Below are positions 1-64,000 of a stretch of 64,000 nucleotides of DNA, one piece after another; the first letter of the stretch is position 1; the number at the start of each line of letters is the position of its first letter. A program made the position numbers and the translations under genes. This stretch comes from Gemmatimonadota bacterium. GTDB taxonomy: Bacteria; Gemmatimonadota; Gemmatimonadetes; Gemmatimonadales; Gemmatimonadaceae. The DNA is taken from NCBI GenBank assembly GCA_021324775.1, contig JAJPIM010000024.1, forward strand, positions 124,001-188,000, given 5' to 3'. Below the pieces are notes generated by a model that saw nothing but the letters and a program-made list of their open reading frames with translations, had not been told where the DNA came from and did no database searches.

Positions 1-318
1 CCAGAACAACACCCGGTGCTGGTACTCGGCCGGGATCCGGAACGAGGCGAACACCAGCACGATGACGAAGATGTTGTCGATGCTGAGCGATTCCTCGACG
101 ACGTACCCCGTGAGGAACGCCAGCATCTGCGGCGTGCCCTCTATTGCGGCGATCGCTCCCGCGAAGGCCAGCGCCAGCGCGACCCAGACCGCCGTCCAGA
201 TCGCCGCCTCGCGGGCACTGACCGCCCGCGCGCGGCGATGGAAGACGCCGAGATCGAGCGCCAGCACCCCGAGGAGGAGTGCGTGGAACCCGATCCAGAA
301 CCACGGTGAGGTCCGCAT
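1..318 (-). CDS. TerC/Alx family integral membrane protein (C-terminus outside window)
   Basis: N-terminal 106 residues of a multi-pass membrane protein, cut by the window edge. The first helix follows MRTSPWFWIGFHALLLGVLA, an arginine-rich loop comes next (FHRRARAVS), then further hydrophobic segments. The block EESLSIDNIFVIVLVF is the signature of the TerC/Alx family, whose members are implicated in tellurite resistance and in manganese or other metal export across the inner membrane. The ATG at 318 gives a normal family N-terminus. It lies 33 bp downstream of the E1 dehydrogenase on the same strand and may be co-transcribed with it. The family is clear; the substrate is unknown. Confidence 0.88.
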   Translation of the reverse strand, partial: MRTSPWFWIGFHALLLGVLALDLGVFHRRARAVSAREAAIWTAVWVALALAFAGAIAAIEGTPQMLAFLTGYVVEESLSIDNIFVIVLVFASFRIPAEYQHRVLFW

Positions 319-351
319 CGGGTCGCGCCACCGGCCATCGGCCGGCCGGCC

Positions 352-2478
352 TTAGAACGCCGCGATCTCGCGATACGCGCGGGTGAAGTCGTCCACCTGT
401 GGCAGAATCGCGTCTTCGAGCTGGGGCGCGTACCCGACGAAGGTGTCGCTGGAGGCGACCCGCTTGACCGGCGCGTCGAGCCACGCGAAGCATTCGTCGG
501 CGATCGCGGCCGCGATCTCCGATCCGTATCCCCACGACAACGAATCCTCGTACGCGACGATCACGCGCGAGGTCCGCCGGACCGAGGCAAACACCATCTC
601 ACGGTCCCAGGGGCTCAGCGTCCGCAGATCGATCACTTCGACGTCGATCGGCGGTCCGTCACCGCCCTCCGCGACGCGGTTCGCGGCCACCATGGCGCGC
701 TGGACGGTCGCACCATACGTCACGACCGTGACATCGCGCCCCGCCCGCACCGTACGCGCCTTGCCGAACGGGATCATGAAGTTGGGTCCGGGATTCCGGC
801 TCTTGTTGTACGTCTGGCGGTACAGGTGCTTATGCTCGAGGAACAGCACCGGATCGTCGCACCGGATCGCGGTCCGCAGCAGCCCGTTGGCGTCGAGCGC
901 CGTCGAGGGACACACGACGCGCAAGCCAGGGCAGTGCGTGAACAGCGACGCGCCCGTCTGCGAGTGATAGATGGCCCCGCGGATGTAGCCGCCGTAGGTC
1001 ACGCGAATCACCACCGGGGACGAAAAGTTGTTGTTGGACCGCCACCGCATCGTCGCCAGCTCGTCGCGGATCTGCATGTAGGCGGGCCAGATGTAGTCGA
1101 AGAACTGCACCTCGACCACGGGCTTGAAGCCGCGGGTCGCCAGTCCGATGGCCCGGCCCACGATGTTGGCCTCCGCCAGCGGGGAGTTGTACACCCGCGC
1201 ACCGCCGAACTCCTTCTGCAGGCCCCACGTCACCTTGAAGACGCCACCCTTGCCCTTCACGTCGCCGAGATACGCTTCCCGCGAAACGTCCGCAACGTCT
1301 TCCCCAAACACCAGGATCTTCTGGTCGCGCCGCATCTCATCGCGGAGACACACGTTGAGCAGATCCACCATGGTGGTGGGGTCGCCGCTGTACTGCGGAT
1401 CCTCCTCGGTGTCGAACTGCTCGCCCGTCGGATCCACATCCGGGGAATAGACCCCGAACAGCTTCGTGTCGCCGGCCGGCTGGGGCTGCGCCAACGCGTC
1501 GTCGGTCGCCGCCAATACCTCGGCATCCACCTCCGCCTTGATCGTGACGAGTTCGGCCTCGGTCAAGTGGCCCTCTCCGACCAGCCACTTCGGGAACGTC
1601 GTGAGCGGGTCACGCGCCGCGTCGGCCGCGCGCTCCTCGGCCGGACGGTACATACGCTCGTCGTCCGACAGGGAGTGCGAATACGGGCGGATCACGGAGG
1701 CGTGGACCAGCGCCGGCCCGCGCCGCGCACGGGCGTACGCCACCGCCCGCGACATCGCGCCGTAACTCGCGATCACGTCGCATCCGTCGACCTTCTCGAT
1801 GTATAACCCGGGGAACGACCGGACGAGGTCCGAGATCGACGAGCCCGGCGTGTTGACCTCGACCGGAACGGAGATCGCGTAGCCGTTGTCCTCGACGAGG
1901 TAGACGACCGGAAGCTGCAGGTTGCAGGCGGTGCTGAGCGACTCCCAGAACTCGCCTTCGCTGGTCGCACCGTCACCGGTCGAGACGTAAACGACCTCGT
2001 CCTGCACGAACCCTTCAGTGATCGACAGCAACTTGGCCCGCAGCGATGCCTCCGCGCACCCGGCCGACTGCAGGAACTGCGTACCCGTGGGCGATGAGGA
2101 CGAGACGATGTTGAGCGGCCGGTTGCCCCAGTGGCTGGGCATCTGGCGGCCTCCGGACGCGGGATCCGCCGCCGCACCGACCGCCTCGTACAGCATCTCC
2201 GCCGGCGTGACCCCGAGTTGCAGGCAGAGGGCACGGTCGCGGTAGTAGGGGTAGAACCAGTCCGATCCCGGCCGCAGCACCAGACCGGCCGCGGTCAGCA
2301 CTGCCTCGTGGCCCGCTCCGGATATCTGGAAAAAGATCTTGTTCTGCCCTTTGAGCTGTATCTCCTTGTCGTCGAGCCGCCGGGAGAGCAGCATCGTCCG
2401 GTAAGCCGACACGAGCTGGTCGCGGGTTAGCTCCGCGCCGGCTCCCGCGTCGTGCTCGGTGTGCGTCATAGTCGCCAT
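352..2478 (-). CDS. 2-oxoacid dehydrogenase E1, fused alpha and beta subunits
   Basis: Thiamine-diphosphate E1 of a 2-oxoacid dehydrogenase complex, with the usually separate alpha and beta chains in one polypeptide of about 708 residues. The alpha half carries the ThDP motif starting [14 protein letters not shown] (about residues 168-181) and ending in EDNGYAISV. The beta half begins near residue 375 ([18 protein letters not shown]) and contains the interface block [13 protein letters not shown]. It would decarboxylate a 2-oxoacid, probably branched-chain, and acylate the lipoyl group of an E2; substrate is inferred from family. ATGs at 2478 and 2469 are both possible; the frame stays open further upstream but would run into the divergent HIT gene. 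No E2 or E3 is adjacent; a lipoyl E2/E3 pair is at 60464-63203. Confidence 0.9.
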
Positions 2479-2687
2479 GAAGCGTCGTCGGGATGAGGTC
2501 ATCGAGCCATACGCGCGGCCACACGGACACCCGCGGCGCCGCCGCCCCAGGCCTGGCCGCGGCTCGAATCGTAAGATAGCCACGCCAGCCGGAGACAGGC
2601 CACTCGCGCGGCCGGAGCGCCAGTTGACACCGCCGCCGGGCCACTCGACATTGCGCCGGACGGCCACTCTTCCCCCGGGGGCGCGAC

Positions 2688-3152
2688 ATGGGCACTTCGG
2701 CGCAGTGCATATTCTGCGACCTGATTCGCGGAGCGGCTGAAGTCTCGGTGTGCTACGAGGACGCCCGGGCAATCGCCTTCATGGATATCCAGCCCGTGAA
2801 TCCGGGCCACGTGCTCGTCGTCCCCAAGGCTCACTACGCGACCCTCCACGACCTCCCGCACGACGTCGCCATGCACCTCTTCGACGTCGCCATGCGGCTC
2901 GCGCCCGTGATCCGAAAAGTGGCCGCCGCGGACGACATGAATATCGTCGTCAACAGCGGTGCGCACGCGGGACAGAACATCTTTCATTACCACGTGCATC
3001 TCATCCCAAGGACCGCAGGCGACGGCTTCGACATCCCGCTGCCGTTCGATGGGTCGGCGATGCCCGACCGGACGCTCCTGGATGCGACCGCGGCCCGCAT
3101 CATCGCCGCGATCAGCGATCCGATGCGAGCCAGAGCGGGCGCTCCCCACTAG
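2688..3152 (+). CDS. HIT (histidine triad) family hydrolase
   Basis: Small cytoplasmic nucleotide-binding hydrolase of 154 residues, the usual family length. The histidine triad is HYHVHLIP with H100, H102 and H104; H102 is the expected catalytic residue. The N-terminus has the CIFCDLI motif of Hint-type proteins, and [13 protein letters not shown] is the conserved core strand. Family members hydrolyse AMP-linked phosphoramidates or dinucleotide polyphosphates; the natural substrate here cannot be read. It is transcribed away from the E1 gene (about 210 bp between starts) and converges on the ferredoxin-like gene at 3207-3572. Confidence 0.92.
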
Positions 3153-3170
3153 CACCCTCTCAGCATCCCG

Positions 3171-3188
3171 CTGCCACACTCGTGGCAG
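3171..3188. terminator. Hairpin between two convergent genes
   Basis: A perfect 7-bp inverted repeat CTGCCAC/GTGGCAG with a 4-nt loop lies in the 54-bp gap between the convergent HIT and [2Fe-2S] genes. There is no T-run on either side, so it may be a weak or Rho-assisted bidirectional terminator. Function is inferred from position. Confidence 0.4.
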
Positions 3189-3206
3189 TGTGCTGCGAGG
3201 GGTCCG

Positions 3207-3572
3207 CTACGTCTCTGCCGGCCTCTCCAGACGGTAGAACACCGCCTCCTCCACCACGCGTCCGCCCTTGAGATGCTCGAGGACGATGCGCTCCAGCAGC
3301 TCCGGCGTCACGCGACCGTACCACACGCCCTCTGGATACACGACGACGATCGGGCCGCCGGCGCACGCGCCCAGACATGGGGTCTCCCCGCGTTTGATGC
3401 GGTCCGGACCGAATAGCAGGTCTTCACGCTGCAGCAGCGCGGCGAGCTGGCTGTAGAGCGCCCGCCCGCGGCGGTCGGGTGAGCAGAACCCGCCGGTGCA
3501 CACCAGCACGTGGCGCCGGTAGGGCTCCATGACCGGCTCGCGGGCCGGCGCACCTCGGGGTGGCGCGGTCAT
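3207..3572 (-). CDS. Thioredoxin-like [2Fe-2S] ferredoxin domain protein
   Basis: 121 residues resembling the thioredoxin-fold [2Fe-2S] ferredoxins (NuoE C-terminal-domain type). Cluster ligands would be C25 and C30 (CTGGFC) and C66 and C70 (CLGACAGGP); the second pair sits in the characteristic loop. YPEGVWYGRVTPE follows, also typical of this family. An ATG at 3530 is an alternative start, but the ATG at 3572 has a -10-like TATACC 9 nt in front, so the longer form is preferred. It likely transfers electrons in the cytoplasm; partner unknown. Divergent from osmC, so the pair may share control. Confidence 0.85.
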   Translation of the reverse strand: MTAPPRGAPAREPVMEPYRRHVLVCTGGFCSPDRRGRALYSQLAALLQREDLLFGPDRIKRGETPCLGACAGGPIVVVYPEGVWYGRVTPELLERIVLEHLKGGRVVEEAVFYRLERPAET

Positions 3573-3581
3573 GGGGGGAAA

Positions 3582-3587
3582 GGTATA
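3582..3587 (-). promoter_or_regulatory. -10-like hexamer TATACC of the ferredoxin gene
   Basis: TATACC on the minus strand ends 9 nt before the ATG at 3572, so transcription would start at or within a few bases of the start codon (leaderless mRNA). There is no Shine-Dalgarno sequence. No convincing -35 is seen. Confidence 0.5.
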
Positions 3588-3627
3588 CGGCCCTGCCGCC
3601 GGCGGATTCCGCCCTGGCGAGTCCCGC

Positions 3628-3633
3628 TAGTTT
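3628..3633 (+). promoter_or_regulatory. -10-like hexamer TAGTTT of the OsmC gene
   Basis: TAGTTT ends 6 nt before the ATG at 3640, predicting a leaderless transcript. It faces the TATACC box of the divergent ferredoxin gene across about 40 bp. Confidence 0.5.
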
Positions 3634-3639
3634 TCGTCC

Positions 3640-4125
3640 ATGACTTCATCTCACTACCCTGCTCCGCCAGGCGCCGGACCGAAGGTTCCCGCAAAAGGGC
3701 CGTCCCGAATCCGAGCCACGTGGGCGGGCGAACACCGCTTCGACTCGGGCCGGCCCGGCGGTCCAACGGCCCGGATCGACTCCTCAGGCGTCCAGGGACA
3801 GAGTCCCGTCGACGCCCTCCTCACCGCGATCGCGACCTGCACCGCGGTCGATGTGGTCGACATCCTCGCCAAACGCCGCACACCGGCTGAGTTCCTGAGC
3901 GTCGATGTTACCGGGGAGCGGGCGCCCGCCGTGCCCGCTCGTCTCGTGCGGCTGGTCCTGGCCTATACGATAGACGGCCCCGGAATCGACCGCGGCGCCG
4001 CCGAGCGCGCCATCGATCTGGCGGTGACGAAGTACTGCTCGGTGCGCGCATCGCTCGATCCGGCGATCCCGGTTGAGTTCACCCTGACGCTGAACGGCGC
4101 GGCGACCGGCGAACGGGCCGACTGA
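3640..4125 (+). CDS. OsmC-family thiol peroxidase-like protein
   Basis: 161 residues of the OsmC/Ohr superfamily, thiol-dependent peroxidases that reduce organic hydroperoxides in the cytoplasm. The family's two cysteines are present: C67 in LLTAIATCTAVDV at the start of the long central helix, and C133 in KYCSVRASLDP. The N-terminal strands carry the DSGRPGG and VQGQSPVDALL blocks. It is closer to the YhfA/OsmC-like subgroup than to canonical Ohr. It converges on an RsrA-like anti-sigma/ECF sigma pair, 11 bp away, which suggests a redox-stress locus; regulation by that sigma factor is inference only. Confidence 0.88.
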   Translation: MTSSHYPAPPGAGPKVPAKGPSRIRATWAGEHRFDSGRPGGPTARIDSSGVQGQSPVDALLTAIATCTAVDVVDILAKRRTPAEFLSVDVTGERAPAVPARLVRLVLAYTIDGPGIDRGAAERAIDLAVTKYCSVRASLDPAIPVEFTLTLNGAATGERAD

Positions 4126-4136
4126 CAGCCGCTGAG

Positions 4137-4451
4137 CTACTGGTTGCCGACTCCGGCCTGCTCGCCGGGGCAAAACCCGACGCGGCGCAGCGCCTCGATC
4201 ACGTGGCATCGCACGTCGTTGGGTGCGCAGGTGGTGCACCGGCAATCGGCGATCGCTTCCAGGAATGCCTTCTCGAAATCGTAGTGCGGATAGCACTTCG
4301 TGCACAGGGTGAGATGCGTGCGGACAGCCTGCATCTTGTCCGGCCCCAGCTCGGAATCCAGATACTCCCACAACTGGTGAAGCACCATCGTACAGTCGGC
4401 TTCGCCAGGCCCGGCTGGGGCGGCGCACGGATCCGGGGGCAGGTCGCTCAT
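4137..4451 (-). CDS. RsrA-like zinc anti-sigma factor
   Basis: 104-residue anti-sigma factor of the ZAS type. C20, H46, C50 and C53 reproduce the spacing of the zinc site of Streptomyces RsrA (26 residues from first Cys to His, then HxxxCxxC), in THLTLCTKCYPHYDFEKAFL. In RsrA, oxidation of this site releases the sigma factor; the same mode is inferred here. Unusually, the C-terminal third holds a second cluster of cysteines (DCRCTTCAP, VRCHV, GFCPG). The start overlaps the sigma stop by 4 nt (ATGA), so it is translationally coupled to its partner. Confidence 0.9.
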   Translation of the reverse strand: MSDLPPDPCAAPAGPGEADCTMVLHQLWEYLDSELGPDKMQAVRTHLTLCTKCYPHYDFEKAFLEAIADCRCTTCAPNDVRCHVIEALRRVGFCPGEQAGVGNQ

Positions 4452-5071
4452 GGGTAGCGTTGCGGTTGCGGGGCCGCCGCGGGAGCGGCCACCGGGGTGA
4501 TCGGCGTCTGAATGCCGGCGTCGCGTGCATACTCGGTGAGCATTTGCTGGAGCAGCCGGCGGCCGCGGAACAAGCGGGATCGCACGGTCCCGATCGGTAC
4601 GCCCAGGATCTCGGCAGCCGCCTCGTACGATTGATCCTCGACGTCAACGAGCGTGACCGCCGAGCGAAACGGCTCCGCCAGCCGGGCCAGGGCGTCCGAG
4701 AGCGCGGGACCCAGATCGAGCCGGGTCAGGAGCCGCTCGTCTCCGGAGGATGTGCCGGCGTGCTCGGCGACCTCCGACGCGATTGCCTCGACATCGCCGT
4801 CCTCGAGCTCCACCTGGTGCCGGGCACGCTCGCGGGTCCGAAGAAACGCATTGCGGCAGATCGTGAACAGCCACCGGCGTGCGTCACTTCCCCGCTCGAA
4901 CGTGTGCCACGACCGGTAGGCGCGCAAATACGTCTCCTGGACGATGTCGTCCGCGTCCGCCTCGTTGCGAGTCAACGAAAGGGCGAACCGGTACACGTCG
5001 TCGAGCCAGGGAAGCGCCTCGCGCTCGAAGCTGCTGTCATACTCGAGCTGCTCGGCTGGGGTCAACGCCAT
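4448..5071 (-). CDS. ECF RNA polymerase sigma factor (SigR-like)
   Basis: 207-residue extracytoplasmic-function sigma factor. Region 2 includes the core-binding and -10 recognition helices (DADDIVQETYLRAYRSWHTF, then RRWLFTICRNAFL). Region 4 is the helix-turn-helix YEAAAEILGVPIGTVRSRLF. The 25-residue Pro/Ala-rich C-terminal tail is not part of the family core. The cognate RsrA-like anti-sigma gene follows with a 4-nt overlap. TAGATT 6 nt before the ATG suggests a leaderless transcript from a housekeeping-type promoter; I see no clear ECF-type GGAAT/GTT pair in front, so autoregulation is not supported. Confidence 0.93.
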   Translation of the reverse strand: MALTPAEQLEYDSSFEREALPWLDDVYRFALSLTRNEADADDIVQETYLRAYRSWHTFERGSDARRWLFTICRNAFLRTRERARHQVELEDGDVEAIASEVAEHAGTSSGDERLLTRLDLGPALSDALARLAEPFRSAVTLVDVEDQSYEAAAEILGVPIGTVRSRLFRGRRLLQQMLTEYARDAGIQTPITPVAAPAAAPQPQRYP

Positions 5072-5077
5072 GCCCTG

Positions 5078-5083
5078 AATCTA
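5078..5083 (-). promoter_or_regulatory. -10-like hexamer TAGATT of the ECF sigma gene
   Basis: TAGATT on the minus strand is followed by CAGGGC and then the ATG at 5071. The 6-nt spacing predicts a leaderless transcript. The same hexamer at the same distance precedes ispH at 44958-44963. Confidence 0.5.
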
Positions 5084-5264
5084 GCAGCCAAGGCCTGGGT
5101 TAGTTCCGCGGTACTGGCGGCCAACCACCCTCGGAATCCGCGGGCAGCCCCATTTCCCCGGGCCAGGGCACGATCGTTCGGTGGCGGACGGGAGCGTCCA
5201 CGTACGCCCACCCACGCCTCCCGCGAGTCTCGGCTCGAGATCCGCCATTGCGGGGCCCCTGCCC

Positions 5265-5293
5265 TTGCGCCCGGTTACTCCAGGTCCGATACT
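5265..5293 (+). promoter_or_regulatory. Putative pqqA promoter
   Basis: TTGCGC (-35-like, 5265-5270), a 17-bp spacer and GATACT (-10-like, 5288-5293) lie in the 288-bp gap between the divergent sigma gene and pqqA. The start would be near 5300, giving a leader of about 60 nt. A GAGG Shine-Dalgarno at 5349-5352 precedes the pqqA ATG by 7 nt. The rest of the gap shows no other clear signal. Confidence 0.5.
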
Positions 5294-5359
5294 TTGAAAC
5301 ACCTGCAGCGGGGACGCCGGTCGCTCCGGCGCACGACTACTCACCGGTGAGGTTCGACC

Positions 5360-5431
5360 ATGTGGCAGAAGCCCGAGTTCGAAGTGGTGGAAGTGACGAT
5401 GGAAGTCACGGCATACGTCGCCCGCCGCTAA
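5360..5431 (+). CDS. pqqA: PqqA, precursor peptide of pyrroloquinoline quinone
   Basis: A 23-residue peptide that is the ribosomal precursor of PQQ. It begins MWQKPEFE and ends TAYVARR, and contains the invariant ExxxY pair as E15-V-T-A-Y19; PqqE with PqqD joins these two side chains and the cofactor is built from them. The preceding residues repeat the motif (EVTMEVTAY), so E11 is a second glutamate in a similar setting. Too short for most gene finders, but confirmed by pqqBCDE directly downstream and a GAGG ribosome-binding site 7 nt before the ATG. A strong hairpin follows, which fits high expression of pqqA over the rest of the unit. Confidence 0.95.
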   Translation: MWQKPEFEVVEVTMEVTAYVARR

Positions 5432-5441
5432 GATCTGAATG

Positions 5442-5467
5442 AAGGGCCCGCAGTTGCGGGCCCTTTT
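5442..5467 (+). terminator. Intrinsic terminator/attenuator after pqqA
   Basis: A G+C-rich stem (GGGCCCGCA pairing with TGCGGGCCC, 2-nt turn) followed by TTTT lies 10 nt after the pqqA stop and about 55 nt before pqqB. Partial termination here would yield more pqqA mRNA than pqqBCDE mRNA, as known for other pqq operons. Confidence 0.85.
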
Positions 5468-5521
5468 CACATCGTGGGGGGCCGATGGCGGCGGAGAAAT
5501 GTTGATGTCACCCCCCGGACC

Positions 5522-6436
5522 ATGCAGATAATTCTCCTCGGCACCGCCGCTGGGGGCGCGGTCCCCCAGTGGAATTGCTGGTGCCCCACGTGCCGCACCG
5601 CGCGCGCGGATCCCGCGCGCGTCCACCCGCGGTCGCAGTCGTCCGTCGCGGTCAGCCCCGACGGCGTCCGGTGGTTCCTGATCAACGCATCGCCTGACGT
5701 GCGCCACCAGTTGGCCCGGCTCGCCGGACAGGGTCCAGCCGGCGACGGCGTCCGGCACGTCCCCATCGAAGCCGTGGTGCTGACGGATGCCGAGCTCGAT
5801 CACTCATTGGGGATCGTCTTGCTCCGCGAATCGCGGACGCTCGCGGTCTATGCGACCGGCGCCACCGCACGCATTCTCGAGCACGATTCCCGTGTGCTCC
5901 CGACAACACGGGCGTTCGCCACGGTAACCGTCTCGCCACTCCTGATCGGCGAGCCCGTGCCGCTACGGGACCGCACCGGCTCACCCTCGGGGCTCACCGC
6001 CGAAGCGTTTGTCGTCGCAGGCGACGCGCCGCGCTTCGCCACTGACGAATCCCCGGGACACACGATCGGCCTCGTGATCCGCGATACCGCTACCGGCGGC
6101 TCGCTCGCCTACGTCCCCGGGTGCGGCGAGATCGATGAGGCGCTGGTCAACCGGCTCCGTGGAGCGGACGCTGTCCTGTTCGACGGCACGTTCTGGCAGG
6201 ACGACGAGCTCGGCGCGCTCGGCATCTCGGCCATCTCCGCACGCGGGATGGGCCACGTGCCGATCAGTGGCTCCGGCGGCAGCCTCGCCATGCTGGCGAC
6301 GCTACCTGCCCGCGTGCGCGTCTACACACACATCAACAACTCGAATCCCATTCTGGCCGAGGACTCCGCTGCCCGGGCCGCCGTCAACGCCGCGGGCGTC
6401 GTGGTCGGTGACGACGGCATGACGTTCACGGCCTGA
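5522..6436 (+). CDS. pqqB: PqqB, PQQ biosynthesis metallo-hydrolase-fold protein
   Basis: 304 residues of the PqqB family, a metallo-beta-lactamase-fold protein acting in the late part of PQQ synthesis (oxidation of the tyrosine-derived part of the cross-linked precursor). It starts MQIILLGTAAGGAVPQWNC with the zinc-site cysteines WCPTC. TDAELDHSLGI, VPGCGE, GMGHVPISG and HINNSNPI are characteristic blocks. The ATG at 5522 gives the normal length; no strong ribosome-binding site is visible. The stop codon is inside a 14-bp tandem repeat (6420-6457). Confidence 0.95.
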   Translation: MQIILLGTAAGGAVPQWNCWCPTCRTARADPARVHPRSQSSVAVSPDGVRWFLINASPDVRHQLARLAGQGPAGDGVRHVPIEAVVLTDAELDHSLGIVLLRESRTLAVYATGATARILEHDSRVLPTTRAFATVTVSPLLIGEPVPLRDRTGSPSGLTAEAFVVAGDAPRFATDESPGHTIGLVIRDTATGGSLAYVPGCGEIDEALVNRLRGADAVLFDGTFWQDDELGALGISAISARGMGHVPISGSGGSLAMLATLPARVRVYTHINNSNPILAEDSAARAAVNAAGVVVGDDGMTFTA

Positions 6437-6457
6437 CGTTCACGGCCTGACGTCCAC
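6420..6457. repeat. 14-bp tandem repeat spanning the pqqB stop codon
   Basis: TGACGTTCACGGCC occurs twice in tandem (6420-6433 and 6434-6447), followed by a third, partial copy TGACGTCCAC. The first copy encodes the end of PqqB; the second begins with its TGA stop. The 14-bp period shifts frame. Confidence 0.85.
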
Positions 6458-6460
6458 CGT

Positions 6461-6489
6461 GTTGCCCCCGCAGGTGACGTGCGGGCAAC
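6461..6489. other. Hairpin in the pqqB-pqqC gap
   Basis: GTTGCCC(CC)GCA and TGCGGGCAAC pair with a 2-nt bulge and a 7-nt loop, in the 144-bp gap between pqqB and pqqC. No T-run follows, so it is more likely an RNA processing or stability element than a terminator. A TAGATT hexamer at about 6552 could be an internal -10 for pqqC. Confidence 0.35.
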
Positions 6490-6580
6490 GTGTGGGGCAA
6501 GGTGTGGGTGCCGCCACTTGCCGCCGGAGTGTGGGCCCGTTTGGAGGACGTTAGATTGCGGAGCGTCCTTCGAGGGTTTC

Positions 6581-7333
6581 ATGGCATCTAGCGTCGCCGC
6601 TGCGTCCGCACTGTCGGCTCCCCCGCCGCCCCCGCTTCCGGCCCTGGACCGGCCGCTGTCCGCGCCCGAGCTCGCCGATGCGCTCCGCGCATTCCACAGC
6701 TCGTATTACGCGGTGCATCCGTTCCACCAGTTGATGCGCGAAGGAGCCCTCACCAGGCGGCAGTTGCAGGGCTGGGTCGCCAACCGGCTCGCCTATCAGC
6801 GCGCCGTCCCGCGAAAGGATGGCGCTATCCTCTCCAACTGTCCGGACCCTGACGTGCGACGCCAGTGGATCCAGCGAATCGTCGACCACGACGGCCTGGA
6901 GCCCGGGACCGGCGGCATCGAGCGGTGGATCCAGTTAGGCGAAGCACTCGGCGTCCCTCGCGAAGAGATGGAGGACGAACGGCACGTGCTCCCCGGCGTA
7001 CGGATGGCGGCCGAATCGTATGTCACGTTCTGCAAGACGCATTGGTGGGTCGAGGCGGTCGCGAGCTCGCTCACCGAGCTGTTCGCTCCGTCGCTCATGC
7101 ACGAGCGCCTCGCGGCGTTCCCGAAATACTACCCGTGGGTCGATGCGGCAGGACTGGAGTATTTCCGGTCGAGGCTCGTCCAGGCCCCGCGCGATAGCTC
7201 CCAGGCGCTCGCGATCGTCGGAGCGCACTGCACGACGGTGGGGACCCAGCGGCTCGCGTTCGACGCGCTCCGGTTCAAGATCGAAATGTTGTGGGTGATG
7301 ATCGACACCATTTATCACGCCTACACCGGCTGA
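6581..7333 (+). CDS. pqqC: PqqC, pyrroloquinoline-quinone synthase
   Basis: Cofactorless oxidase catalysing the final ring closure and eight-electron oxidation to PQQ. 250 residues, normal for PqqC. The all-helical core has the conserved HPFHQLMREGALTRRQLQGW block and the YQRAVPRKDGAILSNCPD segment, then RIVDHDG and TFCKTHWWVEAVASSLTE. The final helix RFKIEMLWVMIDTIYHAY closes the active site. The first ~25 residues are Ala/Pro-rich and not family core. The ATG at 6581 is chosen because the 6479-6580 stretch gives no family residues. pqqD starts 25 bp downstream. Confidence 0.96.
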   Translation: MASSVAAASALSAPPPPPLPALDRPLSAPELADALRAFHSSYYAVHPFHQLMREGALTRRQLQGWVANRLAYQRAVPRKDGAILSNCPDPDVRRQWIQRIVDHDGLEPGTGGIERWIQLGEALGVPREEMEDERHVLPGVRMAAESYVTFCKTHWWVEAVASSLTELFAPSLMHERLAAFPKYYPWVDAAGLEYFRSRLVQAPRDSSQALAIVGAHCTTVGTQRLAFDALRFKIEMLWVMIDTIYHAYTG

Positions 7334-7358
7334 TGCGCCGCCGGTGGTCCTTGCGATC

Positions 7359-7628
7359 ATGATGCCATTGACTGCTCGCCCGCGCCTGTGGCGTCTGGCC
7401 CGGCTGGAATTCGATCCGGTCCGCAACCGGCGCGTGCTGTTGTATCCCGAAGGCGCCATGCTGCTCAACGACACCGGCGGTGAGGTACTCGCGCTCTGTG
7501 ACGGCACTCGGACCGTCGCGGATATCGGCGCCGAGCTCGGCACCAAGTACAACGCCGACGTGACCACGGACGTCGCCACGTATCTGGCGAAACTCGCCGA
7601 GCGGGAATTGGTGCACGATGCCCAGTGA
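7359..7628 (+). CDS. pqqD: PqqD, PqqA-binding chaperone
   Basis: 89-residue RiPP precursor recognition protein that presents PqqA to the radical SAM enzyme PqqE. The core reads RLEFDPVRNRRVLLYPEG, LNDTGGEVLALCDGTRTV and a C-terminal helix YLAKLAERELV, all typical of PqqD. Two adjacent ATGs (7359, 7362) are the likely starts; a GTG at 7344 is also in frame. It overlaps pqqE by 11 nt, so the two partners are translationally coupled. Confidence 0.95.
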   Translation: MMPLTARPRLWRLARLEFDPVRNRRVLLYPEGAMLLNDTGGEVLALCDGTRTVADIGAELGTKYNADVTTDVATYLAKLAERELVHDAQ

Positions 7629-8754
7629 AACGTTGCAGGCCCCGACGACGCTGCTGGCGGAGATCACGCATCGCTGCCCGCTGCACTGCCCCTACTGCTC
7701 GAACCCGCTCGATCTGCAGCGCGCGGAGGCCGAGTTGTCGGCCGATGAGTGGAAGCGGGTCTTCTCCGAGGCTCGGGCGCTGGGCGTCCTGCAACTCGGC
7801 CTGTCGGGCGGCGAGCCGCTCCTACGCAAGGATCTCGAGACGCTCGTAGACCACGCGCGGCGGACGGGGCTCTATACCACGCTCGTCACGTCCGGGCTGG
7901 GACTCACCAGGGAACGGGCGCTCCGGCTCCGCGACGCCGGCATCGATCACGTACAGATTTCGTTTCAGGATTCTGATCGCGCGAACGCCGAGCGGATCGC
8001 CGGCATCACGTCGGTGGACAAGAAAGTGGCCGCTGCGGCGCTCGTGCGGGAAATGGGCGTCGCCTTCAGCGTGAACGTCGTCCTGCATCGCGGCAACCTG
8101 GATCATATCGGCGAGATCATCGAGCTCGCGGCGTCGCTCGGCGCGGACCGGCTGGAATTGGCCAACACCCAGTACTACGGATGGGCCACGCTCAATCGCG
8201 ATGCGCTCATGCCAACGCGCGCCCAGCTCGACGCCGCTGAGCCGGTCGTGGACGCCGCGGTCGCGCGCTATCGCGGGAAGATGCAGATCATCTACGTGCT
8301 GCCGGACTACTACAGCCAGTATCCCAAGGCCTGCTACGGCGGTTGGGGCAGCGTGTACATCGTGCTCGGCCCCGATGGGCGGGTCCTGCCATGTCACGCC
8401 GCGACGCAGATCACGTCGCTCTCGTTCGACACGGTGCGCGATCATTCTCTCGAGTGGATCTGGCGTGATTCGCCTGGGTTCCGCGCGTTCCGCGGCGACG
8501 ACTGGATGCGTGAGCCGTGCCGCAGCTGTCCCCGCAAGACCGTGGATTTCGGCGGATGCCGGTGCCAGGCGTTTCTCCTCACCGGCGATGCCCGCAACAC
8601 GGACCCAGTCTGCAGCCTGAGTCCCAACCGTCACATGATCGACGAAGCGCTCGCCGTCGCGGCCGGCATCGACGCGGTTCCCGCATACACGTATCGCACC
8701 ATGCCGCCCGCGACTGCGGCCGCTGCTCGCGTCAAGGCCGCGATCGGTGACTGA
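7618..8754 (+). CDS. pqqE: PqqE, radical SAM PqqA cross-linking enzyme
   Basis: 378-residue radical SAM/SPASM enzyme that forms the C-C bond between Glu and Tyr of PqqA. The SAM cluster ligands are C20, C24 and C27 (CPLHCPYC), followed by the LSGGEPLLRKDLE glycine motif. The SPASM domain supplies auxiliary-cluster cysteines in KACYGGWGSVYIV, VLPCHAA, CRSCPRKT, GGCRCQAF and DPVC. Length and order match PqqE. No pqqF-type protease lies in the unit; the PqqA leader would be removed by an unlinked peptidase. bioF begins 57 bp downstream on the same strand. Confidence 0.97.
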   Translation: MPSETLQAPTTLLAEITHRCPLHCPYCSNPLDLQRAEAELSADEWKRVFSEARALGVLQLGLSGGEPLLRKDLETLVDHARRTGLYTTLVTSGLGLTRERALRLRDAGIDHVQISFQDSDRANAERIAGITSVDKKVAAAALVREMGVAFSVNVVLHRGNLDHIGEIIELAASLGADRLELANTQYYGWATLNRDALMPTRAQLDAAEPVVDAAVARYRGKMQIIYVLPDYYSQYPKACYGGWGSVYIVLGPDGRVLPCHAATQITSLSFDTVRDHSLEWIWRDSPGFRAFRGDDWMREPCRSCPRKTVDFGGCRCQAFLLTGDARNTDPVCSLSPNRHMIDEALAVAAGIDAVPAYTYRTMPPATAAAARVKAAIGD

Positions 8755-8811
8755 TCGCCGCACGCTTCCCCGCGCCCGAGGCACACGTCGCGTCGCGGGT
8801 CCCGGCTGACG

Positions 8812-10038
8812 GTGGAGTCCGGCGCCCAGAGTGTCGCCCCGGCGCATCCCGCCGCGGAAGCGACGCTCGATGACGTTCTGGCGAGCGAGCTCGATAAGCT
8901 GGGTCGCGCCGGCCTGCGCCGGTTCCTGCGGGCCGTCCACGGTCGCGCGGGCGCCCAGGTCATCGTCGCCGGCCAACCCGCCGCCGATTTCTCCTCCAAC
9001 GACTACCTGGGGCTGGCCAGCGAGCCACGCGTCGCCGCCGCCGCCATCGCCGCGCTCGGCAACGACGCCACCGGAGCGGCCGCGGCGCGATTGATCAGCG
9101 GCGACCATCCCGCGCACGAAATGCTGGAACGCGACATCGCGCGGTTCAAGCAGACGGATGCCGCACTGCTCTTCGGGAGCGGATACCTCGCCAACACCAG
9201 CGTGATCCCCGCACTCGTCGGCCCGCGCGACGCGATCTACACCGATGCGCTCAATCACGCATCGATGATCGATGGGTGCCGGTTGTCTCGGGCCGAAGTC
9301 CGGGTAATGCCTCACGTGGATGCCGGCGCGTTCGGGGCGGCGCTCGAGGCCGACCGCGGCCGGTTCCGCCGGAGACTCATCGTCGTCGATGGCGTGTTCT
9401 CGATGGACGGCGACCTGGCGCCGCTCGGCGCCCTCACCGAGCTTGCGCGGGAACACGGCGCGTGGACATATGTCGACGATGCGCACGGGACCGGCGTGCT
9501 CGGACAACACGGTCGCGGCACGGCGGAGCATTTCGGCGTCGAAGGGTCGGTCGAGATCATGATGGGCACGCTCGGCAAGGCGCTAGGAGTCGCTGGTGCG
9601 TACGTGGCTGGCTCCCGGCCGCTCGTCGACTACCTGACCAATCGGGCGCGCGGCTTCGTCTTCACCACCGGCACACCGCCCGCGCTCGCGGCGGCGGCCG
9701 CGGCCGCGCTTCGGATCGCGCGGGCAGAGCCCGATCGCCGCACCCGCCTGCGCGTGGTCGCGCGCCGCCTGCGCGAGGGACTGGCCGCGCTCGGCCGCGA
9801 GTGCCCGGGCCTTCCGGACGGACACATCATCCCGGTGGCCATCGGCGAGGCGGGTGAGACCATCCGCGTCGGCGCGGCACTCGCCGCCCGCGGTTTTCTG
9901 GTGGGCGCGGTCCGCCCGCCGACCGTGCCGCTGGGAACGTCGCGTCTCAGGATCACGGCGAGCGCCGCGCACACGGACACGCAGATCGACGGACTGCTCG
10001 ACGCGCTCGCGGCCACGCTGCCGCTGGTGCCCACGTGA
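8812..10038 (+). CDS. bioF: 8-amino-7-oxononanoate synthase
   Basis: PLP enzyme of the alpha-oxoamine synthase family, condensing pimeloyl-ACP/CoA with L-alanine in biotin synthesis. 408 residues from a GTG start. Conserved blocks include FSSNDYLGLASEP, DDAHGTGVLGQHGRG and the PLP lysine in GTLGKALGVAGAY, then FTTGTPP. It follows pqqE by 57 bp without a visible terminator and overlaps bioA by 4 nt (GTGA). The operon lacks bioC/bioH, so pimelate precursor synthesis must be encoded elsewhere. Confidence 0.95.
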   Translation: MESGAQSVAPAHPAAEATLDDVLASELDKLGRAGLRRFLRAVHGRAGAQVIVAGQPAADFSSNDYLGLASEPRVAAAAIAALGNDATGAAAARLISGDHPAHEMLERDIARFKQTDAALLFGSGYLANTSVIPALVGPRDAIYTDALNHASMIDGCRLSRAEVRVMPHVDAGAFGAALEADRGRFRRRLIVVDGVFSMDGDLAPLGALTELAREHGAWTYVDDAHGTGVLGQHGRGTAEHFGVEGSVEIMMGTLGKALGVAGAYVAGSRPLVDYLTNRARGFVFTTGTPPALAAAAAAALRIARAEPDRRTRLRVVARRLREGLAALGRECPGLPDGHIIPVAIGEAGETIRVGAALAARGFLVGAVRPPTVPLGTSRLRITASAAHTDTQIDGLLDALAATLPLVPT

Positions 10039-11465
10039 CCCACACCACCCCCAGCATCGCCACGAGCATCACCAGCAGCATCACCAGCAGCATCACCAGC
10101 AGCATCACCAGCAGCATCACCGGCGGCATCACCGGCGGCATCACTGGGCTCGATCTGGCGCACGTCTGGCATCCGTACACACAGCACGGACTCGCCCCGT
10201 ACGCCGTGCCGATCGTGCGGGGTAGCGGCGCGCTCCTCTACGATGACGGCGGCCGGCCCATCATCGATGCCATCGCCTCCTGGTGGGTCACGCTCCACGG
10301 ACACGCCAACCCGGTGATCGCCGCTGCCATTGCCGCGCAGGCACGGCAACTCGAACAGGTGATCTTCGCAGGGTTCACACACGAGCCCGCGGCCGCCCTG
10401 GCCTCGGAACTCGTCGCCCGGCTGCCGGCCGGGCTCACCCGCGTCTTTTATTCCGACAACGGATCGACCGCCGTGGAGGTCGCGCTCAAGATCGCGCTGC
10501 AGTACTGGTCGAACCACGGACAGCCGCGAACCCGCATCGTGGCGCTCGACCACGCGTACCACGGCGACACCTTCGGGGCGATGAGCTCCAGTGCGCGCGG
10601 CGTGTTCACCGCACCGTTCGCGTCACACCTGTTCGATGTCGTACGGCTTCCGGGACCCGGACCCGATGCCGGTGAGAGCGAGACACTGGCGGCGCTCGAC
10701 CGGCTGCTCGGTGACGACGCACCCTCCATCGCCGCGATGATCGTGGAACCCAGACTGCAGGCAGCCGGCGGAATGCGCATGTGGGCCGATGAGGTCCTCC
10801 GCGGGATCCGCGAGCGGACCGCGCGGCACGGCGTCCTGCTGATTGCCGATGAGGTGCTGACCGGCTTCGGCCGCACCGGTCCGATGTTCGCCTGCGCAGG
10901 GGCCGGCGTCGTGCCGGATGTCATGTGCCTCTCGAAGGGACTTACCGGCGGGTTTCTTCCCCTCGGTGCGACGGTGGTGCGCGAGGACCTGTTCGAGGCG
11001 TTTCGCGGAACGGACCGCCGCCAGACGTTCTTTCACGGGCACTCGTTCACCGGCAACCCACTGGCGTGTGCCGCCGCACGGGCGAGTCTCTCGCTCTGCG
11101 ACGATCGGTGTGATGCGCGGCGTGCCGCGATCGAAGCCACGCATCGAACCCGCCTCGCACAGTTGGCGGCCCATCCGTGGGTTCGTCACCCGAGAGTCCT
11201 GGGGACCGTTGCAGCGTTCGACCTCCAGCATCCCGACGGCACCGGATCGAGCGGGTACCTCGACCCGATCGGCCGCGAGCTCGCGGCTTTCGCACTGGAT
11301 GCCGGGGTGCTGCTGCGACCCCTCGGCGATGTGGTCTATACGCTGCCGCCATACGAGATCACGGACGAGCAGCTCGGCCGCGTCTACGACGTGATCGCGG
11401 AGTTCCTCGCGCGGCTGGGCAGCCGGACGGCTCGCGGTCCGGCCACCGCGGGGGCCTCCGCATGA
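10035..11465 (+). CDS. bioA: Adenosylmethionine-8-amino-7-oxononanoate aminotransferase
   Basis: Class III PLP aminotransferase making 7,8-diaminononanoate with SAM as amino donor. The core begins at LAHVWHPYTQHG, the hallmark BioA N-terminus; PLP-site blocks are DEVLTGFGRTG and LSKGLTGGFLPLGAT (Schiff-base lysine). The GTG start overlaps the bioF stop (GTGA). Residues about 11-38 are a Ser-Ile-Thr-Ser/Gly-Ile-Thr-Gly repeat from a 12-bp tandem repeat and are not part of the family fold, making this protein longer (476) than usual (~430). It overlaps bioD by ATGA. Confidence 0.95.
   Translation: MTHTTPSIATSITSSITSSITSSITSSITGGITGGITGLDLAHVWHPYTQHGLAPYAVPIVRGSGALLYDDGGRPIIDAIASWWVTLHGHANPVIAAAIAAQARQLEQVIFAGFTHEPAAALASELVARLPAGLTRVFYSDNGSTAVEVALKIALQYWSNHGQPRTRIVALDHAYHGDTFGAMSSSARGVFTAPFASHLFDVVRLPGPGPDAGESETLAALDRLLGDDAPSIAAMIVEPRLQAAGGMRMWADEVLRGIRERTARHGVLLIADEVLTGFGRTGPMFACAGAGVVPDVMCLSKGLTGGFLPLGATVVREDLFEAFRGTDRRQTFFHGHSFTGNPLACAAARASLSLCDDRCDARRAAIEATHRTRLAQLAAHPWVRHPRVLGTVAAFDLQHPDGTGSSGYLDPIGRELAAFALDAGVLLRPLGDVVYTLPPYEITDEQLGRVYDVIAEFLARLGSRTARGPATAGASA
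10065..10148 (+). repeat. Seven 12-bp tandem repeats inside bioA
   Basis: Units of AGCATCACCAGC (four exact), AGCATCACCGGC, GGCATCACCGGC and GGCATCACTGGG, head to tail. They encode SITS or GITG tetrapeptides at the N-terminus of BioA. Copy-number change would alter length by four residues without changing frame. Confidence 0.95.
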
Positions 11466-12235
11466 CGCCGGGCGTGCGTGCCGTGGCGAACCCGCCGGAT
11501 CCGGGCGCGATGCGCGTGAGCAAATCCGCGTTCGGCGTGACGGGGACCGACACGGGCGTCGGCAAGACGATCATAGCGGCTGCCCTCGCGGCCGCGCTCG
11601 TACGCCGCGGCGCCCGCGCCGGCGTGTTCAAGCCCGTCGAGACCGGCGTGGCCGCGGGCACTGACCCACCGGACGCCGCCCTCCTCCGCGCGGCCGCGGG
11701 CGCCACTCACTCGGTCGCGAGTGTGTGCCCGTTCACGTTCGTGGAGCCGCTCGCGCCCATGATCGCGGCGGAACGGGCGGGGATCCGGATCGGCCTCGAC
11801 GCCCTCGACGCCGCATTCGCCTCTGCGACGGAAGACACGGACGCGACGATCGTCGAGGGAGCGGGAGGGCTGCTGGTGCCCATTACCGAGCACGCGACGT
11901 ACGCCACGCTCTTCGCGCGGTGGCGACTCGGTGTCATCATCGTTGCCGCCAACCGCCTGGGCGTCCTGAATCACACGGCGCTGACCGTGCATGCCGCGGA
12001 ATCGGCGGGACTTCGTGTTCATGCTGTCGTTCTCAATACGCTGACGGCTGCACCCGCCGGCCTCGCCGCATTGACCAACGCCGATGCGCTTCGGCGGCTT
12101 CTGCCGGGCCGGCCGGTCGTGGCGTTCCCCTACCTGAGCGACGTTCACCATATTCCTTCCCTGGCCGGCGCCGCCGCTTCCTGCGGACTGCTGGCCGCGC
12201 TTCCCCTGCCCCCGCCAGATGCACACCGCGCCTGA
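11462..12235 (+). CDS. bioD: Dethiobiotin synthetase
   Basis: ATP-dependent carboxylase that closes the ureido ring of dethiobiotin. 257 residues with the P-loop [18 protein letters not shown] and [10 protein letters not shown], the standard BioD signatures. The ATG at 11462 overlaps the bioA stop (ATGA); an internal ATG at 11510 would give a more typical N-terminus ([12 protein letters not shown]). The 3' end overlaps bioB by 17 nt. Clear functional context between bioA and bioB. Confidence 0.94.
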
Positions 12236-13283
12236 TTGGTCCCGGTTCGCCACCCGCTCCCTTGCCGGCGAGATGCTGACTCGCGACGAGGCGCGCGGCG
12301 TGCTCGCCGCACCCGATGACTCGCTGCTCGAGATGCTCGCGGCGGCGTACCGGGTCCGCCGGCGGTACTGGGGCAACCGGGTGCGCTTGCACTTCCTGTG
12401 CAATGCACAGAGCGGGTTGTGCCCGGAGGACTGCCACTACTGTTCGCAGTCGAGCGTCTCGACGTCCGAGATCGACAGGTATCCGTTGCTCGCGCGGGAC
12501 AAGATCCTCGAGGCTGCAGACCGCGCGGCCGCGCTCAAGGCGGGGACGTTCTGCCTAGTCATCTCCGGACGCGCACCTGGCGAGCGCGTGTTCGGCAAGG
12601 TGCTCGATGTCGTCCGGGAGATCCGCTCACGCCACGAACTCAAGATCTGCGCGTGTCTGGGTCTGCTCAACGCGGACCAGGCGACACGTCTGGCGGATGC
12701 TGGTGTCGAGACGGTGAACCACAACCTCAACACCTCCGAGCGGTTTCACCCGGATGTGTGCACGACACACACATTCGCCGACCGCGTCGCCACGGTGGAG
12801 CACGTCAAGGCCGCGGGGATCAAGACGTGCTCCGGCGGGATCATCGGCATGGGAGAGTCGGACGACGATGTGATCGACCTTGCATGCAGCCTGCGCGAGA
12901 TCGGCGTGCGCAGCGTCCCGGTGAATTTCCTGATCCCGATCGCCGGCACTCCGTTCGCGGATCTTCGCGAGCTTGATCCCCGCCGGTGCCTCCGGGTGCT
13001 GTGCCTGTACCGCTTCCTCCTGCCGTCGCAGGAGATCCGGATCGCGGGCGGCCGCGAGGTCCACCTGCGGTCGCTCCAGCCCCTGGGACTCTACCCCGCC
13101 AACTCCATCTTCATCGGCGACTACCTCACCACGCAGGGACAGACGGCGCGCGCCGACTACGCGATGATCCGCGACGCCGGATTCGTGCTCGAGACGCCGG
13201 ACGGCGAGGCCTTCACGGGCGACCCGATGGTGGATGCGCCCGACGTCTACCCGCGCGCACGGCTGCCGCTGCCCGCGATCTAG
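12219..13283 (+). CDS. bioB: Biotin synthase
   Basis: Radical SAM sulfur-insertion enzyme converting dethiobiotin to biotin. 354 residues; SAM cluster ligands C68, C72 and C75 lie in [43 protein letters not shown] and the [2Fe-2S]-site arginine segment [19 protein letters not shown] follow, ending with [14 protein letters not shown]. The start lies inside bioD. It completes bioFADB and is followed 4 bp later by pdxH. Confidence 0.97.
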
Positions 13284-13287
13284 ACGC

Positions 13288-13926
13288 GTGCCGCTCTCCG
13301 ACATCCGCCGCGAGTACGCGCACACGACGCTCTCCGAGCGAGACGCCGATCCCGATCCGATCCGGCAGTTCGAACGCTGGTTCGAGGACGCGCGCGCGGC
13401 AGGCCTCCAGGACCTGAATGCGATGACCCTGGCCACCGCGACAGCGGATGGCGAACCATCCGCCCGCATCGTTTTGCTCAAGGCCGCCGATGCACGGGGA
13501 TTCGTGTTCTTTTCGGACTATCGGAGCCGCAAGGGCATGGAGCTCGACGCCAATCCGCGCGCGGCGCTCGTGTTCTACTGGGCCGCACTGGAGCGGCAGG
13601 TGCGCGTCACCGGCCCCACCGCTCGGATCGGCCGCGAGGAGTCGGCGGCTTATTTCAACTCGCGCCCGCTCGGGAGCCGGCTGAGCGCGATGGCCTCGCA
13701 CCAGTCGGCGGTGGTCGCCAACCGTGCGGTGCTGGAAGAACGCGCCAGTGAGTTGGCACGGGAATATGCCGATCGGGCTCCGGAGATCCCGTCGTACTGG
13801 GGCGGGACCCGGGTCGCGCCTGAGACCATCGAGTTCTGGCAGGGTCGCCCGAACCGGCTCCACGACCGGCTGCGCTACACGCGTGACGGCAGCGGCCGGT
13901 GGCGGATCGACCGGCTGTCACCCTGA
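13288..13926 (+). CDS. pdxH: Pyridoxamine 5'-phosphate oxidase
   Basis: FMN enzyme producing pyridoxal phosphate. 212 residues from a GTG 4 bp after bioB. The family blocks are MTLATATADGEPSARIVLLK, RGFVFFSDYRSRKGMELD and the FMN/PLP residues in VRVTGPTARI and SRLSAMASHQS; WQGRPNRLHDR and RWRIDRLSP close the protein as in E. coli PdxH. Placement after bioFADB makes sense because BioF and BioA need PLP; co-transcription is likely. Next gene is convergent. Confidence 0.95.
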   Translation: MPLSDIRREYAHTTLSERDADPDPIRQFERWFEDARAAGLQDLNAMTLATATADGEPSARIVLLKAADARGFVFFSDYRSRKGMELDANPRAALVFYWAALERQVRVTGPTARIGREESAAYFNSRPLGSRLSAMASHQSAVVANRAVLEERASELAREYADRAPEIPSYWGGTRVAPETIEFWQGRPNRLHDRLRYTRDGSGRWRIDRLSP

Positions 13927-13958
13927 CACACCGCCGCCCGCCCCCCGACAGATAACCG

Positions 13959-14444
13959 CTACTGTTTTCCGGTGTGAGACGAATCGGCGGCCGTGCCCTT
14001 CGCCGGCTTGGCGGATCCACCGGATTTCGTCGTCGTGGTCTTGCCGCCTATGCCGGCTTGGGACAGCCCCGCCTTCGCGTTGCCGAAGGCAGTGCTCAGT
14101 TTGCTCTTCGGCTTGGATGAGGTGTCGGTGCCACCCTTGGTCACCGTCTTCGTATCGATGCCTGCCTGCGCCAAACCGGATTTCGCGTTCGCGACGGCGG
14201 TGTGCGTCGTGCTCTTGGCGTCCTTGCCCACCTTCCCGGCCTCGGTCTTCGTGGATGTTCCGGCCTTGGCGCCCGCCGCCTTGGTGTCGGTTGCCGCCTT
14301 CTGGACCGTGTGCTTCGTGTTCGCGATGACGGAATGCTGTTTCTTGCCCGCCGTCGTATCACGGTGTGTAGTGTCCTGAGCGGCCGGCGGCCGTCCGCTC
14401 ATGGTGATGACAGCGGCGAGTGAGATCAGGACACTGAGCAGCAT
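13959..14444 (-). CDS. Secreted Lys/Thr/Ala-rich repeat protein, function unknown
   Basis: 161 residues with a signal peptide (MLLSVLISLAAVITMSG, then RPPAAQ) and a mature part of low hydrophobicity. Two imperfect repeats of about 25 residues are visible: NAKSGLAQAGIDTKTVTKGG and NAKAGLSQAGIGGKTTTTKS; earlier segments (NTKHTVQKAATDTKAAGAKA) are related. Composition recalls LEA-like or nucleoid-tail-like disordered proteins, but I recognise no family. The ATG is chosen because GGAGG lies 6 nt upstream. It is a stand-alone gene between pdxH (convergent) and the serine unit. Confidence 0.7.
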   Translation of the reverse strand: MLLSVLISLAAVITMSGRPPAAQDTTHRDTTAGKKQHSVIANTKHTVQKAATDTKAAGAKAGTSTKTEAGKVGKDAKSTTHTAVANAKSGLAQAGIDTKTVTKGGTDTSSKPKSKLSTAFGNAKAGLSQAGIGGKTTTTKSGGSAKPAKGTAADSSHTGKQ

Positions 14445-14543
14445 CGGATGCCTCCGGCAAACGACAACGCACACCTCATACTGACGCCCGCCACGGTCGT
14501 TCCCGGCCTCTCGACCCACCCATCCAACGCTGCCCGAGGACGG

Positions 14544-15656
14544 TCACCTGCCCAGCGCCCGCAGCACCTCACCGCACGCGTCCAGGCACCCGTCGAGTCC
14601 TTCGAGCGTATGGTCGCCCATGTGGCCGATCCGGACCGTGGAGTCTTTGAGCTTACCGTACCCGCCGCCAATCGTATAGCCTCGCTCCGCCACGCCCCGC
14701 ACGACCGCCCGTGGGGTCACGCCCGGCGGCGTCAGGATCGCCGTCACGGTCGGGGAACGATGTCCAGGAGCCACGAGGGGCGCCACCGCCAGGCCCGTAT
14801 CCCGCTGCAGCCGCGCCGCCCAGTCCCCGGTTCGTGCGCACATCGCCGCGTGCCGTGCCCACGCGGCAGCCATTCCTTCCGTCAGGACCGATTCGAGCTG
14901 GACGTCGAGCGCATAGTAGAGTGACAGCGCGGGCGTATTCGGGGTCTCATCTCGCTCCGCGTTCGTCTCGAACTCGGCGAGGTCGAAATAGATCCCCCGG
15001 CGGTCGTGCTCGCCCGCCGCCAGGAACCGGCCGGACGCCACCGCGAACGCGAGCCCCGGCGGAATCGCCAGCGCTTTCTGAGACCCGGTGAACACGTAGT
15101 CGAGCCCCCAGTCGTCGAAGCGCAACTCCGCGCCGCGGATGCCCGACACACTGTCGATCACGCACACCGCGCCCGCCGCGTGTGCCGCATCGGAGATCGC
15201 GCGGACATCGTTGAGCGCGCCCGTGGATGTTTCGGAGTGAACGACCGAGACCACCGTATGACCGCCGGCCCGAACGCGCGCCGTCACTTCACCGGCATCG
15301 TGTACGGCACCCCATGAGACCTCGTAGCGGTCCACCGCGCGCCCGCACGCGACGGATATATTCGCGAAACGCTCGGAGAAGCCCCCGTTGACGAGGGCGA
15401 GGACGCGGCCTGGCGGCGCGTTCCGGATGGCGGCTTCCATGAGTCCCGTCGCGGACGATGTGGCGACGAACACCGGGCGGCTCGTGCCGAATACCACGCG
15501 GAGTCCCTGTTGCAGGCGCGCGTAGAGGGCTCTGAACTCCGCACCGCGATGCGAGATCATGCGGCCGCTCATCGCCTGGCGTACCACCGGCCGCACCTCG
15601 GTCGGACCCGGCAGGAAGAACGTGCCGAACGCCGTCTCCGCCGCTGGAGGCGTCAC
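14544..15656 (-). CDS. Class V aminotransferase, likely phosphoserine aminotransferase in the serine pathway
   Basis: 370-residue PLP enzyme of the alanine-glyoxylate/serine-pyruvate aminotransferase group. It starts with the family block FFLPGPTEVRPVVRQAM, has SATGLMEAAIRN, VIDSVSGIRGAEL and the PLP lysine in FTGSQKALAIPPGLA, and ends with GYGKLKDSTVRIGHMG. Archaea and several bacteria use such enzymes instead of classical SerC. Since it is the last gene of a unit with serA and serB, 3-phosphohydroxypyruvate is the inferred substrate. GTG start, overlapping the serB stop (GTGA). Confidence 0.88.
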   Translation of the reverse strand: MTPPAAETAFGTFFLPGPTEVRPVVRQAMSGRMISHRGAEFRALYARLQQGLRVVFGTSRPVFVATSSATGLMEAAIRNAPPGRVLALVNGGFSERFANISVACGRAVDRYEVSWGAVHDAGEVTARVRAGGHTVVSVVHSETSTGALNDVRAISDAAHAAGAVCVIDSVSGIRGAELRFDDWGLDYVFTGSQKALAIPPGLAFAVASGRFLAAGEHDRRGIYFDLAEFETNAERDETPNTPALSLYYALDVQLESVLTEGMAAAWARHAAMCARTGDWAARLQRDTGLAVAPLVAPGHRSPTVTAILTPPGVTPRAVVRGVAERGYTIGGGYGKLKDSTVRIGHMGDHTLEGLDGCLDACGEVLRALGR

Positions 15657-16357
15657 GAGCGGGCCGGTACCGCGGTTCCCAGCACCAGGGCCGGCAGCTC
15701 CGCCATGTTGTGGACTACGTAGTCAGCGACGGCCACGACGGCGGGACGCGACGCGACGCCCACGAACGCCGCGAACGCGTCGACGGCGGGGATGTCTCCG
15801 CCAGCCATCGTCTTCAGCTCGGCGTCCGTGCTGCCGTCTCCCACACCGATGATCGGGCGCGCGAGCCCGAGGCCGCGCACGACGATCGGCTTTCCGCCGC
15901 GCCGCGCGAGCGGCGACGTCTCATCGAATCCCGCATACTCGCCGTCGGCTGTGAATCGCAGGGACACGGCGTAAATATCACGGCCGGCGATGCCGAGCGA
16001 TATCGCGAAACGCGCGACGGCCTGCCGCAGGCCGCCACTGACGGCCACGACCCGGATGCCCGCCGCCTGCACCTCGCCGATCGCCAGCCGCGCCCCTGGG
16101 ACGACCCCGGCGCTATAGGCATCGGCGAGCGCGTCCACATCCGAGCGTGCCGGCTTCACGAGCGCGAGCCGGGCGCCGTACACAGCGTCCAGCGGAGTCC
16201 CTCCCTCCATCGCGCGCTGCGTCATTTCCGCCACCGCCTGGGCGACCCTCGGCCCGCGTCGTTCGGCCAGCCATTCGATGCCCTCCACACGCGTCAGCGT
16301 CGAATCGACATCGAGCACGACCGACGCATACCGGACTCCAGCGGCCGGTGCGTTCAC
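15653..16357 (-). CDS. serB: HAD-family phosphoserine phosphatase
   Basis: 234-residue HAD phosphatase. Motif I is VVLDVDSTLTRVEGIEWLA (nucleophile Asp plus DxDST), motif II VAVSGGLRQAVA, and motif III IIGVGDGSTDAELKTMA. The pattern matches SerB: MTQRAMEGGTPL in the cap and an acidic motif III. It would release serine from phosphoserine, the last step of the pathway encoded here. GTG start overlapping the FAD-oxidase stop by 4 nt; the next gene overlaps its stop likewise. Confidence 0.9.
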   Translation of the reverse strand: MNAPAAGVRYASVVLDVDSTLTRVEGIEWLAERRGPRVAQAVAEMTQRAMEGGTPLDAVYGARLALVKPARSDVDALADAYSAGVVPGARLAIGEVQAAGIRVVAVSGGLRQAVARFAISLGIAGRDIYAVSLRFTADGEYAGFDETSPLARRGGKPIVVRGLGLARPIIGVGDGSTDAELKTMAGGDIPAVDAFAAFVGVASRPAVVAVADYVVHNMAELPALVLGTAVPARS

Positions 16358-17730
16358 AGGATGTTGCCGGGCGCGAGGAGCGCGGAGGGGTCCAGCGCGT
16401 GCTTGAGTGCCCGCATGACATCGAGTTGGACGGGACTGAGTTGGAGCGGCAGCCACCGGCGCTTCAGCTTGCCGATCCCGTGCTCGGCGGCAATCGTGCC
16501 GCCGATCGACACGACATGGCGCAGCGTGCGGCCGACGATCTGTTCCGTACGATCGAGCTCCATCGCATCGCACGCGATGTAATTCTGATGCGGGTGGCCA
16601 TTGCCCGCATGTCCATAGGTGACGGCCGGACCGAGTCCCGCCTCCTCGGCGATCGCGCGGACCGCCGCGAGCGCGGCCGGCAGTGACCGATATGGCACGG
16701 CCCAATCCGTCGACACCTTCCGGCCGCCCGCCGCGCGCGCCTGTGCGCCGCGCTCGTTCATCGTCGCGGGGACCATATGCCGCATCGCGCGCGCGCGCGC
16801 CAGCGACGCGTCGCCCTCGAACACCTGAATGTCGTCGGTGAGCGCTGCCCGCGTTTCGGACAGCGCGAGCCACCCATCCAGAACCCCATCCCGTGTCTCG
16901 CCGTCCCGCACGACCTGTTCGGTGTAGACCAGACACCTGTTGCCGCCGGCAGCCGCGAGCCCGCGGTCCGAGCCTTCCGCGATTGCCGCGGCCGCGGCGT
17001 CGAAATATTCGATGCAGCGCGGCGCCAGCGAGGCCGTCTCGCGGGCCGCCGCGACGAACTCGAGCGCCGCGCACTCGGTAGCGAACGGCACCGCGAGCCC
17101 GATCACCGCCGTGGGGCGGGGTACGAGGGCCAGTTCCGCCTCGAGAACGATACCCAGCGTGCCCTCGCTGCCAATGAACCAATCCACCTGGTCCTGCGCC
17201 AGCGGATAGCCGGCTGTGTTCTTCTCGACGGCGTCCCGGCGTACCGCGAGCACGCGCCCATCGGCGAGCGCGACGCGAAGGCCCCGCACGTGACGGCGGG
17301 TCGGTCCGTACCACAATGTCCGGGGCCCGGATGCATTGCAGGCGATCGCGCCGCCGACCGTAGACTCCGCTTCGCTCGTCGGATCAGGCGCCCACGCCAG
17401 CCCAAACTCCGCGGCGGCGCGCTTGACATCGGATACGAGTGCGCCACACTGCACGCGCGCGGTCCGCGTCGCGCGGTCGATGTCCAGGATGCGATCGTAC
17501 CCGCGCATCGACAGCAACACGCCGCGATCCGTGATCGACGCGCCGGTCGTACTACTCTGCGCGCCAGCGACCGTCACGGCAAGCCGCTCAGCCGTCGCAT
17601 GTCGCAGGACCTCGACCACGTCCGGCTCCTCCAGGGGACGCGCGACCGCATCCGGGACCATGCGCAGTCCGGACGCATCCGCCTCGAACGCCCGCCGAAC
17701 CTCGAGGTCGGCCGTGATCGTGCCGCGCAC
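16354..17730 (-). CDS. FAD-linked D-2-hydroxyacid dehydrogenase (D-2-hydroxyglutarate or glycolate type)
   Basis: 458 residues of the GlcD/D2HGDH/DLD family: an FAD-binding PCMH domain (VTVAGAQSSTTGASI, DPTSEAESTVGGAIACNASG, YPLAQDQVDWFIGSEGTLGI) followed by a C-terminal substrate domain. The usual metal-site motif GHxGDGNxHxN is altered to GHAGNGHPHQN; the later AAEHGIGKLK motif is intact. It lies between serA and serB. In Pseudomonas, a D2HGDH re-oxidises the D-2-hydroxyglutarate that SerA makes by reducing 2-oxoglutarate; that role is inferred. GTG at 17730 chosen, 7 nt after serA. Confidence 0.85.
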   Translation of the reverse strand: MRGTITADLEVRRAFEADASGLRMVPDAVARPLEEPDVVEVLRHATAERLAVTVAGAQSSTTGASITDRGVLLSMRGYDRILDIDRATRTARVQCGALVSDVKRAAAEFGLAWAPDPTSEAESTVGGAIACNASGPRTLWYGPTRRHVRGLRVALADGRVLAVRRDAVEKNTAGYPLAQDQVDWFIGSEGTLGIVLEAELALVPRPTAVIGLAVPFATECAALEFVAAARETASLAPRCIEYFDAAAAAIAEGSDRGLAAAGGNRCLVYTEQVVRDGETRDGVLDGWLALSETRAALTDDIQVFEGDASLARARAMRHMVPATMNERGAQARAAGGRKVSTDWAVPYRSLPAALAAVRAIAEEAGLGPAVTYGHAGNGHPHQNYIACDAMELDRTEQIVGRTLRHVVSIGGTIAAEHGIGKLKRRWLPLQLSPVQLDVMRALKHALDPSALLAPGNIL

Positions 17731-17737
17731 GGCCCGT

Positions 17738-19372
17738 TTATTCCGTCGGGAGTGGTACGACCGTCGCGGAGTGCACGTCGGGCAGCGCGAGCAAGGCGTG
17801 GCGTACGTCGTCGCCGACAGTGCCGTCGACGGCCACCGCCGCCAGCGCTTCACCCCCCTGCGCTAACCGAGCCTGGTGATACTCGGCGATGTTGACGCCC
17901 GCCGCTCCCAGCACGGTCCCGACCCGTCCGATCACGCCCGGGACGTCGCGGTTGGCGAGAATCAGCAATGTGCCGCGTGGATGGATGTCCACGTCGAATG
18001 CGCCGATGCCCGTGATTCGCGGCGAGACGGTGGCGGGGTGGGCGAGGCCCGACACCGTGACCTCCTGGCCGCCGCCCGTCAGCCGCACACCGAGCGAGTA
18101 GGCGGCGGCCCCCTGCTCCAGCGCCGGGGGCTCGGCGGCGCCCTCGGTGGTCGAGAGCGCGATGCCGCGCGCGGCGGCGAGCGCACGGGCATTGATCAGA
18201 TTGAGGCGCTCGTGCGCCAGGACAGGCGCCAGAACGCCCAGCGCAGCCGCCGCCAACAGCGCATCGCTGACCCCCGACAGCGCCTCGCCGGAACTCACGT
18301 CGATCCGGTCGATGGCGCGTGCCCCGCGGGTGGCCAGGAGCGCACGGCCGACCGCCGCCAGTTGGCGCGCCAGCATGAGCGCGGGCCGCACATCGCCTCC
18401 GCGCCCGTCGTCCGCGGGCGCCGCGTTGATGGATCGCGACAGCTCGCCTCGCAACAATGCGTCCCTGACCGCGCGGCATACGTCCACCGCGACCGACCGC
18501 TGTGCTTCGACGGTGGACGCGCCGATATGCGGCATGAGCACGAGATGCGGCGCCGACCGCAGGACGTGTCCCACGCTCAATGGCTCCGTGGTGTAGACGT
18601 CCAGCGCCGCCCCGGCCAGATGTCCCCGGCGCAGTGCCTCCGCGAGCGCTCGCTCATCCACGATGCCGCCACGCGCCAGATTTGCGACGATCGCGCCGGG
18701 CGCGAGCCTGCCAAGCTCGCGCGCGCCGATCATCCCGCGCGTCTCGTCCGTGAGCGGGGTGTGCACCGTGAGGACCATCGACTGGCTGAGCAGCTCATCG
18801 AGTGTCGCGGCACGGCGCACCCGCAGCGCGTGGAAGCGGGCATCGCCGGCATATGGATCGTACGCAATCACCGGCATCGCGAAGGCGTGCGCTCGCGCCG
18901 CGATCTCACCGCCGATCCGTCCCAGTCCCACGATCCCGAGCGTGCGCCCGCGAAGTTCGCTCCCCATGAGCGCCGGCCGGTCCCATGCACCCTCGTGCAT
19001 CGATTGGTCGGCCTGCGGGATGTGCCGCACCAGGCCGAGCATCGCACCGAAGAACAACTCGGCGACGGCCACCGAGTTGCCGGCCGGCGCGTTGATGACC
19101 GCGATCCCCAGCTCCGTGGCGAGATCGACCGCGATGTTGTCGACGCCCACGCCGGCCCGGCCCACGACCGCAAGCCGCGGCGCCGCTCGGAGCAGCTCCG
19201 CAGAGATCCGCGTGGCGCTCCGGCCGACCAGTGCATCATAGACGCCGATCCGCGCGAGCAGCTCGTCTCGTGGGAGCGTGGGCACCTCGTCGACCGCGAG
19301 ATCCGGCTCCGCGGCCAGGAGGGCGACCCCTTCGGCGTCGATGTCGTCGGTTACGAGAACGCGGTAAGGCAC
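17738..19372 (-). CDS. serA: D-3-phosphoglycerate dehydrogenase
   Basis: 544-residue long-form SerA, first enzyme of serine synthesis. The catalytic and NAD domains show VGRAGVGVDNIAVDLAT, RGRTLGIVGLGRIGGEIAAR and LARGGIVDERALAEAL, with the catalytic His in LVLMPHIGAST. An intervening domain follows, and the C-terminal ACT domain reads HPRGTLLILANRDVPGVIGR; this gives serine feedback control in the family. GTG start. First gene of serA - FAD enzyme - serB - aminotransferase. Confidence 0.96.
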   Translation of the reverse strand: MPYRVLVTDDIDAEGVALLAAEPDLAVDEVPTLPRDELLARIGVYDALVGRSATRISAELLRAAPRLAVVGRAGVGVDNIAVDLATELGIAVINAPAGNSVAVAELFFGAMLGLVRHIPQADQSMHEGAWDRPALMGSELRGRTLGIVGLGRIGGEIAARAHAFAMPVIAYDPYAGDARFHALRVRRAATLDELLSQSMVLTVHTPLTDETRGMIGARELGRLAPGAIVANLARGGIVDERALAEALRRGHLAGAALDVYTTEPLSVGHVLRSAPHLVLMPHIGASTVEAQRSVAVDVCRAVRDALLRGELSRSINAAPADDGRGGDVRPALMLARQLAAVGRALLATRGARAIDRIDVSSGEALSGVSDALLAAAALGVLAPVLAHERLNLINARALAAARGIALSTTEGAAEPPALEQGAAAYSLGVRLTGGGQEVTVSGLAHPATVSPRITGIGAFDVDIHPRGTLLILANRDVPGVIGRVGTVLGAAGVNIAEYHQARLAQGGEALAAVAVDGTVGDDVRHALLALPDVHSATVVPLPTE

Positions 19373-19533
19373 GAGAATGATCCTGTCAGGGTCGGGGAAG
19401 CTGCGGCTGAGGCGCGCGCGGCACTGGCACGTCGCCCCGCATGCGTACTGCTCGATGCACGTTCACCCGCCGGGGCCCCGGACGCAAGCGGCGGCGTGAT
19501 GCGCCGGTCCCGCCTGTTCCCGAGCTGGATCGT

Positions 19534-21228
19534 CTACCGGTCCATCGCCTGAAACACGGCGGTGCCGCCGATATAGGTCGCCAGCACCCGCGTTCGCAAA
19601 ATGTCGGACGCGGGGATGGTCATGATGTCGCGATCGAGGACCACGAAGTCGGCATACTTGCCGGCGGTCAATGTTCCCAGATCATGCTCCTGGAAACCGG
19701 CATACGCGGGCCAGAGTGTCATCGACCGCAAGGCTTCGTCGCGGGTCATGCACTGCTCGGGATGCCAGCCCCCCACCGGCCAGTCCCGTTCGTCCTGCCG
19801 CGTCACGGCCGCATGAAACGAGTAGAGCGGGTTGACCCGCTCCACGGGCATGTCGCTCCCGTTCGGTATGATCACTCCGGTGGTGAGCAGCGACCGCCAT
19901 GCATACGCTCCGAGAATCCTGCTGGGGCCGAGTCTGTCCGCCGCCCAGTACATGTCGCTCGTTGCATGCACCGCCTGCATGCTCGGAATCACACCCAGTT
20001 GGGCGAATCGCGGGATGTCGAGCCAATTCAGGATCTGGGCATGCTCGATGCGGAACCGATGGTCGGCAGTCGGCACCGCCCGGAGAGCCGCCTCGTAGGC
20101 ATCGAGCGCGATTCTGTTGCCGCGGTCTCCGATCGCGTGGGTCGCCACCTGGAAGCCCGCTTTGAGCGCGCGGATCGAGACGTCGCGCAGGTGCTCCGGC
20201 GTCGACACCAGCAGCCCGGTGTTTCCCGGGTCGTCGCTGTAAGGGGAGAGCAACGCCGCGCCACGCGAGCCGAGCGCACCGTCGGCGTAGAGTTTCACGG
20301 CACGAATCCAGAGATGGCCGTCATATAACGCGTTCTGTGGACCCTTGGCGAAGTATTCGGCCTCCGTGGCGCTGTCGTCGCTGATCATCAGATAGTCGCG
20401 AAGCGTCAACCGCCCCTCGCGCGCGAGGCGCTCGTACACCCCGATCGCCTGGCGCCTGACTCCGGGATCGTCGATGCCGGTCAGCCCCCACCGGTTGAGA
20501 TCCGCCACGGCGGCGAGAATCGCCGCTTCCAGGTCCGCGTCGGTTGGCGCAGGCACCGCGCGGGCGACGAGCATCTCCGCGTTGTCGACGAACACGCCGG
20601 TCGGGTTACCGGCTGCATCGCGGAGCACCCGGCCGCCGGCCGGATCGCGAGTGTCGCGCGTCACACCGGCCAGTTGCATCGCGCGTGCGTTGGCCAGCAT
20701 CGCGTGACCATCCACACGGTCCAGCAGCACCGGATGGCCGGGGACCGCGGCCGATAACGCCTGGTGCGTCGGAAACCGCTGGCCTGGCCAGCGGTTCTGA
20801 TCCCATCCCCAGCCGCGGATCCACGTTCCGGGCGGTGTGACGCGTGCCCTCTCGGCGACGCGCGCGATGACTTCGTCGTACGTTGCCGTCCCCGACAGAT
20901 CCACTTGCCGGAGCGTTTGTCCCACGTCCAGCAGATGCGCGTGCGCGTCCACCATGCCAGGGATGACCGTCGACCCGTGTACATCCACCACACGGGTCGA
21001 CGGTCCGCGCAGGACCTGCGCTTCGCTCGCCGACCCGACGAAGACGAGGCGGCTGCCGCGGACCGCCAGCGCCTCGGCCATCGGATGCGCGGGATCGACC
21101 GTGTAGATCCGGGCCCCCGTGACGATGAGATCGGCGGGAAGCGGCGACTGCCCGCTCGCAGCGGACGCGCACATCGCGCCCGCGACGATGAGCCACGCAC
21201 GCCTGTACGGCGGCGGGTTCATGCGCAT
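19534..21228 (-). CDS. Secreted YtcJ-type amidohydrolase
   Basis: 564-residue amidohydrolase-superfamily protein with a signal peptide (AWLIVAGAMCASAASGQ), so probably periplasmic. The metal-binding strand-1 motif is IPGMVDAHAHLLDVG; EHAQILNWLDI and GSDMPVERVNPLYS are later YtcJ-type blocks, with the C-terminal DLGTLTAGKYADFVVLDRD typical of these enzymes. Substrate not predictable (N-acyl or imide/cyclic amide). AGGAG stands 8 nt before the ATG, and the start is 9 nt after rsgA, so it is the last gene of that unit. Confidence 0.9.
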   Translation of the reverse strand: MRMNPPPYRRAWLIVAGAMCASAASGQSPLPADLIVTGARIYTVDPAHPMAEALAVRGSRLVFVGSASEAQVLRGPSTRVVDVHGSTVIPGMVDAHAHLLDVGQTLRQVDLSGTATYDEVIARVAERARVTPPGTWIRGWGWDQNRWPGQRFPTHQALSAAVPGHPVLLDRVDGHAMLANARAMQLAGVTRDTRDPAGGRVLRDAAGNPTGVFVDNAEMLVARAVPAPTDADLEAAILAAVADLNRWGLTGIDDPGVRRQAIGVYERLAREGRLTLRDYLMISDDSATEAEYFAKGPQNALYDGHLWIRAVKLYADGALGSRGAALLSPYSDDPGNTGLLVSTPEHLRDVSIRALKAGFQVATHAIGDRGNRIALDAYEAALRAVPTADHRFRIEHAQILNWLDIPRFAQLGVIPSMQAVHATSDMYWAADRLGPSRILGAYAWRSLLTTGVIIPNGSDMPVERVNPLYSFHAAVTRQDERDWPVGGWHPEQCMTRDEALRSMTLWPAYAGFQEHDLGTLTAGKYADFVVLDRDIMTIPASDILRTRVLATYIGGTAVFQAMDR

Positions 21229-21237
21229 GGATGACTC

Positions 21238-22170
21238 CTAGCTGTCATGAGTGAGTTCCGAGTACAGCCTGGCATAACTCTCGTATCGTGCCGCACTGAC
21301 CTCGCCACGCTCCACGGCATCGCGGACGGCGCAACCGGGTTCGACACGGTGGGAACAATCGGCGAACCGGCAGCGCTCGCGCCACGGGCGAAACTCCGGG
21401 AAGCACATGGCGAGGACTCCGGGCGTGAGCCCCCAGAATCCGACTTCGCGAAGGCCTGGCGTGTCAGCGACGAATCCGCCGCCGGGAAGCGGGTGCAACC
21501 ACGCACCGACCGTCGTGTGCCGCCCCTTGTTCACGGCCTCACTGACCGCGCGCACGCGCAGATTGAGACCCGGATACAGCGCGTTGAGCAACGACGATTT
21601 TCCGACTCCGGATGGCCCGCTCACCGCCGACGTCCGGCCGGCCAGCGACTCGCGCAGCTCCGGCAATCCCTCGCCCGTCCGCACACTCGCAAAGTGCACC
21701 ACATAGCCGGCTCGCGGATAATCGGCGAACCGCGCCCGCGCCGCTTCCAGCTCCACCAGGTCGATCTTGTTCACCAGGATCTGGGCATCCAGCTCGTTGG
21801 CCTCGGCCACCACCAGAAACCGGTCGAGCATGCGCACGTGCGGCTCGGGCTGCGCGGCGGCGAATACAACGATGACCTGATCGACGTTGGCCGCCACCAC
21901 GCGTTCTCCGTGGCCGCCGCCCGGCGCGCGCCTGGCCAGCACCGATCGGCGCGGCATGATCTCGGAGATTGCCCAGGTGCCGTCCTGGCCCGGGGGCTCG
22001 AGGACGACCTCGTCGCCCACCGCCAGCTTGATGTGCGCCGCCTGTTTGAGGCGGCCCCGCAACGCGGCCTCCCGCGTCTCGCCTCCCGTCGTGCGCACGA
22101 CCCACACACCGCCCGTGCCGCGCAGCACCACGCCGCGCTCGGCCGGCATCTCGCCGGCGTCAACCGTCAT
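21238..22170 (-). CDS. rsgA: Ribosome small-subunit-dependent GTPase A
   Basis: 310-residue circularly permuted GTPase that checks late 30S maturation. An N-terminal OB fold precedes the permuted G motifs: LVNKIDLV (G4) comes before the P-loop GPSGVGKSSLLNAL (G1) and VADTPGLREVGFW (G3). The C-terminal zinc site is CFPEFRPWRERCRFADCSH plus GCAV. Encoded between a proline dehydrogenase/hypothetical pair and an amidohydrolase with short gaps, an unusual setting for a ribosome-assembly factor. Confidence 0.96.
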   Translation of the reverse strand: MTVDAGEMPAERGVVLRGTGGVWVVRTTGGETREAALRGRLKQAAHIKLAVGDEVVLEPPGQDGTWAISEIMPRRSVLARRAPGGGHGERVVAANVDQVIVVFAAAQPEPHVRMLDRFLVVAEANELDAQILVNKIDLVELEAARARFADYPRAGYVVHFASVRTGEGLPELRESLAGRTSAVSGPSGVGKSSLLNALYPGLNLRVRAVSEAVNKGRHTTVGAWLHPLPGGGFVADTPGLREVGFWGLTPGVLAMCFPEFRPWRERCRFADCSHRVEPGCAVRDAVERGEVSAARYESYARLYSELTHDS

Positions 22171-22185
22171 GCGCGGCTGGCACGC

Positions 22186-22533
22186 TCACCCGCTCTGCCC
22201 GGCCCGCACCAGCGCGTCCAGCACCCGCTTCGCCTCTCGCAGCGACAGGCGGCCTGCCGCGGCGCGCGCCTCTGCTTCGGTCGATCCCCGCACGAGGTAG
22301 CCCGACTCGACGTGCCCCTCGAGCGCCGGCGCGCCGGCACTCCAGCGGACGAAGAAGAGATAGGCGGCCCACGGCGACTCGGGGTCCTCGGTCGCATCGA
22401 CCAGGATGTCGGCGCTGTACGACGCGCCATCCGGCCCCTCGAACGCCGGCGGGCGCGAATGTACCGCGGCGTAGCCGCCGACGGTCGACTCATCGCCGCG
22501 CGCGTAGTCCGGTGGAAGATGCTGCCCGATCAC
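22186..22533 (-). CDS. Conserved-looking hypothetical protein
   Basis: 115 residues, no family recognised. The middle has an alternating strand pattern (GYAAVHSRPPAFEGPDGASY, AAYLFFVRWSAGAPALEGHV, ESGYLVRG) that looks like a small beta sandwich or barrel; the C-terminus is a helix (EAKRVLDALVRAG). Cytoplasmic, no cysteines. The GTG start overlaps the proline dehydrogenase stop by GTGA and rsgA starts 15 nt later, so it is a true operon member. Confidence 0.7.
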   Translation of the reverse strand: MIGQHLPPDYARGDESTVGGYAAVHSRPPAFEGPDGASYSADILVDATEDPESPWAAYLFFVRWSAGAPALEGHVESGYLVRGSTEAEARAAAGRLSLREAKRVLDALVRAGQSG

Positions 22534-23468
22534 CGCTTGCGGCCCCGCACCGCTTCCCGGAGGACGCTGCCGGCAATGAATGCCACGTTGGCGGGACGCT
22601 CGGCGAGGCGGCGCATTAGATACGGATACCACTGCGTGCCGAACGGCACGTATACGCGCACCCGGAACCCCTCGCGTACCAACGACTCCTGCAGGTCCCG
22701 CCGGATGCCGTACAGCATCTGGAACTCGAAACGGGACGGATCGATGGACGCCGAGCGTGCGAAACGTTTGGCATCCGCGATCAGGGCCTCGTCGTGTGTG
22801 GCGAGTCCCGGATACCGCCCCTCCTGCATGAGCCGGTGCATGCACCGGGCATAATTCGCATCGACGTCGCGCTTGTCGGGAAACGCCACCGACGGCGACT
22901 CCTGGTACGCGCCCTTGCACAGCCGCACGCGGCATCGCGCCTGCACGGCGCGCTCGACGTCGGCGGCCGTCCGGCGCAGATAACTCTGGAGCACGATACC
23001 GACGTACTCCGGATAGGTGGGATAGAACCGTTCGTAGAACAGGCGCAGCGTGCGGTCCGCGTACGCACTCGACTCCATGTCCAGCCGGACGAACGTGCGG
23101 TAGTCACGTGCCTGGGCGAGAATGTCGTGCATGATCGTGACGCACAGCTCCTCGGAAATATCGAGACCCATGGCCGTGAGCTTCACCGAGACGTTGGCGT
23201 CGATCCCGCGCTCATGGATCCGGTCGAGCATCCGCTGATACTCCTGCCCCGCGGCCCGGGCCTCGGCCTCGGAGTGCACGCTCTCACCGAGCAGATCGAG
23301 CGACGCCGTGATGCCTTTCGCGTTGAGACCCGCGACCGAGTCGAGCACCTGCTCGAGTGACTCGCCGGCCACGAAGCGTTCGGCGAATTTCTTCGCGATG
23401 CGGTTGTGCCGGACGAAGTGAAAGACCTGCGGCTGGGATGACAGGTAGAGGAGGGCTTGTCTGAGCAT
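22530..23468 (-). CDS. Proline dehydrogenase (monofunctional)
   Basis: 312-residue FAD-dependent proline dehydrogenase with a TIM-barrel catalytic core, oxidising proline to pyrroline-5-carboxylate. Motifs: VSVKLTAMGLDISEE, FVRLDMESS, RLCKGAYQE, ATHDEALI, FEFQMLYGIRRDLQ and the signature YVPFGTQWYPYLMRRLAERP, whose arginines bind the substrate carboxylate. No PutA-type P5C dehydrogenase domain is attached or nearby. It follows the FadB-type gene by 18 bp. Confidence 0.95.
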   Translation of the reverse strand: MLRQALLYLSSQPQVFHFVRHNRIAKKFAERFVAGESLEQVLDSVAGLNAKGITASLDLLGESVHSEAEARAAGQEYQRMLDRIHERGIDANVSVKLTAMGLDISEELCVTIMHDILAQARDYRTFVRLDMESSAYADRTLRLFYERFYPTYPEYVGIVLQSYLRRTAADVERAVQARCRVRLCKGAYQESPSVAFPDKRDVDANYARCMHRLMQEGRYPGLATHDEALIADAKRFARSASIDPSRFEFQMLYGIRRDLQESLVREGFRVRVYVPFGTQWYPYLMRRLAERPANVAFIAGSVLREAVRGRKR

Positions 23469-23486
23469 GGATGGGAAACGTGACGA

Positions 23487-25655
23487 CTACGGCGAGTCCG
23501 GATAGAAGCGCTCTCGCTTGCGCGACATATCGAGGAGCAGGTTGGCGGGTTCGAAGCGCGGGGGAAAGCGGTCGTTGAGCTCCTCCAACTGCTGGACGAC
23601 CGCCTCGGCACCCAGCGTATCGATATAACGGAACGGACCTCCGCGAAACGGCGGGAAGGCGATGCCGAAGACGGCCCCAACATCGCCGTCCTGCGGAGAG
23701 CGCAACACGCCTTCCTCGAGGCATCGGGCCGCTTCGTTGATCATGGCGAGGACTGCCCGCCGCTGGATCTCCGCGTCGCTCATGAGGCTCCGCTGCGCGC
23801 CGGCCGAGAGTAGTCCATAAATGGTCGGGTCCACTCCCTGTTTCTTGCCCGCCTGATCGTAGAGGTAGAAACCCTTCCGCCCTTTCCGCCCGTATCGCCC
23901 CGCCGCTACGACGCGCTGCAGGGACGCCGCCGGCGCCATGCGGGCGCCATAGGCATCGGCGATGATCTCGCCGGACTTCCCCGCCACATCGATGCCGACT
24001 TCATCGACGAGCGTGATCGGACCGACCGGGAACCCGAACGCCACCAGCGCCCGATCGATCGCGTCGACCGCCGCCCCTTCGTCCAGCATCTTCGCCGCTT
24101 CGTTGATGTAGGGCGCGAGCACGCGGTTGGCGTAAAATCCGGGGCTGTCGCGCACGATGATGACCGTCTTGCCGAGCCGCTTCCCGAACGCCACCACGGT
24201 CGTGACGACCTGGGGATCGGTCTCGGGCGTGACGATCACCTCCAGCAGCGGCATCTTGTGCACGGGGGAGAAGAAGTGCATCCCCAGCACGCGTTCCGGA
24301 CGCGACGATGCCGTCGCGATCCGCGCGATCGGAATCGTGCTCGTGTTCGACGCGACGATCGCGTCCGGCGGCAACAGCGGCTCGACTGCGGCCAGCACCG
24401 ACCGCTTGACCTCGAGATCTTCGAAGACCGCCTCGATGACGAGCTGCACGCTGGCGAATCCCGTGTAGTCCACGGTGCCGGATACGAGGAGCATTTGATC
24501 GTCGAACTCCGCGCGCGTGATCTGTCGCGATGCGAGACGGTCCTGCAGGACGTCCCGCACCGCGGCGAGTCCCTTCAGCACCCGCGTGTGATCGGTGTCC
24601 TTGAATCGCACTGACACGCCGCGCTGCGCGGCGATCGCGGCGATCCCCGCTCCCATGAAACCCGTTCCGAGGATGCCGATCTTGCTCACCGGCAGCGGCG
24701 GCGGCCCTGGAGGTTCGACGCCGGGATCCTTCTTCAGGGCGTTGGTCGCGAAGAACAGGAAGATCAGCTGCTTCGCGACATCACTCGCCGCCGCGATGCC
24801 GAAGAGACGGGCCTCCGCCTCCAATCCCCGCGTGCGGCCCTGGAGGTAACCGGTGCGGATCGCATCGATCGCGGCCAGAGGCGCAGGATAGTGCCCGTGC
24901 GTGCGGGCCAGCGTTTGCTCGCGAGCCTGCCGGAATACCACCGCGCGCCCGAGAGCGTTGTGGTCCAGCAGCAGCCGCTGGGTGCTCCCGCCCCGCGCAC
25001 GCGCGCCCGGTCGCGGCTGGCGCAGCCGGTCGCGCCCGCCGGCTTCCACCAGCTCGCGCGCGCGCCGCACCGCGATATCCCGCAGGATGGCCGGATGGAC
25101 CATTTCGTCCACCAGTCCGGTCTGCAGTGCCTTCCTCGCCCGCACGTTCTTGCCGGTGAGGATCATGTCGAGCGCCGCCCGGAGTCCCACGAGCCGAGGC
25201 AGCCGATGCGTTCCGCCCGCGCCCGGAATCAGGCCGAGCTGCACTTCGGGCAATGCGAGAACGGTCTTGGGACTCTCGGTGGCGATGCGATACGCACAGG
25301 CCAGCGCGAGCTCGAGGCCTCCACCCAGGCACGCGCCGTGGATCGCCGCCACGATCGGCGTCCGCATCTTCTCCACCCGATCCATCAGTTCCTGGCCCAT
25401 CCGGCTCAACCGCTCGGCCTCGGCGGCGCCCGGGAGTTCCACCAGCTCCTCCACATCTGCGCCCGCGATCCACCCGTCCGCTTTCCCGCTGAGCAGCACC
25501 GCGGCGCGGATGCCCTGATCGCGATCCAGCCGGTCGAGCAGCGCGACGACCTCGTCCCGCACCGGGCGCGTGAACGTGTTGACCGTCGCGCCAGGAACGT
25601 CGAGCGTGACCAACGCGATTTCATCGCGGACATCGACGGTGAGTGCGGCACTCAT
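23487..25655 (-). CDS. fadB: Multifunctional enoyl-CoA hydratase / 3-hydroxyacyl-CoA dehydrogenase
   Basis: 722-residue FadB/FadJ-type protein of fatty-acid beta-oxidation. The N-terminal crotonase domain has ACLGGGLELALACAYRIA and LPEVQLGLIPGAGGTHRLPR with both catalytic glutamates. The NAD domain starts ILGTGFMGAGIAAIAA (about residue 330); the dehydrogenase His is in LGMHFFSPVHKMPLLEVI. A second 3HCDH-C repeat closes the protein with GIAFPPFRGGPFRYIDTLG. It follows the thiolase by 34 bp: together they form the trifunctional pair. Confidence 0.95.
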   Translation of the reverse strand: MSAALTVDVRDEIALVTLDVPGATVNTFTRPVRDEVVALLDRLDRDQGIRAAVLLSGKADGWIAGADVEELVELPGAAEAERLSRMGQELMDRVEKMRTPIVAAIHGACLGGGLELALACAYRIATESPKTVLALPEVQLGLIPGAGGTHRLPRLVGLRAALDMILTGKNVRARKALQTGLVDEMVHPAILRDIAVRRARELVEAGGRDRLRQPRPGARARGGSTQRLLLDHNALGRAVVFRQAREQTLARTHGHYPAPLAAIDAIRTGYLQGRTRGLEAEARLFGIAAASDVAKQLIFLFFATNALKKDPGVEPPGPPPLPVSKIGILGTGFMGAGIAAIAAQRGVSVRFKDTDHTRVLKGLAAVRDVLQDRLASRQITRAEFDDQMLLVSGTVDYTGFASVQLVIEAVFEDLEVKRSVLAAVEPLLPPDAIVASNTSTIPIARIATASSRPERVLGMHFFSPVHKMPLLEVIVTPETDPQVVTTVVAFGKRLGKTVIIVRDSPGFYANRVLAPYINEAAKMLDEGAAVDAIDRALVAFGFPVGPITLVDEVGIDVAGKSGEIIADAYGARMAPAASLQRVVAAGRYGRKGRKGFYLYDQAGKKQGVDPTIYGLLSAGAQRSLMSDAEIQRRAVLAMINEAARCLEEGVLRSPQDGDVGAVFGIAFPPFRGGPFRYIDTLGAEAVVQQLEELNDRFPPRFEPANLLLDMSRKRERFYPDSP

Positions 25656-25689
25656 ACGGCAGGGCCCAGGGCGCGGTGCATGGCGGCCC

Positions 25690-26985
25690 TCATGCGCGCT
25701 CGACGACCATCGCGTGCCCCATGCCGCCGGCTGCGCAGACCGTGAGAAGTCCGAACTCCCCGTCGCGCCGTGCCAATTCGTGGCACAGGGTCGTGAGGAT
25801 GCGTGCCCCCGTCGCCCCGAAGGGATGTCCGAGGGCGATCGAGCCGCCCATCACGTTCAGGATCGCGCGATCCACCTCGCCGAGCGGTGTAGTGAAACCT
25901 GCGCGCGCCGCCCACTCTGGCGATTCGAAGCCGAGCAGATTGGACAGCACCTGCGCCGCGAAAGCCTCGTGCATCTCGATCAGGTTGATGTCGCGCAGCG
26001 TCAGGCCGGCCCGCTGCAGGGCGACCGGCGCCGCCAGCACCGGCGCCTGCAGTAGCTGTTCGCCCGGGTCGAGCGCGGCGTACGCATAGGACCGGATGAA
26101 CGCGAGCGGCGTATAGCCCAGCACGCGCGCCCGCTCTTCATCCATGAGGAGCACCGCAGCGGCTCCGTCGGTCAGGGGCGACGAGTTCCCTGCGGTCACC
26201 GTGCCATAGGCCCGGTCGAATACCGGCTTGAGCGCCGCGAGTTGATCGTAGCTGGTCTGCTCCCGGATCCCGTTGTCGGACGTGACGACCGTATCGTACG
26301 CGGGAGGCACGTACAGGGGCGCGATCTCCGCGGCGAGGCGGCCATCCGCCGTGCCGGCCGCCGCCAGCCGGTGCGACCGGAGCGCGAACTGGTCCTGATC
26401 CTCGCGGGAGATGTGGTTGATCTTCGCCATCTTGTCGGCCGACTGCCCCATCGTCTCGCCCGTCGATGGCTCCGCGATCGCGGGGGCGAGCGGCCGCAGA
26501 TCGCGCGGCCGGATCCGGCTGAAGGCGCTCACCTTCGCGCCCAGCGTCTTGGCCCGGCTGGCTGCGATGAGCGCATCGGAGAAACCGCGGGAGTACAGGA
26601 TCGGAACGTTGGACAGCGATTCCGCACCTCCCGCGATCACGGCCCCGGCATGGCCGAGGGCGATCTGGTCCGCCGCGTCGGTGATCGCCTGATTGGCCGA
26701 CGCGCACGCGCGCCCCACGGTGAACGCCTGAACGGCCTTTGGCAGCAGCGGCTGCAGGGCGACCTCGCGGGCGATGTTGGGCGCGAGGACCGAGGGAATC
26801 ACCGTCCCGAAGACGAGCGCGTCGACTTCCGCGCCATCCAGATTCGTACGCTGAATGAGCTCGGAGACGCAACGGCGTCCGAGCTCGATCGCGGATACCG
26901 ACTTGAAAACGGTGCCGGCCTTGGCGAACGGCGTCCGGACCCCCGCCACGATCGCGACCCGGCGGCCGTTGTCATACGTGGGCAT
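25690..26985 (-). CDS. fadI: Acetyl-CoA C-acyltransferase (thiolase)
   Basis: 431-residue thiolase completing beta-oxidation. The acyl-accepting cysteine is in VGRACASANQAITDAA, the histidine region in EMHEAFAAQVLSNLLGFES, the GHPFGATGARI loop follows, and the second cysteine is in TVCAAGGMGHAMVVE. The length and the long insertion favour the FadI-type. The ATG at 26985 is preferred because TAGCTT lies 8 nt upstream and upstream residues have no family similarity. First gene of the six-gene unit down to 19534; divergent from glpD. Confidence 0.94.
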   Translation of the reverse strand: MPTYDNGRRVAIVAGVRTPFAKAGTVFKSVSAIELGRRCVSELIQRTNLDGAEVDALVFGTVIPSVLAPNIAREVALQPLLPKAVQAFTVGRACASANQAITDAADQIALGHAGAVIAGGAESLSNVPILYSRGFSDALIAASRAKTLGAKVSAFSRIRPRDLRPLAPAIAEPSTGETMGQSADKMAKINHISREDQDQFALRSHRLAAAGTADGRLAAEIAPLYVPPAYDTVVTSDNGIREQTSYDQLAALKPVFDRAYGTVTAGNSSPLTDGAAAVLLMDEERARVLGYTPLAFIRSYAYAALDPGEQLLQAPVLAAPVALQRAGLTLRDINLIEMHEAFAAQVLSNLLGFESPEWAARAGFTTPLGEVDRAILNVMGGSIALGHPFGATGARILTTLCHELARRDGEFGLLTVCAAGGMGHAMVVERA

Positions 26986-26993
26986 CGGCAGGA

Positions 26994-26999
26994 AAGCTA
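26994..26999 (-). promoter_or_regulatory. -10-like hexamer TAGCTT of the thiolase gene
   Basis: TAGCTT on the minus strand, 8 nt before the ATG at 26985, predicts a leaderless transcript. It faces the glpD box at 27021-27026 in a 49-bp divergent gap. Confidence 0.5.
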
Positions 27000-27020
27000 C
27001 TGCGGAAGCCGGGGCGAGGT

Positions 27021-27026
27021 CAGATT
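27021..27026 (+). promoter_or_regulatory. -10-like hexamer CAGATT of glpD
   Basis: CAGATT ends 8 nt before the glpD ATG; no Shine-Dalgarno is present. With the opposing TAGCTT it makes a very compact divergent promoter between fatty-acid and glycerol-3-phosphate oxidation genes. Confidence 0.42.
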
Positions 27027-27034
27027 TCCACCCC

Positions 27035-28579
27035 ATGCCGCGTGCCGACGCCTTTCGGACCCTGGCCGAGACGCCATTTGACGTGCTCGTCGTCGGCGGC
27101 GGCATCACCGGAGCGGGTATCGCCCGCGACGCCGCGATGCGCGGGCTGCGGACCGCACTCGTCGAGCGAGATGATTTCGGCAGCGGCACCTCGAGCCGCT
27201 CCTCGCGCCTTATCCACGGCGGGGTGCGCTACCTGGAGCACGGGTATTTTCACCTGGTCTTCGAGGCAAGCCGGGAGCGCCGGACCCTGCTCCGCATTGC
27301 GCCGCATCTCGTCCGCCCGCTGCGCTTCACGTGGCCCGTCTACCAGGGCGCACGCGTCCCGGGGTGGCGGCTCGGCGCCGGACTGCTGTTGTACGACGCG
27401 CTCGCGCTCTGGCGCAACGTCGCGCGGCACCGCCGCCTGACGGCCCCCCAGGTCCTCGCACGCGAGCCCGGACTCGAGCCGCGTGGGTTGACCAGTGGCG
27501 CCGCCTATTTCGATGCGGCGACCGATGACAGCCGCCTGACGCTCGCCAATGCGCTCGCCGCGGAATCCGCAGGCGCCACGGTTCTCAACCACACCGAGCT
27601 CCGGTCGTTCGCGCGCGACGCCGCCGGCCGCGCGTCCGGCGCCCGGGTCCGGGACACCCTCACCGGCAACGAGTACTCGGTGCGGGCCGCGGTCATCGTC
27701 AACGCGACCGGGCCATGGGGCGACGCGGTCCGGCAACTCGCCGATGGCGCCGGCACGCAGGCCACGGTGCAGGGAAGCAAAGGCGTCCACCTCGCCGTGC
27801 CGGCCACGCGCATCGGCAACCGCGGCGCCGTGACGCTCCTGTCGGCGATCGACGGCCGCGTCATGTTCGTCCTGCCCGCCGGCGCGCACACGATCGTCGG
27901 CACGACCGACACCGAGACCACCACCGGCCCCGACGAGATTCGCGCGTCGTCGGCCGATGTTGCCTACTTGCTGGAGTCGGTCAATGCCGCGTTTCCGGCC
28001 GCTGCGCTCGCCTCGCCGGACGTCGTCAGCGCTTGGGCCGGAATCCGCCCGCTCATCGCCTCCGGTCGCACGGGGGACGCGGGCAGCGCGTCCCGCGAGC
28101 ACGAGATCGTGCGCGGACCGTCCGGGGTGCTCACTGTGAGCGGGGGCAAACTGACGACGTACCGGGCGATGGCCGCCGAAGTCGTCGATGCCATCGAAAC
28201 GGCGCTCGATCGGCCACCTTCGGCCTCTCGCACCGGCGTTGAGGCGCTTCCCGGAGCGGAACGGCTGACCGCCATTGCGGCGCTCGCCGCCGCGGAGCCC
28301 GCGCTGGCGCAGCCGCTCGCGCCGCCACTCCCGTACCGTGCCGCGGACCTGGTCTACGCGGTGCGCTGCGAGCACGCGTACACGCTCTCGGACTTGCTCA
28401 TGCGGCGCACGCACGTCGCCTTCGAGATGCGCGATGGTGGGATCGCCGCGGCACCGCGCGCCGCCGCGATCGTGGCGCGAACGCTCGGCTGGGACGAGGG
28501 CGCATCCCGCGCCGCGGTCGACGCGTACGCCGCCGACGCACAGCGGGTGTTCGCGATCGGCGGCCGGGATGGTCGCTGA
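27035..28579 (+). CDS. glpD: Glycerol-3-phosphate dehydrogenase (FAD, aerobic type)
   Basis: 514-residue flavoprotein oxidising glycerol-3-phosphate to dihydroxyacetone phosphate and passing electrons to quinone at the inner membrane. FAD-binding motif VLVVGGGITGAGIARDAA; SSRSSRLIHGGVRYLEHG and GSKGVHLAVP are GlpD blocks; AGIRPLI and GKLTTYRAMA follow. The C-terminal domain (YRAADLVYAVRCEHAYTLSD, LMRRTHVAFE) is present, so it is full length. Divergent from the beta-oxidation unit; both routes feed from lipid breakdown. Confidence 0.95.
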   Translation: MPRADAFRTLAETPFDVLVVGGGITGAGIARDAAMRGLRTALVERDDFGSGTSSRSSRLIHGGVRYLEHGYFHLVFEASRERRTLLRIAPHLVRPLRFTWPVYQGARVPGWRLGAGLLLYDALALWRNVARHRRLTAPQVLAREPGLEPRGLTSGAAYFDAATDDSRLTLANALAAESAGATVLNHTELRSFARDAAGRASGARVRDTLTGNEYSVRAAVIVNATGPWGDAVRQLADGAGTQATVQGSKGVHLAVPATRIGNRGAVTLLSAIDGRVMFVLPAGAHTIVGTTDTETTTGPDEIRASSADVAYLLESVNAAFPAAALASPDVVSAWAGIRPLIASGRTGDAGSASREHEIVRGPSGVLTVSGGKLTTYRAMAAEVVDAIETALDRPPSASRTGVEALPGAERLTAIAALAAAEPALAQPLAPPLPYRAADLVYAVRCEHAYTLSDLLMRRTHVAFEMRDGGIAAAPRAAAIVARTLGWDEGASRAAVDAYAADAQRVFAIGGRDGR

Positions 28580-28594
28580 CCGGTCGCCGGCCGC

Positions 28595-29077
28595 TCAGCC
28601 GCTCAGGACTTCTTCGTCGTGAATCGTTCGGAGCGCCACGATCGTGAGGCGGCGCGTCACGGCGGGGAGCTTGATCACCGCCGTCTCGCCCAGGCCTTTG
28701 CCCACCAGGGCCTTACCGATCGGCGACGACATGCTGCACTGGCCGTCCTCCAGCTCGACGGAATCACCGAAGACCAGGCTGTAGGTCTCGCGTCCACGCG
28801 TCTGCTCGTCCTGCACGACCACTCGCGATCCGAGCCCCACCCGGTCGGCGGGAATCTGCGCGATGTCGATCTGCGCGAGTTTGCTGAGCCGCTGGCGAAG
28901 CTGTCCCAGGCGCGCCTGCACGAACTGCTGGCGCTCGAGCGCAGCCTTGTATTCGCTGTTCTCACGTAAATCGCCCAGCTCCACCGCCTTCCGGATCTCG
29001 GCGGGCAGGGTGACGTTGAGTTCGCGCTGGAGGATCTCGACCTCTGCGCCAAGCTTCGCTTTCAGCTCTTCAATCAT
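28595..29077 (-). CDS. greA: Transcription elongation factor GreA
   Basis: 160-residue RNA-polymerase cleavage factor. The N-terminal coiled coil (MIEELKAKLGAEVEILQREL, ELGDLRENSEYKAALERQ) has the acidic tip residues D and E in GDLRENSEY that act in the secondary channel. The C-terminal FKBP-like domain reads VVVQDEQTRGRETYSLVFGD and SPIGKALVGKG. Start at ATG 29077; a TTGCAG/TGTACC pair with a 16-bp spacer lies just upstream as a possible promoter. Convergent with glpD. Confidence 0.95.
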   Translation of the reverse strand: MIEELKAKLGAEVEILQRELNVTLPAEIRKAVELGDLRENSEYKAALERQQFVQARLGQLRQRLSKLAQIDIAQIPADRVGLGSRVVVQDEQTRGRETYSLVFGDSVELEDGQCSMSSPIGKALVGKGLGETAVIKLPAVTRRLTIVALRTIHDEEVLSG

Positions 29078-29170
29078 GCAGCACACGCCGGGTACAAAAG
29101 GGGAACGCCCGGCTGCAATGCGCGGCCGGGCTCTCTCTGCCAACGTAAGCCGCGGCCAAGACCGCCGCAA

Positions 29171-29235
29171 CGCGACAGGCGGTCCGCACCGGGCGTTTTG
29201 ACCGTTCTGGCGTGACGTTTCGCCCGCCTGTCGCG
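29171..29235. other. 12-bp inverted repeat in the greA divergent region
   Basis: CGCGACAGGCGG (29171-29182) and CCGCCTGTCGCG (29224-29235) are perfect inverted copies separated by 41 nt, in the 259-bp gap between greA and the divergent hypothetical. A related half site (GGCGACAGGTCGC) lies near 29290. Could be paired protein-binding sites or an RNA hairpin in a leader. Confidence 0.4.
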
Positions 29236-30054
29236 TCCCAACCGATAGGACGCAAGCAGTTGACGCTCGCACACCGGCTCGGCGCAGGCGGCGACAGGTC
29301 GCGGCCATGACGGGCCTCCCTTGAGGATGAAGGACTATGACTGGAGTCTCGGGCCGCGGGATGTCGCGGATCCGCCACGGCCTGCGTGCCGCCGCATGCC
29401 TGCTTGCGGTCGCCGCCGCCGCGTGCTGGACGGCTGACAACAACGGCGTGACGCCCCCAAACGGCGTCATTGGCGTCACGCCGGGTGGCTCCAGTGGATC
29501 CAGCGGCGGCGATGTCTCTGGACTCTACCGGCTCGAAACCCTGCGAGACACGGCCGTCCCTGCTCTGATTTTCTACGACAGCGCGTCGAGCGTCGACGAC
29601 ACGGTCCTCGCGGTGACCTACGACAGTTCGTCGATTTCCCTCAATACCGATACGACGGCCGTCGAGATCGACTTTCTTACGATCCGCGACATCAGGGAGA
29701 GCGCCGACTCGGACGTCAACCGCCTGGAGTCGTTCGGCGACACGACGTTCGGCAGCTACAGCGTCTCAGGCGCGACTGTTACGCTGTCCCTGACCGACAC
29801 GGTCGGCGGCGCGCATACGGTCACCACGAACTATGCGTTCGCGTCCAATGCGCTGACCGGCATCATTACGTACTCCCTCTACAACACCGCCGGCCAGTTC
29901 GTCGCGACCGATACCTCGACGGCCGTCTATGACTTCGTCGGGCCGGCGACCAACACGACGAGCCATACCCTGGCGCCACATTCGAGAGCGGCCGGGGTGC
30001 CGGGTGTCCTCAGGCTGCGGCCGCCCGCGGACGCGCGGCGCATCACGGCCGGGG

Positions 30055-31335
<1,281 letters not shown>

Positions 31336-31338
31336 GGG

Positions 31339-32298
31339 CTAGCCTGCCCCCACCGGCATCGCGTCGGCCTCCGCCGCGCCGCCCGCGATCGTCCGGTCGT
31401 GCTGGGTGCTGACGTGCGCGGCGATCACCGCCGCCGCCGCCTCCGCCGGATCATCCGTGAGCAGCATCAGATCAAGGTCGCCCGGGGAGATCTTGCCCTC
31501 CGTGAGCACCCGCGTCTGCAGCCACCGCACGAGGCCCGCCCAGTAGCGCCGGCCGAACAGGATGACCGGAAACCGAAAGATCTTCCCGGTCTGAATCAGC
31601 GTCAGCGCCTCGAACAGCTCATCGAGTGTCCCGAATCCCCCCGGGAAAATGATGAAGGCATCCGAATACTTGATGAACATCGTCTTGCGAACGAAGAAGT
31701 ACCGGAAATTGATCAGCGTGTCCACGAACGGATTGGCGCCCTGCTCGAAGGGCAGCTCGATGTTGCATCCGACGGAGTGCCCGCGACCGTCCCGTGCGCC
31801 GCGATTGGCCGCCTCCATGATGCCGGGTCCGGCGCCCGTGATGATGGAGTACCCGGCGCCGGACAGCAGGCGCGCGGTCTCGCGTGCGGCGGCATACTGC
31901 GGATCATCAGGACCGGTGCGCGCGGATCCGAAGATCGAGACGCCCTTCGCCACACCCGCGAGCGTGTCGAACCCTTCGATCAACTCGCTCATGATCTTCA
32001 ACACACGCCACGGATCGGTGCGCGTGAAATCGGCGCTCGGACCGCGCTCCTGCAGCAGTTTCTCGTCTTCGGTAACCGGAAGATCGCGAATGCCCTCGTC
32101 GATGAGCTGGACCGCGCCCGAGCGGCGGGCCTCGGTTCCGTCCCGCGATGGCGGCGTGCGCCCCGCGAGGAGATGCCCGGCCTCCGTCCGCTCCCGATAG
32201 CCCTCGCGCGACGCGCGCTCGGCTGACTCCAGCAGATCAGGATCGCCCTTCTTGCCGGTGGCGGTCCGTGGAACACGCGTCACTCCCCGCTTTGCCAT
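31339..32298 (-). CDS. LOG family protein (nucleoside 5'-monophosphate phosphoribohydrolase type)
   Basis: 319-residue Rossmann-like LOG/lysine-decarboxylase-like family protein. The active-site motif PGGFGTLDE is present with the upstream arginine segment FFVRKTMFIKYSDAF, and GAGPGIMEAANRGA binds phosphate. About 90 extra N-terminal residues, as in the longer (type II) LOGs. Family members release free base from cytokinin-type nucleotides or act as AMP hydrolases; substrate here unknown. AGGAGA lies 5 nt before the ATG; the start overlaps the upstream small gene by 19 nt. Confidence 0.9.
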   Translation of the reverse strand: MAKRGVTRVPRTATGKKGDPDLLESAERASREGYRERTEAGHLLAGRTPPSRDGTEARRSGAVQLIDEGIRDLPVTEDEKLLQERGPSADFTRTDPWRVLKIMSELIEGFDTLAGVAKGVSIFGSARTGPDDPQYAAARETARLLSGAGYSIITGAGPGIMEAANRGARDGRGHSVGCNIELPFEQGANPFVDTLINFRYFFVRKTMFIKYSDAFIIFPGGFGTLDELFEALTLIQTGKIFRFPVILFGRRYWAGLVRWLQTRVLTEGKISPGDLDLMLLTDDPAEAAAAVIAAHVSTQHDRTIAGGAAEADAMPVGAG

Positions 32299-32564
32299 GC
32301 CGATCTCCTGAGGAAAGAACTGAATCGCCCGGCCCAGTGGGCGTACCGTTCGATGTCGCGCACCGGCGGCGTGACGCCCTCATCGCCATAGGCCGTATAC
32401 ATTCGCCACCGGATGTACGCCAGCGCCGGAAGCGGAATGAACGGTGGACGCCGGTACCAGCCGCGCCGGCGAAAGCGCCAGCCGATCCGGAGCAGATCCA
32501 TCGCCAACCGGGGGCGAATCACCGCGCGCGTCGCGAGTGCGAGTGTTAACCGGCGCCACGACAT
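32280..32564 (-). CDS. Small basic hypothetical protein
   Basis: 94 residues, very rich in Arg and aromatic residues (LRIGWRFRRRGWYRRPPFIP, then YIRWRMYTAYGDEG). No family recognised. Real coding is supported by the 19-nt overlap into the LOG gene, by a regular -10-like GATACT 9 nt before its ATG, and by a composed amphipathic pattern; it would be first gene of the unit with LOG and the DHS-like protein. Confidence 0.65.
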   Translation of the reverse strand: MSWRRLTLALATRAVIRPRLAMDLLRIGWRFRRRGWYRRPPFIPLPALAYIRWRMYTAYGDEGVTPPVRDIERYAHWAGRFSSFLRRSAWQSGE

Positions 32565-32573
32565 CGGGGGGAA

Positions 32574-32579
32574 AGTATC
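32574..32579 (-). promoter_or_regulatory. -10-like hexamer GATACT before the 32564 gene
   Basis: GATACT followed by TTCCCCCCG and the ATG at 32564: 9-nt spacing. Strikingly similar to the ferredoxin gene start (TATACC TTTCCCCCC ATG at 3572). Confidence 0.5.
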
Positions 32580-32616
32580 GCGTTACCGCCCCCGGCGCTG
32601 ACTCGTCTCGGCTCAG

Positions 32617-33462
32617 ATGCGCCGCGTCGATCTCGTCCTGCTCGGCCCGTTACTCGCGATCGGCGCCTGGGTCGCGGTACAGGCTCACGAACTCCATGCT
32701 GGCTCCGCCGTGCGACAGAGCGCGGCCGCCCTCGCCGAGCCCCTTCCGGTGAGCGCGCGCGCGATGCCGGCCGCTTTCGTCCGCACGATCGACCGCACCG
32801 TCATGCGCGGACGCATCGCGGCCGGTGACGCCCCGGCGACCGCACCCGAGGTCAAGGTCTCGCGCGAGCCGCCCCCTGTCCGCGACCTGGACGAGATCCA
32901 CCGCCGCCTGTCGCAGAACGAAGCGGGCACCTACATCGGCGACATTCTCCTCGCGCGCGATTCGAATGTGGCACGGTGGCCGGATCGCACCGCGCGCCCC
33001 CTGCGCGTCTGGGTTCAGGCCTCGCCCATCCTCGCTGACTGGAATCCCGCATACCCGGATCAGGTCCGGGATGCCTTCTCGACATGGGAAGCCGCTGGCG
33101 CTCCGGTTCCCTTCACCTTCGTGGTGGATTCGGGCGCGGCCGACGTTCACGTGACGTGGGTCGATCACTTCGACGAGCAGATCAGCGGGAAGACGATGTG
33201 GGCGCGCGACGACAACTGGTGGATCGTCGATGCCAATATCGCGATCGCTCTGCACCACAACCACGGCGAGCCACTCGATGCCTCAGCCGTGCGCGCGATC
33301 GCGCTCCACGAGATCGGGCACCTGCTCGGCCTCGACCACTGCGCCGACACCACCAACATCATGGCGGCGCGGGTCCGCGTGCGTGACCTCTCGGCGGCCG
33401 ACAAGGCGACCATGCGGCTGATCTATGCGCTGCCGCCAGGGTCGGTGAAGCAAGGGCGGTAA
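32617..33462 (+). CDS. Matrixin-like zinc metalloprotease, secreted or membrane-anchored
   Basis: 281 residues. The N-terminus (MRRVDLVLLGPLLAIGAWVA) is a signal peptide or anchor. The C-terminal catalytic domain has the metzincin zinc motif ALHEIGHLLGLDHC followed by NIMAARV (the expected Met-turn). WVQASPILADWNPAYPDQVR and FSTWEAAGAPVPFTFV match the start of matrixin folds. No propeptide cysteine switch is evident. Target unknown. Faces the serine hydrolase gene, stops 7 bp apart. Confidence 0.88.
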   Translation: MRRVDLVLLGPLLAIGAWVAVQAHELHAGSAVRQSAAALAEPLPVSARAMPAAFVRTIDRTVMRGRIAAGDAPATAPEVKVSREPPPVRDLDEIHRRLSQNEAGTYIGDILLARDSNVARWPDRTARPLRVWVQASPILADWNPAYPDQVRDAFSTWEAAGAPVPFTFVVDSGAADVHVTWVDHFDEQISGKTMWARDDNWWIVDANIAIALHHNHGEPLDASAVRAIALHEIGHLLGLDHCADTTNIMAARVRVRDLSAADKATMRLIYALPPGSVKQGR

Positions 33463-33469
33463 GCCGCCC

Positions 33470-34822
33470 CTATCCGGCGGCCTTCGCCTTCTTCTTGGTG
33501 GCGGCGTGCGCCCGGTGGGCGCGATGCGCGGCGCGGCTGCGGCGCGACCGGTGGACACGCGGCGGCGGACGGTTCCACCCCAGCTCCCGGTCGGCACGGA
33601 AGCGAGCGGGCATCGCGAGCGCGTTGTCCGGATCGTCGGTCACGGCCACGGCCGCGGCATCGGCGAGATCCGCACGCACGTCGGCGATCACCTTCGCGGG
33701 CCGCCGCGCGCGGGCGGCGTGTACGCGGTTGGTGAGCAGCACGACGAACATCTGGCGATCCGGATCGATCCACAGCGACGTTCCGGTGAATCCCGTGTGG
33801 CCGTACGCGCGCTCGCTCAGGAAGCGGCCGCAACTCCCATCATTACCGTCGTCACACATGTCCCACCCCAGCGCGCGATGTCCCGCGGTGCGCCGGGTGA
33901 ACAGCTCGACGGTCGTGTCGCTAACGATGTGCACGCCGTCGTACACGCCGCCGTTGAGCATCATCTGCGCGAAGACCGAGAGGTCCGCCGCGGTGCTGAA
34001 CAACCCCGCGTGCCCCGCGATGCCGCCGAGGGCGTACGCATTCTCGTCGTGGACTTCACCCTGCAGCGGATAGCCGCGCGGCGGTGTCAGCTCGGTCGGC
34101 GCCACACGCACTTTGAGCGAGTCGGAGGGCCGGAAGAAGGTGTCCGTCATCCCCAGAGGCTGGAACACGTGCTCGTCGAGGAACACATCGAGCCGCTCGC
34201 CTGAGACGGCTTCGACGATCATTCCCAGCACGTCGGCGCCCAGGTCGGAATAGATGTAGCAGTCACCGGGACGGCACTCGAGTTGTGTATCGAGCACGAA
34301 CCGGCGCGCTTCGTCGGGCGTGCTCGCGAGGCGCCACAGCTCGCGCCCCGCCGGCAATCCCGACCGGTGCGTCAGCAGCTGGCGAACGGTCACGGAATCT
34401 TTGTAGCCGCCGCTGAAGGCGGGCACGTAGGCCGCCACAGGCGCATCAAGCGAGATGCGTCCCTGATCATACAGCACCATGATCGCCGTCGTGGTGCCGA
34501 CGACTTTGGTCAACGACGCGAGGTCGTAAATCGTACGATCAGGAGCAACGCGGACACTGCTGGCTTCCCAGCTGAGACGCCCGAAACCACGCTCCCACAC
34601 CACGGCGCCGTTTCGGCCGACCACGACCGCAGCACCCGGATACCCGCCGGCCCGAATACCACGCTGGACGACGCGGTCGATGGCTTCGAGCCGGCGCGCG
34701 GACATGCCGACCGCTCCCGGAGCCTTGACCGGAAGTCCGCTGTGCAGCCCGCTGGAGGCGGCGCCGAGGGTGGCCAACATCGCAGCAAACACAAGCACCG
34801 TGGGAACCCTGCCTGATGACAA
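33470..34822 (-). CDS. Serine hydrolase, class C beta-lactamase/penicillin-binding fold
   Basis: 450 residues; signal-like N-terminus (VPTVLVFAAMLATLGAASSG). The SxxK motif is IYDLASLTKVVGTTTA (nucleophile Ser), the YxN-type motif appears as IYSDLGADVLGMIVE, and a KTG-equivalent is GHTGFTGTSLWID. Such proteins are usually D-aminopeptidases, esterases or peptidoglycan peptidases, not resistance enzymes. The last ~30 residues are an Arg/His/Lys-rich tail (RSRAAHRAHRAHAATKKKAK) that is not part of the fold. Start is an in-frame TTG at 34822, uncertain. Confidence 0.88.
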   Translation of the reverse strand: MSSGRVPTVLVFAAMLATLGAASSGLHSGLPVKAPGAVGMSARRLEAIDRVVQRGIRAGGYPGAAVVVGRNGAVVWERGFGRLSWEASSVRVAPDRTIYDLASLTKVVGTTTAIMVLYDQGRISLDAPVAAYVPAFSGGYKDSVTVRQLLTHRSGLPAGRELWRLASTPDEARRFVLDTQLECRPGDCYIYSDLGADVLGMIVEAVSGERLDVFLDEHVFQPLGMTDTFFRPSDSLKVRVAPTELTPPRGYPLQGEVHDENAYALGGIAGHAGLFSTAADLSVFAQMMLNGGVYDGVHIVSDTTVELFTRRTAGHRALGWDMCDDGNDGSCGRFLSERAYGHTGFTGTSLWIDPDRQMFVVLLTNRVHAARARRPAKVIADVRADLADAAAVAVTDDPDNALAMPARFRADRELGWNRPPPRVHRSRRSRAAHRAHRAHAATKKKAKAAG

Positions 34823-35155
34823 AAGACAATACGCGGAGACGCCGCCCGGGCGCCTCCGAAACTCTCACCGGCCCCACTGTGGGGCGGCGGCCATGCCGAT
34901 TACGGAAGTCTTGGTCTCGTACAGTCTTACGCAGCAGGCCCACGTATATAGGGATCGCCCCGCTATAGTCAAGACGAAAGATGGTCCCCCCTGCAACGGG
35001 TCCCGCAATAGTCGTCGGGCCGCCCTCCGGAGGCCCGCCCGGTGACATCGCGCCGCTGTTCCCCCGCCTCTGCCCCGCGGGTATACATCGGTCACCGGCT
35101 CCACGGCGAAAACGGCAACCTTCGCCTGGCAAATCGTGTCTCATTTTCGAACAGC
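34823..35155. other. 333-bp divergent intergenic region
   Basis: No gene is seen. It holds the minus-strand promoter at 34945-34972, a GGGCCTCC-type inverted repeat around 35017-35037 (CCCTCCGGAGGCCC) and, toward the sigma gene, TATACA near 35083 that could be its -10. Contents beyond this are unassigned. Confidence 0.5.
34945..34972 (-). promoter_or_regulatory. Sigma-70-type promoter for the serine hydrolase gene
   Basis: TTGACT (-35, 34972-34967), 16-bp spacer, TATATA (-10, 34950-34945) on the minus strand. This is the closest match to a classical promoter in the window and lies about 120 nt before the serine hydrolase start. Confidence 0.6.
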
Positions 35156-35836
35156 ATGGGAACGGACGCACTGCTGGTTCGGCGCGCGATTGACGGGGAC
35201 GAACGGGCACTGCGATCGCTCTGGTCGCAGTACGCGCCGCGCGTGGACGCTGTCGTGCGCCGGCTGGTAGGCGATCCCGACTACGCGGCCGATGTCGCGC
35301 AGGAGGTCTGGATCCAGATCTTCCGCGCCCTTCCGGGCTTTCGCGGGGATTCCCAGTTCGGTACGTGGGCTCATCGGATTGCGGTCAATCGAACGCTCAA
35401 CGCGCTCCGCCGCACCAAACGCATGCAGGCGCTCGAAACGGGAATCGAAGAATCGACAGCCTCCACGCCACCCGAGGATGAACGACCGTTTCTCCAGGCA
35501 TCCATCGAGGCGGCGACGGCCCGGCTGGCGCCCGGCGCACGCGCGGTGTTTGTGCTGCACGATGTCGAAGGGTATACGCATGAAGAGATCGCAAGAGCGC
35601 TCGGTATCACCGCGGGCGGATCCAAATCGCAACTGTTCAAGGCGCGCGCGAAATTGCGCCGGCTGCTCGCGCACCTCGTTGAACCCGATGCGTTGCGTCC
35701 CGCTCCGGCGCCCGCTGCTGCACCCGCTGCAGCACCCGCTCCGCGCGGCCCAGCCACCGGACGCGGCACGACGACCGGCACCCCGGCAGGCCCCACGGGA
35801 ATCGGAGGAGGAATCCATGCTGGGATCGTGTTTTGA
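35156..35836 (+). CDS. ECF RNA polymerase sigma factor (RpoE-like)
   Basis: 226 residues. Region 2: DYAADVAQEVWIQIFRALPG and FGTWAHRIAVNRTLNALRR; region 4: VLHDVEGYTHEEIARALGIT with GGSKSQLFKARAKLRRLL. The final ~45 residues are an Ala/Pro/Gly/Thr-rich tail (APAPAAAPAAAPAPRGP). It heads a sigma/anti-sigma/PDZ cassette. ATG at 35156 gives the normal N-terminus (MGTDALLVRRAIDGDERALR). A strong GGAGGAGG stands inside its last codons, apparently serving a downstream start at 35817. Confidence 0.92.
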   Translation: MGTDALLVRRAIDGDERALRSLWSQYAPRVDAVVRRLVGDPDYAADVAQEVWIQIFRALPGFRGDSQFGTWAHRIAVNRTLNALRRTKRMQALETGIEESTASTPPEDERPFLQASIEAATARLAPGARAVFVLHDVEGYTHEEIARALGITAGGSKSQLFKARAKLRRLLAHLVEPDALRPAPAPAAAPAAAPAPRGPATGRGTTTGTPAGPTGIGGGIHAGIVF

Positions 35837-35942
35837 GCATCGCGAACAACTCCGTGGCCGTCTGTCACTCGCTCACAGTCGCCAGTCCCATCCGTTCTTT
35901 TCGACGGCCGCTCGAGGCGGCATACTGACCTATGGACGCTGA
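35817..35942 (+). CDS. Possible 41-residue ORF bridging sigma and anti-sigma genes
   Basis: An ATG preceded by GGAGGAGGAATCC, the best ribosome-binding site in this region, opens a 41-codon frame that overlaps the sigma stop and ends inside the anti-sigma start (35932). The predicted peptide begins MLGSCFEHREQLRGR. No family. It could be a small protein, or a translation-coupling device that carries ribosomes across the 95-nt gap. Alternatively the site is a relic. Confidence 0.35.
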   Translation: MLGSCFEHREQLRGRLSLAHSRQSHPFFSTAARGGILTYGR

Positions 35943-36735
35943 TCGCATTGCCGGGCCCGGTGGGCCTGCCCCCGCCGAATCGCACCTGGTACCGGAACGT
36001 CTGGCCGCATTGGCCGACGAAAATCCGACGTCCGCCGAAGCGCTACACCTTGCCGCATGCCCGGAGTGCTCCGCCGAAGTGGACTCCTACCGCTCGCTGC
36101 TCGCGCTGACACGGGCCGAGCGGGACCGCCTCAACGAACCGCTGACGGACTGGGAATCCATCCGCGAGGCCTTGGCCGCCGAGACCCCGGAGACCGCCGC
36201 GCCAGCCCGCCAACGGCCCGCCCCGGCCGCCAGAATGCGCTCCTGGGCCACCCGGTCAGCCGCAGCAGTCATCCTCGTCTCGAGTGGCGTCGCCCTGGGC
36301 CGTTATTCGGCTCGGCCAGGGGCTCCCGCTGGAGGAAGCCCTGCGCCGACAGTCGTCGCTAATAGCAACAGTATAGCACCAGAATCGGCTGGTAATAGCG
36401 CCAGTTTAGTACAATTCGCGCCTACTGGGCAACAGTTCGAATCTGCGGACGATGCCCTGGCGGCGGTGCTGAATGCCGAGACCCAGTACCGGCACGCGGT
36501 GGCGTATTTGATGGTCAGCGACTCGGGCGATAAGGGCGCGGGGATTCCGAACGACTACGCGACGCGCCTCGCCGCCCTGGACGAGGTCGCCCGGACCGCT
36601 CAAGCCGCGCTCATCGCGGCCCCGCATGATGTCGTGCTGCGCCGGGTCTATACCAACTCCGTCGACGCCCGCGAAGCGACGCTTCGTGAGTTGGGACGGA
36701 CGATCCCCGCCAGCCTCCACGGCGGACAGTATTGA
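35932..36735 (+). CDS. Membrane-anchored anti-sigma factor
   Basis: 267 residues. An N-terminal reduced zinc-finger-like motif HLAACPECSAEVDSYRSLL (HxxxCxxC) should bind the ECF sigma encoded just upstream. A single transmembrane helix follows at about residues 105-125 (AAAVILVSSGVALGRYSA), and a ~140-residue periplasmic part contains DALAAVLNAETQYRHAVAYL and a helical C-terminus. Classic topology for transmembrane anti-sigma factors. Its stop overlaps the start of the PDZ protein by one base (TGATG). Confidence 0.85.
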   Translation: MDADRIAGPGGPAPAESHLVPERLAALADENPTSAEALHLAACPECSAEVDSYRSLLALTRAERDRLNEPLTDWESIREALAAETPETAAPARQRPAPAARMRSWATRSAAAVILVSSGVALGRYSARPGAPAGGSPAPTVVANSNSIAPESAGNSASLVQFAPTGQQFESADDALAAVLNAETQYRHAVAYLMVSDSGDKGAGIPNDYATRLAALDEVARTAQAALIAAPHDVVLRRVYTNSVDAREATLRELGRTIPASLHGGQY

Positions 36736-37706
36736 TGGTGACGCCGATGCCGAAGGCGCTCCCCGGCGGCGTGACCGCGTCGGTAGTCGCGTGTGCGCTC
36801 GCGGCGGCATTCGCGGCGGCCGCGCATGCCCAGACACCGCGGCCGGATTCGGCCGGGGCGGGCGACAGCCTCACGCTGCCGGCCGCAATCGCCGCAGGCC
36901 GCGCCGCGCACCAGCTCCCCGAAGGCTACCTCGGCATCTCCTTCGTCTGCGATGTCAGGCGCCAGTACGGCCCTGAAGGGCTCGCGATCTACCATTATGG
37001 GTACCCGGCCGTGGAGTCCGTGGAGCGGGGATCGCCTGCGGACAGGGCAGGCATCGTTCCCGGCGACACGATCGTCGCGTATGACTCACGCGACGTGCTC
37101 TACCGGAGAATCGTCCTCGCCCGGCTCCTCCGCCCCGGCTCGGTGCTGGCAGTGCGGGTCCGGCGCAACGGCACCGTCAAGAATCTCCGCGTCAGCATTG
37201 CGCCTCGCCCCGCGACCTTCGTCGACATGAACGTCGCGGGCTATGGCGGTACGCCCCAGGCTCAGTCCGGCGGCAGCGCTTCCCTCGATCCGCACCAGTG
37301 GCTCGTGATCCCCAGCCCGGCCCTCCCTCCCCTCCCTCCGGGCAGCCCCGCCGGCGCTCCGCGGCCCAGCATCGCTCTCGATGAACCGCCGGCGTCATTC
37401 GATGACGCCGCCGACCCGGGCGATGAGACCACGGCAATCGCCGGCGCGCAGTTCGTCCGCACCAGCCCCGACCTGCGCGAAGCGCTCGCCCTCGACAGCG
37501 GCATCCTGGTGGTCGCCGTCGGCCAGGGCACAGCGGCCGCGCAGGCGGGACTTCGTGCCGGCGATGTCGTCGTGGCCGCACACGGCGATGCGATCGCAAC
37601 GCCCCAAGCACTCGCCGGTGTCCTGCGCCAGGCGAAGCGGGATGGCCAGCCGCTGAGTCTCCGGGTCGTCCGCCGCCACCAGACGCGCACGGTGGTACTC
37701 AGATAG
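36735..37706 (+). CDS. Exported double-PDZ protein
   Basis: 323 residues with a signal peptide (SVVACALAAAFAAAAHAQ). The first PDZ spans about 65-155 (EGYLGISFVCDVRRQYGP, GSPADRAGIVPGDTIVAYD), the second about 225-323 (GILVVAVGQGTAAAQAGLRA, GDVVVAAHGDAIATPQALAG). No protease domain is present, unlike DegS or HtrA. Since it is coupled to an anti-sigma gene it may sense misfolded periplasmic proteins and modulate sigma release; that is inference. Confidence 0.85.
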   Translation: MVTPMPKALPGGVTASVVACALAAAFAAAAHAQTPRPDSAGAGDSLTLPAAIAAGRAAHQLPEGYLGISFVCDVRRQYGPEGLAIYHYGYPAVESVERGSPADRAGIVPGDTIVAYDSRDVLYRRIVLARLLRPGSVLAVRVRRNGTVKNLRVSIAPRPATFVDMNVAGYGGTPQAQSGGSASLDPHQWLVIPSPALPPLPPGSPAGAPRPSIALDEPPASFDDAADPGDETTAIAGAQFVRTSPDLREALALDSGILVVAVGQGTAAAQAGLRAGDVVVAAHGDAIATPQALAGVLRQAKRDGQPLSLRVVRRHQTRTVVLR

Positions 37707-37760
37707 CACCACCGGTGCGGTAGTGCGCGGGAGCACCGCATCGCGGCAAAGCGGCGCGGC

Positions 37761-37829
37761 CGTTGCCGCGAGCGCCGTTGCCGCGAGCGTCGTTGCCGCG
37801 AGCGCCGTTGCCGCGAGCGTCGTTGCCGG
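37761..37829. repeat. 15-bp tandem repeats upstream of the SufT-like gene
   Basis: Four copies of CGTTGCCGCGAGCG(C/T) with alternating last base (C, T, C, T), then a partial fifth copy. They lie in the 167-bp gap between the PDZ and SufT-like genes. The period is a whole number of codons although no gene is assigned here. Confidence 0.9.
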
Positions 37830-37840
37830 CGATCTTGCGA

Positions 37841-37861
37841 ATGCCGGCGTGATGCCGGCAT
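37841..37861 (+). other. Hairpin just upstream of a ribosome-binding site
   Basis: ATGCCGGC and GCCGGCAT are perfect 8-bp inverted repeats around GTGAT, ending 3 nt before GGAGG (37865-37869) of the gene at 37874. It could act as a translational control hairpin or operator. Confidence 0.45.
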
Positions 37862-37873
37862 CGCGGAGGCGCC

Positions 37874-38380
37874 ATGGACTCTCTCGTTTCGGATCCCAAT
37901 CAGTACGGCGCGGCCCCGTCCCGCACCGATCCGGCTGCGCCGCCAGCGGCGCCGGCTGCTTCACCAACTCCTTCGAGCGCCACGGCGAGCGCCACAGCGA
38001 GCGCCACAGCGAGCGCCGGCGCGAGCGCCGCAGCCAGCGGCTCGCCAGATACTTCTCAGGATGCCTCCCAGGATGCCGGTCCTCCCGTGACCGCGGATCA
38101 GGTGCGGATGATCCTGCGCCGAGTCAAGGATCCAGACCTCAATCTCAACATCATCGATCTCGGTCTGGTCTACGACGTGCGCGTCGATGGCTCGGTGGTC
38201 GCGGTCGACATGAGCCTCACCTCGCCCGGATGCCCGTCAGGACCGGAGATCATGGAGGAGGCCGAGCGGCAGATTCGGGCGATGCCCGATGTCACGGACG
38301 TCGCGATCAATCTCGTGTGGACCCCGTTCTGGTCCCCGGACCGCATCGAGCCCCGCGTCCGCGCGTATCTGGGGATGTAG
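37874..38380 (+). CDS. MIP18/SufT-type iron-sulfur maturation protein
   Basis: 168 residues. The C-terminal ~95 residues are a DUF59/MIP18 domain: VRMILRRVKDPDLNLNIIDL, GLVYDVRVDGSVVAVDMSLT, the conserved cysteine in SPGCPSGPEIMEEAE, and VWTPFWSPDRI. SufT/PaaD-type proteins help Fe-S cluster assembly or carrier function. The first ~60 residues are an Ala/Ser/Thr/Pro-rich tail partly made of a 12-bp repeat (SATASATASATASAG). Clear GGAGG 4 nt before ATG. No suf genes adjoin. Confidence 0.88.
   Translation: MDSLVSDPNQYGAAPSRTDPAAPPAAPAASPTPSSATASATASATASAGASAAASGSPDTSQDASQDAGPPVTADQVRMILRRVKDPDLNLNIIDLGLVYDVRVDGSVVAVDMSLTSPGCPSGPEIMEEAERQIRAMPDVTDVAINLVWTPFWSPDRIEPRVRAYLGM
37975..38034 (+). repeat. 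12-bp tandem repeats in the SufT-like gene
   Basis: Five units related to GAGCGCCACAGC (last two degenerate) encode a disordered Ala/Ser/Thr stretch. Whole-codon period, so copy-number change preserves frame. Confidence 0.88.
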
Positions 38381-38420
38381 CGCGCAGGAAGTAGCCGCGC
38401 AGGAAGTAGCGCGCGGGATG
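38378..38420. repeat. Tandem repeat starting at the SufT-like stop codon
   Basis: TAGCGCGCAGGAAG (38378), TAGCCGCGCAGGAAG (38392) and TAGCGCGCGGGATG (38407), with TAGC again at 38421. Each unit begins with TAG; spacings of 14, 15 and 14 place stop codons in all three frames. Confidence 0.85.
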
Positions 38421-38459
38421 TAGCAGGCACAATGAGCGGGCGGCGTGCAGCGCGGGTGG

Positions 38460-39068
38460 CTACCCGCCGAGCAGTCCCTTGACCGCGACGACGCCGATCG
38501 CTGCGGCGCAGTTCACGAGCGTGCTCGTCTCCGAGCGGCAAGCGGCGCGCCAGTCATGACGCCGGCCGACAGCGCGAGGGCCGAGCGACGGCCATCGCGG
38601 GATCCACCTGGGCGTCCGCTCCTTGTACGCGAGATAGGCGGTCCCGAACGTCGACTCCAGCACGCCCTCTTCGTAGCGCACGATGAATCCGTATTCGACC
38701 GCGAACGCCGCGAAGGCGAGCGGCACGTACCACAGGACGCCGGTCGCGATCGCGACGCCGGTCCACACGATGGCGTTGCCGATGTAAATGGGATTCCGCG
38801 CCCACGCGAACGCGCCGTCAGTCACCAGATGGGGCACGCATCGCGTGCGGCGCCGCGTCGCGGGCCCGGCCGCCGCGACTCCCGATAACCGCATCAGCTC
38901 ACCGATCGCCACCGCCACGAGACCCGCGGCCCACGTGAGCGATGTCATCGATCCGTGCACGCACAACGGTACGAGCAGCACGGGAATCGGCAGCACGCCG
39001 CGGTACCGGAAAAGCCACGCGCCGACCCGCGCGGCTCGCGTCTGCTCGGCGGCGCTCATCACCGTCAT
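38460..39068 (-). CDS. Isoprenylcysteine methyltransferase-like membrane protein
   Basis: 202 residues with four or five predicted transmembrane helices. Core motifs match the ICMT/phospholipid methyltransferase family: LVTDGAFAWARNPIYIGNAI (SAM-binding loop RNPIYIG) and RYEEGVLESTFGTAYLAYKE (E-x-x-L..FG..Y..Y). Acceptor unknown; bacterial members methylate small thiols, lipids or act in quinone-like pathways. ATG at 39068 is conservative; an open frame continues to an ATG at 39290 that has a TAAATT hexamer 11 nt upstream. Confidence 0.82.
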   Translation of the reverse strand: MTVMSAAEQTRAARVGAWLFRYRGVLPIPVLLVPLCVHGSMTSLTWAAGLVAVAIGELMRLSGVAAAGPATRRRTRCVPHLVTDGAFAWARNPIYIGNAIVWTGVAIATGVLWYVPLAFAAFAVEYGFIVRYEEGVLESTFGTAYLAYKERTPRWIPRWPSLGPRAVGRRHDWRAACRSETSTLVNCAAAIGVVAVKGLLGG

Positions 39069-39422
39069 CGCGATCGGCGCGGGACGGACCGCCGGACGCG
39101 GCCAGGCACGCGCACTGTGGCCGGCGACGACCACGAGGCGGCGCTCCGCCGCGTCGGCTACGCCCGCCGCGGCGGATGCATGATCGATGACGACGTCGGC
39201 AGGCCGGCGCACGACGCGTGCGCTCATGCCATCAACCGCCAGGATCCTGCTGCCGGTTTGGCTCAGTCCCACATTTCGCGACGACGACATGACCACGGTG
39301 AAATTTAGCCCGCCACGGCGCGCACGTAAGGCGCAGCGAGAATTCGGTCACGCATTGTCTTCGCATACGTGCTCGCTCGCGTTTGCGCTGCGGTGTGGAT
39401 CTCGCCGCGGAAGCGCCGGACC
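39069..39422 (-). other. 354-bp region between the methyltransferase and PLP-enzyme genes
   Basis: No independent gene is supported. The minus-strand frame of the methyltransferase remains open to 39290 without recognisable family residues. A promoter-like pair on the minus strand is visible: TTACGT, 16-bp spacer, TAAATT (39302-39307), 11 nt before the ATG at 39290. So either the leader is ~230 nt or the protein has a 74-residue extension. Confidence 0.4.
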
Positions 39423-40475
39423 TCAGCGCCCGGATGCGTGCCGCTCGCTGGTCCAACCGCCGTTGCCGGCGAATGGCCGCCCGTCGAATGTCGCCCACAA
39501 CAACACGCGACGATCGGAGCCGTCCGCGCGAGACGCCGCGAGCGCGAGTGCGACCGCTCCCGCTTTCGCAGCGTACGTCGCGTCGAGCAGAAGCGGCGAC
39601 GCGCCGGATGCGCCGGCGGCCTGAGAGAGGCGGTCCGCGGCTATCGCGCCCGCTGCGGAGGGCCTGCCGTATGCACCGGCGTAGGCCGAGTGGTCCACCA
39701 CCACGGGGACGGCGGGCAATGCATCACCGCCGCGGCCTCGCCGGCGCAGAAGCCGGCGCGTCTGGCGGATGAGGGACTGGACCCGATAGGAGTTGGCGAC
39801 GAGCCGCGGCGCGACGCGCGCCGCTACGACCGTCGTGCGTACCCCGGCCACACCCAGACCGAGCGCGAGACCCGCCGCCGTGCCGCCGGTGCCAAGCGGA
39901 AGCACCACGTGTGTCGGCGCGGGTAGCTCGCCGGCGGTGATCTGCGCCGCCAACTCGAGCCCCGCGCCGACGTGGCCGAGGATGCCGGCCGGACTGCTGC
40001 CGCCGGGCGGGACGTAGTGGCGCTCCGGTTCCCGTGACGCGCGAGCCCGCCAGGCCATCGCGCGCGCAATCGCGACCACCGCCCACCGGCTGCTCGTAGT
40101 CTTGGCCGAGCCGCGCTCGATCGCCTGCGCCACCGCCAGCGACACGGGGTGCATGGCGTGCGCCCATCGTATCACTTCGGTGCGCGCGCCGAGCCGGCTG
40201 GCATGGACCGCCGTCGCGTAGACATGGGTGGACCCCTCTCCGCCGACAGCGAGCACGACGTCACCCGGACGCACCGCTCCGAGCAGGAACTCGAGTGCTC
40301 GCACTTTGTTGCCGGCCGCGACCGGCGCGTTCCGGTCGTCTCGCTTGAGCCAGAGCGCCCCGCCGTTCGGCAGTGCGACCCGCTCGACAGGCGACGGATA
40401 GACGCCCAGCACGGCGCGCGGCAGAGCCGCGAGGCCCGGGAACCGATCGTAGAGTGGGAAACCCTTAGATTCCAC
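39423..40475 (-). CDS. PLP-dependent enzyme of the ACC deaminase / D-cysteine desulfhydrase group
   Basis: 350 residues of the fold-type II (tryptophan-synthase-beta-like) family. The PLP lysine block is LWLKRDDRNAPVAAGNKVRA, close to KRDDxxGxxxGGNKxRKLEF of ACC deaminases and D-cysteine desulfhydrases. GEGSTHVYATAVHASRLGAR, VPPGGSSPAGILGHVGAGLE and LPLGTGGTAAGLALGL are the other cofactor-binding loops. The GGNK glycine is replaced by Ala (AAGNK). Substrate probably a D-amino acid or small sulfur amino acid. Start GTG 40475 is tentative; divergent from RNase D with five bases between starts. Confidence 0.85.
   Translation of the reverse strand: MESKGFPLYDRFPGLAALPRAVLGVYPSPVERVALPNGGALWLKRDDRNAPVAAGNKVRALEFLLGAVRPGDVVLAVGGEGSTHVYATAVHASRLGARTEVIRWAHAMHPVSLAVAQAIERGSAKTTSSRWAVVAIARAMAWRARASREPERHYVPPGGSSPAGILGHVGAGLELAAQITAGELPAPTHVVLPLGTGGTAAGLALGLGVAGVRTTVVAARVAPRLVANSYRVQSLIRQTRRLLRRRGRGGDALPAVPVVVDHSAYAGAYGRPSAAGAIAADRLSQAAGASGASPLLLDATYAAKAGAVALALAASRADGSDRRVLLWATFDGRPFAGNGGWTSERHASGR
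40466..40471 (+). promoter_or_regulatory. -10-like hexamer TAGATT of RNase D
   Basis: TAGATT ends 9 nt before the GTG at 40481. It lies within the first codons of the divergent PLP enzyme, so the two genes' promoters must overlap coding sequence. Confidence 0.5.
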
Positions 40476-40480
40476 GCACT

Positions 40481-41761
40481 GTGTCCCAAGCCCACCGGCG
40501 CCCGATGGCGTCTTCCCCTCCACCGGTCACTGCCGCCGTCACGTCGCGCCCCGATGGGGCCCCCAAAGCTGTGTACATCGACACCCCGTGGGTCGCGGAC
40601 CAGTGGCTCGCAGCGGTGGGAGGAGCAGGGGCGGTCGCCCTCGATACCGAAGGGGCGAGTTTTCACCGCTTCGTCGATCGAATCTACCTCCTGCAGCTCT
40701 CGACGAGATCTCACAGCGCGATCATCGACCCGCTCGCCGCTGGCCCGCTGGCCGGCCTGGGAACGATTCTCGAAAATCCGGAGATCGAGATCGTCTTTCA
40801 CGATGCCGACTACGACCTCCGGCTGCTGCACCAGGACTACGGATGGTCCGTCACCAACATCTTCGATACGCGAGTGGCGGCGCAGCTCCTCGGCATCCGT
40901 GCGTTCGGTCTGGCCGCGCTGCTCGAACGGTATTTCGGGGTCAAACTCGACAAGCAGCACCAGCGTGCGGACTGGTCGATGCGGCCGCTCACGCCGGGAA
41001 TGCTCGACTACGCAGCTCAGGACACCCGGTATCTCCTCGACCTGCGGGAGCAGCTGGCCACCGAGCTCCGGGCGAAAGGCCGCTGGAGCTGGGCGGCGGA
41101 AGAGTTTGCGCGACTCGAGGGAACGCACTGGGTGGCCGAGGATCCCACCGAGGCGTTTCTGCGAGTCAAGGGCGCTCGCGACCTCTCACGGCGCGAGTTG
41201 TCGGTCCTGCGCGAGCTGGTACCGTGGCGGGACGGCGTCGCCGCGGAACTCGACCGCGCGACGTTCCGGGTCATTGGCAACGAGACGCTCCTCGAAATCG
41301 CGCGGCAGGCGCCGGACAATCGCGAGACACTGGCCGCGATCAAGGGAATGCCGCGCGGAATGACCGAGACGCGCAGCGGCGAGATCCTTCGGGCCGTACG
41401 CCGCGGTCTCGACACGGCGGACGATGCGCTCCCGAGGTTTCCCAAGGCGCCACGCTGGGATCGCGATCCGGATCTCGACGACCGCGTCGCACGCCTCAAG
41501 GTGCTGCGAGACGCCACCGCGGCACGTCTCGACCTCGATCCCGGAGTCCTGTGCTCGCGCGAACGCCTCGAGGCCGTGGCCCGCCGGATGCCGCGCACCG
41601 CCGCCGAGCTGGCCGCGATGCCGGAACTGCGCCAGTGGCAGGCCGCGGAGCTGGGCCCGGAATTCCTGAGAGCCCTCTGGCCATCGGCGACGCCGGCGGC
41701 AGACCCGGCGGCGGACCCGGCGGCGGAGCCGGCCAGCGACTCACCCTATCGCGACGAATAG
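40481..41761 (+). CDS. rnd: Ribonuclease D
   Basis: 426 residues. The DEDDy exonuclease domain has VALDTEGASFHRFVDRIYLL (DxE), FHDADYDLRLLHQDYG and DYAAQDTRYLLDL (YxxxD). Two helical HRDC-like domains follow (AELDRATFRVIGNETLLEIA; CSRERLEAVARRM). It trims 3' ends of stable RNA precursors. The C-terminus is a repeat-derived AADPAADPAAEPA tail. GTG at 40481 is favoured by the TAGATT box; an ATG at 40505 is also possible. Confidence 0.93.
   Translation: MSQAHRRPMASSPPPVTAAVTSRPDGAPKAVYIDTPWVADQWLAAVGGAGAVALDTEGASFHRFVDRIYLLQLSTRSHSAIIDPLAAGPLAGLGTILENPEIEIVFHDADYDLRLLHQDYGWSVTNIFDTRVAAQLLGIRAFGLAALLERYFGVKLDKQHQRADWSMRPLTPGMLDYAAQDTRYLLDLREQLATELRAKGRWSWAAEEFARLEGTHWVAEDPTEAFLRVKGARDLSRRELSVLRELVPWRDGVAAELDRATFRVIGNETLLEIARQAPDNRETLAAIKGMPRGMTETRSGEILRAVRRGLDTADDALPRFPKAPRWDRDPDLDDRVARLKVLRDATAARLDLDPGVLCSRERLEAVARRMPRTAAELAAMPELRQWQAAELGPEFLRALWPSATPAADPAADPAAEPASDSPYRDE
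41695..41730 (+). repeat. Three 12-bp repeats at the 3' end of the RNase D gene
   Basis: GGCGGCAGACCC, GGCGGCGGACCC and GGCGGCGGAGCC in tandem encode the Ala-Ala-Asp-Pro-type tail. Whole-codon period. Confidence 0.8.
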
Positions 41762-41776
41762 CGCTCCGGCCCTGCG

Positions 41777-42043
41777 CTACTTTCGCGTCGGCTTCCCGGG
41801 CGGCGTCTCGCTCTTGAAGACGTCGCGATTGATCTGGATGTACTGCTGCTGCGCCGCCGGGACGTCTTCCTCCGGAAAGATCGCCGTCACCGGACACTCC
41901 GGTTCGCACGCCCCGCAATCGATGCACTCATCCGGGTGGATGTAGAGCATCTTCTCCCCTTCGTAGATGCAATCGACTGGGCAGACATCGACGCACGACT
42001 TGTCCTTGATGTCGATGCACGGCTCGGTGATGATGTACGGCAT
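41777..42043 (-). CDS. fdxA: 7Fe-8S (or 2[4Fe-4S]) ferredoxin
   Basis: 88-residue soluble electron carrier. Cysteine pattern: C9, C17, C21 and C25 ([18 protein letters not shown]) and C40, C43, C46, C50 ([13 protein letters not shown]). The first run, with C-x7-C-x3-C-x3-C, matches Mycobacterium/Azotobacter-type seven-iron ferredoxins. The remaining ~35 residues ([19 protein letters not shown]) form the family's C-terminal helix. 100 bp downstream of the LytM lipoprotein gene on the same strand; convergent with RNase D. Confidence 0.93.
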
Positions 42044-42143
42044 GTCGGGCTCGGCGCAGCGGCCGGGGGAAGAGGTGGACTGAAAAGTAACAAGAATCCA
42101 CAGCGAGCATCAGTAGCCGGCGGGGGTAGCCGCCGGGCGCGCT

Positions 42144-42788
42144 CTACCCTTTGCCCGACGGGCGGCCGGGCAGCGTCAGGAACGGCTTGGGGTCGATGGG
42201 CTCGCCATCCCACCAGCGCGCGGCGTTCGGCCGCTTCATGAGCTGGAAATGCAAATGCGGCTCGTTGGCCGGCGCATTGCCAGTGGTGCCGACGTAGCCG
42301 ATGATCTCACCCTTGGCAACGTCCTTCCCCTCGGACAGCGTCGACGCGTAGTGATCGAGGTGCGCGTAGTAATACACGAACCGGTTCCCGGCGTCGATCT
42401 CGTAGATGGTGATGCCGCCCGCCGGATTTGTCCGCATCCGTAGCACGCGGCCGTAGTCCGCCGCGAGTACCGGCGTCCCGCGGGGCGCCAGGATGTCGAG
42501 CGCGCGGTGTTCGCGACCGCCGGTGCGGGGCGACGTGTACGTGTCAGGCACCTGCGAGGGGCGGACACCCGACACCGGTACCATCAGCTCCCGGCTCATG
42601 AGATAGACGCTCTGGCTCGACGACGCAACGCCGGGCGTGACCGGCGCCGGCGCGGGCTGATGCCCCGCGCACGCCGCCCCCGAGAGCGCCATCAGGCTGC
42701 CCGCGGCGATGCTCCCACGGGAGAACCTTGCACGGGAGATCCTGCCACGGGTGCACGTGCCGGTGTCGCTGCTCGATGGGCTACGCAC
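42144..42788 (-). CDS. M23 (LytM) family peptidase-like lipoprotein
   Basis: 214 residues. An Arg-rich N-terminus and SIAAGSLMALSGAACAG look like a signal peptide with cysteine lipidation. The C-terminal LytM domain has the zinc ligands in REHRALDILAPRGTPVLAA (HxxxD) and EPHLHFQLMKRP (HxH), plus YYYAHLDHYA. All four ligands are present, so it may be an active peptidoglycan endopeptidase of the periplasm. The GTG start overlaps the mutarotase-like gene by 8 nt. Confidence 0.88.
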   Translation of the reverse strand: MRSPSSSDTGTCTRGRISRARFSRGSIAAGSLMALSGAACAGHQPAPAPVTPGVASSSQSVYLMSRELMVPVSGVRPSQVPDTYTSPRTGGREHRALDILAPRGTPVLAADYGRVLRMRTNPAGGITIYEIDAGNRFVYYYAHLDHYASTLSEGKDVAKGEIIGYVGTTGNAPANEPHLHFQLMKRPNAARWWDGEPIDPKPFLTLPGRPSGKG

Positions 42789-43737
42789 CGCTGATCTTCG
42801 CCGGCCTCCAGGTCAGCATCCACTCCTGGATTTGCCCGGGCTCGACCCAGTGCGCGCCACCCCAGGCGCCAAGCGCGTCGGCCAGCGAGTCGGCCGCACC
42901 GAGGCCCGGCTCGATCGCCAGGTTGAGATACGGCCGGCCGCCCTTGAACGGAGTCCACTCCCCCTTGTTCAACCAGACGCCGACGTTCGGGACGGTCCGC
43001 TCGTCGAAGGCGACTTCCATCCGGAGGTCGCCCTCGGTGACGGCGGCCACGCCAGCCCCGGACGGCATGTCGAGAAACAGCTTGCACGCGTATTGCCGTC
43101 CCGCCAGGTCGGGGTGCGACAGATCCACGATGCGAGCCTCGACCCTGGCATGCGGCCAGCGAAACTCGGGCACGAGGCCGCGGAGCGCATCACCGCGGTG
43201 CGACCACACGCGGGCCCGGGCGCCGACGGGCAGCTCGAGCCGCGTGGACGGCGTCAGAGGAAAAAGCGGTTGCGCGGCCCAGAGAAACGGCAGCCGGTCA
43301 TGCCCCGTGTTCCGCACCTCATATCGCATCACCACCGCGCCGGCACTCGTGACCTGCACCACGCGGGTGAACTGATACGGCATCCGCCGCCCTTCCCACG
43401 CGCATGTCGCGCGGTGGCCCGTCGGATCCGTCTCGACCACCACCGAGGCGTGCTGGGCCCACAACTCGCCGTGCTCCGGGAGCGCCAGGCCGCCGAACCG
43501 GGGCACGCCGTTCGGAATGTTGCACGCGGCGACGGTCGGGAAGCATTCATCGTAGCCTCCGCTGTCGGCGGTCTCGCTGTACGACGCCCCGTCGACGGGC
43601 TCGCGCGCCGGCAGCGCCTCGTTGCTCCACAGCCACTCGCGCCCCAGCGCCACGAGTGACACGATGCGTCCGCCGAGCGCGGGCACAATACGCACGCGCG
43701 TCGCGCCGCCTTCCAGCTCAATGAAGCCGAATGTCAC
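42781..43737 (-). CDS. Aldose 1-epimerase (galactose mutarotase)-like protein
   Basis: 318 residues of the galactose-mutarotase-like fold. Starts VTFGFIELEGGATRVRIVPA, LGGRIVSLVALGREWLWSNE; then SGGYDECFPTVAACNIPNGV and LPEHGELWAQHASVVVE. Catalytic residues typical of GalM (His-His-Glu) are only partly assignable: H in LPEHGELW and E in LNLAIEPGLGAADS. The GTG start overlaps the ispH stop (GTGTGA), so it is coupled. Sugar substrate unknown. Confidence 0.82.
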   Translation of the reverse strand: MTFGFIELEGGATRVRIVPALGGRIVSLVALGREWLWSNEALPAREPVDGASYSETADSGGYDECFPTVAACNIPNGVPRFGGLALPEHGELWAQHASVVVETDPTGHRATCAWEGRRMPYQFTRVVQVTSAGAVVMRYEVRNTGHDRLPFLWAAQPLFPLTPSTRLELPVGARARVWSHRGDALRGLVPEFRWPHARVEARIVDLSHPDLAGRQYACKLFLDMPSGAGVAAVTEGDLRMEVAFDERTVPNVGVWLNKGEWTPFKGGRPYLNLAIEPGLGAADSLADALGAWGGAHWVEPGQIQEWMLTWRPAKISGA

Positions 43738-44951
43738 ACGATGTCGCCGGGATCGATTCCCCGCGTGGCGAACACACGTGCCACCGCCTCGCCGATCTTG
43801 TTGTTCGGCGTGCTGGCGCCCGCCGTGATTCCCACGGTCATGTGGTCCGCGCCGCCGAGCCATTCGCTCGTCTCGATATCCGCGGATGCGCCGATCGGCC
43901 GGTGGCGGATCGCCCCGCGGCCCACATCGAGGCACTGGGCGTCCTCGACGTGAAACGTGCGCACCGACGCGCCACAGATCGCCGCCAGCGAGATCGTGTT
44001 GCTCGAGTTGTAGCCGCCGATCACCAGCATGACGTCGAGCGGCTCGCGCAGCAGCGCCTCCACCGCATCCTGGCGGTCCTGTGTCGCGCTGCAGATGGTA
44101 TCGAAGGTCCGGAAGTGCTCCGCCCGGTAGTCTTCACCGTGTGCTCGTGCCAGCGCCCGGCCGATTTCCTCGCCGATCGCCAGCGACTCGCGCGCCAGCA
44201 TGGTCGTCTGGTTCGCGACGCCGACGCGCCGGAGATCGAGGTCCGGATCGAATTCCGGTGACGCGGAACGCGCGAACCGCGACACGAACTCCTCGCGGGA
44301 CCCGCGCCCCTCGATGTAGTCGCATACGACGCGCGCTTCGTCCATGTTCCGGATCACGAGATAGCGGCCGCCAGCGTAGCGCGAAACCTGGGACGCCGTC
44401 GCGCGCGTCTCCTCGTGATAGTACTTCCCGTGAATCACCGCGGTCATCCCGGCCCGCGCGTAGCTGTCGACTCGCTTCCACACGTTGAGGACGGACCCAC
44501 AGGTCGTATCCACGACGACCACGTTTTTCGCGCGCAGCGTCTCGAAGTCGCGCATCGTCACGCCAAACGCCGGCAGGATCACGACATCTCCGGGCCCGAC
44601 CACCGAGTAATCGAAGTCGCCGCCATCGGAGCGCAGGAAGGTGATGCCCATCTCCCGCAGCTTCTCGTTCACGTGGGGGTTGTGAATGATCTCGCCCGCG
44701 AGGAAGATGCGGCGGTCGGGGAACTTCGTTCGCGTCTGGTACGCATACTCGACGGCCCGCTCGACGCCGTAGCAGAACCCGAACTCCCGCGCCAGTCGCA
44801 CGGTCACGGTGCCAGCCGTGAGCACGTAATCGCGTTGGCGCAGCAGATCGACCAGCCGCCCGGTATAATCGGCCGCGAGCGTATCGTGCACTTCGGCTTT
44901 CAGCCCGAAGCCCTTCCGATAGTACGTCGGCGTCGTCTCCGGCAACGGCAT
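43734..44951 (-). CDS. ispH: 4-hydroxy-3-methylbut-2-enyl diphosphate reductase (long form)
   Basis: Last enzyme of the MEP isoprenoid pathway, reducing HMBPP to IPP and DMAPP with a [4Fe-4S] cluster. 405 residues, i.e. the long type. Cluster cysteines: FGFCYGVERAVEYA, DTTCGSVLNVWKR and TICSATQDRQDA. HNPHVNEKL, GKYYHEET and GVANQTTMLA are substrate-site blocks. TAGATT lies 6 nt before the ATG. First gene of ispH - mutarotase-like - LytM, perhaps with ferredoxin as electron donor farther down. Confidence 0.96.
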   Translation of the reverse strand: MPLPETTPTYYRKGFGLKAEVHDTLAADYTGRLVDLLRQRDYVLTAGTVTVRLAREFGFCYGVERAVEYAYQTRTKFPDRRIFLAGEIIHNPHVNEKLREMGITFLRSDGGDFDYSVVGPGDVVILPAFGVTMRDFETLRAKNVVVVDTTCGSVLNVWKRVDSYARAGMTAVIHGKYYHEETRATASQVSRYAGGRYLVIRNMDEARVVCDYIEGRGSREEFVSRFARSASPEFDPDLDLRRVGVANQTTMLARESLAIGEEIGRALARAHGEDYRAEHFRTFDTICSATQDRQDAVEALLREPLDVMLVIGGYNSSNTISLAAICGASVRTFHVEDAQCLDVGRGAIRHRPIGASADIETSEWLGGADHMTVGITAGASTPNNKIGEAVARVFATRGIDPGDIV

Positions 44952-44957
44952 GGCCCC

Positions 44958-44963
44958 AATCTA
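44958..44963 (-). promoter_or_regulatory. -10-like hexamer TAGATT of ispH
   Basis: TAGATT followed by GGGGCC and ATG (44951). Same hexamer and same 6-nt spacing as the ECF sigma gene at 5071; no Shine-Dalgarno. Confidence 0.52.
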
Positions 44964-45477
44964 GCCGAACCCGCCTCCCACGCGCCGGCGCGGACTCCAC
45001 CCCGCCTACGACGAGCTCAACCAGATGTCCGCGGACGGTCTGACCGGTCAGCAAGCCTCGCAAAACCACCGTATCAGTCCTGGTCGCTCGTATGACCTTC
45101 CCTCGGTCGTCATCCTATCCTACGTTGCCCTGAGACAGTTGTTTTCCTCAACCGGCCCCCTGTCAGTGCCTGCCGATAACGGCCACCCGTCCGCATTGCT
45201 GCCGGCGGCCGATGCCGTGACCCCCGATCCGGACTTCCCGGGCACCCGTGGTGATCAGCCTGCACTGGACGCCACCGCGGTGACCAGACTGACGGCACCC
45301 GCTCTGCCGGCCGGCTTGAGCAATCACGAGGACCTCGCGGTCGCGCCAGTGCGCCGCGATGGGATCGCGAGCCGCATCGCCGACGACGCGCCGCAATCCA
45401 CCCGGCCGTCCGTGATCGTCTCGCCGGTCTTGGCGGCACCTGGAGTCACCGCCGGTCCCGCCACGGGCTCCGGCACG
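44964..45477. other. Region between ispH and the LD-carboxypeptidase core
   Basis: About 500 bp. The carboxypeptidase frame is open from an ATG at 45025, but the ~150 residues upstream of 45478 are Pro/Ala/Ser/Thr-rich without family similarity, so they may be leader DNA or an exported linker. It contains a perfect 12-bp palindrome CTGACCGGTCAG at 45040-45051, a possible operator. Confidence 0.4.
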
Positions 45478-46419
45478 ATGTCACAAGGAATCGCGCCCCG
45501 GACGCCACTGCTGCGCCCGCCCGCGCTGGTCAAAGGCGACGCCATCGGCGTCGTGGCACCATCATATGCTCCCCGCCCCGGCTGGCTCGCGCGCGGCGTC
45601 AAGGCGCTCGAGCGCCTCGGCTACGGTGTCATTCTCGACCCCGAGCTGGGAACGCTCCGCCGCTTCCAGCGCGCGGAGGATGAGCGCCGCGCAGAGAATT
45701 TCATGGGACTGTGGCTGGATCCGCAGGTCAAAGCCGTGATTGGCGGCACGGGCGGCTACGGCGCGATGCGGATGCTCCCCCACCTCGAACCCGAGGTCTT
45801 CCGGCTCAACCCCAAACCGTTCGTCGGCTACTCGGATGTGACGGCGCTGCATCTCTGGCTCATGCGGCGAGCCGGACTACGCGTGTTCCATGGTCCGACG
45901 GTCGATGACCTGATCCCGAGTGCCCGCGACCCCACGATGGCGTCGCTGCTGGCCGCGCTCACCACCGCGAGGCCGGCGGCACGCATGGGCCGAGAAATCG
46001 CGCGTGTCGTGCGGCCCGGCCGTGCAGTCGGGCGGCTGACCGGCGGCAACCTCTCCCTCGTCCAGCAATCCATCGGCACACCGTACGAGATCGACACCCG
46101 CGACGCGATTCTCTTCCTCGAGGAGACACGCGACCCGATGTCGGTCGCGGATGAGCGCCTCGTCCACCTGCGTGCGGCCGGCCTGCTGCGCCATGTTCGC
46201 GGAGTCGTCTTCGGCCAGCTATCGCTCGACCGCTCGGAAGAGGATGAGTTCGAAGACTTCTTGACAGACCTGCTCGCCGATCTCGATATACCCATTCTCG
46301 CGGACTTCCCGGCCGGACACGAAGTCCCCAACTTGACGCTGCCACTCGGCACGGAGGTAGAATTGGTGGCCGAGGAACAGACCGGGTGGTTGGTCTATCG
46401 CGAGGACGCACTGTCGTAG
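45478..46419 (+). CDS. LD-carboxypeptidase (peptidase S66)
   Basis: 313-residue cytoplasmic serine peptidase, usually recycling murein tetrapeptides (LdcA) or cleaving microcin. Catalytic Ser in FVGYSDVTALHLW, Glu in AILFLEETRDPM, His in FPAGHEVPNLTLPLG; GGTGGYGAMRMLPHLE and VGRLTGGNLSLVQQSIG are family blocks. The ATG at 45478 gives the usual length; the frame continues upstream to 45025. Confidence 0.9.
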   Translation: MSQGIAPRTPLLRPPALVKGDAIGVVAPSYAPRPGWLARGVKALERLGYGVILDPELGTLRRFQRAEDERRAENFMGLWLDPQVKAVIGGTGGYGAMRMLPHLEPEVFRLNPKPFVGYSDVTALHLWLMRRAGLRVFHGPTVDDLIPSARDPTMASLLAALTTARPAARMGREIARVVRPGRAVGRLTGGNLSLVQQSIGTPYEIDTRDAILFLEETRDPMSVADERLVHLRAAGLLRHVRGVVFGQLSLDRSEEDEFEDFLTDLLADLDIPILADFPAGHEVPNLTLPLGTEVELVAEEQTGWLVYREDALS

Positions 46420-46500
46420 CGTGACCGGTACGGCGCTCGGCGTGATGTCGCGGTGAGTCCGGCGGGGAGTTCAACGAGGCGTTCAACAGGAGGCGCTGAG

Positions 46501-46587
46501 GTGCAGCGGCAAGGTCTCCTCTGGGTCGTGCTCGTCGTGGTGCTCGTCGTGTGTGCGATCCAGGCGTGGCGGGAACGGCCGAGATAA
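46501..46587 (+). CDS. 28-residue single-pass membrane peptide
   Basis: GTG start preceded by AGGAGG 8 nt upstream, then a 28-codon frame with a valine/leucine-rich helix (LLWVVLVVVLVVCAIQAW) and a basic RERPR end: a textbook small membrane protein. The coding is supported by ribosome-binding site and composition only. Located 81 bp after the LD-carboxypeptidase stop and convergent with the CoA-binding gene. Family unknown. Confidence 0.45.
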   Translation: MQRQGLLWVVLVVVLVVCAIQAWRERPR

Positions 46588-46629
46588 CGAAACCGATCCG
46601 GTTCGGCGGCCGCCGTTCTGGCTGCCGCT

Positions 46630-47100
46630 CTAGCGGCCCAATCGCTGCAGCTCCTCGAGGAGACAGCGATCCTGGACGACATCGATGCCGGCCGCGAGCA
46701 GCCGCGCCGCGGCGGCGTCATTGCGAATACCGCTCTGCATCCAGACCACGCGCGGCGATGCCGCGAGGATGTCATCCACATGAGGCGGAATGTCCTCGGA
46801 CCGCCGGAACACGTCGACCAGATCAATCGGTCCGGGAATGTCGGCAAGCCGCCGGTAGACGGGCTGCCCCAGCACTGACGTCATCTCCGGGTAGTAGACG
46901 GGCACCGGGATGACCTCGAGACCCGCGCGCTGCGCGTACGCGGGCACGTAGTACGCCGGCTCGCCAGTCCACAACGGCTTGATGCCGAGGACCGCCACGC
47001 GATGGACGCCCTCGAGAAGCGCCGCGATGCCGGCGTCGGACTCCACGATCCGGCCGGGCGCGCGCCCGGAGCCGGCCTGCTGCGGTGCCGATCGATCCAT
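46630..47100 (-). CDS. CoA-binding domain protein (YccU-like)
   Basis: 156 residues forming one Rossmann-like CoA-binding domain: HRVAVLGIKPLWTGEPAYYV, AQRAGLEVIPVPVYYPEM, DLVDVFRRSEDIPPHVDDIL, VVWMQSGIRNDAAAARLLAA and VVQDRCLLEE. These match YccU/HcgB-like stand-alone CoA-binding proteins of unknown function. TAGCTT stands 5 nt before the ATG. Confidence 0.9.
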   Translation of the reverse strand: MDRSAPQQAGSGRAPGRIVESDAGIAALLEGVHRVAVLGIKPLWTGEPAYYVPAYAQRAGLEVIPVPVYYPEMTSVLGQPVYRRLADIPGPIDLVDVFRRSEDIPPHVDDILAASPRVVWMQSGIRNDAAAARLLAAGIDVVQDRCLLEELQRLGR

Positions 47101-47105
47101 ACGGA

Positions 47106-47111
47106 AAGCTA
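47106..47111 (-). promoter_or_regulatory. -10-like hexamer TAGCTT of the CoA-binding gene
   Basis: TAGCTT then TCCGT and ATG (47100); 5-nt spacing. Same TAGCTTTCC string as before the thiolase gene. Confidence 0.48.
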
Positions 47112-47174
47112 TTGCGTTAGATTGAGGTGCCCCCGGCCACGCGCCGGGATGCGCGGACGCAGAGCGTCTGGCGT

Positions 47175-47190
47175 GGCCGACCGGTCGGCC
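47175..47190. promoter_or_regulatory. 16-bp perfect palindrome upstream of the lysine-dehydrogenase-like gene
   Basis: GGCCGACCGGTCGGCC, fully self-complementary, 38 nt before the ATG at 47229. The core GACCGGTC is shared with the palindrome at 45040-45051. Candidate binding site of a dimeric regulator. Confidence 0.45.
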
Positions 47191-47228
47191 GCCGTTCCCG
47201 ATCTTCGTAACCTGGAGTACGTCACCAT

Positions 47229-48377
47229 ATGCGCATGCTCGTTCTGGGGCGTGGGCTGCAAGGCTCGGCCTGCGCCTACGATCTCCTGCAGAATCCCGAG
47301 GTGACCGAGGTCCGGGTCGCCGACCTTCACGTGGATCACCTGCCGGAATTTCTCGCGCCCTATTCCGGGCGGAGGCTCATTCCCACCCGGCTCGATGTCC
47401 GCGACGCGGCGGCGGCCGGCGCCGTCATGCGCGAATGCGACGCCGTGATGAGCGCGATCCCGTACTACTTCAACTTCGAGATGGCGCGTCTCGCCGTCGA
47501 AGCAGGCGTGCACTTCTGCGACCTTGGCGGCAACACCGAAATCGTGTTTCAGCAGAAGGAACTCGGCGACCGCGCACGGCTCGCGGGAGTGACCGTGATC
47601 CCCGACTGCGGCCTCGCACCGGGGATGGTCAACATTCTCGCCCAGTACGGTATCTCGCAACTCGATCAAGTCGAGAGTGTGAAGATCTTCGTGGGCGGCC
47701 TCCCACAGCATCCCGAGCCGCCGCTCAACTATCAGATCGTGTATTCGCTGGAAGGTGTCCTCGACTACTACACGACGCTGTCGTGGGTGCTCCGCGATGG
47801 CAAGCGGCATCAGGTCAAGGCGCTGTCGGAACGCGAGGCGGTCTCGTTCCCGGCGCCGGTCGGGATGCTGGAGGCATTTCACACCGCGGGCGGTCTCTCC
47901 ACGCTGGCTTTCCGGTACGAAGGGAAGATCCCGACGATGGAGTACAAGACGCTCCGCTACCCGGGCCACGCGCACATCATGGAGGCGATCCGCGACCTCG
48001 GGCTCCTTGACCTCACACCCGTCGATGTCAAGGGAATGAAGGTCATCCCGCGTGAGGTCGTCGTCGGCGTCGTCGGGCCGCGCCTCACCAAGCCGCACGG
48101 CAAGGATCTGGTGGCGCTCCGCGTCATCGTCGAAGGCACCAGAGCCGGGGCGCCGGCCCGGATCGGATGGGAGCTGCTCGACTACTTCGATGGCGCCCGC
48201 GGCATCAGCGCCATGGAGCGCACCACCGGATACTCCCTCTCGATCACAGGGCAGATGCAGGCGCGCGGGGAAATCACACCCGCCGGCGTGTACACGCCTG
48301 ATGAATGCATCCCGGCGGCCCGCTACATCGCCGAGCTCGCAAAGCGCGGCGTCAACATCCGGGAGATGAAGAGCTGA
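47229..48377 (+). CDS. L-lysine 6-dehydrogenase-like protein (saccharopine dehydrogenase fold)
   Basis: 382 residues. Rossmann motif MLVLGRGLQGSACAYDLLQN, then VMSAIPYYFNFEMARLAVEA, FCDLGGNTEIV, IPDCGLAPGMVNILAQYGIS and VGGLPQHPEPPLNYQIVYSL. These blocks resemble, from memory, the NAD-dependent L-lysine 6-dehydrogenase of Geobacillus more than saccharopine reductases (C-terminal TTGYSLSITGQMQARG, GVYTPDECIP). It would oxidise lysine at C6 to a semialdehyde/piperideine carboxylate. Assignment depends on similarity recall. Confidence 0.8.
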   Translation: MRMLVLGRGLQGSACAYDLLQNPEVTEVRVADLHVDHLPEFLAPYSGRRLIPTRLDVRDAAAAGAVMRECDAVMSAIPYYFNFEMARLAVEAGVHFCDLGGNTEIVFQQKELGDRARLAGVTVIPDCGLAPGMVNILAQYGISQLDQVESVKIFVGGLPQHPEPPLNYQIVYSLEGVLDYYTTLSWVLRDGKRHQVKALSEREAVSFPAPVGMLEAFHTAGGLSTLAFRYEGKIPTMEYKTLRYPGHAHIMEAIRDLGLLDLTPVDVKGMKVIPREVVVGVVGPRLTKPHGKDLVALRVIVEGTRAGAPARIGWELLDYFDGARGISAMERTTGYSLSITGQMQARGEITPAGVYTPDECIPAARYIAELAKRGVNIREMKS

Positions 48378-48433
48378 CACGCCGGCAATCGGTCGCCGGA
48401 GACGAACCGGCTACCGGCTCGCGGACAGCGCGC

Positions 48434-48478
48434 TGGCAATACGTCCGCCAGCCATACATCCGCTAGCGATACACCCGA
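48434..48478. repeat. Degenerate 15-bp triple repeat at the 3' end of the PQQ dehydrogenase gene
   Basis: TGGCAATACGTCCGC, CAGCCATACATCCGC and TAGCGATACACCCGA in tandem. The last copy contains the gene's stop codon and final codons (minus strand); the others lie just downstream, as if the gene end had been duplicated and decayed. Confidence 0.6.
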
Positions 48479-49635
48479 TAGACCGCTCCCAGTTGGTCGT
48501 CGGTGATCAGCAGCGACCCGTCCGCGCCGACCATCACGTCGGCGACGCGGCCCCACCGGCTGCCGTCGGGACGCTGCCATCCCGTGATGAAGTCGTCGTA
48601 CGACTGTGGCTGGCCATTCGCGATGTGCACCCGAATGATCTTGTCGCCCGTCGGCACGTCGCGATTCCACGATCCGTGGCTCGCGACCAGCGCATCGCCG
48701 CGCATCGCCGGGGGCAGCACCGTCGCCCGGTCGAGGAACGTGATGCCGAGCAGCGCGGAATGCGCCTGCACATTGAGGGCGGGAACGGTCATTGACGCGC
48801 ACTTCGACGCATCGTGAAACTCGGGGCTCGCGTGTCGGTCGCCCCAGCAGTAGGGCCATCCATAGAATCCGCCGGCCTGGATGATGTTGATCTTGTCGGG
48901 CGGCAGGTTCTGGTGATCGGGCTCGAGGTTGTCGCGTTCGTTCACCGTGACCCAGATCCGCTTGGTCGCGGGATCGACCGCCACGCCGACGGCGTTGCGA
49001 AGGCCCGATGCGAAAATCCGCCCGTTGGCGCCGTTCTCGTCGAACCGCATCACCGTCGCGCGCGTCGAATCGCGCTCGACGCAGACGTTGCACGACGAGC
49101 CGTCGGAGACGTACATCGCGCTGTCCGGCCCGAACACGATGGTGCGCGTCGAATGCCCGCTTCCGCCGCCATAGTGATTCACGTAGACGGGTGATCCGGT
49201 GGGAACGCCCCGTGCATCGAGTCCGAACCGCACCACGCCGTCGTTGTTCGCCACGTAGAAATACCGCTTGTGAAACGCCATCCCGTGCGGTTCGTTCAAT
49301 CCCTGGGCGATCACGGTCTGGCTGTCGGGCACGCCGGCGCTATTGAACGCGTGGAGCCGGACGATGTTTCCGCGCTGGGTGGCGGAGACATACACGGACC
49401 CATCTGCGCCGAGCACCGTCCAGCGCGCCGCAGGCACGTGCGCGAAGTATTGCGCCTTGAGTCCCGCCGGCAGCGTCAGTTGCCGCTGCAGGTCCGCGTC
49501 GGTGGCTGGCTGCGCCGCTGTACGTGATGGCGCACAGGCCGTGATCAGGCTGGCAAGCGCGCCCGCCACCGCGAGCAGACACGGGCTCCGGCGCGGACTC
49601 GTCCGGACAGCGTTCACGTCATGTGGATCTTGCAC
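48463..49635 (-). CDS. PQQ-dependent sugar dehydrogenase-type lipoprotein (L-sorbosone dehydrogenase family)
   Basis: 390 residues. Lipoprotein signal LLAVAGALASLITAC. A six-bladed beta-propeller of the soluble GDH/Asd/sorbosone dehydrogenase family follows: LPAGLKAQYFAHVPAARWTV, GLNEPHGMAFHKRYFYVANN, GLRNAVGVAVDP, WPYCWGDRHASPEFHD, and FVASHGSWNRD-like LVASHGSWNRDVPTGDKI. It should oxidise an aldose or aldehyde sugar in the periplasm using PQQ, which this organism can make (5360-8754). Located 1 nt after the plug protein gene; GTG start. Confidence 0.88.
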   Translation of the reverse strand: MQDPHDVNAVRTSPRRSPCLLAVAGALASLITACAPSRTAAQPATDADLQRQLTLPAGLKAQYFAHVPAARWTVLGADGSVYVSATQRGNIVRLHAFNSAGVPDSQTVIAQGLNEPHGMAFHKRYFYVANNDGVVRFGLDARGVPTGSPVYVNHYGGGSGHSTRTIVFGPDSAMYVSDGSSCNVCVERDSTRATVMRFDENGANGRIFASGLRNAVGVAVDPATKRIWVTVNERDNLEPDHQNLPPDKINIIQAGGFYGWPYCWGDRHASPEFHDASKCASMTVPALNVQAHSALLGITFLDRATVLPPAMRGDALVASHGSWNRDVPTGDKIIRVHIANGQPQSYDDFITGWQRPDGSRWGRVADVMVGADGSLLITDDQLGAVYRVYR

Positions 49636-51225
49636 TCATCCTCCGACTCGGGTCTTCGTCCAGATCACTACCACGGCGCAGTCCGATTGCCCGCTGGCCT
49701 GGAATTGCGGGGGAGCCTCGGACGGCTGGTACACCTCGACCGCCGCGACTTCGTCGGGATGCATGTAATCGTTGAAATCGCCCTGCATCGGAGTCGGCAC
49801 GCCGTCGATGACGTAGGTCAGGCACGTGCCGCCGGCGCCTCGCGAGCCCCTGAGCTGCGGCTGTCCGGACGAGTAGTCGATCGTCAGCCCTGGAACGGTC
49901 GTGAAGATGTCCGTCATCTGCGTGGGCAGCTTTTCCGCGATCTGATCTTCCGTCAGGTAGCGGCCAAGTCCGGACTTCTGCCGCTGCGTGAATCCGACGT
50001 TGCGCAGCCCCTTCTCCCGCTTGCCTTCGACCTGGACCGGGGTCAGCGTCGGTGGTGCAGGAAGCATTTTGACGTCCGTGCGGTGTGGCGCTCGTGCCGA
50101 CAGGTCGACGGTCACCTGCATCGGCGCGAAGCTCAGCTTCCGGATCTGCAGCGCCTGCGTTCCGGACGGCAGTCCGCGCAGCGTATAGGTGCCGCTGTCG
50201 CTCGTCGTCGTCGTGGGCGCGGCACCCGCTACGGACAGCTCCGCGCCAGCCAGTGGCTTGCCCGTCGGGTCGGTCACTCGCCCTTCGACCACCGCACGCC
50301 CCGTCCTCAACGCCACGGTGCGAGGCTTCGCCGCTGCCGGGGTTGTGCCTGCCGGTGCCGACGCGCTCGCCGTGACGGCCGTGTCGGGCGACGGGACGTG
50401 CAGCATCGCGATGGTGACGAGCTCGCCCTGGTTGGAAATCGGAACATCGGCCGTCGCGAGACCTCCCCGTGATGCCCGCACGGAGCCCTGCACGCTCGCC
50501 GGCGTCCCGCACAGGCGATACGTGCCGCTGGAATCCACCGTGGCCTCACGCACGCGTGGCGCACGGTGCACGCCGGTCGCGGCGCTCACTTCGAGTTCGG
50601 TCCAGTAGAGCACCACACGTGCTCCCGTCGCCGGTGCATCCGTATCGGCGTCGAGGACCCGGCCGATCACCGCGGCGGGGCCGGTGAGCCGCTTGTCGGG
50701 CGGACAAAAGAGATTCAGCACTGTGGACTGTGACGGCGTCGACATCCGCACGACGGCATACCGCGCCAACGGCATGGCGATCGGCTGCGTCTCGATGGCC
50801 AGGCCGATCGAATCCAGCAGCGGATGCGAGAGTTGCAGTTTGTATTCGCCGGGCAGGATGCTGTCGATGCGGAATTGCCCGAGCGAATCCGTGACGCCTT
50901 CGCGCTTCCCGCCGACGACGATGACAGTGGCGTCTCGGAGCGGACCGCCGTGGATGCTGTCGATGGCGACACCGATGACGCCCGAGAAGTGGTGTGTCGT
51001 GTCCGGGAGTGGCTGTTTCGCGGCGGCCGGCGCCGCCTTGCCCTTGGTTTTGCTCGCCGGCGGCGCGGGCGGCGCCGCCTGCTGCGCCACGACGCGCGCG
51101 GCCGCAAACGGCGCGACGGCCACGCCGGCGCCCATCCCGAGCCCGATTGCGAACGTGCTGCCGGCCACGAGACCGGCAAATGATCTCCGCGCGCGCCTGG
51201 GCGCACGGCTTCCGGGTGCAGTCAT
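49636..51225 (-). CDS. Carboxypeptidase-regulatory-domain protein with TonB-receptor plug, no barrel
   Basis: 529 residues. Signal peptide (FAGLVAGSTFAIGLGMGAG...VVAQ), a Pro/Ala/Lys linker, then three carboxypeptidase-regulatory-like beta sandwiches (GVIGVAIDSIHGGPLRDATV; GRVLDADTDAPATGARVVLY; GRVTDPTGKPLAGAELSVAG). The C-terminal ~120 residues are a TonB plug (LPTQMTDIFTTVPGLTIDYS, GGTCLTYVIDGVPTPMQGDF). The 500-600-residue beta barrel of a real receptor is missing. It is coupled to the kinase gene (ATGA) and followed by the PQQ dehydrogenase. Confidence 0.85.
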   Translation of the reverse strand: MTAPGSRAPRRARRSFAGLVAGSTFAIGLGMGAGVAVAPFAAARVVAQQAAPPAPPASKTKGKAAPAAAKQPLPDTTHHFSGVIGVAIDSIHGGPLRDATVIVVGGKREGVTDSLGQFRIDSILPGEYKLQLSHPLLDSIGLAIETQPIAMPLARYAVVRMSTPSQSTVLNLFCPPDKRLTGPAAVIGRVLDADTDAPATGARVVLYWTELEVSAATGVHRAPRVREATVDSSGTYRLCGTPASVQGSVRASRGGLATADVPISNQGELVTIAMLHVPSPDTAVTASASAPAGTTPAAAKPRTVALRTGRAVVEGRVTDPTGKPLAGAELSVAGAAPTTTTSDSGTYTLRGLPSGTQALQIRKLSFAPMQVTVDLSARAPHRTDVKMLPAPPTLTPVQVEGKREKGLRNVGFTQRQKSGLGRYLTEDQIAEKLPTQMTDIFTTVPGLTIDYSSGQPQLRGSRGAGGTCLTYVIDGVPTPMQGDFNDYMHPDEVAAVEVYQPSEAPPQFQASGQSDCAVVVIWTKTRVGG

Positions 51226-52421
51226 CCGAACCATCGCTTCAACGCCGCGGTCGTGGTGCCCAGGCCGCCCGGCCGGGTCGCCGCCTCGAGGGCGACGGCG
51301 AAATCGGGCGCCGTAGGGTACCGGTCATTGGGGTCGCGCTCGAGCGCTTTCAGTAGTACCCGCTCGACGGCACTTGGGAAATCTAGGTCGGGGCGCAGCT
51401 TCCGGAGCGGCGTCGGCTGGTGCCTCAGCCGCGCGATCATCAGCTCCTGTTGCGACTTGCCCGTGAAGGGCAACGACCCGGTAAGCATCTCGACGGTCAT
51501 CAAGGCCAGCGAGTACACATCGGTCCGCCCGTCGAGCGCCTTGCCGCGTAGTTGCTCGGGGCTCATGAACTCCGGCGTCCCGAGCACGATGCCGGTCGCG
51601 GTCAGCCGCTCCAGTTCGGGACCCGCCTTCCGCTCCTTCGCGAGACCGAAATCCATCACCACGGCATGGTCGCGGTCATCGGCCCGCCGGACGATCATGA
51701 CGTTTTCGGGCTTGAGATCCCGGTGCACGATCTGGTGATCGTGTGCGGCCTGGAGTCCGGCGGCAATCTCCGCCACGAAGCCGACGACATCATCGAGCGG
51801 GAGCTGCCCGAACCGATATGTCCGGTCAGCCAGAATCTCGCCCGCGAGGTACGGCATCACGAGATACACGAGTCCATTCGCCGTCTGGCCGAGGCACTCG
51901 ATATGGCAGACGTTCGGATGCACCAACTTCCCCGCCATCTCCGCTTCCCGCCGCAACCGGGTCATGGCGGTCGTATCCTTGGACAGCGACGGGGACAGCA
52001 CTTTGATCGCATGCTGCGTCTCGGCCCCCGTGTCGGTCGCCAGATACACGATCGACATGCCGCCCTCGCCCAGCTTCCGCTCGACCTTGTAGCGTCCGTC
52101 GAGGAGTTGGCCGATGAGGGTCGCATGCGCCGGAACGGATGCCGGTGTCAGCTTTCCTTTTTTGAACGCCGGACCCTGGCCGGTGGGCAGCGCCCGCGGG
52201 GGCCCCTTCGAACGCGATGCGGTCCCGGGCGAATACCGCGGCGATGGCGGCCGCAGAGGCGTCGGCAGTGCGACGGGCGATCCGCCCGGCGATCCACCTG
52301 CCGGCGCGCCCGGTGCCGGCGCGGCTGCTTCCGCCTCCGCCACAAGCTTCGCGCCGTCCCGCGGGCAGAAACGGGTCGTGCCGCCGTAGGTGACGCCACA
52401 AGTGGGGCAGCGCAGGCTCAT
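51222..52421 (-). CDS. Serine/threonine protein kinase with N-terminal zinc ribbon
   Basis: 399 residues. A rubredoxin-like zinc ribbon (RCPTCGVTYGGTTRFCPRDG) opens the protein, then ~75 Pro/Gly-rich residues, then a Hanks-type kinase domain from about 108: GRYKVERKLGEGGMSIVYLA (P-loop), HAIKVLS (Lys), IVHRDLKPENVMIV (catalytic loop), VMDFGLAKE (DFG), GTPEFMSPEQL. No transmembrane helix, so it is cytoplasmic. It heads the kinase - plug protein - PQQ dehydrogenase unit; TAGATT lies 9 nt before its ATG. Confidence 0.95.
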   Translation of the reverse strand: MSLRCPTCGVTYGGTTRFCPRDGAKLVAEAEAAAPAPGAPAGGSPGGSPVALPTPLRPPSPRYSPGTASRSKGPPRALPTGQGPAFKKGKLTPASVPAHATLIGQLLDGRYKVERKLGEGGMSIVYLATDTGAETQHAIKVLSPSLSKDTTAMTRLRREAEMAGKLVHPNVCHIECLGQTANGLVYLVMPYLAGEILADRTYRFGQLPLDDVVGFVAEIAAGLQAAHDHQIVHRDLKPENVMIVRRADDRDHAVVMDFGLAKERKAGPELERLTATGIVLGTPEFMSPEQLRGKALDGRTDVYSLALMTVEMLTGSLPFTGKSQQELMIARLRHQPTPLRKLRPDLDFPSAVERVLLKALERDPNDRYPTAPDFAVALEAATRPGGLGTTTAALKRWFG

Positions 52422-52430
52422 CGCCCCGTT

Positions 52431-52436
52431 AATCTA
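52431..52436 (-). promoter_or_regulatory. -10-like hexamer TAGATT of the kinase gene
   Basis: TAGATT, then AACGGGGCG, then ATG at 52421 on the minus strand: 9-nt spacing as for RNase D. Confidence 0.5.
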
Positions 52437-52464
52437 GTGCCCGGCGAACGCCGGGCAGTCCCCG

Positions 52465-54099
52465 CTAGGACCTCACCCGGTTCCGTCCTTCCGCCTTGGC
52501 GCGATACAGCGCGGCATCGGCCTGCCCGAACAGATCCTCGGCCGAATCGACCCGGGGTCCCGGGAATGTCGCGACACCGATACTCGCGGTGAGGCGGAGA
52601 CCGGTGCCTTCATTCCCCGGTGCCCCGATGACGGCGAACATCTGCGCCTCGATCCGCTCGCGGATGCGTTCCGCGAACGCGACCGCACCGCCCTCCGCCG
52701 TCTCCGGCAGCACGACCACGAATTCCTCGCCGCCGTAACGGGCGACGACGTCCACGCTGCGGACCGCGTGCTGCAGCAGCGCGGCCACTTCGCGCAGCGC
52801 GTCGTCGCCGGTGAGGTGTCCGTAGGTGTCGTTCACCCGCTTGAAGTGATCGAGATCGATCATCAGCAGTGTCACCACCGAGCTATAGCGCCGCGCCCGG
52901 TCCAGTTCGGACGCGAGCCGCAGGGTGAGGGCGCGGCGGTTGAGCACCTGGGTCAACGGGTCGGTGTGCGCCAACGCTTCCAGCCGCGCGTTGTCCGCGC
53001 GGGTCATCTCGATCACCTGCGCCCGCTGGATGGTCGCCACGGCCGCGCGAATCACGGTGTCCGCGAATTCCACGTCCTCCGGTGTGAGCAACGGCTCATC
53101 GGCCGAGCGCCGCAGGAAGAACACGCCGGCCTGAGCCCGGTCGAGCGAGAACGGCAACGCGATCACCGAGCGGATCGACACCACCACGCCATCCCGCAGC
53201 CACGACTCGCGCACGCGGTCGTACAGCGGGCTCGTACGGAGGTCCTCGATCAGCACCGGCGTACCGCCATCGAGCGCGGCGCGCACTTCGGGATAACGGT
53301 CCAGCGTGATCTCGAGGTTGCGGATCGCGGGATTCTCGAAGGCCGCGGCGACGAGTCCGCGCTCGTCACCCGGTCGCGCGAGGATCACCGAGCAATGCGA
53401 GATGTCGAGCGCCCTCGCGACGCGGCGCGCCACGATATGGTAGATCTCATCGGAGGACAGGTCGCCGGTGACTTCGTGCAGGATGTCCACGAGTTTCCGG
53501 CGGCTTTCGGCGTCGTCGCGGGCGCGCTGGAGCTCGACGTCCTTGGTGCGCAGCTCTTCCCGCGCGGCCACGAGCGCGGCCCGGACTCGCAATTGCGCCT
53601 GGATGCGCGCCAGCAGCTCGCGCACTCGCACCGGCTTGCGCACGAAGTCGGCGGCACCGAGACCAAGGGTCCGGACGGCTGCTTCATCCGGCGGGAGCGA
53701 CGACACCATGAGGACCGGCAGGTCGCGCCAGCGGTCGTCGGACTTGATCCGCTCGAGAGTCTGATAGTTGTCAGAACCCGGCATCGCGACATCGAGCAGC
53801 AGGAGATCCGGCGCATCGCGCTCCAGCCGTTCGAACAGCGCATGGCCATCCGCGGCGGCGCTCACGTCGTAGCCCTGCTCCTTGAGCACCCAGGCCACCG
53901 TCTGCAGCACGGCCGGGTCGTCGTCGGCGACCAGGATGCGGGTATTCGCGATCACCGTCCGCGTCTCCGATGCGATGGGGATCGCGGCCGCGCGTTCGGA
54001 GTGCGCGAGTGCCGCGCCTCCGCCGGCGAATGCCCCGCGCGGCGGATCGCCGTTCTCCGCCAGTGACGATGATCCGGCCCCCAGGGGGAGCGGTTCCAC
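52465..54099 (-). CDS. Response regulator - GAF - GGDEF diguanylate cyclase
   Basis: 544 residues. Receiver domain (about 55-170): ILVADDDPAVLQTVAWVLKE, phospho-acceptor in LLLLDVAMPGSDNY, FVRKPVRVRELL. A GAF-like domain follows (LSSDEIYHIVARRVARALDI to AVATIQRAQVIEM), then GGDEF at the end: LMIDLDHFKRVNDTYGHLTG and ARYGGEEFVVVLPE. The RxxD inhibitory site is present as RSVD five residues before GGEEF. Makes c-di-GMP. GTG start, 10 bp after the second diguanylate cyclase gene; SD GAGG. Confidence 0.93.
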   Translation of the reverse strand: MEPLPLGAGSSSLAENGDPPRGAFAGGGAALAHSERAAAIPIASETRTVIANTRILVADDDPAVLQTVAWVLKEQGYDVSAAADGHALFERLERDAPDLLLLDVAMPGSDNYQTLERIKSDDRWRDLPVLMVSSLPPDEAAVRTLGLGAADFVRKPVRVRELLARIQAQLRVRAALVAAREELRTKDVELQRARDDAESRRKLVDILHEVTGDLSSDEIYHIVARRVARALDISHCSVILARPGDERGLVAAAFENPAIRNLEITLDRYPEVRAALDGGTPVLIEDLRTSPLYDRVRESWLRDGVVVSIRSVIALPFSLDRAQAGVFFLRRSADEPLLTPEDVEFADTVIRAAVATIQRAQVIEMTRADNARLEALAHTDPLTQVLNRRALTLRLASELDRARRYSSVVTLLMIDLDHFKRVNDTYGHLTGDDALREVAALLQHAVRSVDVVARYGGEEFVVVLPETAEGGAVAFAERIRERIEAQMFAVIGAPGNEGTGLRLTASIGVATFPGPRVDSAEDLFGQADAALYRAKAEGRNRVRS

Positions 54100-54109
54100 G
54101 ATGCCTGCC

Positions 54110-55312
54110 TCACGCGCTGATACGGTTCCGCCCAGCCGACTTGGCGCGGTACAGATTGCGATCCGCCGCCGCGAGCAGCGCCGCGGGCGACAGCTCGCCG
54201 ATCTCCGGCGCGACCATCACGCCTACCGAAATCGTCACCGGCAGCGACTGCCCATGGCCCCCGAACACATGGTCGTCCACGTTGCACCGCAAGCGCTCGG
54301 CAAACGACGTCGCGCCCTGCGTGCCGGTGTCCGGTAGCACGAGGATGAACTCGTCGCCGCCGAGTCGCGCCACGGCATCGGTGTCACGGGCGGTTTCGTT
54401 CAAGATGTCGGCCACGGTCTGGAGGACGTAGTCGCCGAATGGATGCCCAAAGGTGTCGTTGATCGATTTGAAATGATCGACGTCGATCGCCAGGACCGAC
54501 AGGGGCGTCCCGCGCCGCCGCGCCTGGCGGCACTCGCGCGCCAGCCGCGTCTCGAGCGCGCGCCGGTTGAGACACTCGGTCAGCGGATCCGTTCCGATCA
54601 ACTCGATGAGCCGGTGCCGCATGTCGTCGACGCTCCGCGCCAGCAGCGTGAGATCATCGGGACGGCGGTCCGCGCCCGCGCCCAGCGGGGTGCCCAGCTC
54701 GCCGGCTTCGACGTCGCGGCACAACCGGCGCAGTGCGTTCATCCGCGACCGGAAACTGCCGAACGCGAACACCAGCGTGCTCCCCGCGAAGAGAAACATC
54801 GCCGAGTACGTCACGATCGCCCAACCGTCGGCTGGTGGCCCGGGCCGGACGGGAGCGACGAAGAGCGAACCCACGATGTATGTGGCAAGTGTCGACAGCA
54901 GCCCCCACACCGCGAACGAAAGCCCGTAGTACACGACCGCGAGTTGCGCGGCCACCAGCCCCAAGATGAGCAATCGATCGTAGTCGCGCACCGCCGCCGT
55001 GAGGTACACGACACTCGCGGCCGCAATCAGGTCGGCCGAGAACACGAGCGCGAGCAGGGGCCGCGGCACGCCGTCCGACGGCGTCCTCCGCAGGTGCCAC
55101 GAGATCGCCGCGATTGAGCCCGCATAGGCCAGGGCCACGCCGGCGAGCGCCAACCACTGGTGGGCATCAGTACCTGAAAAGCGTTGCACCGCCGCAGCGC
55201 CCAATGTGAGCGCCGCCGCCACATATCGCGCCCAGCTTTGCCACAGTAGCACCTGCCGCTCCGCTCCGATGGCGGCCACTTTGTCCGAAATCCGTCGGGG
55301 TGGATCGTTCAC
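54110..55312 (-). CDS. Membrane diguanylate cyclase (GGDEF)
   Basis: 400 residues from GTG 55312, which has GGAG 6 nt upstream. Six or more hydrophobic segments (ARYVAAALTLGAAAV, WLALAGVALAYAGSIAAISW, LLALVFSADLIAAASVVYLT, LLILGLVAAQLAVVYYGLSF, AMFLFAGSTLVFAFG) form a membrane input domain, then a HAMP-like linker, then GGDEF: LAIDVDHFKSINDTFGHPFG and ARLGGDEFILVLPD, with RDTD as the I-site. The frame is open upstream to an ATG at 55600 with no family residues. Upstream partner of the receiver-GAF-GGDEF gene. Confidence 0.9.
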   Translation of the reverse strand: MNDPPRRISDKVAAIGAERQVLLWQSWARYVAAALTLGAAAVQRFSGTDAHQWLALAGVALAYAGSIAAISWHLRRTPSDGVPRPLLALVFSADLIAAASVVYLTAAVRDYDRLLILGLVAAQLAVVYYGLSFAVWGLLSTLATYIVGSLFVAPVRPGPPADGWAIVTYSAMFLFAGSTLVFAFGSFRSRMNALRRLCRDVEAGELGTPLGAGADRRPDDLTLLARSVDDMRHRLIELIGTDPLTECLNRRALETRLARECRQARRRGTPLSVLAIDVDHFKSINDTFGHPFGDYVLQTVADILNETARDTDAVARLGGDEFILVLPDTGTQGATSFAERLRCNVDDHVFGGHGQSLPVTISVGVMVAPEIGELSPAALLAAADRNLYRAKSAGRNRISA

Positions 55313-55854
55313 GGGCCACTCCGTGGCGCCGCCGGCCGGATGAGGCGCGCCCGCGGCGACGTCACAGAGGGCTGGCACGGCGGGGGCCGTGGCCGGGCCC
55401 ACCCCGATCTCCTCGCCAGGCGCGTGCCTGGAGGGCAGATCCGCGCATCCCGCCCGAAGGTCCGGGTGCGTCTCCCGATGGATATCGGGGGGCACCCGCA
55501 CGATCTTCGACCGGCGGACGCCTGGAATCTCGCCGGGGACGCCTGCCGGGCGCCCAGCGGGCGTCGTGGGATAGAGCGGCGTGATACCAGTGAGGTCCAT
55601 GAGCTCCGATCTGTCGGTACGAACAGGCGAACCGGTGGTGAGTCGTCGTCTGGTTGGTCGTCGTCCGGACTCGCCCAGATGCGACCCGGAGCCTGCCAGC
55701 GCATGAACCTCGAGGTTAGGCATTCCTAACCCGGGGTCTTCACGGCACAGGGTAAAGCAAGAAGCGAGCTCATCACGCTAAACATACGGTGCGCCGCCGA
55801 GAAACATTGGTCGCAAGCACGTTGCGACGGTCCTTGACGATCGGGCCCGTAAAC
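55313..55854. other. Region upstream of the diguanylate cyclase
   Basis: About 540 bp, no confident gene. The cyclase frame extends in it to 55600 (ATG with GGAG 3 nt before) and further to 55723. A GGTTAGG/CCTAACC hairpin with a CATT loop lies at 55714-55731. Nothing else recognised. Confidence 0.35.
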
Positions 55855-55893
55855 GGCAACAGAGGCGGTAATTACCTCACCGCCTCCGTTGCC
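55855..55893 (-). terminator. Terminator of gyrA
   Basis: GGCAACGGAGGCGGT and ACCGCCTCTGTTGCC (minus strand) pair over 15 bp with a single G-U, loop of 9 nt, then GTTT. It lies about 45 bp after the gyrA stop. On the plus strand the same stem has an A-C mismatch, so it is built for the gyrA direction. Confidence 0.75.
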
Positions 55894-55936
55894 CATATCG
55901 CCATGACCGAAAGGTAGCGCAGCGCAGAAGAGCTCG

Positions 55937-58462
<2,526 letters not shown>

Positions 58463-58654
58463 GATTCAGCCAAAAAGGATCAACGAGCGGGCGCGGAAAA
58501 CGCCGCAGCGGAACACGCGCCGGAGAGGCGGCCATCCAGCAGCCGGACCAACCCCGAAAGCTACCCGGTCCAAGGGCTCGCCGCAACCCGTTGGACGACT
58601 TCTAAGCCATTGCCGCCGTGTGGGTTAGGCAGACAGCCCCGGACCCCTGTTTTT

Positions 58655-58879
58655 TCAGTTCCGGGTCGCTCGCGCCGCGTCGAAGATCGCGCTCCGGCGG
58701 CACCGGGGGCAGAGCAGCCACACGCGCCGCCGCGCATAGCCCAGCCCGAATGATCCGCCGCCGATCCCGCGGCTGTTCATCGTCACCGAGCAGTAAGGAC
58801 ACTGCGGCGCCGTACCCGCGATCCACTGCTCGCGAATCCGCTGCTGCTCCTCCGCGCTGTACTGCGCCCGCTCACTCAT
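58655..58879 (-). CDS. Small zinc-ribbon protein
   Basis: 74 residues with two CxxC knuckles: APQCPYCSVTMNSRGIG and WLLCPRCRRSAIF, a compact treble-clef or ribbon fold. Helical start (MSERAQYSAEEQQRIREQWI). No function known. The ATG overlaps the thioesterase stop (ATGA), so it is translated with it. Confidence 0.8.
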   Translation of the reverse strand: MSERAQYSAEEQQRIREQWIAGTAPQCPYCSVTMNSRGIGGGSFGLGYARRRVWLLCPRCRRSAIFDAARATRN

Positions 58880-59271
58880 TCCCGCGCCTCGATCGCCCGG
58901 GTCAACTGCTCGCGGATGTGCGCCGGAATGGGAACACTCCGCTGGGCGTCGTAGTCGAACATGACCTGCACCGTCCGCCCCTCCGCCACCAGCCGCTCGT
59001 CGCGTGAGTCGACGATCCGGTATGCCCACACCCACGCCTTGGTGCGAACCTCGGCGACCGTGATGTCCATCGCCAGCGGCACGCCCCACTTCGCCTGGCT
59101 CACGTATCGCACCGATGACTCCAGCATGATGAACGGATAATCCTCGGCCAGCCCTGTCAGCGCTCGCCACGCGTGATGCCGGCCGATTTCGAAGTACGTC
59201 AGGTACACGGCGTTGTTCACATGACCACGGGTGTCGTAATCGCTGTACCGCGGGTCGATCAGAATGCGCAC
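58876..59271 (-). CDS. Hotdog-fold acyl-CoA thioesterase (YbgC/4HBT type)
   Basis: 131 residues. The 4-hydroxybenzoyl-CoA thioesterase signature YSDYDTRGHVNNAVYLTYFE contains the catalytic Asp; SSVRYVSQAKWGVPLAMDIT and GRTVQVMFDYDAQRSVPIP follow. Hydrolyses an acyl-CoA; substrate unknown. GTG start 1 nt after the oxidoreductase stop. Confidence 0.92.
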   Translation of the reverse strand: MRILIDPRYSDYDTRGHVNNAVYLTYFEIGRHHAWRALTGLAEDYPFIMLESSVRYVSQAKWGVPLAMDITVAEVRTKAWVWAYRIVDSRDERLVAEGRTVQVMFDYDAQRSVPIPAHIREQLTRAIEARE

Positions 59272-59272
59272 G

Positions 59273-60355
59273 TCACGCCTCCCCCTCCCCCTCCCCCTCC
59301 CCCTCCCCCTGCATCGTGAGCACGATCTTCCCGAAATGGTCCTCGGACGCGAGACGCTCGAACGCCGCTCGCCCGTCCGCCAACGGATACACGGAATCGA
59401 CCGGCGTGCGCAGCCGGCCCGCCCGGAACTCCGCCACGACGGCATCGAACTCCGCATCGTTGCCCATCGTCGAGCCCATGAGCGTCCACTGGTTCCAGAA
59501 CATCCGCCGCAGATCGGTCTCGACGATCGGACCGGTCGTCGCGCCGCACGTGACCAGCCGGCCCGCGCGGCCGAGCGCGGCGAGCGATTGCCGCCAGGTG
59601 GCCTGGCCCACACTGTCGATCACGACGTCGGCCCCTCGCTTGCGGGTCTGTTCGCGAATCGCGCGCGCGACATCGGTCGTACGATGGTTCAGCACCTCGT
59701 CCGCACCCAGATCCGCCGCGCGCCGCAGTTTCTCATCACTCCCAGAAGTCACCCACACGCGAGCGCCTCGCGCTTTCGCGATCTGAAGCGCCGCCTGCGC
59801 GACGCCGCCCCCAATGCCCCAGATCAACACCGTCTCACCAGGTGCGACCATCGCCCGCGTCACCACCATGCGCCAGGCCGTCAGCGTCACGAGCGTGAAC
59901 GCCGCGGCGCCGGCCGCCCCGGCGGCCCCCGCCCCCGGCGCGGGCACGGTCCTCACATTCGCGGCAGGCACCACGATGTAGTCGGCGAAGGTCCCCGGCC
60001 TGTGTTCGCCCAGGAGCTGGAAGTGCACGCACAACGACTGTTCGCCCCGCCGGCAATACTCGCACGTCCGGTCGCTCACTCCCGGATTGACCAGCACGAA
60101 ATCGCCCACCGATACGCCCCGCACCTCCGCGCCAACCCGGTCGACAACCCCCGCTGCATCGGCGCCCAGAATCCAGGACGGCGTGATCGTGACACCGGGC
60201 AGCCCCGCGACCACGAAGAGGTCGAGATGATTGAGCGCGGCCGCATGGATGCGGACGCGCACGTCGCTCGTTGTGGTGAGCACGGGATCCGGCAGATCGG
60301 TTCGAAATTCGAGCCGCTCCATGCCGCCGTGCGCGCTGATCGTGAGTCCTCGCAC
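59273..60355 (-). CDS. Zinc-type alcohol dehydrogenase / quinone oxidoreductase family protein
   Basis: 360-residue MDR-superfamily enzyme. The GroES-like domain has HAAALNHLDLFVVAGLPG and a cysteine cluster near TCEYCRRGEQSLCVHF (three of the four structural-zinc cysteines), then GTFADYIVVPA; the NADPH-binding motif is VLIWGIGGGVAQAALQIAKA. NADPH or NADH dependent; substrate unknown. The last residues are a GEGEGEGEGEA tail from a 6-bp repeat. GTG start, with TATAAC 14 nt before. Confidence 0.88.
   Translation of the reverse strand: MRGLTISAHGGMERLEFRTDLPDPVLTTTSDVRVRIHAAALNHLDLFVVAGLPGVTITPSWILGADAAGVVDRVGAEVRGVSVGDFVLVNPGVSDRTCEYCRRGEQSLCVHFQLLGEHRPGTFADYIVVPAANVRTVPAPGAGAAGAAGAAAFTLVTLTAWRMVVTRAMVAPGETVLIWGIGGGVAQAALQIAKARGARVWVTSGSDEKLRRAADLGADEVLNHRTTDVARAIREQTRKRGADVVIDSVGQATWRQSLAALGRAGRLVTCGATTGPIVETDLRRMFWNQWTLMGSTMGNDAEFDAVVAEFRAGRLRTPVDSVYPLADGRAAFERLASEDHFGKIVLTMQGEGEGEGEGEA
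59281..59310. repeat. Five 6-bp tandem repeats at the 3' end of the oxidoreductase gene
   Basis: Five exact CCCCCT units (AGGGGG on the coding strand) encode the GE dipeptide tail. Whole-codon period. Confidence 0.95.
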
Positions 60356-60369
60356 TGGAGTCGGGGAAA

Positions 60370-60377
60370 GTTATATT
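60370..60377. promoter_or_regulatory. Overlapping divergent -10 boxes
   Basis: The near-symmetric GTTATATTG supplies TATATT on the plus strand (60372-60377, 3 nt before the ATG at 60381) and TATAAC on the minus strand (60370-60375, 14 nt before the oxidoreductase GTG). Two transcripts could not start together from this site. Confidence 0.48.
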
Positions 60378-60380
60378 GCC

Positions 60381-60467
60381 ATGACAGCGTGGAGTACGCG
60401 CCTGCTCCGAGCGTGCCGGCCGCCGGCACTCGCGGAATTGCATAACGATATGCCCCGGTACGCATGA
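60381..60467 (+). CDS. 28-codon upstream ORF coupled to the E2 gene
   Basis: ATG directly after TATATT+GCC, 28 codons, ending ...RYA with TGA overlapping the E2 ATG (ATGA). Predicted peptide begins [17 protein letters not shown]; not hydrophobic, not an obvious family. The overlap implies translational coupling: ribosomes that finish it could restart on E2. Role as leader peptide is inference. Confidence 0.45.
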
Positions 60468-61774
60468 TCGCGATCAAAGTCCCATCACTCGGCGAATCCA
60501 TCGTCGAAGCCACGGTGTCGCGCTGGGCCAAACAACCCGGCGACCCGGTCGCCGCCGGCGAGACCGTCGTCGAGCTGGACACGGACAAGGTGACGGTCGA
60601 AGTGCCCGCACTCAAGAGCGGTGTCCTCGCGTCGCAAGCCAAGCACGAGGGCGATGCCGTCAAGGTCGACGACCTGCTCGGCGAGGTCGATGAGACGGCC
60701 GCCGTGCCGGCAGCCGTGTCTGCATCTGTGCCGGCAGCCGCCGCGGCGAAAGTCGCTGCGGCTGCCCCAGCGGCTGCCGCGCCTTCAACAGCGTCGCCAT
60801 CAGGAGCGGCGCCTGCCACGGTGGCCACGTCGGGGACAGGGGCGCCGAGCGCCGTCCGCGCGGCTCCCTCCGCGCAGCGGCTCGCAAGCAAAGAAGGCGT
60901 GGACCTCGCGCGGGTCGCGGGGACAGGTCGCGGCGGCGTCGTGAGCACGCCCGATGTGCTCGATCACCTGGCGCGCGGCAGCGCCACCGCTCCCCCCACA
61001 CCAGTGGCCGGCCCCGAATCGCGGGCCATTCCGACACCGGCTGGACCGAACGGCGCCCGCACGCCGGCGGCGCCAGAGGCGCGCGAGACCCGCGAGAAGA
61101 TGACGACGCGCCGCAAGCGCATCGCGGACAACCTCGTGCAGGCGCAGCACATCACGGCGCATCTGACGACGTTCAACGAGATCGACATGTCGGCCGTGAC
61201 CGCGCTCCGAAACCGCATGCGCGAGCGTGTCGAACAGGAGCAGGGCGTCAAGCTCACGTTCATGCCGTTCTTCGTGAAAGCCGCGTGCATCGCTCTGCGC
61301 CAGTTCCCGGTCGTCAACGCGCAGATCGACGCCGATACGATCATCTACAAGCACTACGTGAACATGGGTATCGCCGTGGCATCCGAGGCCGGCCTCGTCG
61401 TGCCGGTGATTCGTGATGCGGACCAGAAGGGCATCATCGTGATCGGCCGCGAGATCGCCGACGTCGCGACCCGCGCTCGTGCCGGCAAGCTCGCCATCGA
61501 TGATCTCACTGGCGGCACGTTCACGATCACCAATGGCGGCGTGTTCGGATCGCTCGTGTCCACACCCATCCTCAACTACCCCCAATCCGGTATACTGGGA
61601 CTTCACAAGATTCAGGACCGGCCGGTCGCCGAGCACGGGGCCGTCGTCGTGCGGCCCATGATGTACGTCGCGTTGTCCTACGACCACCGGCTCGTCGACG
61701 GCCAGCACGCGGTGTTGTTCCTGGTCCGCATCAAGGAATTGATCGAGGATCCGGCCGCCATGCTGGTGGCGTGA
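60464..61774 (+). CDS. sucB: Dihydrolipoyl succinyltransferase, E2 of 2-oxoglutarate dehydrogenase
   Basis: 436 residues. Lipoyl domain [20 protein letters not shown] with the lipoate lysine K42 in [13 protein letters not shown]; a long Ala/Pro linker; a peripheral-subunit-binding domain ([20 protein letters not shown]); and the catalytic core ([20 protein letters not shown]), ending with the active-site [15 protein letters not shown]. The lipoyl and core sequences match OdhB rather than BkdC/AceF. Its E1 (SucA/OdhA) is not in the window. E3 follows 7 bp later. Confidence 0.93.
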
Positions 61775-61781
61775 GCCGCCC

Positions 61782-63203
61782 ATGAACGCCCCGTCCCCCG
61801 TTCCGGCCGAGGCCGACGTCGTCATCATCGGCGGCGGGCCCGGTGGCTACGTCGCCGCGATACGGGCGGCACAGTTGGGATTGCGCACGGTCTGCGTCGA
61901 GCAGGACAAGACGCTGGGCGGCACCTGCGTCAACATCGGCTGCATCCCGTCCAAGGCACTCCTCACCAGCTCCGAATACTTCGAGTTCACCAAGCTTCAC
62001 GCGGCGGAGCACGGGTTCCAGGCCACTGGGCTGACGCTCGATCTGCCCAGGATGATGCAGCGGAAGCTGGACGTCGTCGCCCAGAACACGAGAGGCATCG
62101 AGTTCCTGTTCCGCAAGAACAAGGTGACGTGGGCCAAGGGCCGCGGCGTGCTCGGCGCGGGTAACACGGTGACGGTGACGGATGCCGCCGGCGTGGCCAC
62201 GACGATCCGCGCCACCGATGTCATCATCGCCACGGGCTCCGTCCCCATCTCCCTTCCGTTCCTGCCGTTCGACGAGTCGCGTGTGCTGTCCAACGACGGC
62301 GCGCTCAGGATTCCGCGCGTCCCCGATCACCTCGTTGTCGTCGGCGCCGGTGTCGTCGGACTCGAGCTCGGATCCGTGTGGCGCCGGCTCGGCACCCGCG
62401 TGACCGTGCTGGAGCTCGCGCCCAGCATCTTGCCCGGTTTCGACGCGGACGTGATCAAGGAGGCGGAAAAGGTCTTCCGCCAGCAGGGGCTCGATCTGCG
62501 CACCGCGGTACGCGTGACCGGCGCACGCGCCAGCGGCGAGCGAGTCACGGTCGAGTACGAGAAAGATGGGGGCGTCGATGAGCGGATCGACGCCGATCAT
62601 GTGCTCGTCGCCGTCGGCCGCCGCCCGAGTCTCCAGGGCATCGACGCGGCTGCGTTGGGCCTGGGACTCGGCCCACGCGGCGAGATCCTGGCCGATGACC
62701 AGATGCGCACGAACCTCCCGCACGTCTACGCGATCGGCGACGCAGTCGGGGGCAAGCTGCTCGCGCACAAGGCGGAAGAAGAGGGCGTGGTGGCAGCCGA
62801 GGTGATCGCCGGACACCCCTCCCGCATGCACTACCGCTCCATACCGTCAGTCGTCTACACGTGGCCCGAGATCGCGGTGGCCGGATTGGCAGAACACGAG
62901 GTCAAGGCCGAAGGCCGGCCGTATACCACCGGGAAGTTTCCGTACTCGGCGAACGCGCGTGCCCGGACGCTCGGCCAGACGTCGGGCTTCGTGAAGTTCC
63001 TCGCCGATGCCGGATCGGGCGAGCTGCTCGGCGTGCACATCATCGGCCCCAACGCTTCGGAGCTGATCAGCGAAGTGGTGCTCGGGCTCGAGTACCGGGC
63101 CACTGCGGAAGACATTGGGGGCACCGTGCACGCGCATCCGACATTGTCCGAATCGACGAAGGAAGCCGCGCTGGCCGTCCTCGGGCGCGCGATCCACTTC
63201 TGA
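61782..63203 (+). CDS. lpdA: Dihydrolipoamide dehydrogenase
   Basis: 473-residue E3 flavoprotein re-oxidising dihydrolipoamide with NAD. FAD motif VVIIGGGPGGYVAAIRAAQL; redox disulfide C49/C54 in GGTCVNIGCIPSKALL; NAD-binding LVVVGAGVVGLELGSVW; C-terminal His-Glu pair in GGTVHAHPTLSESTKEAA. Follows E2 by 7 bp and overlaps the GNAT gene by one base. Confidence 0.97.
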   Translation: MNAPSPVPAEADVVIIGGGPGGYVAAIRAAQLGLRTVCVEQDKTLGGTCVNIGCIPSKALLTSSEYFEFTKLHAAEHGFQATGLTLDLPRMMQRKLDVVAQNTRGIEFLFRKNKVTWAKGRGVLGAGNTVTVTDAAGVATTIRATDVIIATGSVPISLPFLPFDESRVLSNDGALRIPRVPDHLVVVGAGVVGLELGSVWRRLGTRVTVLELAPSILPGFDADVIKEAEKVFRQQGLDLRTAVRVTGARASGERVTVEYEKDGGVDERIDADHVLVAVGRRPSLQGIDAAALGLGLGPRGEILADDQMRTNLPHVYAIGDAVGGKLLAHKAEEEGVVAAEVIAGHPSRMHYRSIPSVVYTWPEIAVAGLAEHEVKAEGRPYTTGKFPYSANARARTLGQTSGFVKFLADAGSGELLGVHIIGPNASELISEVVLGLEYRATAEDIGGTVHAHPTLSESTKEAALAVLGRAIHF

Positions 63204-63706
63204 TGAGCCGTTCGCCTGCGCCCGCCACCATCCGGCCGCTGGCTGCGTCCGATGGGCCGGCCTGCCGGAGCCTGTTCACGGCGGCATTCGGCAACACCCT
63301 GTACGCGGAAGCGCCCCGCGCCGCATTGCGCGCCGCACTCGGCGCCGCCGCGGCGGGCCGCAACGATCCGGAAGCGGCAGGTCTCGTGGCGCTGGCCGGC
63401 GATCGCCTCGCGGGCGTGGCGGTCTATGGCGAGGTGGCGGGCGCCGTCGGGGCAGGCAAGATGCACGGCATGGCGGTCGCGCCCGACTCCCAGCGCCTCG
63501 GCGTCGCCCGCTCGCTCATCGACGCATTCGTGGCCGAGCTCGCGAGGCGTGGCGCCCGCTTCGTCCTGGTCGAGTTCCCCGACGCTCCCGAGCTGGCCGC
63601 CGGCCGCGCCCTGCTGCTGCAATGCAAGTTCACCGAGGAGTCCCGCGTCAGCGACTTCTTCCTCGACGGGGTCGCGCTGTCGTTCCTGCGAAGGAATCTG
63701 TCCTAG
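63203..63706 (+). CDS. GNAT family N-acetyltransferase-like protein
   Basis: 167 residues. The acetyl-CoA pocket reads MHGMAVAPDSQRLGVARSLI (Q/RxxGxG/A-type motif A), preceded by VALAGDRLAGVAVYGEVAGA and followed by RGARFVLVEFPDAPEL. N-terminal TIRPLAASDGPACRSLF is typical. Substrate unknown. The ATG shares its A with the lpdA stop (TGATG), so it is co-translated. Confidence 0.85.
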   Translation: MSRSPAPATIRPLAASDGPACRSLFTAAFGNTLYAEAPRAALRAALGAAAAGRNDPEAAGLVALAGDRLAGVAVYGEVAGAVGAGKMHGMAVAPDSQRLGVARSLIDAFVAELARRGARFVLVEFPDAPELAAGRALLLQCKFTEESRVSDFFLDGVALSFLRRNLS

Positions 63707-63715
63707 TCATAGCAA

Positions 63716-63746
63716 AGCGGGGCCGGTCCAGTGGACCGGCCCCGCT
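63716..63746. terminator. Bidirectional terminator-like inverted repeat
   Basis: AGCGGGGCCGGTCCA and TGGACCGGCCCCGCT are perfect 15-bp inverted copies around one base, 10 nt after the GNAT stop and 27 nt before the stop of the convergent gene. Little T-run follows on the plus strand (CTGT), AT-richer TTTGCTATGA on the minus. Confidence 0.7.
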
Positions 63747-63772
63747 CTGTCGTGCGCCCCTGCCTGCGCCAG

Positions 63773-64000
63773 CTACCGCTTGATCGTCGCGCCGATCGCG
63801 GCACCGATCGTCAGCAGTCCCGCGGCTGCAGCCGCAACGGCCACAGGGCTCAACTCGACGGAACGCGCCCACCACGGCGCAGCAGCCTGCGGCACGGTCG
63901 CCGGAATGGCGGCCATGATCCGTTCGGTGAGCTCCACCGGCGCATGGGCGTGGCGGCGCACTTCGAGGTCGCGGTCGAGGCGCTTCCAGAACTCGACGTG
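63773..64000 (-). CDS. C-terminal part of an anti-sigma-type membrane protein (N-terminus outside window)
   Basis: 75 visible residues ending the gene. They begin HVEFWKRLDRDLEVRRHAHA, the helix that usually follows the zinc motif of anti-sigma factors, then APVELTERIMAAIP and a transmembrane helix (VELSPVAVAAAAAGLLTIGA) with a short GATIKR end. Fits a zinc-finger anti-sigma with one C-terminal membrane anchor; the Cys/His motif itself lies beyond the edge. Confidence 0.6.
   Translation of the reverse strand, partial: HVEFWKRLDRDLEVRRHAHAPVELTERIMAAIPATVPQAAAPWWARSVELSPVAVAAAAAGLLTIGAAIGATIKR

Follow-up and report, generated by a model that had tools for sequence, protein, structure and literature searches.

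A family of exported TonB-type plug domains without a barrel and with a conserved cysteine pair in Gemmatimonadota

The window analysed here (the whole stretch of 64,000 nucleotides) encodes an exported protein in which three carboxypeptidase-regulatory domains are followed by a complete TonB-type plug domain, with the polypeptide ending at the last strand of the plug. A profile built from 51 plug regions detected the family of this barrel-less plug in 91 of 121 genomes sampled across Gemmatimonadota, with up to 20 matches per genome. Plugs are regarded as channel parts, and no description of a barrel-less plug family or of stand-alone plugs was found in the open-access literature, subscription papers lying outside that search. 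The reading preferred here, to which an even chance is given, is that of a soluble, disulfide-stapled plug, which would bind TonB in the periplasm and act as an adaptor or regulator.

The plug gene is the middle member of a trio on the minus strand, preceded by a Ser/Thr kinase gene and followed by a dehydrogenase gene, all head to tail and without gaps (Table 1). Its start lies at position 51225 or, alternatively, at an in-frame ATG at 51234. The coordinates, the order and the ATGA coupling given for these genes in a preliminary description proved correct, and the genus of the window keeps the overlap (TTCGGATGA) in each of its three species. On the other hand, the dehydrogenase does not begin 1 nt after the plug gene, as that description had it, but with a GTG at 49635, immediately 3′ of the plug-gene stop (end at 49636; a gap of 0 nt). 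Comparison with the orthologues of palsa_1248 gave dN/dS values of 0.12 for the kinase, 0.16 for the plug gene and 0.17 for the dehydrogenase. Purifying selection acts on all three genes, and the trio is not a product of chance.

Table 1. Features of the kinase-plug-dehydrogenase locus and its surroundings, in positions of the window.
Feature	Position	Strand	Basis
Second GGDEF protein, member of the conserved neighbourhood	54110..55723	-	Pfam; neighbourhood comparison
Response-regulator/GAF/GGDEF protein, member of the conserved neighbourhood	52465..54099	-	Pfam; neighbourhood comparison
Ser/Thr protein kinase, PknB/Stk1-like, 399 aa	51222..52421	-	Pfam PF00069, 2.9e-44; HRDLKPEN and DFG in translation
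N-terminal zinc-ribbon-like motif CPTC...CPRD	52356..52409	-	Read from sequence; Pfam Zn_ribbon_NUD below cut-off
Kinase domain, residues 111-368	about 51318-52091	-	Pfam PF00069
ATGA overlap, kinase stop/plug-gene start	51222..51225	-	TTCGGATGA in window, G001 and G002
Exported barrel-less plug protein, 529-532 aa	49636..51234	-	ORF translation, Pfam, family conservation
Probable signal peptide, RRARRSFAGLVAGSTFAIGLGMGAGVAV..., end approximate	51087..51225	-	Read from translation
CarboxypepD_reg domain 1 (approximate)	50755..50991	-	Pfam stretch; limits from low-confidence model strands
CarboxypepD_reg domain 2 (approximate)	50395..50676	-	Pfam stretch; limits from low-confidence model strands
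CarboxypepD_reg domain 3, residues 316-390	50065..50289	-	Best Pfam stretch
TonB-box-like strand LTPVQVEG, residues 397-404	50023..50046	-	Alignment of 69 members
Plug domain with last strand VVVIWTK, residues 405-527	49654..50022	-	Pfam, profile, Foldseek
Pfam Plug match, residues 427-505 of 532	49720-49956	-	Pfam PF07715
Cys471, conserved plug cysteine 1	49822..49824	-	69/69 members
Gln503, where barrel plugs have Lys/Arg after IE(V/I)L	49726..49728	-	Alignment with barrel plugs
Cys519, conserved plug cysteine 2, in C..VVIWTK	49678..49680	-	69/69 members
Glucose/sorbosone dehydrogenase-like lipoprotein, 390 aa; GSDH residues 161-386	48463..49635	-	Pfam PF07995, 5.1e-16
Dehydrogenase lipobox LITAC	49534-49548	-	Translation
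Saccharopine dehydrogenase-like gene, last member of the conserved neighbourhood	47229..48377	+	Pfam; neighbourhood comparison

Pfam recognised CarboxypepD_reg in three stretches of the plug protein (E 5.3e-31) and Plug (PF07715, E 1.3e-7) with 32.5 bits against a gathering threshold of 23.9, which confirms the make-up initially described, with three carboxypeptidase-regulatory domains, a TonB-type plug and no barrel. Among solved structures (PDB), the family profile matched the plugs of PirA, BtuB and CirA with E values of about 1e-4. AlphaFold models from three alignment rows, the kind of structure prediction proposed for the C-terminal region, were of low confidence (mean pLDDT 48.8 for the full protein and 45.6 for the plug alone, with the distance between the cysteines not readable), yet the first 45 PDB matches of the plug-alone model in Foldseek were all TonB-dependent receptors. 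Since Pfam, the comparison of the profile with solved plugs and Foldseek agree, the domain is a genuine and complete plug, and both the anatomy of the protein and its family assignment are well supported. The 22-strand barrel of TonB-dependent transporters is absent, as the protein stops a few residues past the plug, in agreement with the early remark that a plug of this kind cannot be a channel by itself.

The full-length protein as a query found relatives in all 60 genomes of the order. From genes called around the matches in about 30 of these genomes, 69 members were aligned, with the second plug cysteine as part of the selection pattern. The median member length is 515 aa, and every aligned member ends at most 21 residues (median 6) past CxxxxW(T/S), none of the 69 continuing into a barrel. 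Several paralogues score under the Pfam threshold for Plug. In a tree of plugs with and without barrels, the branch separating both groups received an SH-aLRT support of 100 (a quick tree of 138 columns with a short search and limited detail). This separate clade argues for a single origin of the barrel-less plugs, which appears reasonably supported, and against repeated recent truncation. In a scan of named organisms, the close relatives belonged to the Gemmatimonadetes MAGs palsa_1248 and fen_1251, together with one distant match in Bacteroidota. Among 99 genomes of another phylum, that of Mesoflavibacter, two short-frame matches alone stood out. One of them, a barrel-less plug of 189 aa (L191), ends in GGVILIWTKH, with GG replacing CG and without the Cys pair, a similar ending which indicates that some plugs of this kind do without the cysteine staple. 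At L032, L048, L078, L084, L088 and L089, between two and four barrel-less plug genes stand in tandem, some of them being fragmentary.

Regarding the cysteines themselves, Cys471 is present in 69 of 69 members at a site that played no part in selecting them, and Cys519, also in 69 of 69 but within the selection pattern, occurs as well in every complete member of the unfiltered list. Twenty barrel-borne plugs in the genome of the window have no cysteine. Cys471 and Cys519 would probably form a disulfide within the plug. A second difference affects the Lys/Arg that follows IE(V/I)L, which is found in 18 of the 20 barrel plugs and in 4 of the 69 barrel-less ones, being lost in the other 65 (Fisher p 4e-13, calculated on rows that are not independent), so most of the family lacks this conserved basic residue, the putative plug-to-barrel anchor. 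From its motif, the lost position would correspond to R133 of FhuA, which together with R93 is one of the conserved plug arginines predicted to make salt bridges to the barrel (PMC11658791). In addition, the isolated plug of FepA is reported to act like an unfolded protein, and engineered intraplug disulfides to block transport (PMC11658791). A plug that is stapled and devoid of the barrel-contact residue would thus fit a role different from transport.

A strand with the box-like pattern L..V.V.(A/G) precedes the plug in 58 of the 69 members, reading LTPVQVEG in the window protein and, for instance, LDPVVVTA elsewhere in the family, and its positions L397 (91%), V400 (81%) and V402 (84%) are conserved across the alignment; the strand may also be, simply, the last one of the CarboxypepD_reg domain. 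Moreover, a sister protein (L071, 9265-10488) carries CarboxypepD_reg (1.7e-13), Plug (1.5e-8) and TonB_C (3.5e-13) in a single chain according to Pfam. When it served as the query, matches spanning all three parts (counted as such if they extended to at least position 395) occurred in about 55 of the 118 genomes searched in the taxonomic family. The fused forms examined keep both cysteines and make up one clade inside the family. By eye, these fusions show no obvious membrane anchor of the TonB type apart from the signal peptide. The genome of the window has seven TonB_C matches and no full-span fusion, the C10 copy having only a weak TonB_2 match (0.0041).

Box-like strands and fusions of this kind suggest that the plug protein binds TonB, and the periplasm would be its most likely location and that of its role as an adaptor. 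In the proposed mechanism, the protein would be exported with its three transthyretin-like CarboxypepD_reg domains, the box strand and the complete plug, whose Cys-pair disulfide would let it fold, and remain folded, without a barrel. The C-terminal domain of TonB would then add onto the box strand. The stack of domains would not form part of a pore but serve as an adaptor, competitor or regulator, either holding other exported proteins or competing for them. The main rival is a scaffold independent of TonB, where the plug fold would have been reused as a stable, disulfide-bonded binding or structural domain, periplasmic or at the surface, and the box strand would be a part of CarboxypepD_reg. 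This explanation accommodates the large and diverged paralogue family with its changing neighbours, the repeated TTR-like domains and the Cys pair, as well as a TonB link drawn from sequence only, but the widespread natural fusion to TonB_C and a strand like known TonB boxes in 58 of the 69 members speak against it, and it is considered less likely.

The genes flanking the plug gene were also characterized. The upstream one, previously presented as a zinc-ribbon kinase, is indeed a kinase, but its ribbon is not a full one, with three Cys and one Asp and a Zn_ribbon_NUD match under the Pfam cut-off (E 0.0085). Pfam detected neither a second annotated domain nor a sensor domain in it, and the PASTA kinase model NF033483 is matched by the kinase part alone, with 270.6 bits against a threshold of 450 and no PASTA domains. 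The downstream gene had been described as a PQQ-type sugar dehydrogenase lipoprotein, and its GSDH domain (PF07995, 59.3 bits against a threshold of 25) and its lipobox identify it as a lipoprotein of the glucose/sorbosone dehydrogenase family, with a putative dependence on PQQ. Genes of PQQ biosynthesis are found on the plus strand of the window at 5361-8754 (a pqqA-like peptide, MWQKPEFEVVEVTMEVTAYVARR, and pqqB, pqqC and pqqE), followed by bioF and bioA. Their presence suggests that the genome can probably make the PQQ cofactor of the dehydrogenase, from genes located 40 kb away.

The search for the same three-gene order in relatives found it in three genomes, all of the genus of the window, and not in other genera. 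A six-frame search revealed no plug gene at 20 kinase/dehydrogenase loci from other genera of the order (L154-L173), which were collected with dehydrogenase and kinase queries. The older order runs through gyrA, a PALP enzyme, GGDEF, the kinase, a variable insert, the dehydrogenase, a variable insert and the saccharopine dehydrogenase-like gene, with some loci lacking some of the genes. The insert between kinase and dehydrogenase can be an amidohydrolase, an E1 dehydrogenase or a peptidase M1, and in one genome (G011) the kinase directly adjoins the dehydrogenase. In the nearest other genus (G009), an orthologue of the plug gene occupies the same locus, from gyrA to the saccharopine dehydrogenase-like gene, beside DPP-IV and with the kinase and the dehydrogenase absent. 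Because the kinase and the dehydrogenase occur without the plug, and the G009 plug without them, the three-gene coupling shows no shared task. The trio is a late, genus-level arrangement, in which kinase and dehydrogenase are neighbours of the plug by history and not parts of a dedicated system, and the sugar-sensing or uptake system initially suggested finds no support in these comparisons.

The same data bear on the periplasmic ligand sensor raised at the outset, considered here in a more specific, kinase-linked form. Its plug would recognise a sugar, or the product of that sugar's oxidation, and signal to the kinase co-transcribed with it, and the PQQ dehydrogenase would act as the effector. 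The ATGA coupling kept in three species and the PQQ genes of the genome would agree with such a sensor; however, the confinement of the trio to one genus, the lack of a kinase sensor domain in Pfam, the kinase and dehydrogenase without a plug elsewhere, the G009 orthologue without either of them and the different neighbours of the paralogues make it improbable.

A further option was a split receptor, in which the plug would be exported separately and dock into a barrel made elsewhere. The TonB-receptor barrel model PF00593 matches 14 places in the genome of the window, and Pfam sees a plug in the same frame in 13 of them. The 14th (L176, G000:C37:182812-183876) is a 905-aa TonB-dependent receptor with a plug that is readable in the translation and missed by the Pfam model. 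The search for barrel-only proteins in the genome therefore gave none among the 14 PF00593 matches, which cover PF00593 barrels only. Plug homology, and one barrel-less member (L091) that precedes a full TonB-dependent receptor gene, speak for docking, but every PF00593 barrel of the genome owns a plug, the Lys/Arg matched to a barrel contact is usually lost, and three N-terminal domains plus an internal Cys pair would hamper insertion, all of which renders a split receptor improbable. Finally, the idea that the protein is left over from a receptor truncated recently, with only the absent barrel in its favour, can practically be dismissed, given the clean end throughout a large family, the common Cys pair, the separate clade and the purifying selection. 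The relatives checked showed no full receptor and no sign of recent truncation.

Turning back to the preferred TonB-binding adaptor, the genes next to members of the family as a whole form a varied set, with many housekeeping genes, and do not indicate a single function. Among 36 close same-strand neighbours, DPPIV_N and PD40 appear six times each, and neither is in the 25 commonest families of a background of 84 more distant genes from the same loci, a comparison that was set after the pattern was seen and where several loci are orthologous. This surplus of exported beta-propeller neighbours (DPP-IV, PD40, Vps10/sortilin, GSDH) is taken as a lead only. In each of the three species of the genus, a further plug paralogue (L031, L055 and L058) is flanked by a beta-ketoacyl synthase gene on one side and a DPP-IV gene on the other. 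As a broader and rather doubtful proposal, Gemmatimonadota might use an entire class of soluble stapled plugs, some of them fused to a TonB domain of their own, to link the force or availability of TonB to exported proteins other than transporters, among which might be the beta-propeller enzymes encoded beside several of the plugs. If true, a phylum-wide set of barrel-less plugs with a Cys pair and TonB_C fusions would mean that the TonB-plug pair is usable outside transport. Such barrel-less plugs would also offer soluble proteins for measuring the interaction between TonB and plug without a membrane.

The window protein shares with the plugs of TonB-dependent transporters (PF07715; BtuB, CirA, PirA, SusC/RagA) the plug fold and a preceding strand similar to the TonB box and, with SusC/Oar-type receptors, a CarboxypepD_reg domain before the plug, whereas its family lacks the barrel, has an invariant Cys pair, has lost the Lys/Arg and ends at the last plug strand. 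With respect to proteins with the TonB C-terminal domain (PF03544), sister members of the family carry TonB_C after the plug, which the window protein does not. The signalling receptors FecA and FpvA likewise combine a plug with an N-terminal periplasmic module, but the window protein has no barrel, and Pfam showed neither an STN domain in it nor sigma/anti-sigma genes among its window neighbours. As for the glucose/sorbosone dehydrogenases of PF07995 (soluble PQQ sugar dehydrogenases, TrAA12), the third gene of the trio encodes a lipoprotein member, whose gene accompanies that of the kinase throughout the order and that of the plug solely in this genus.
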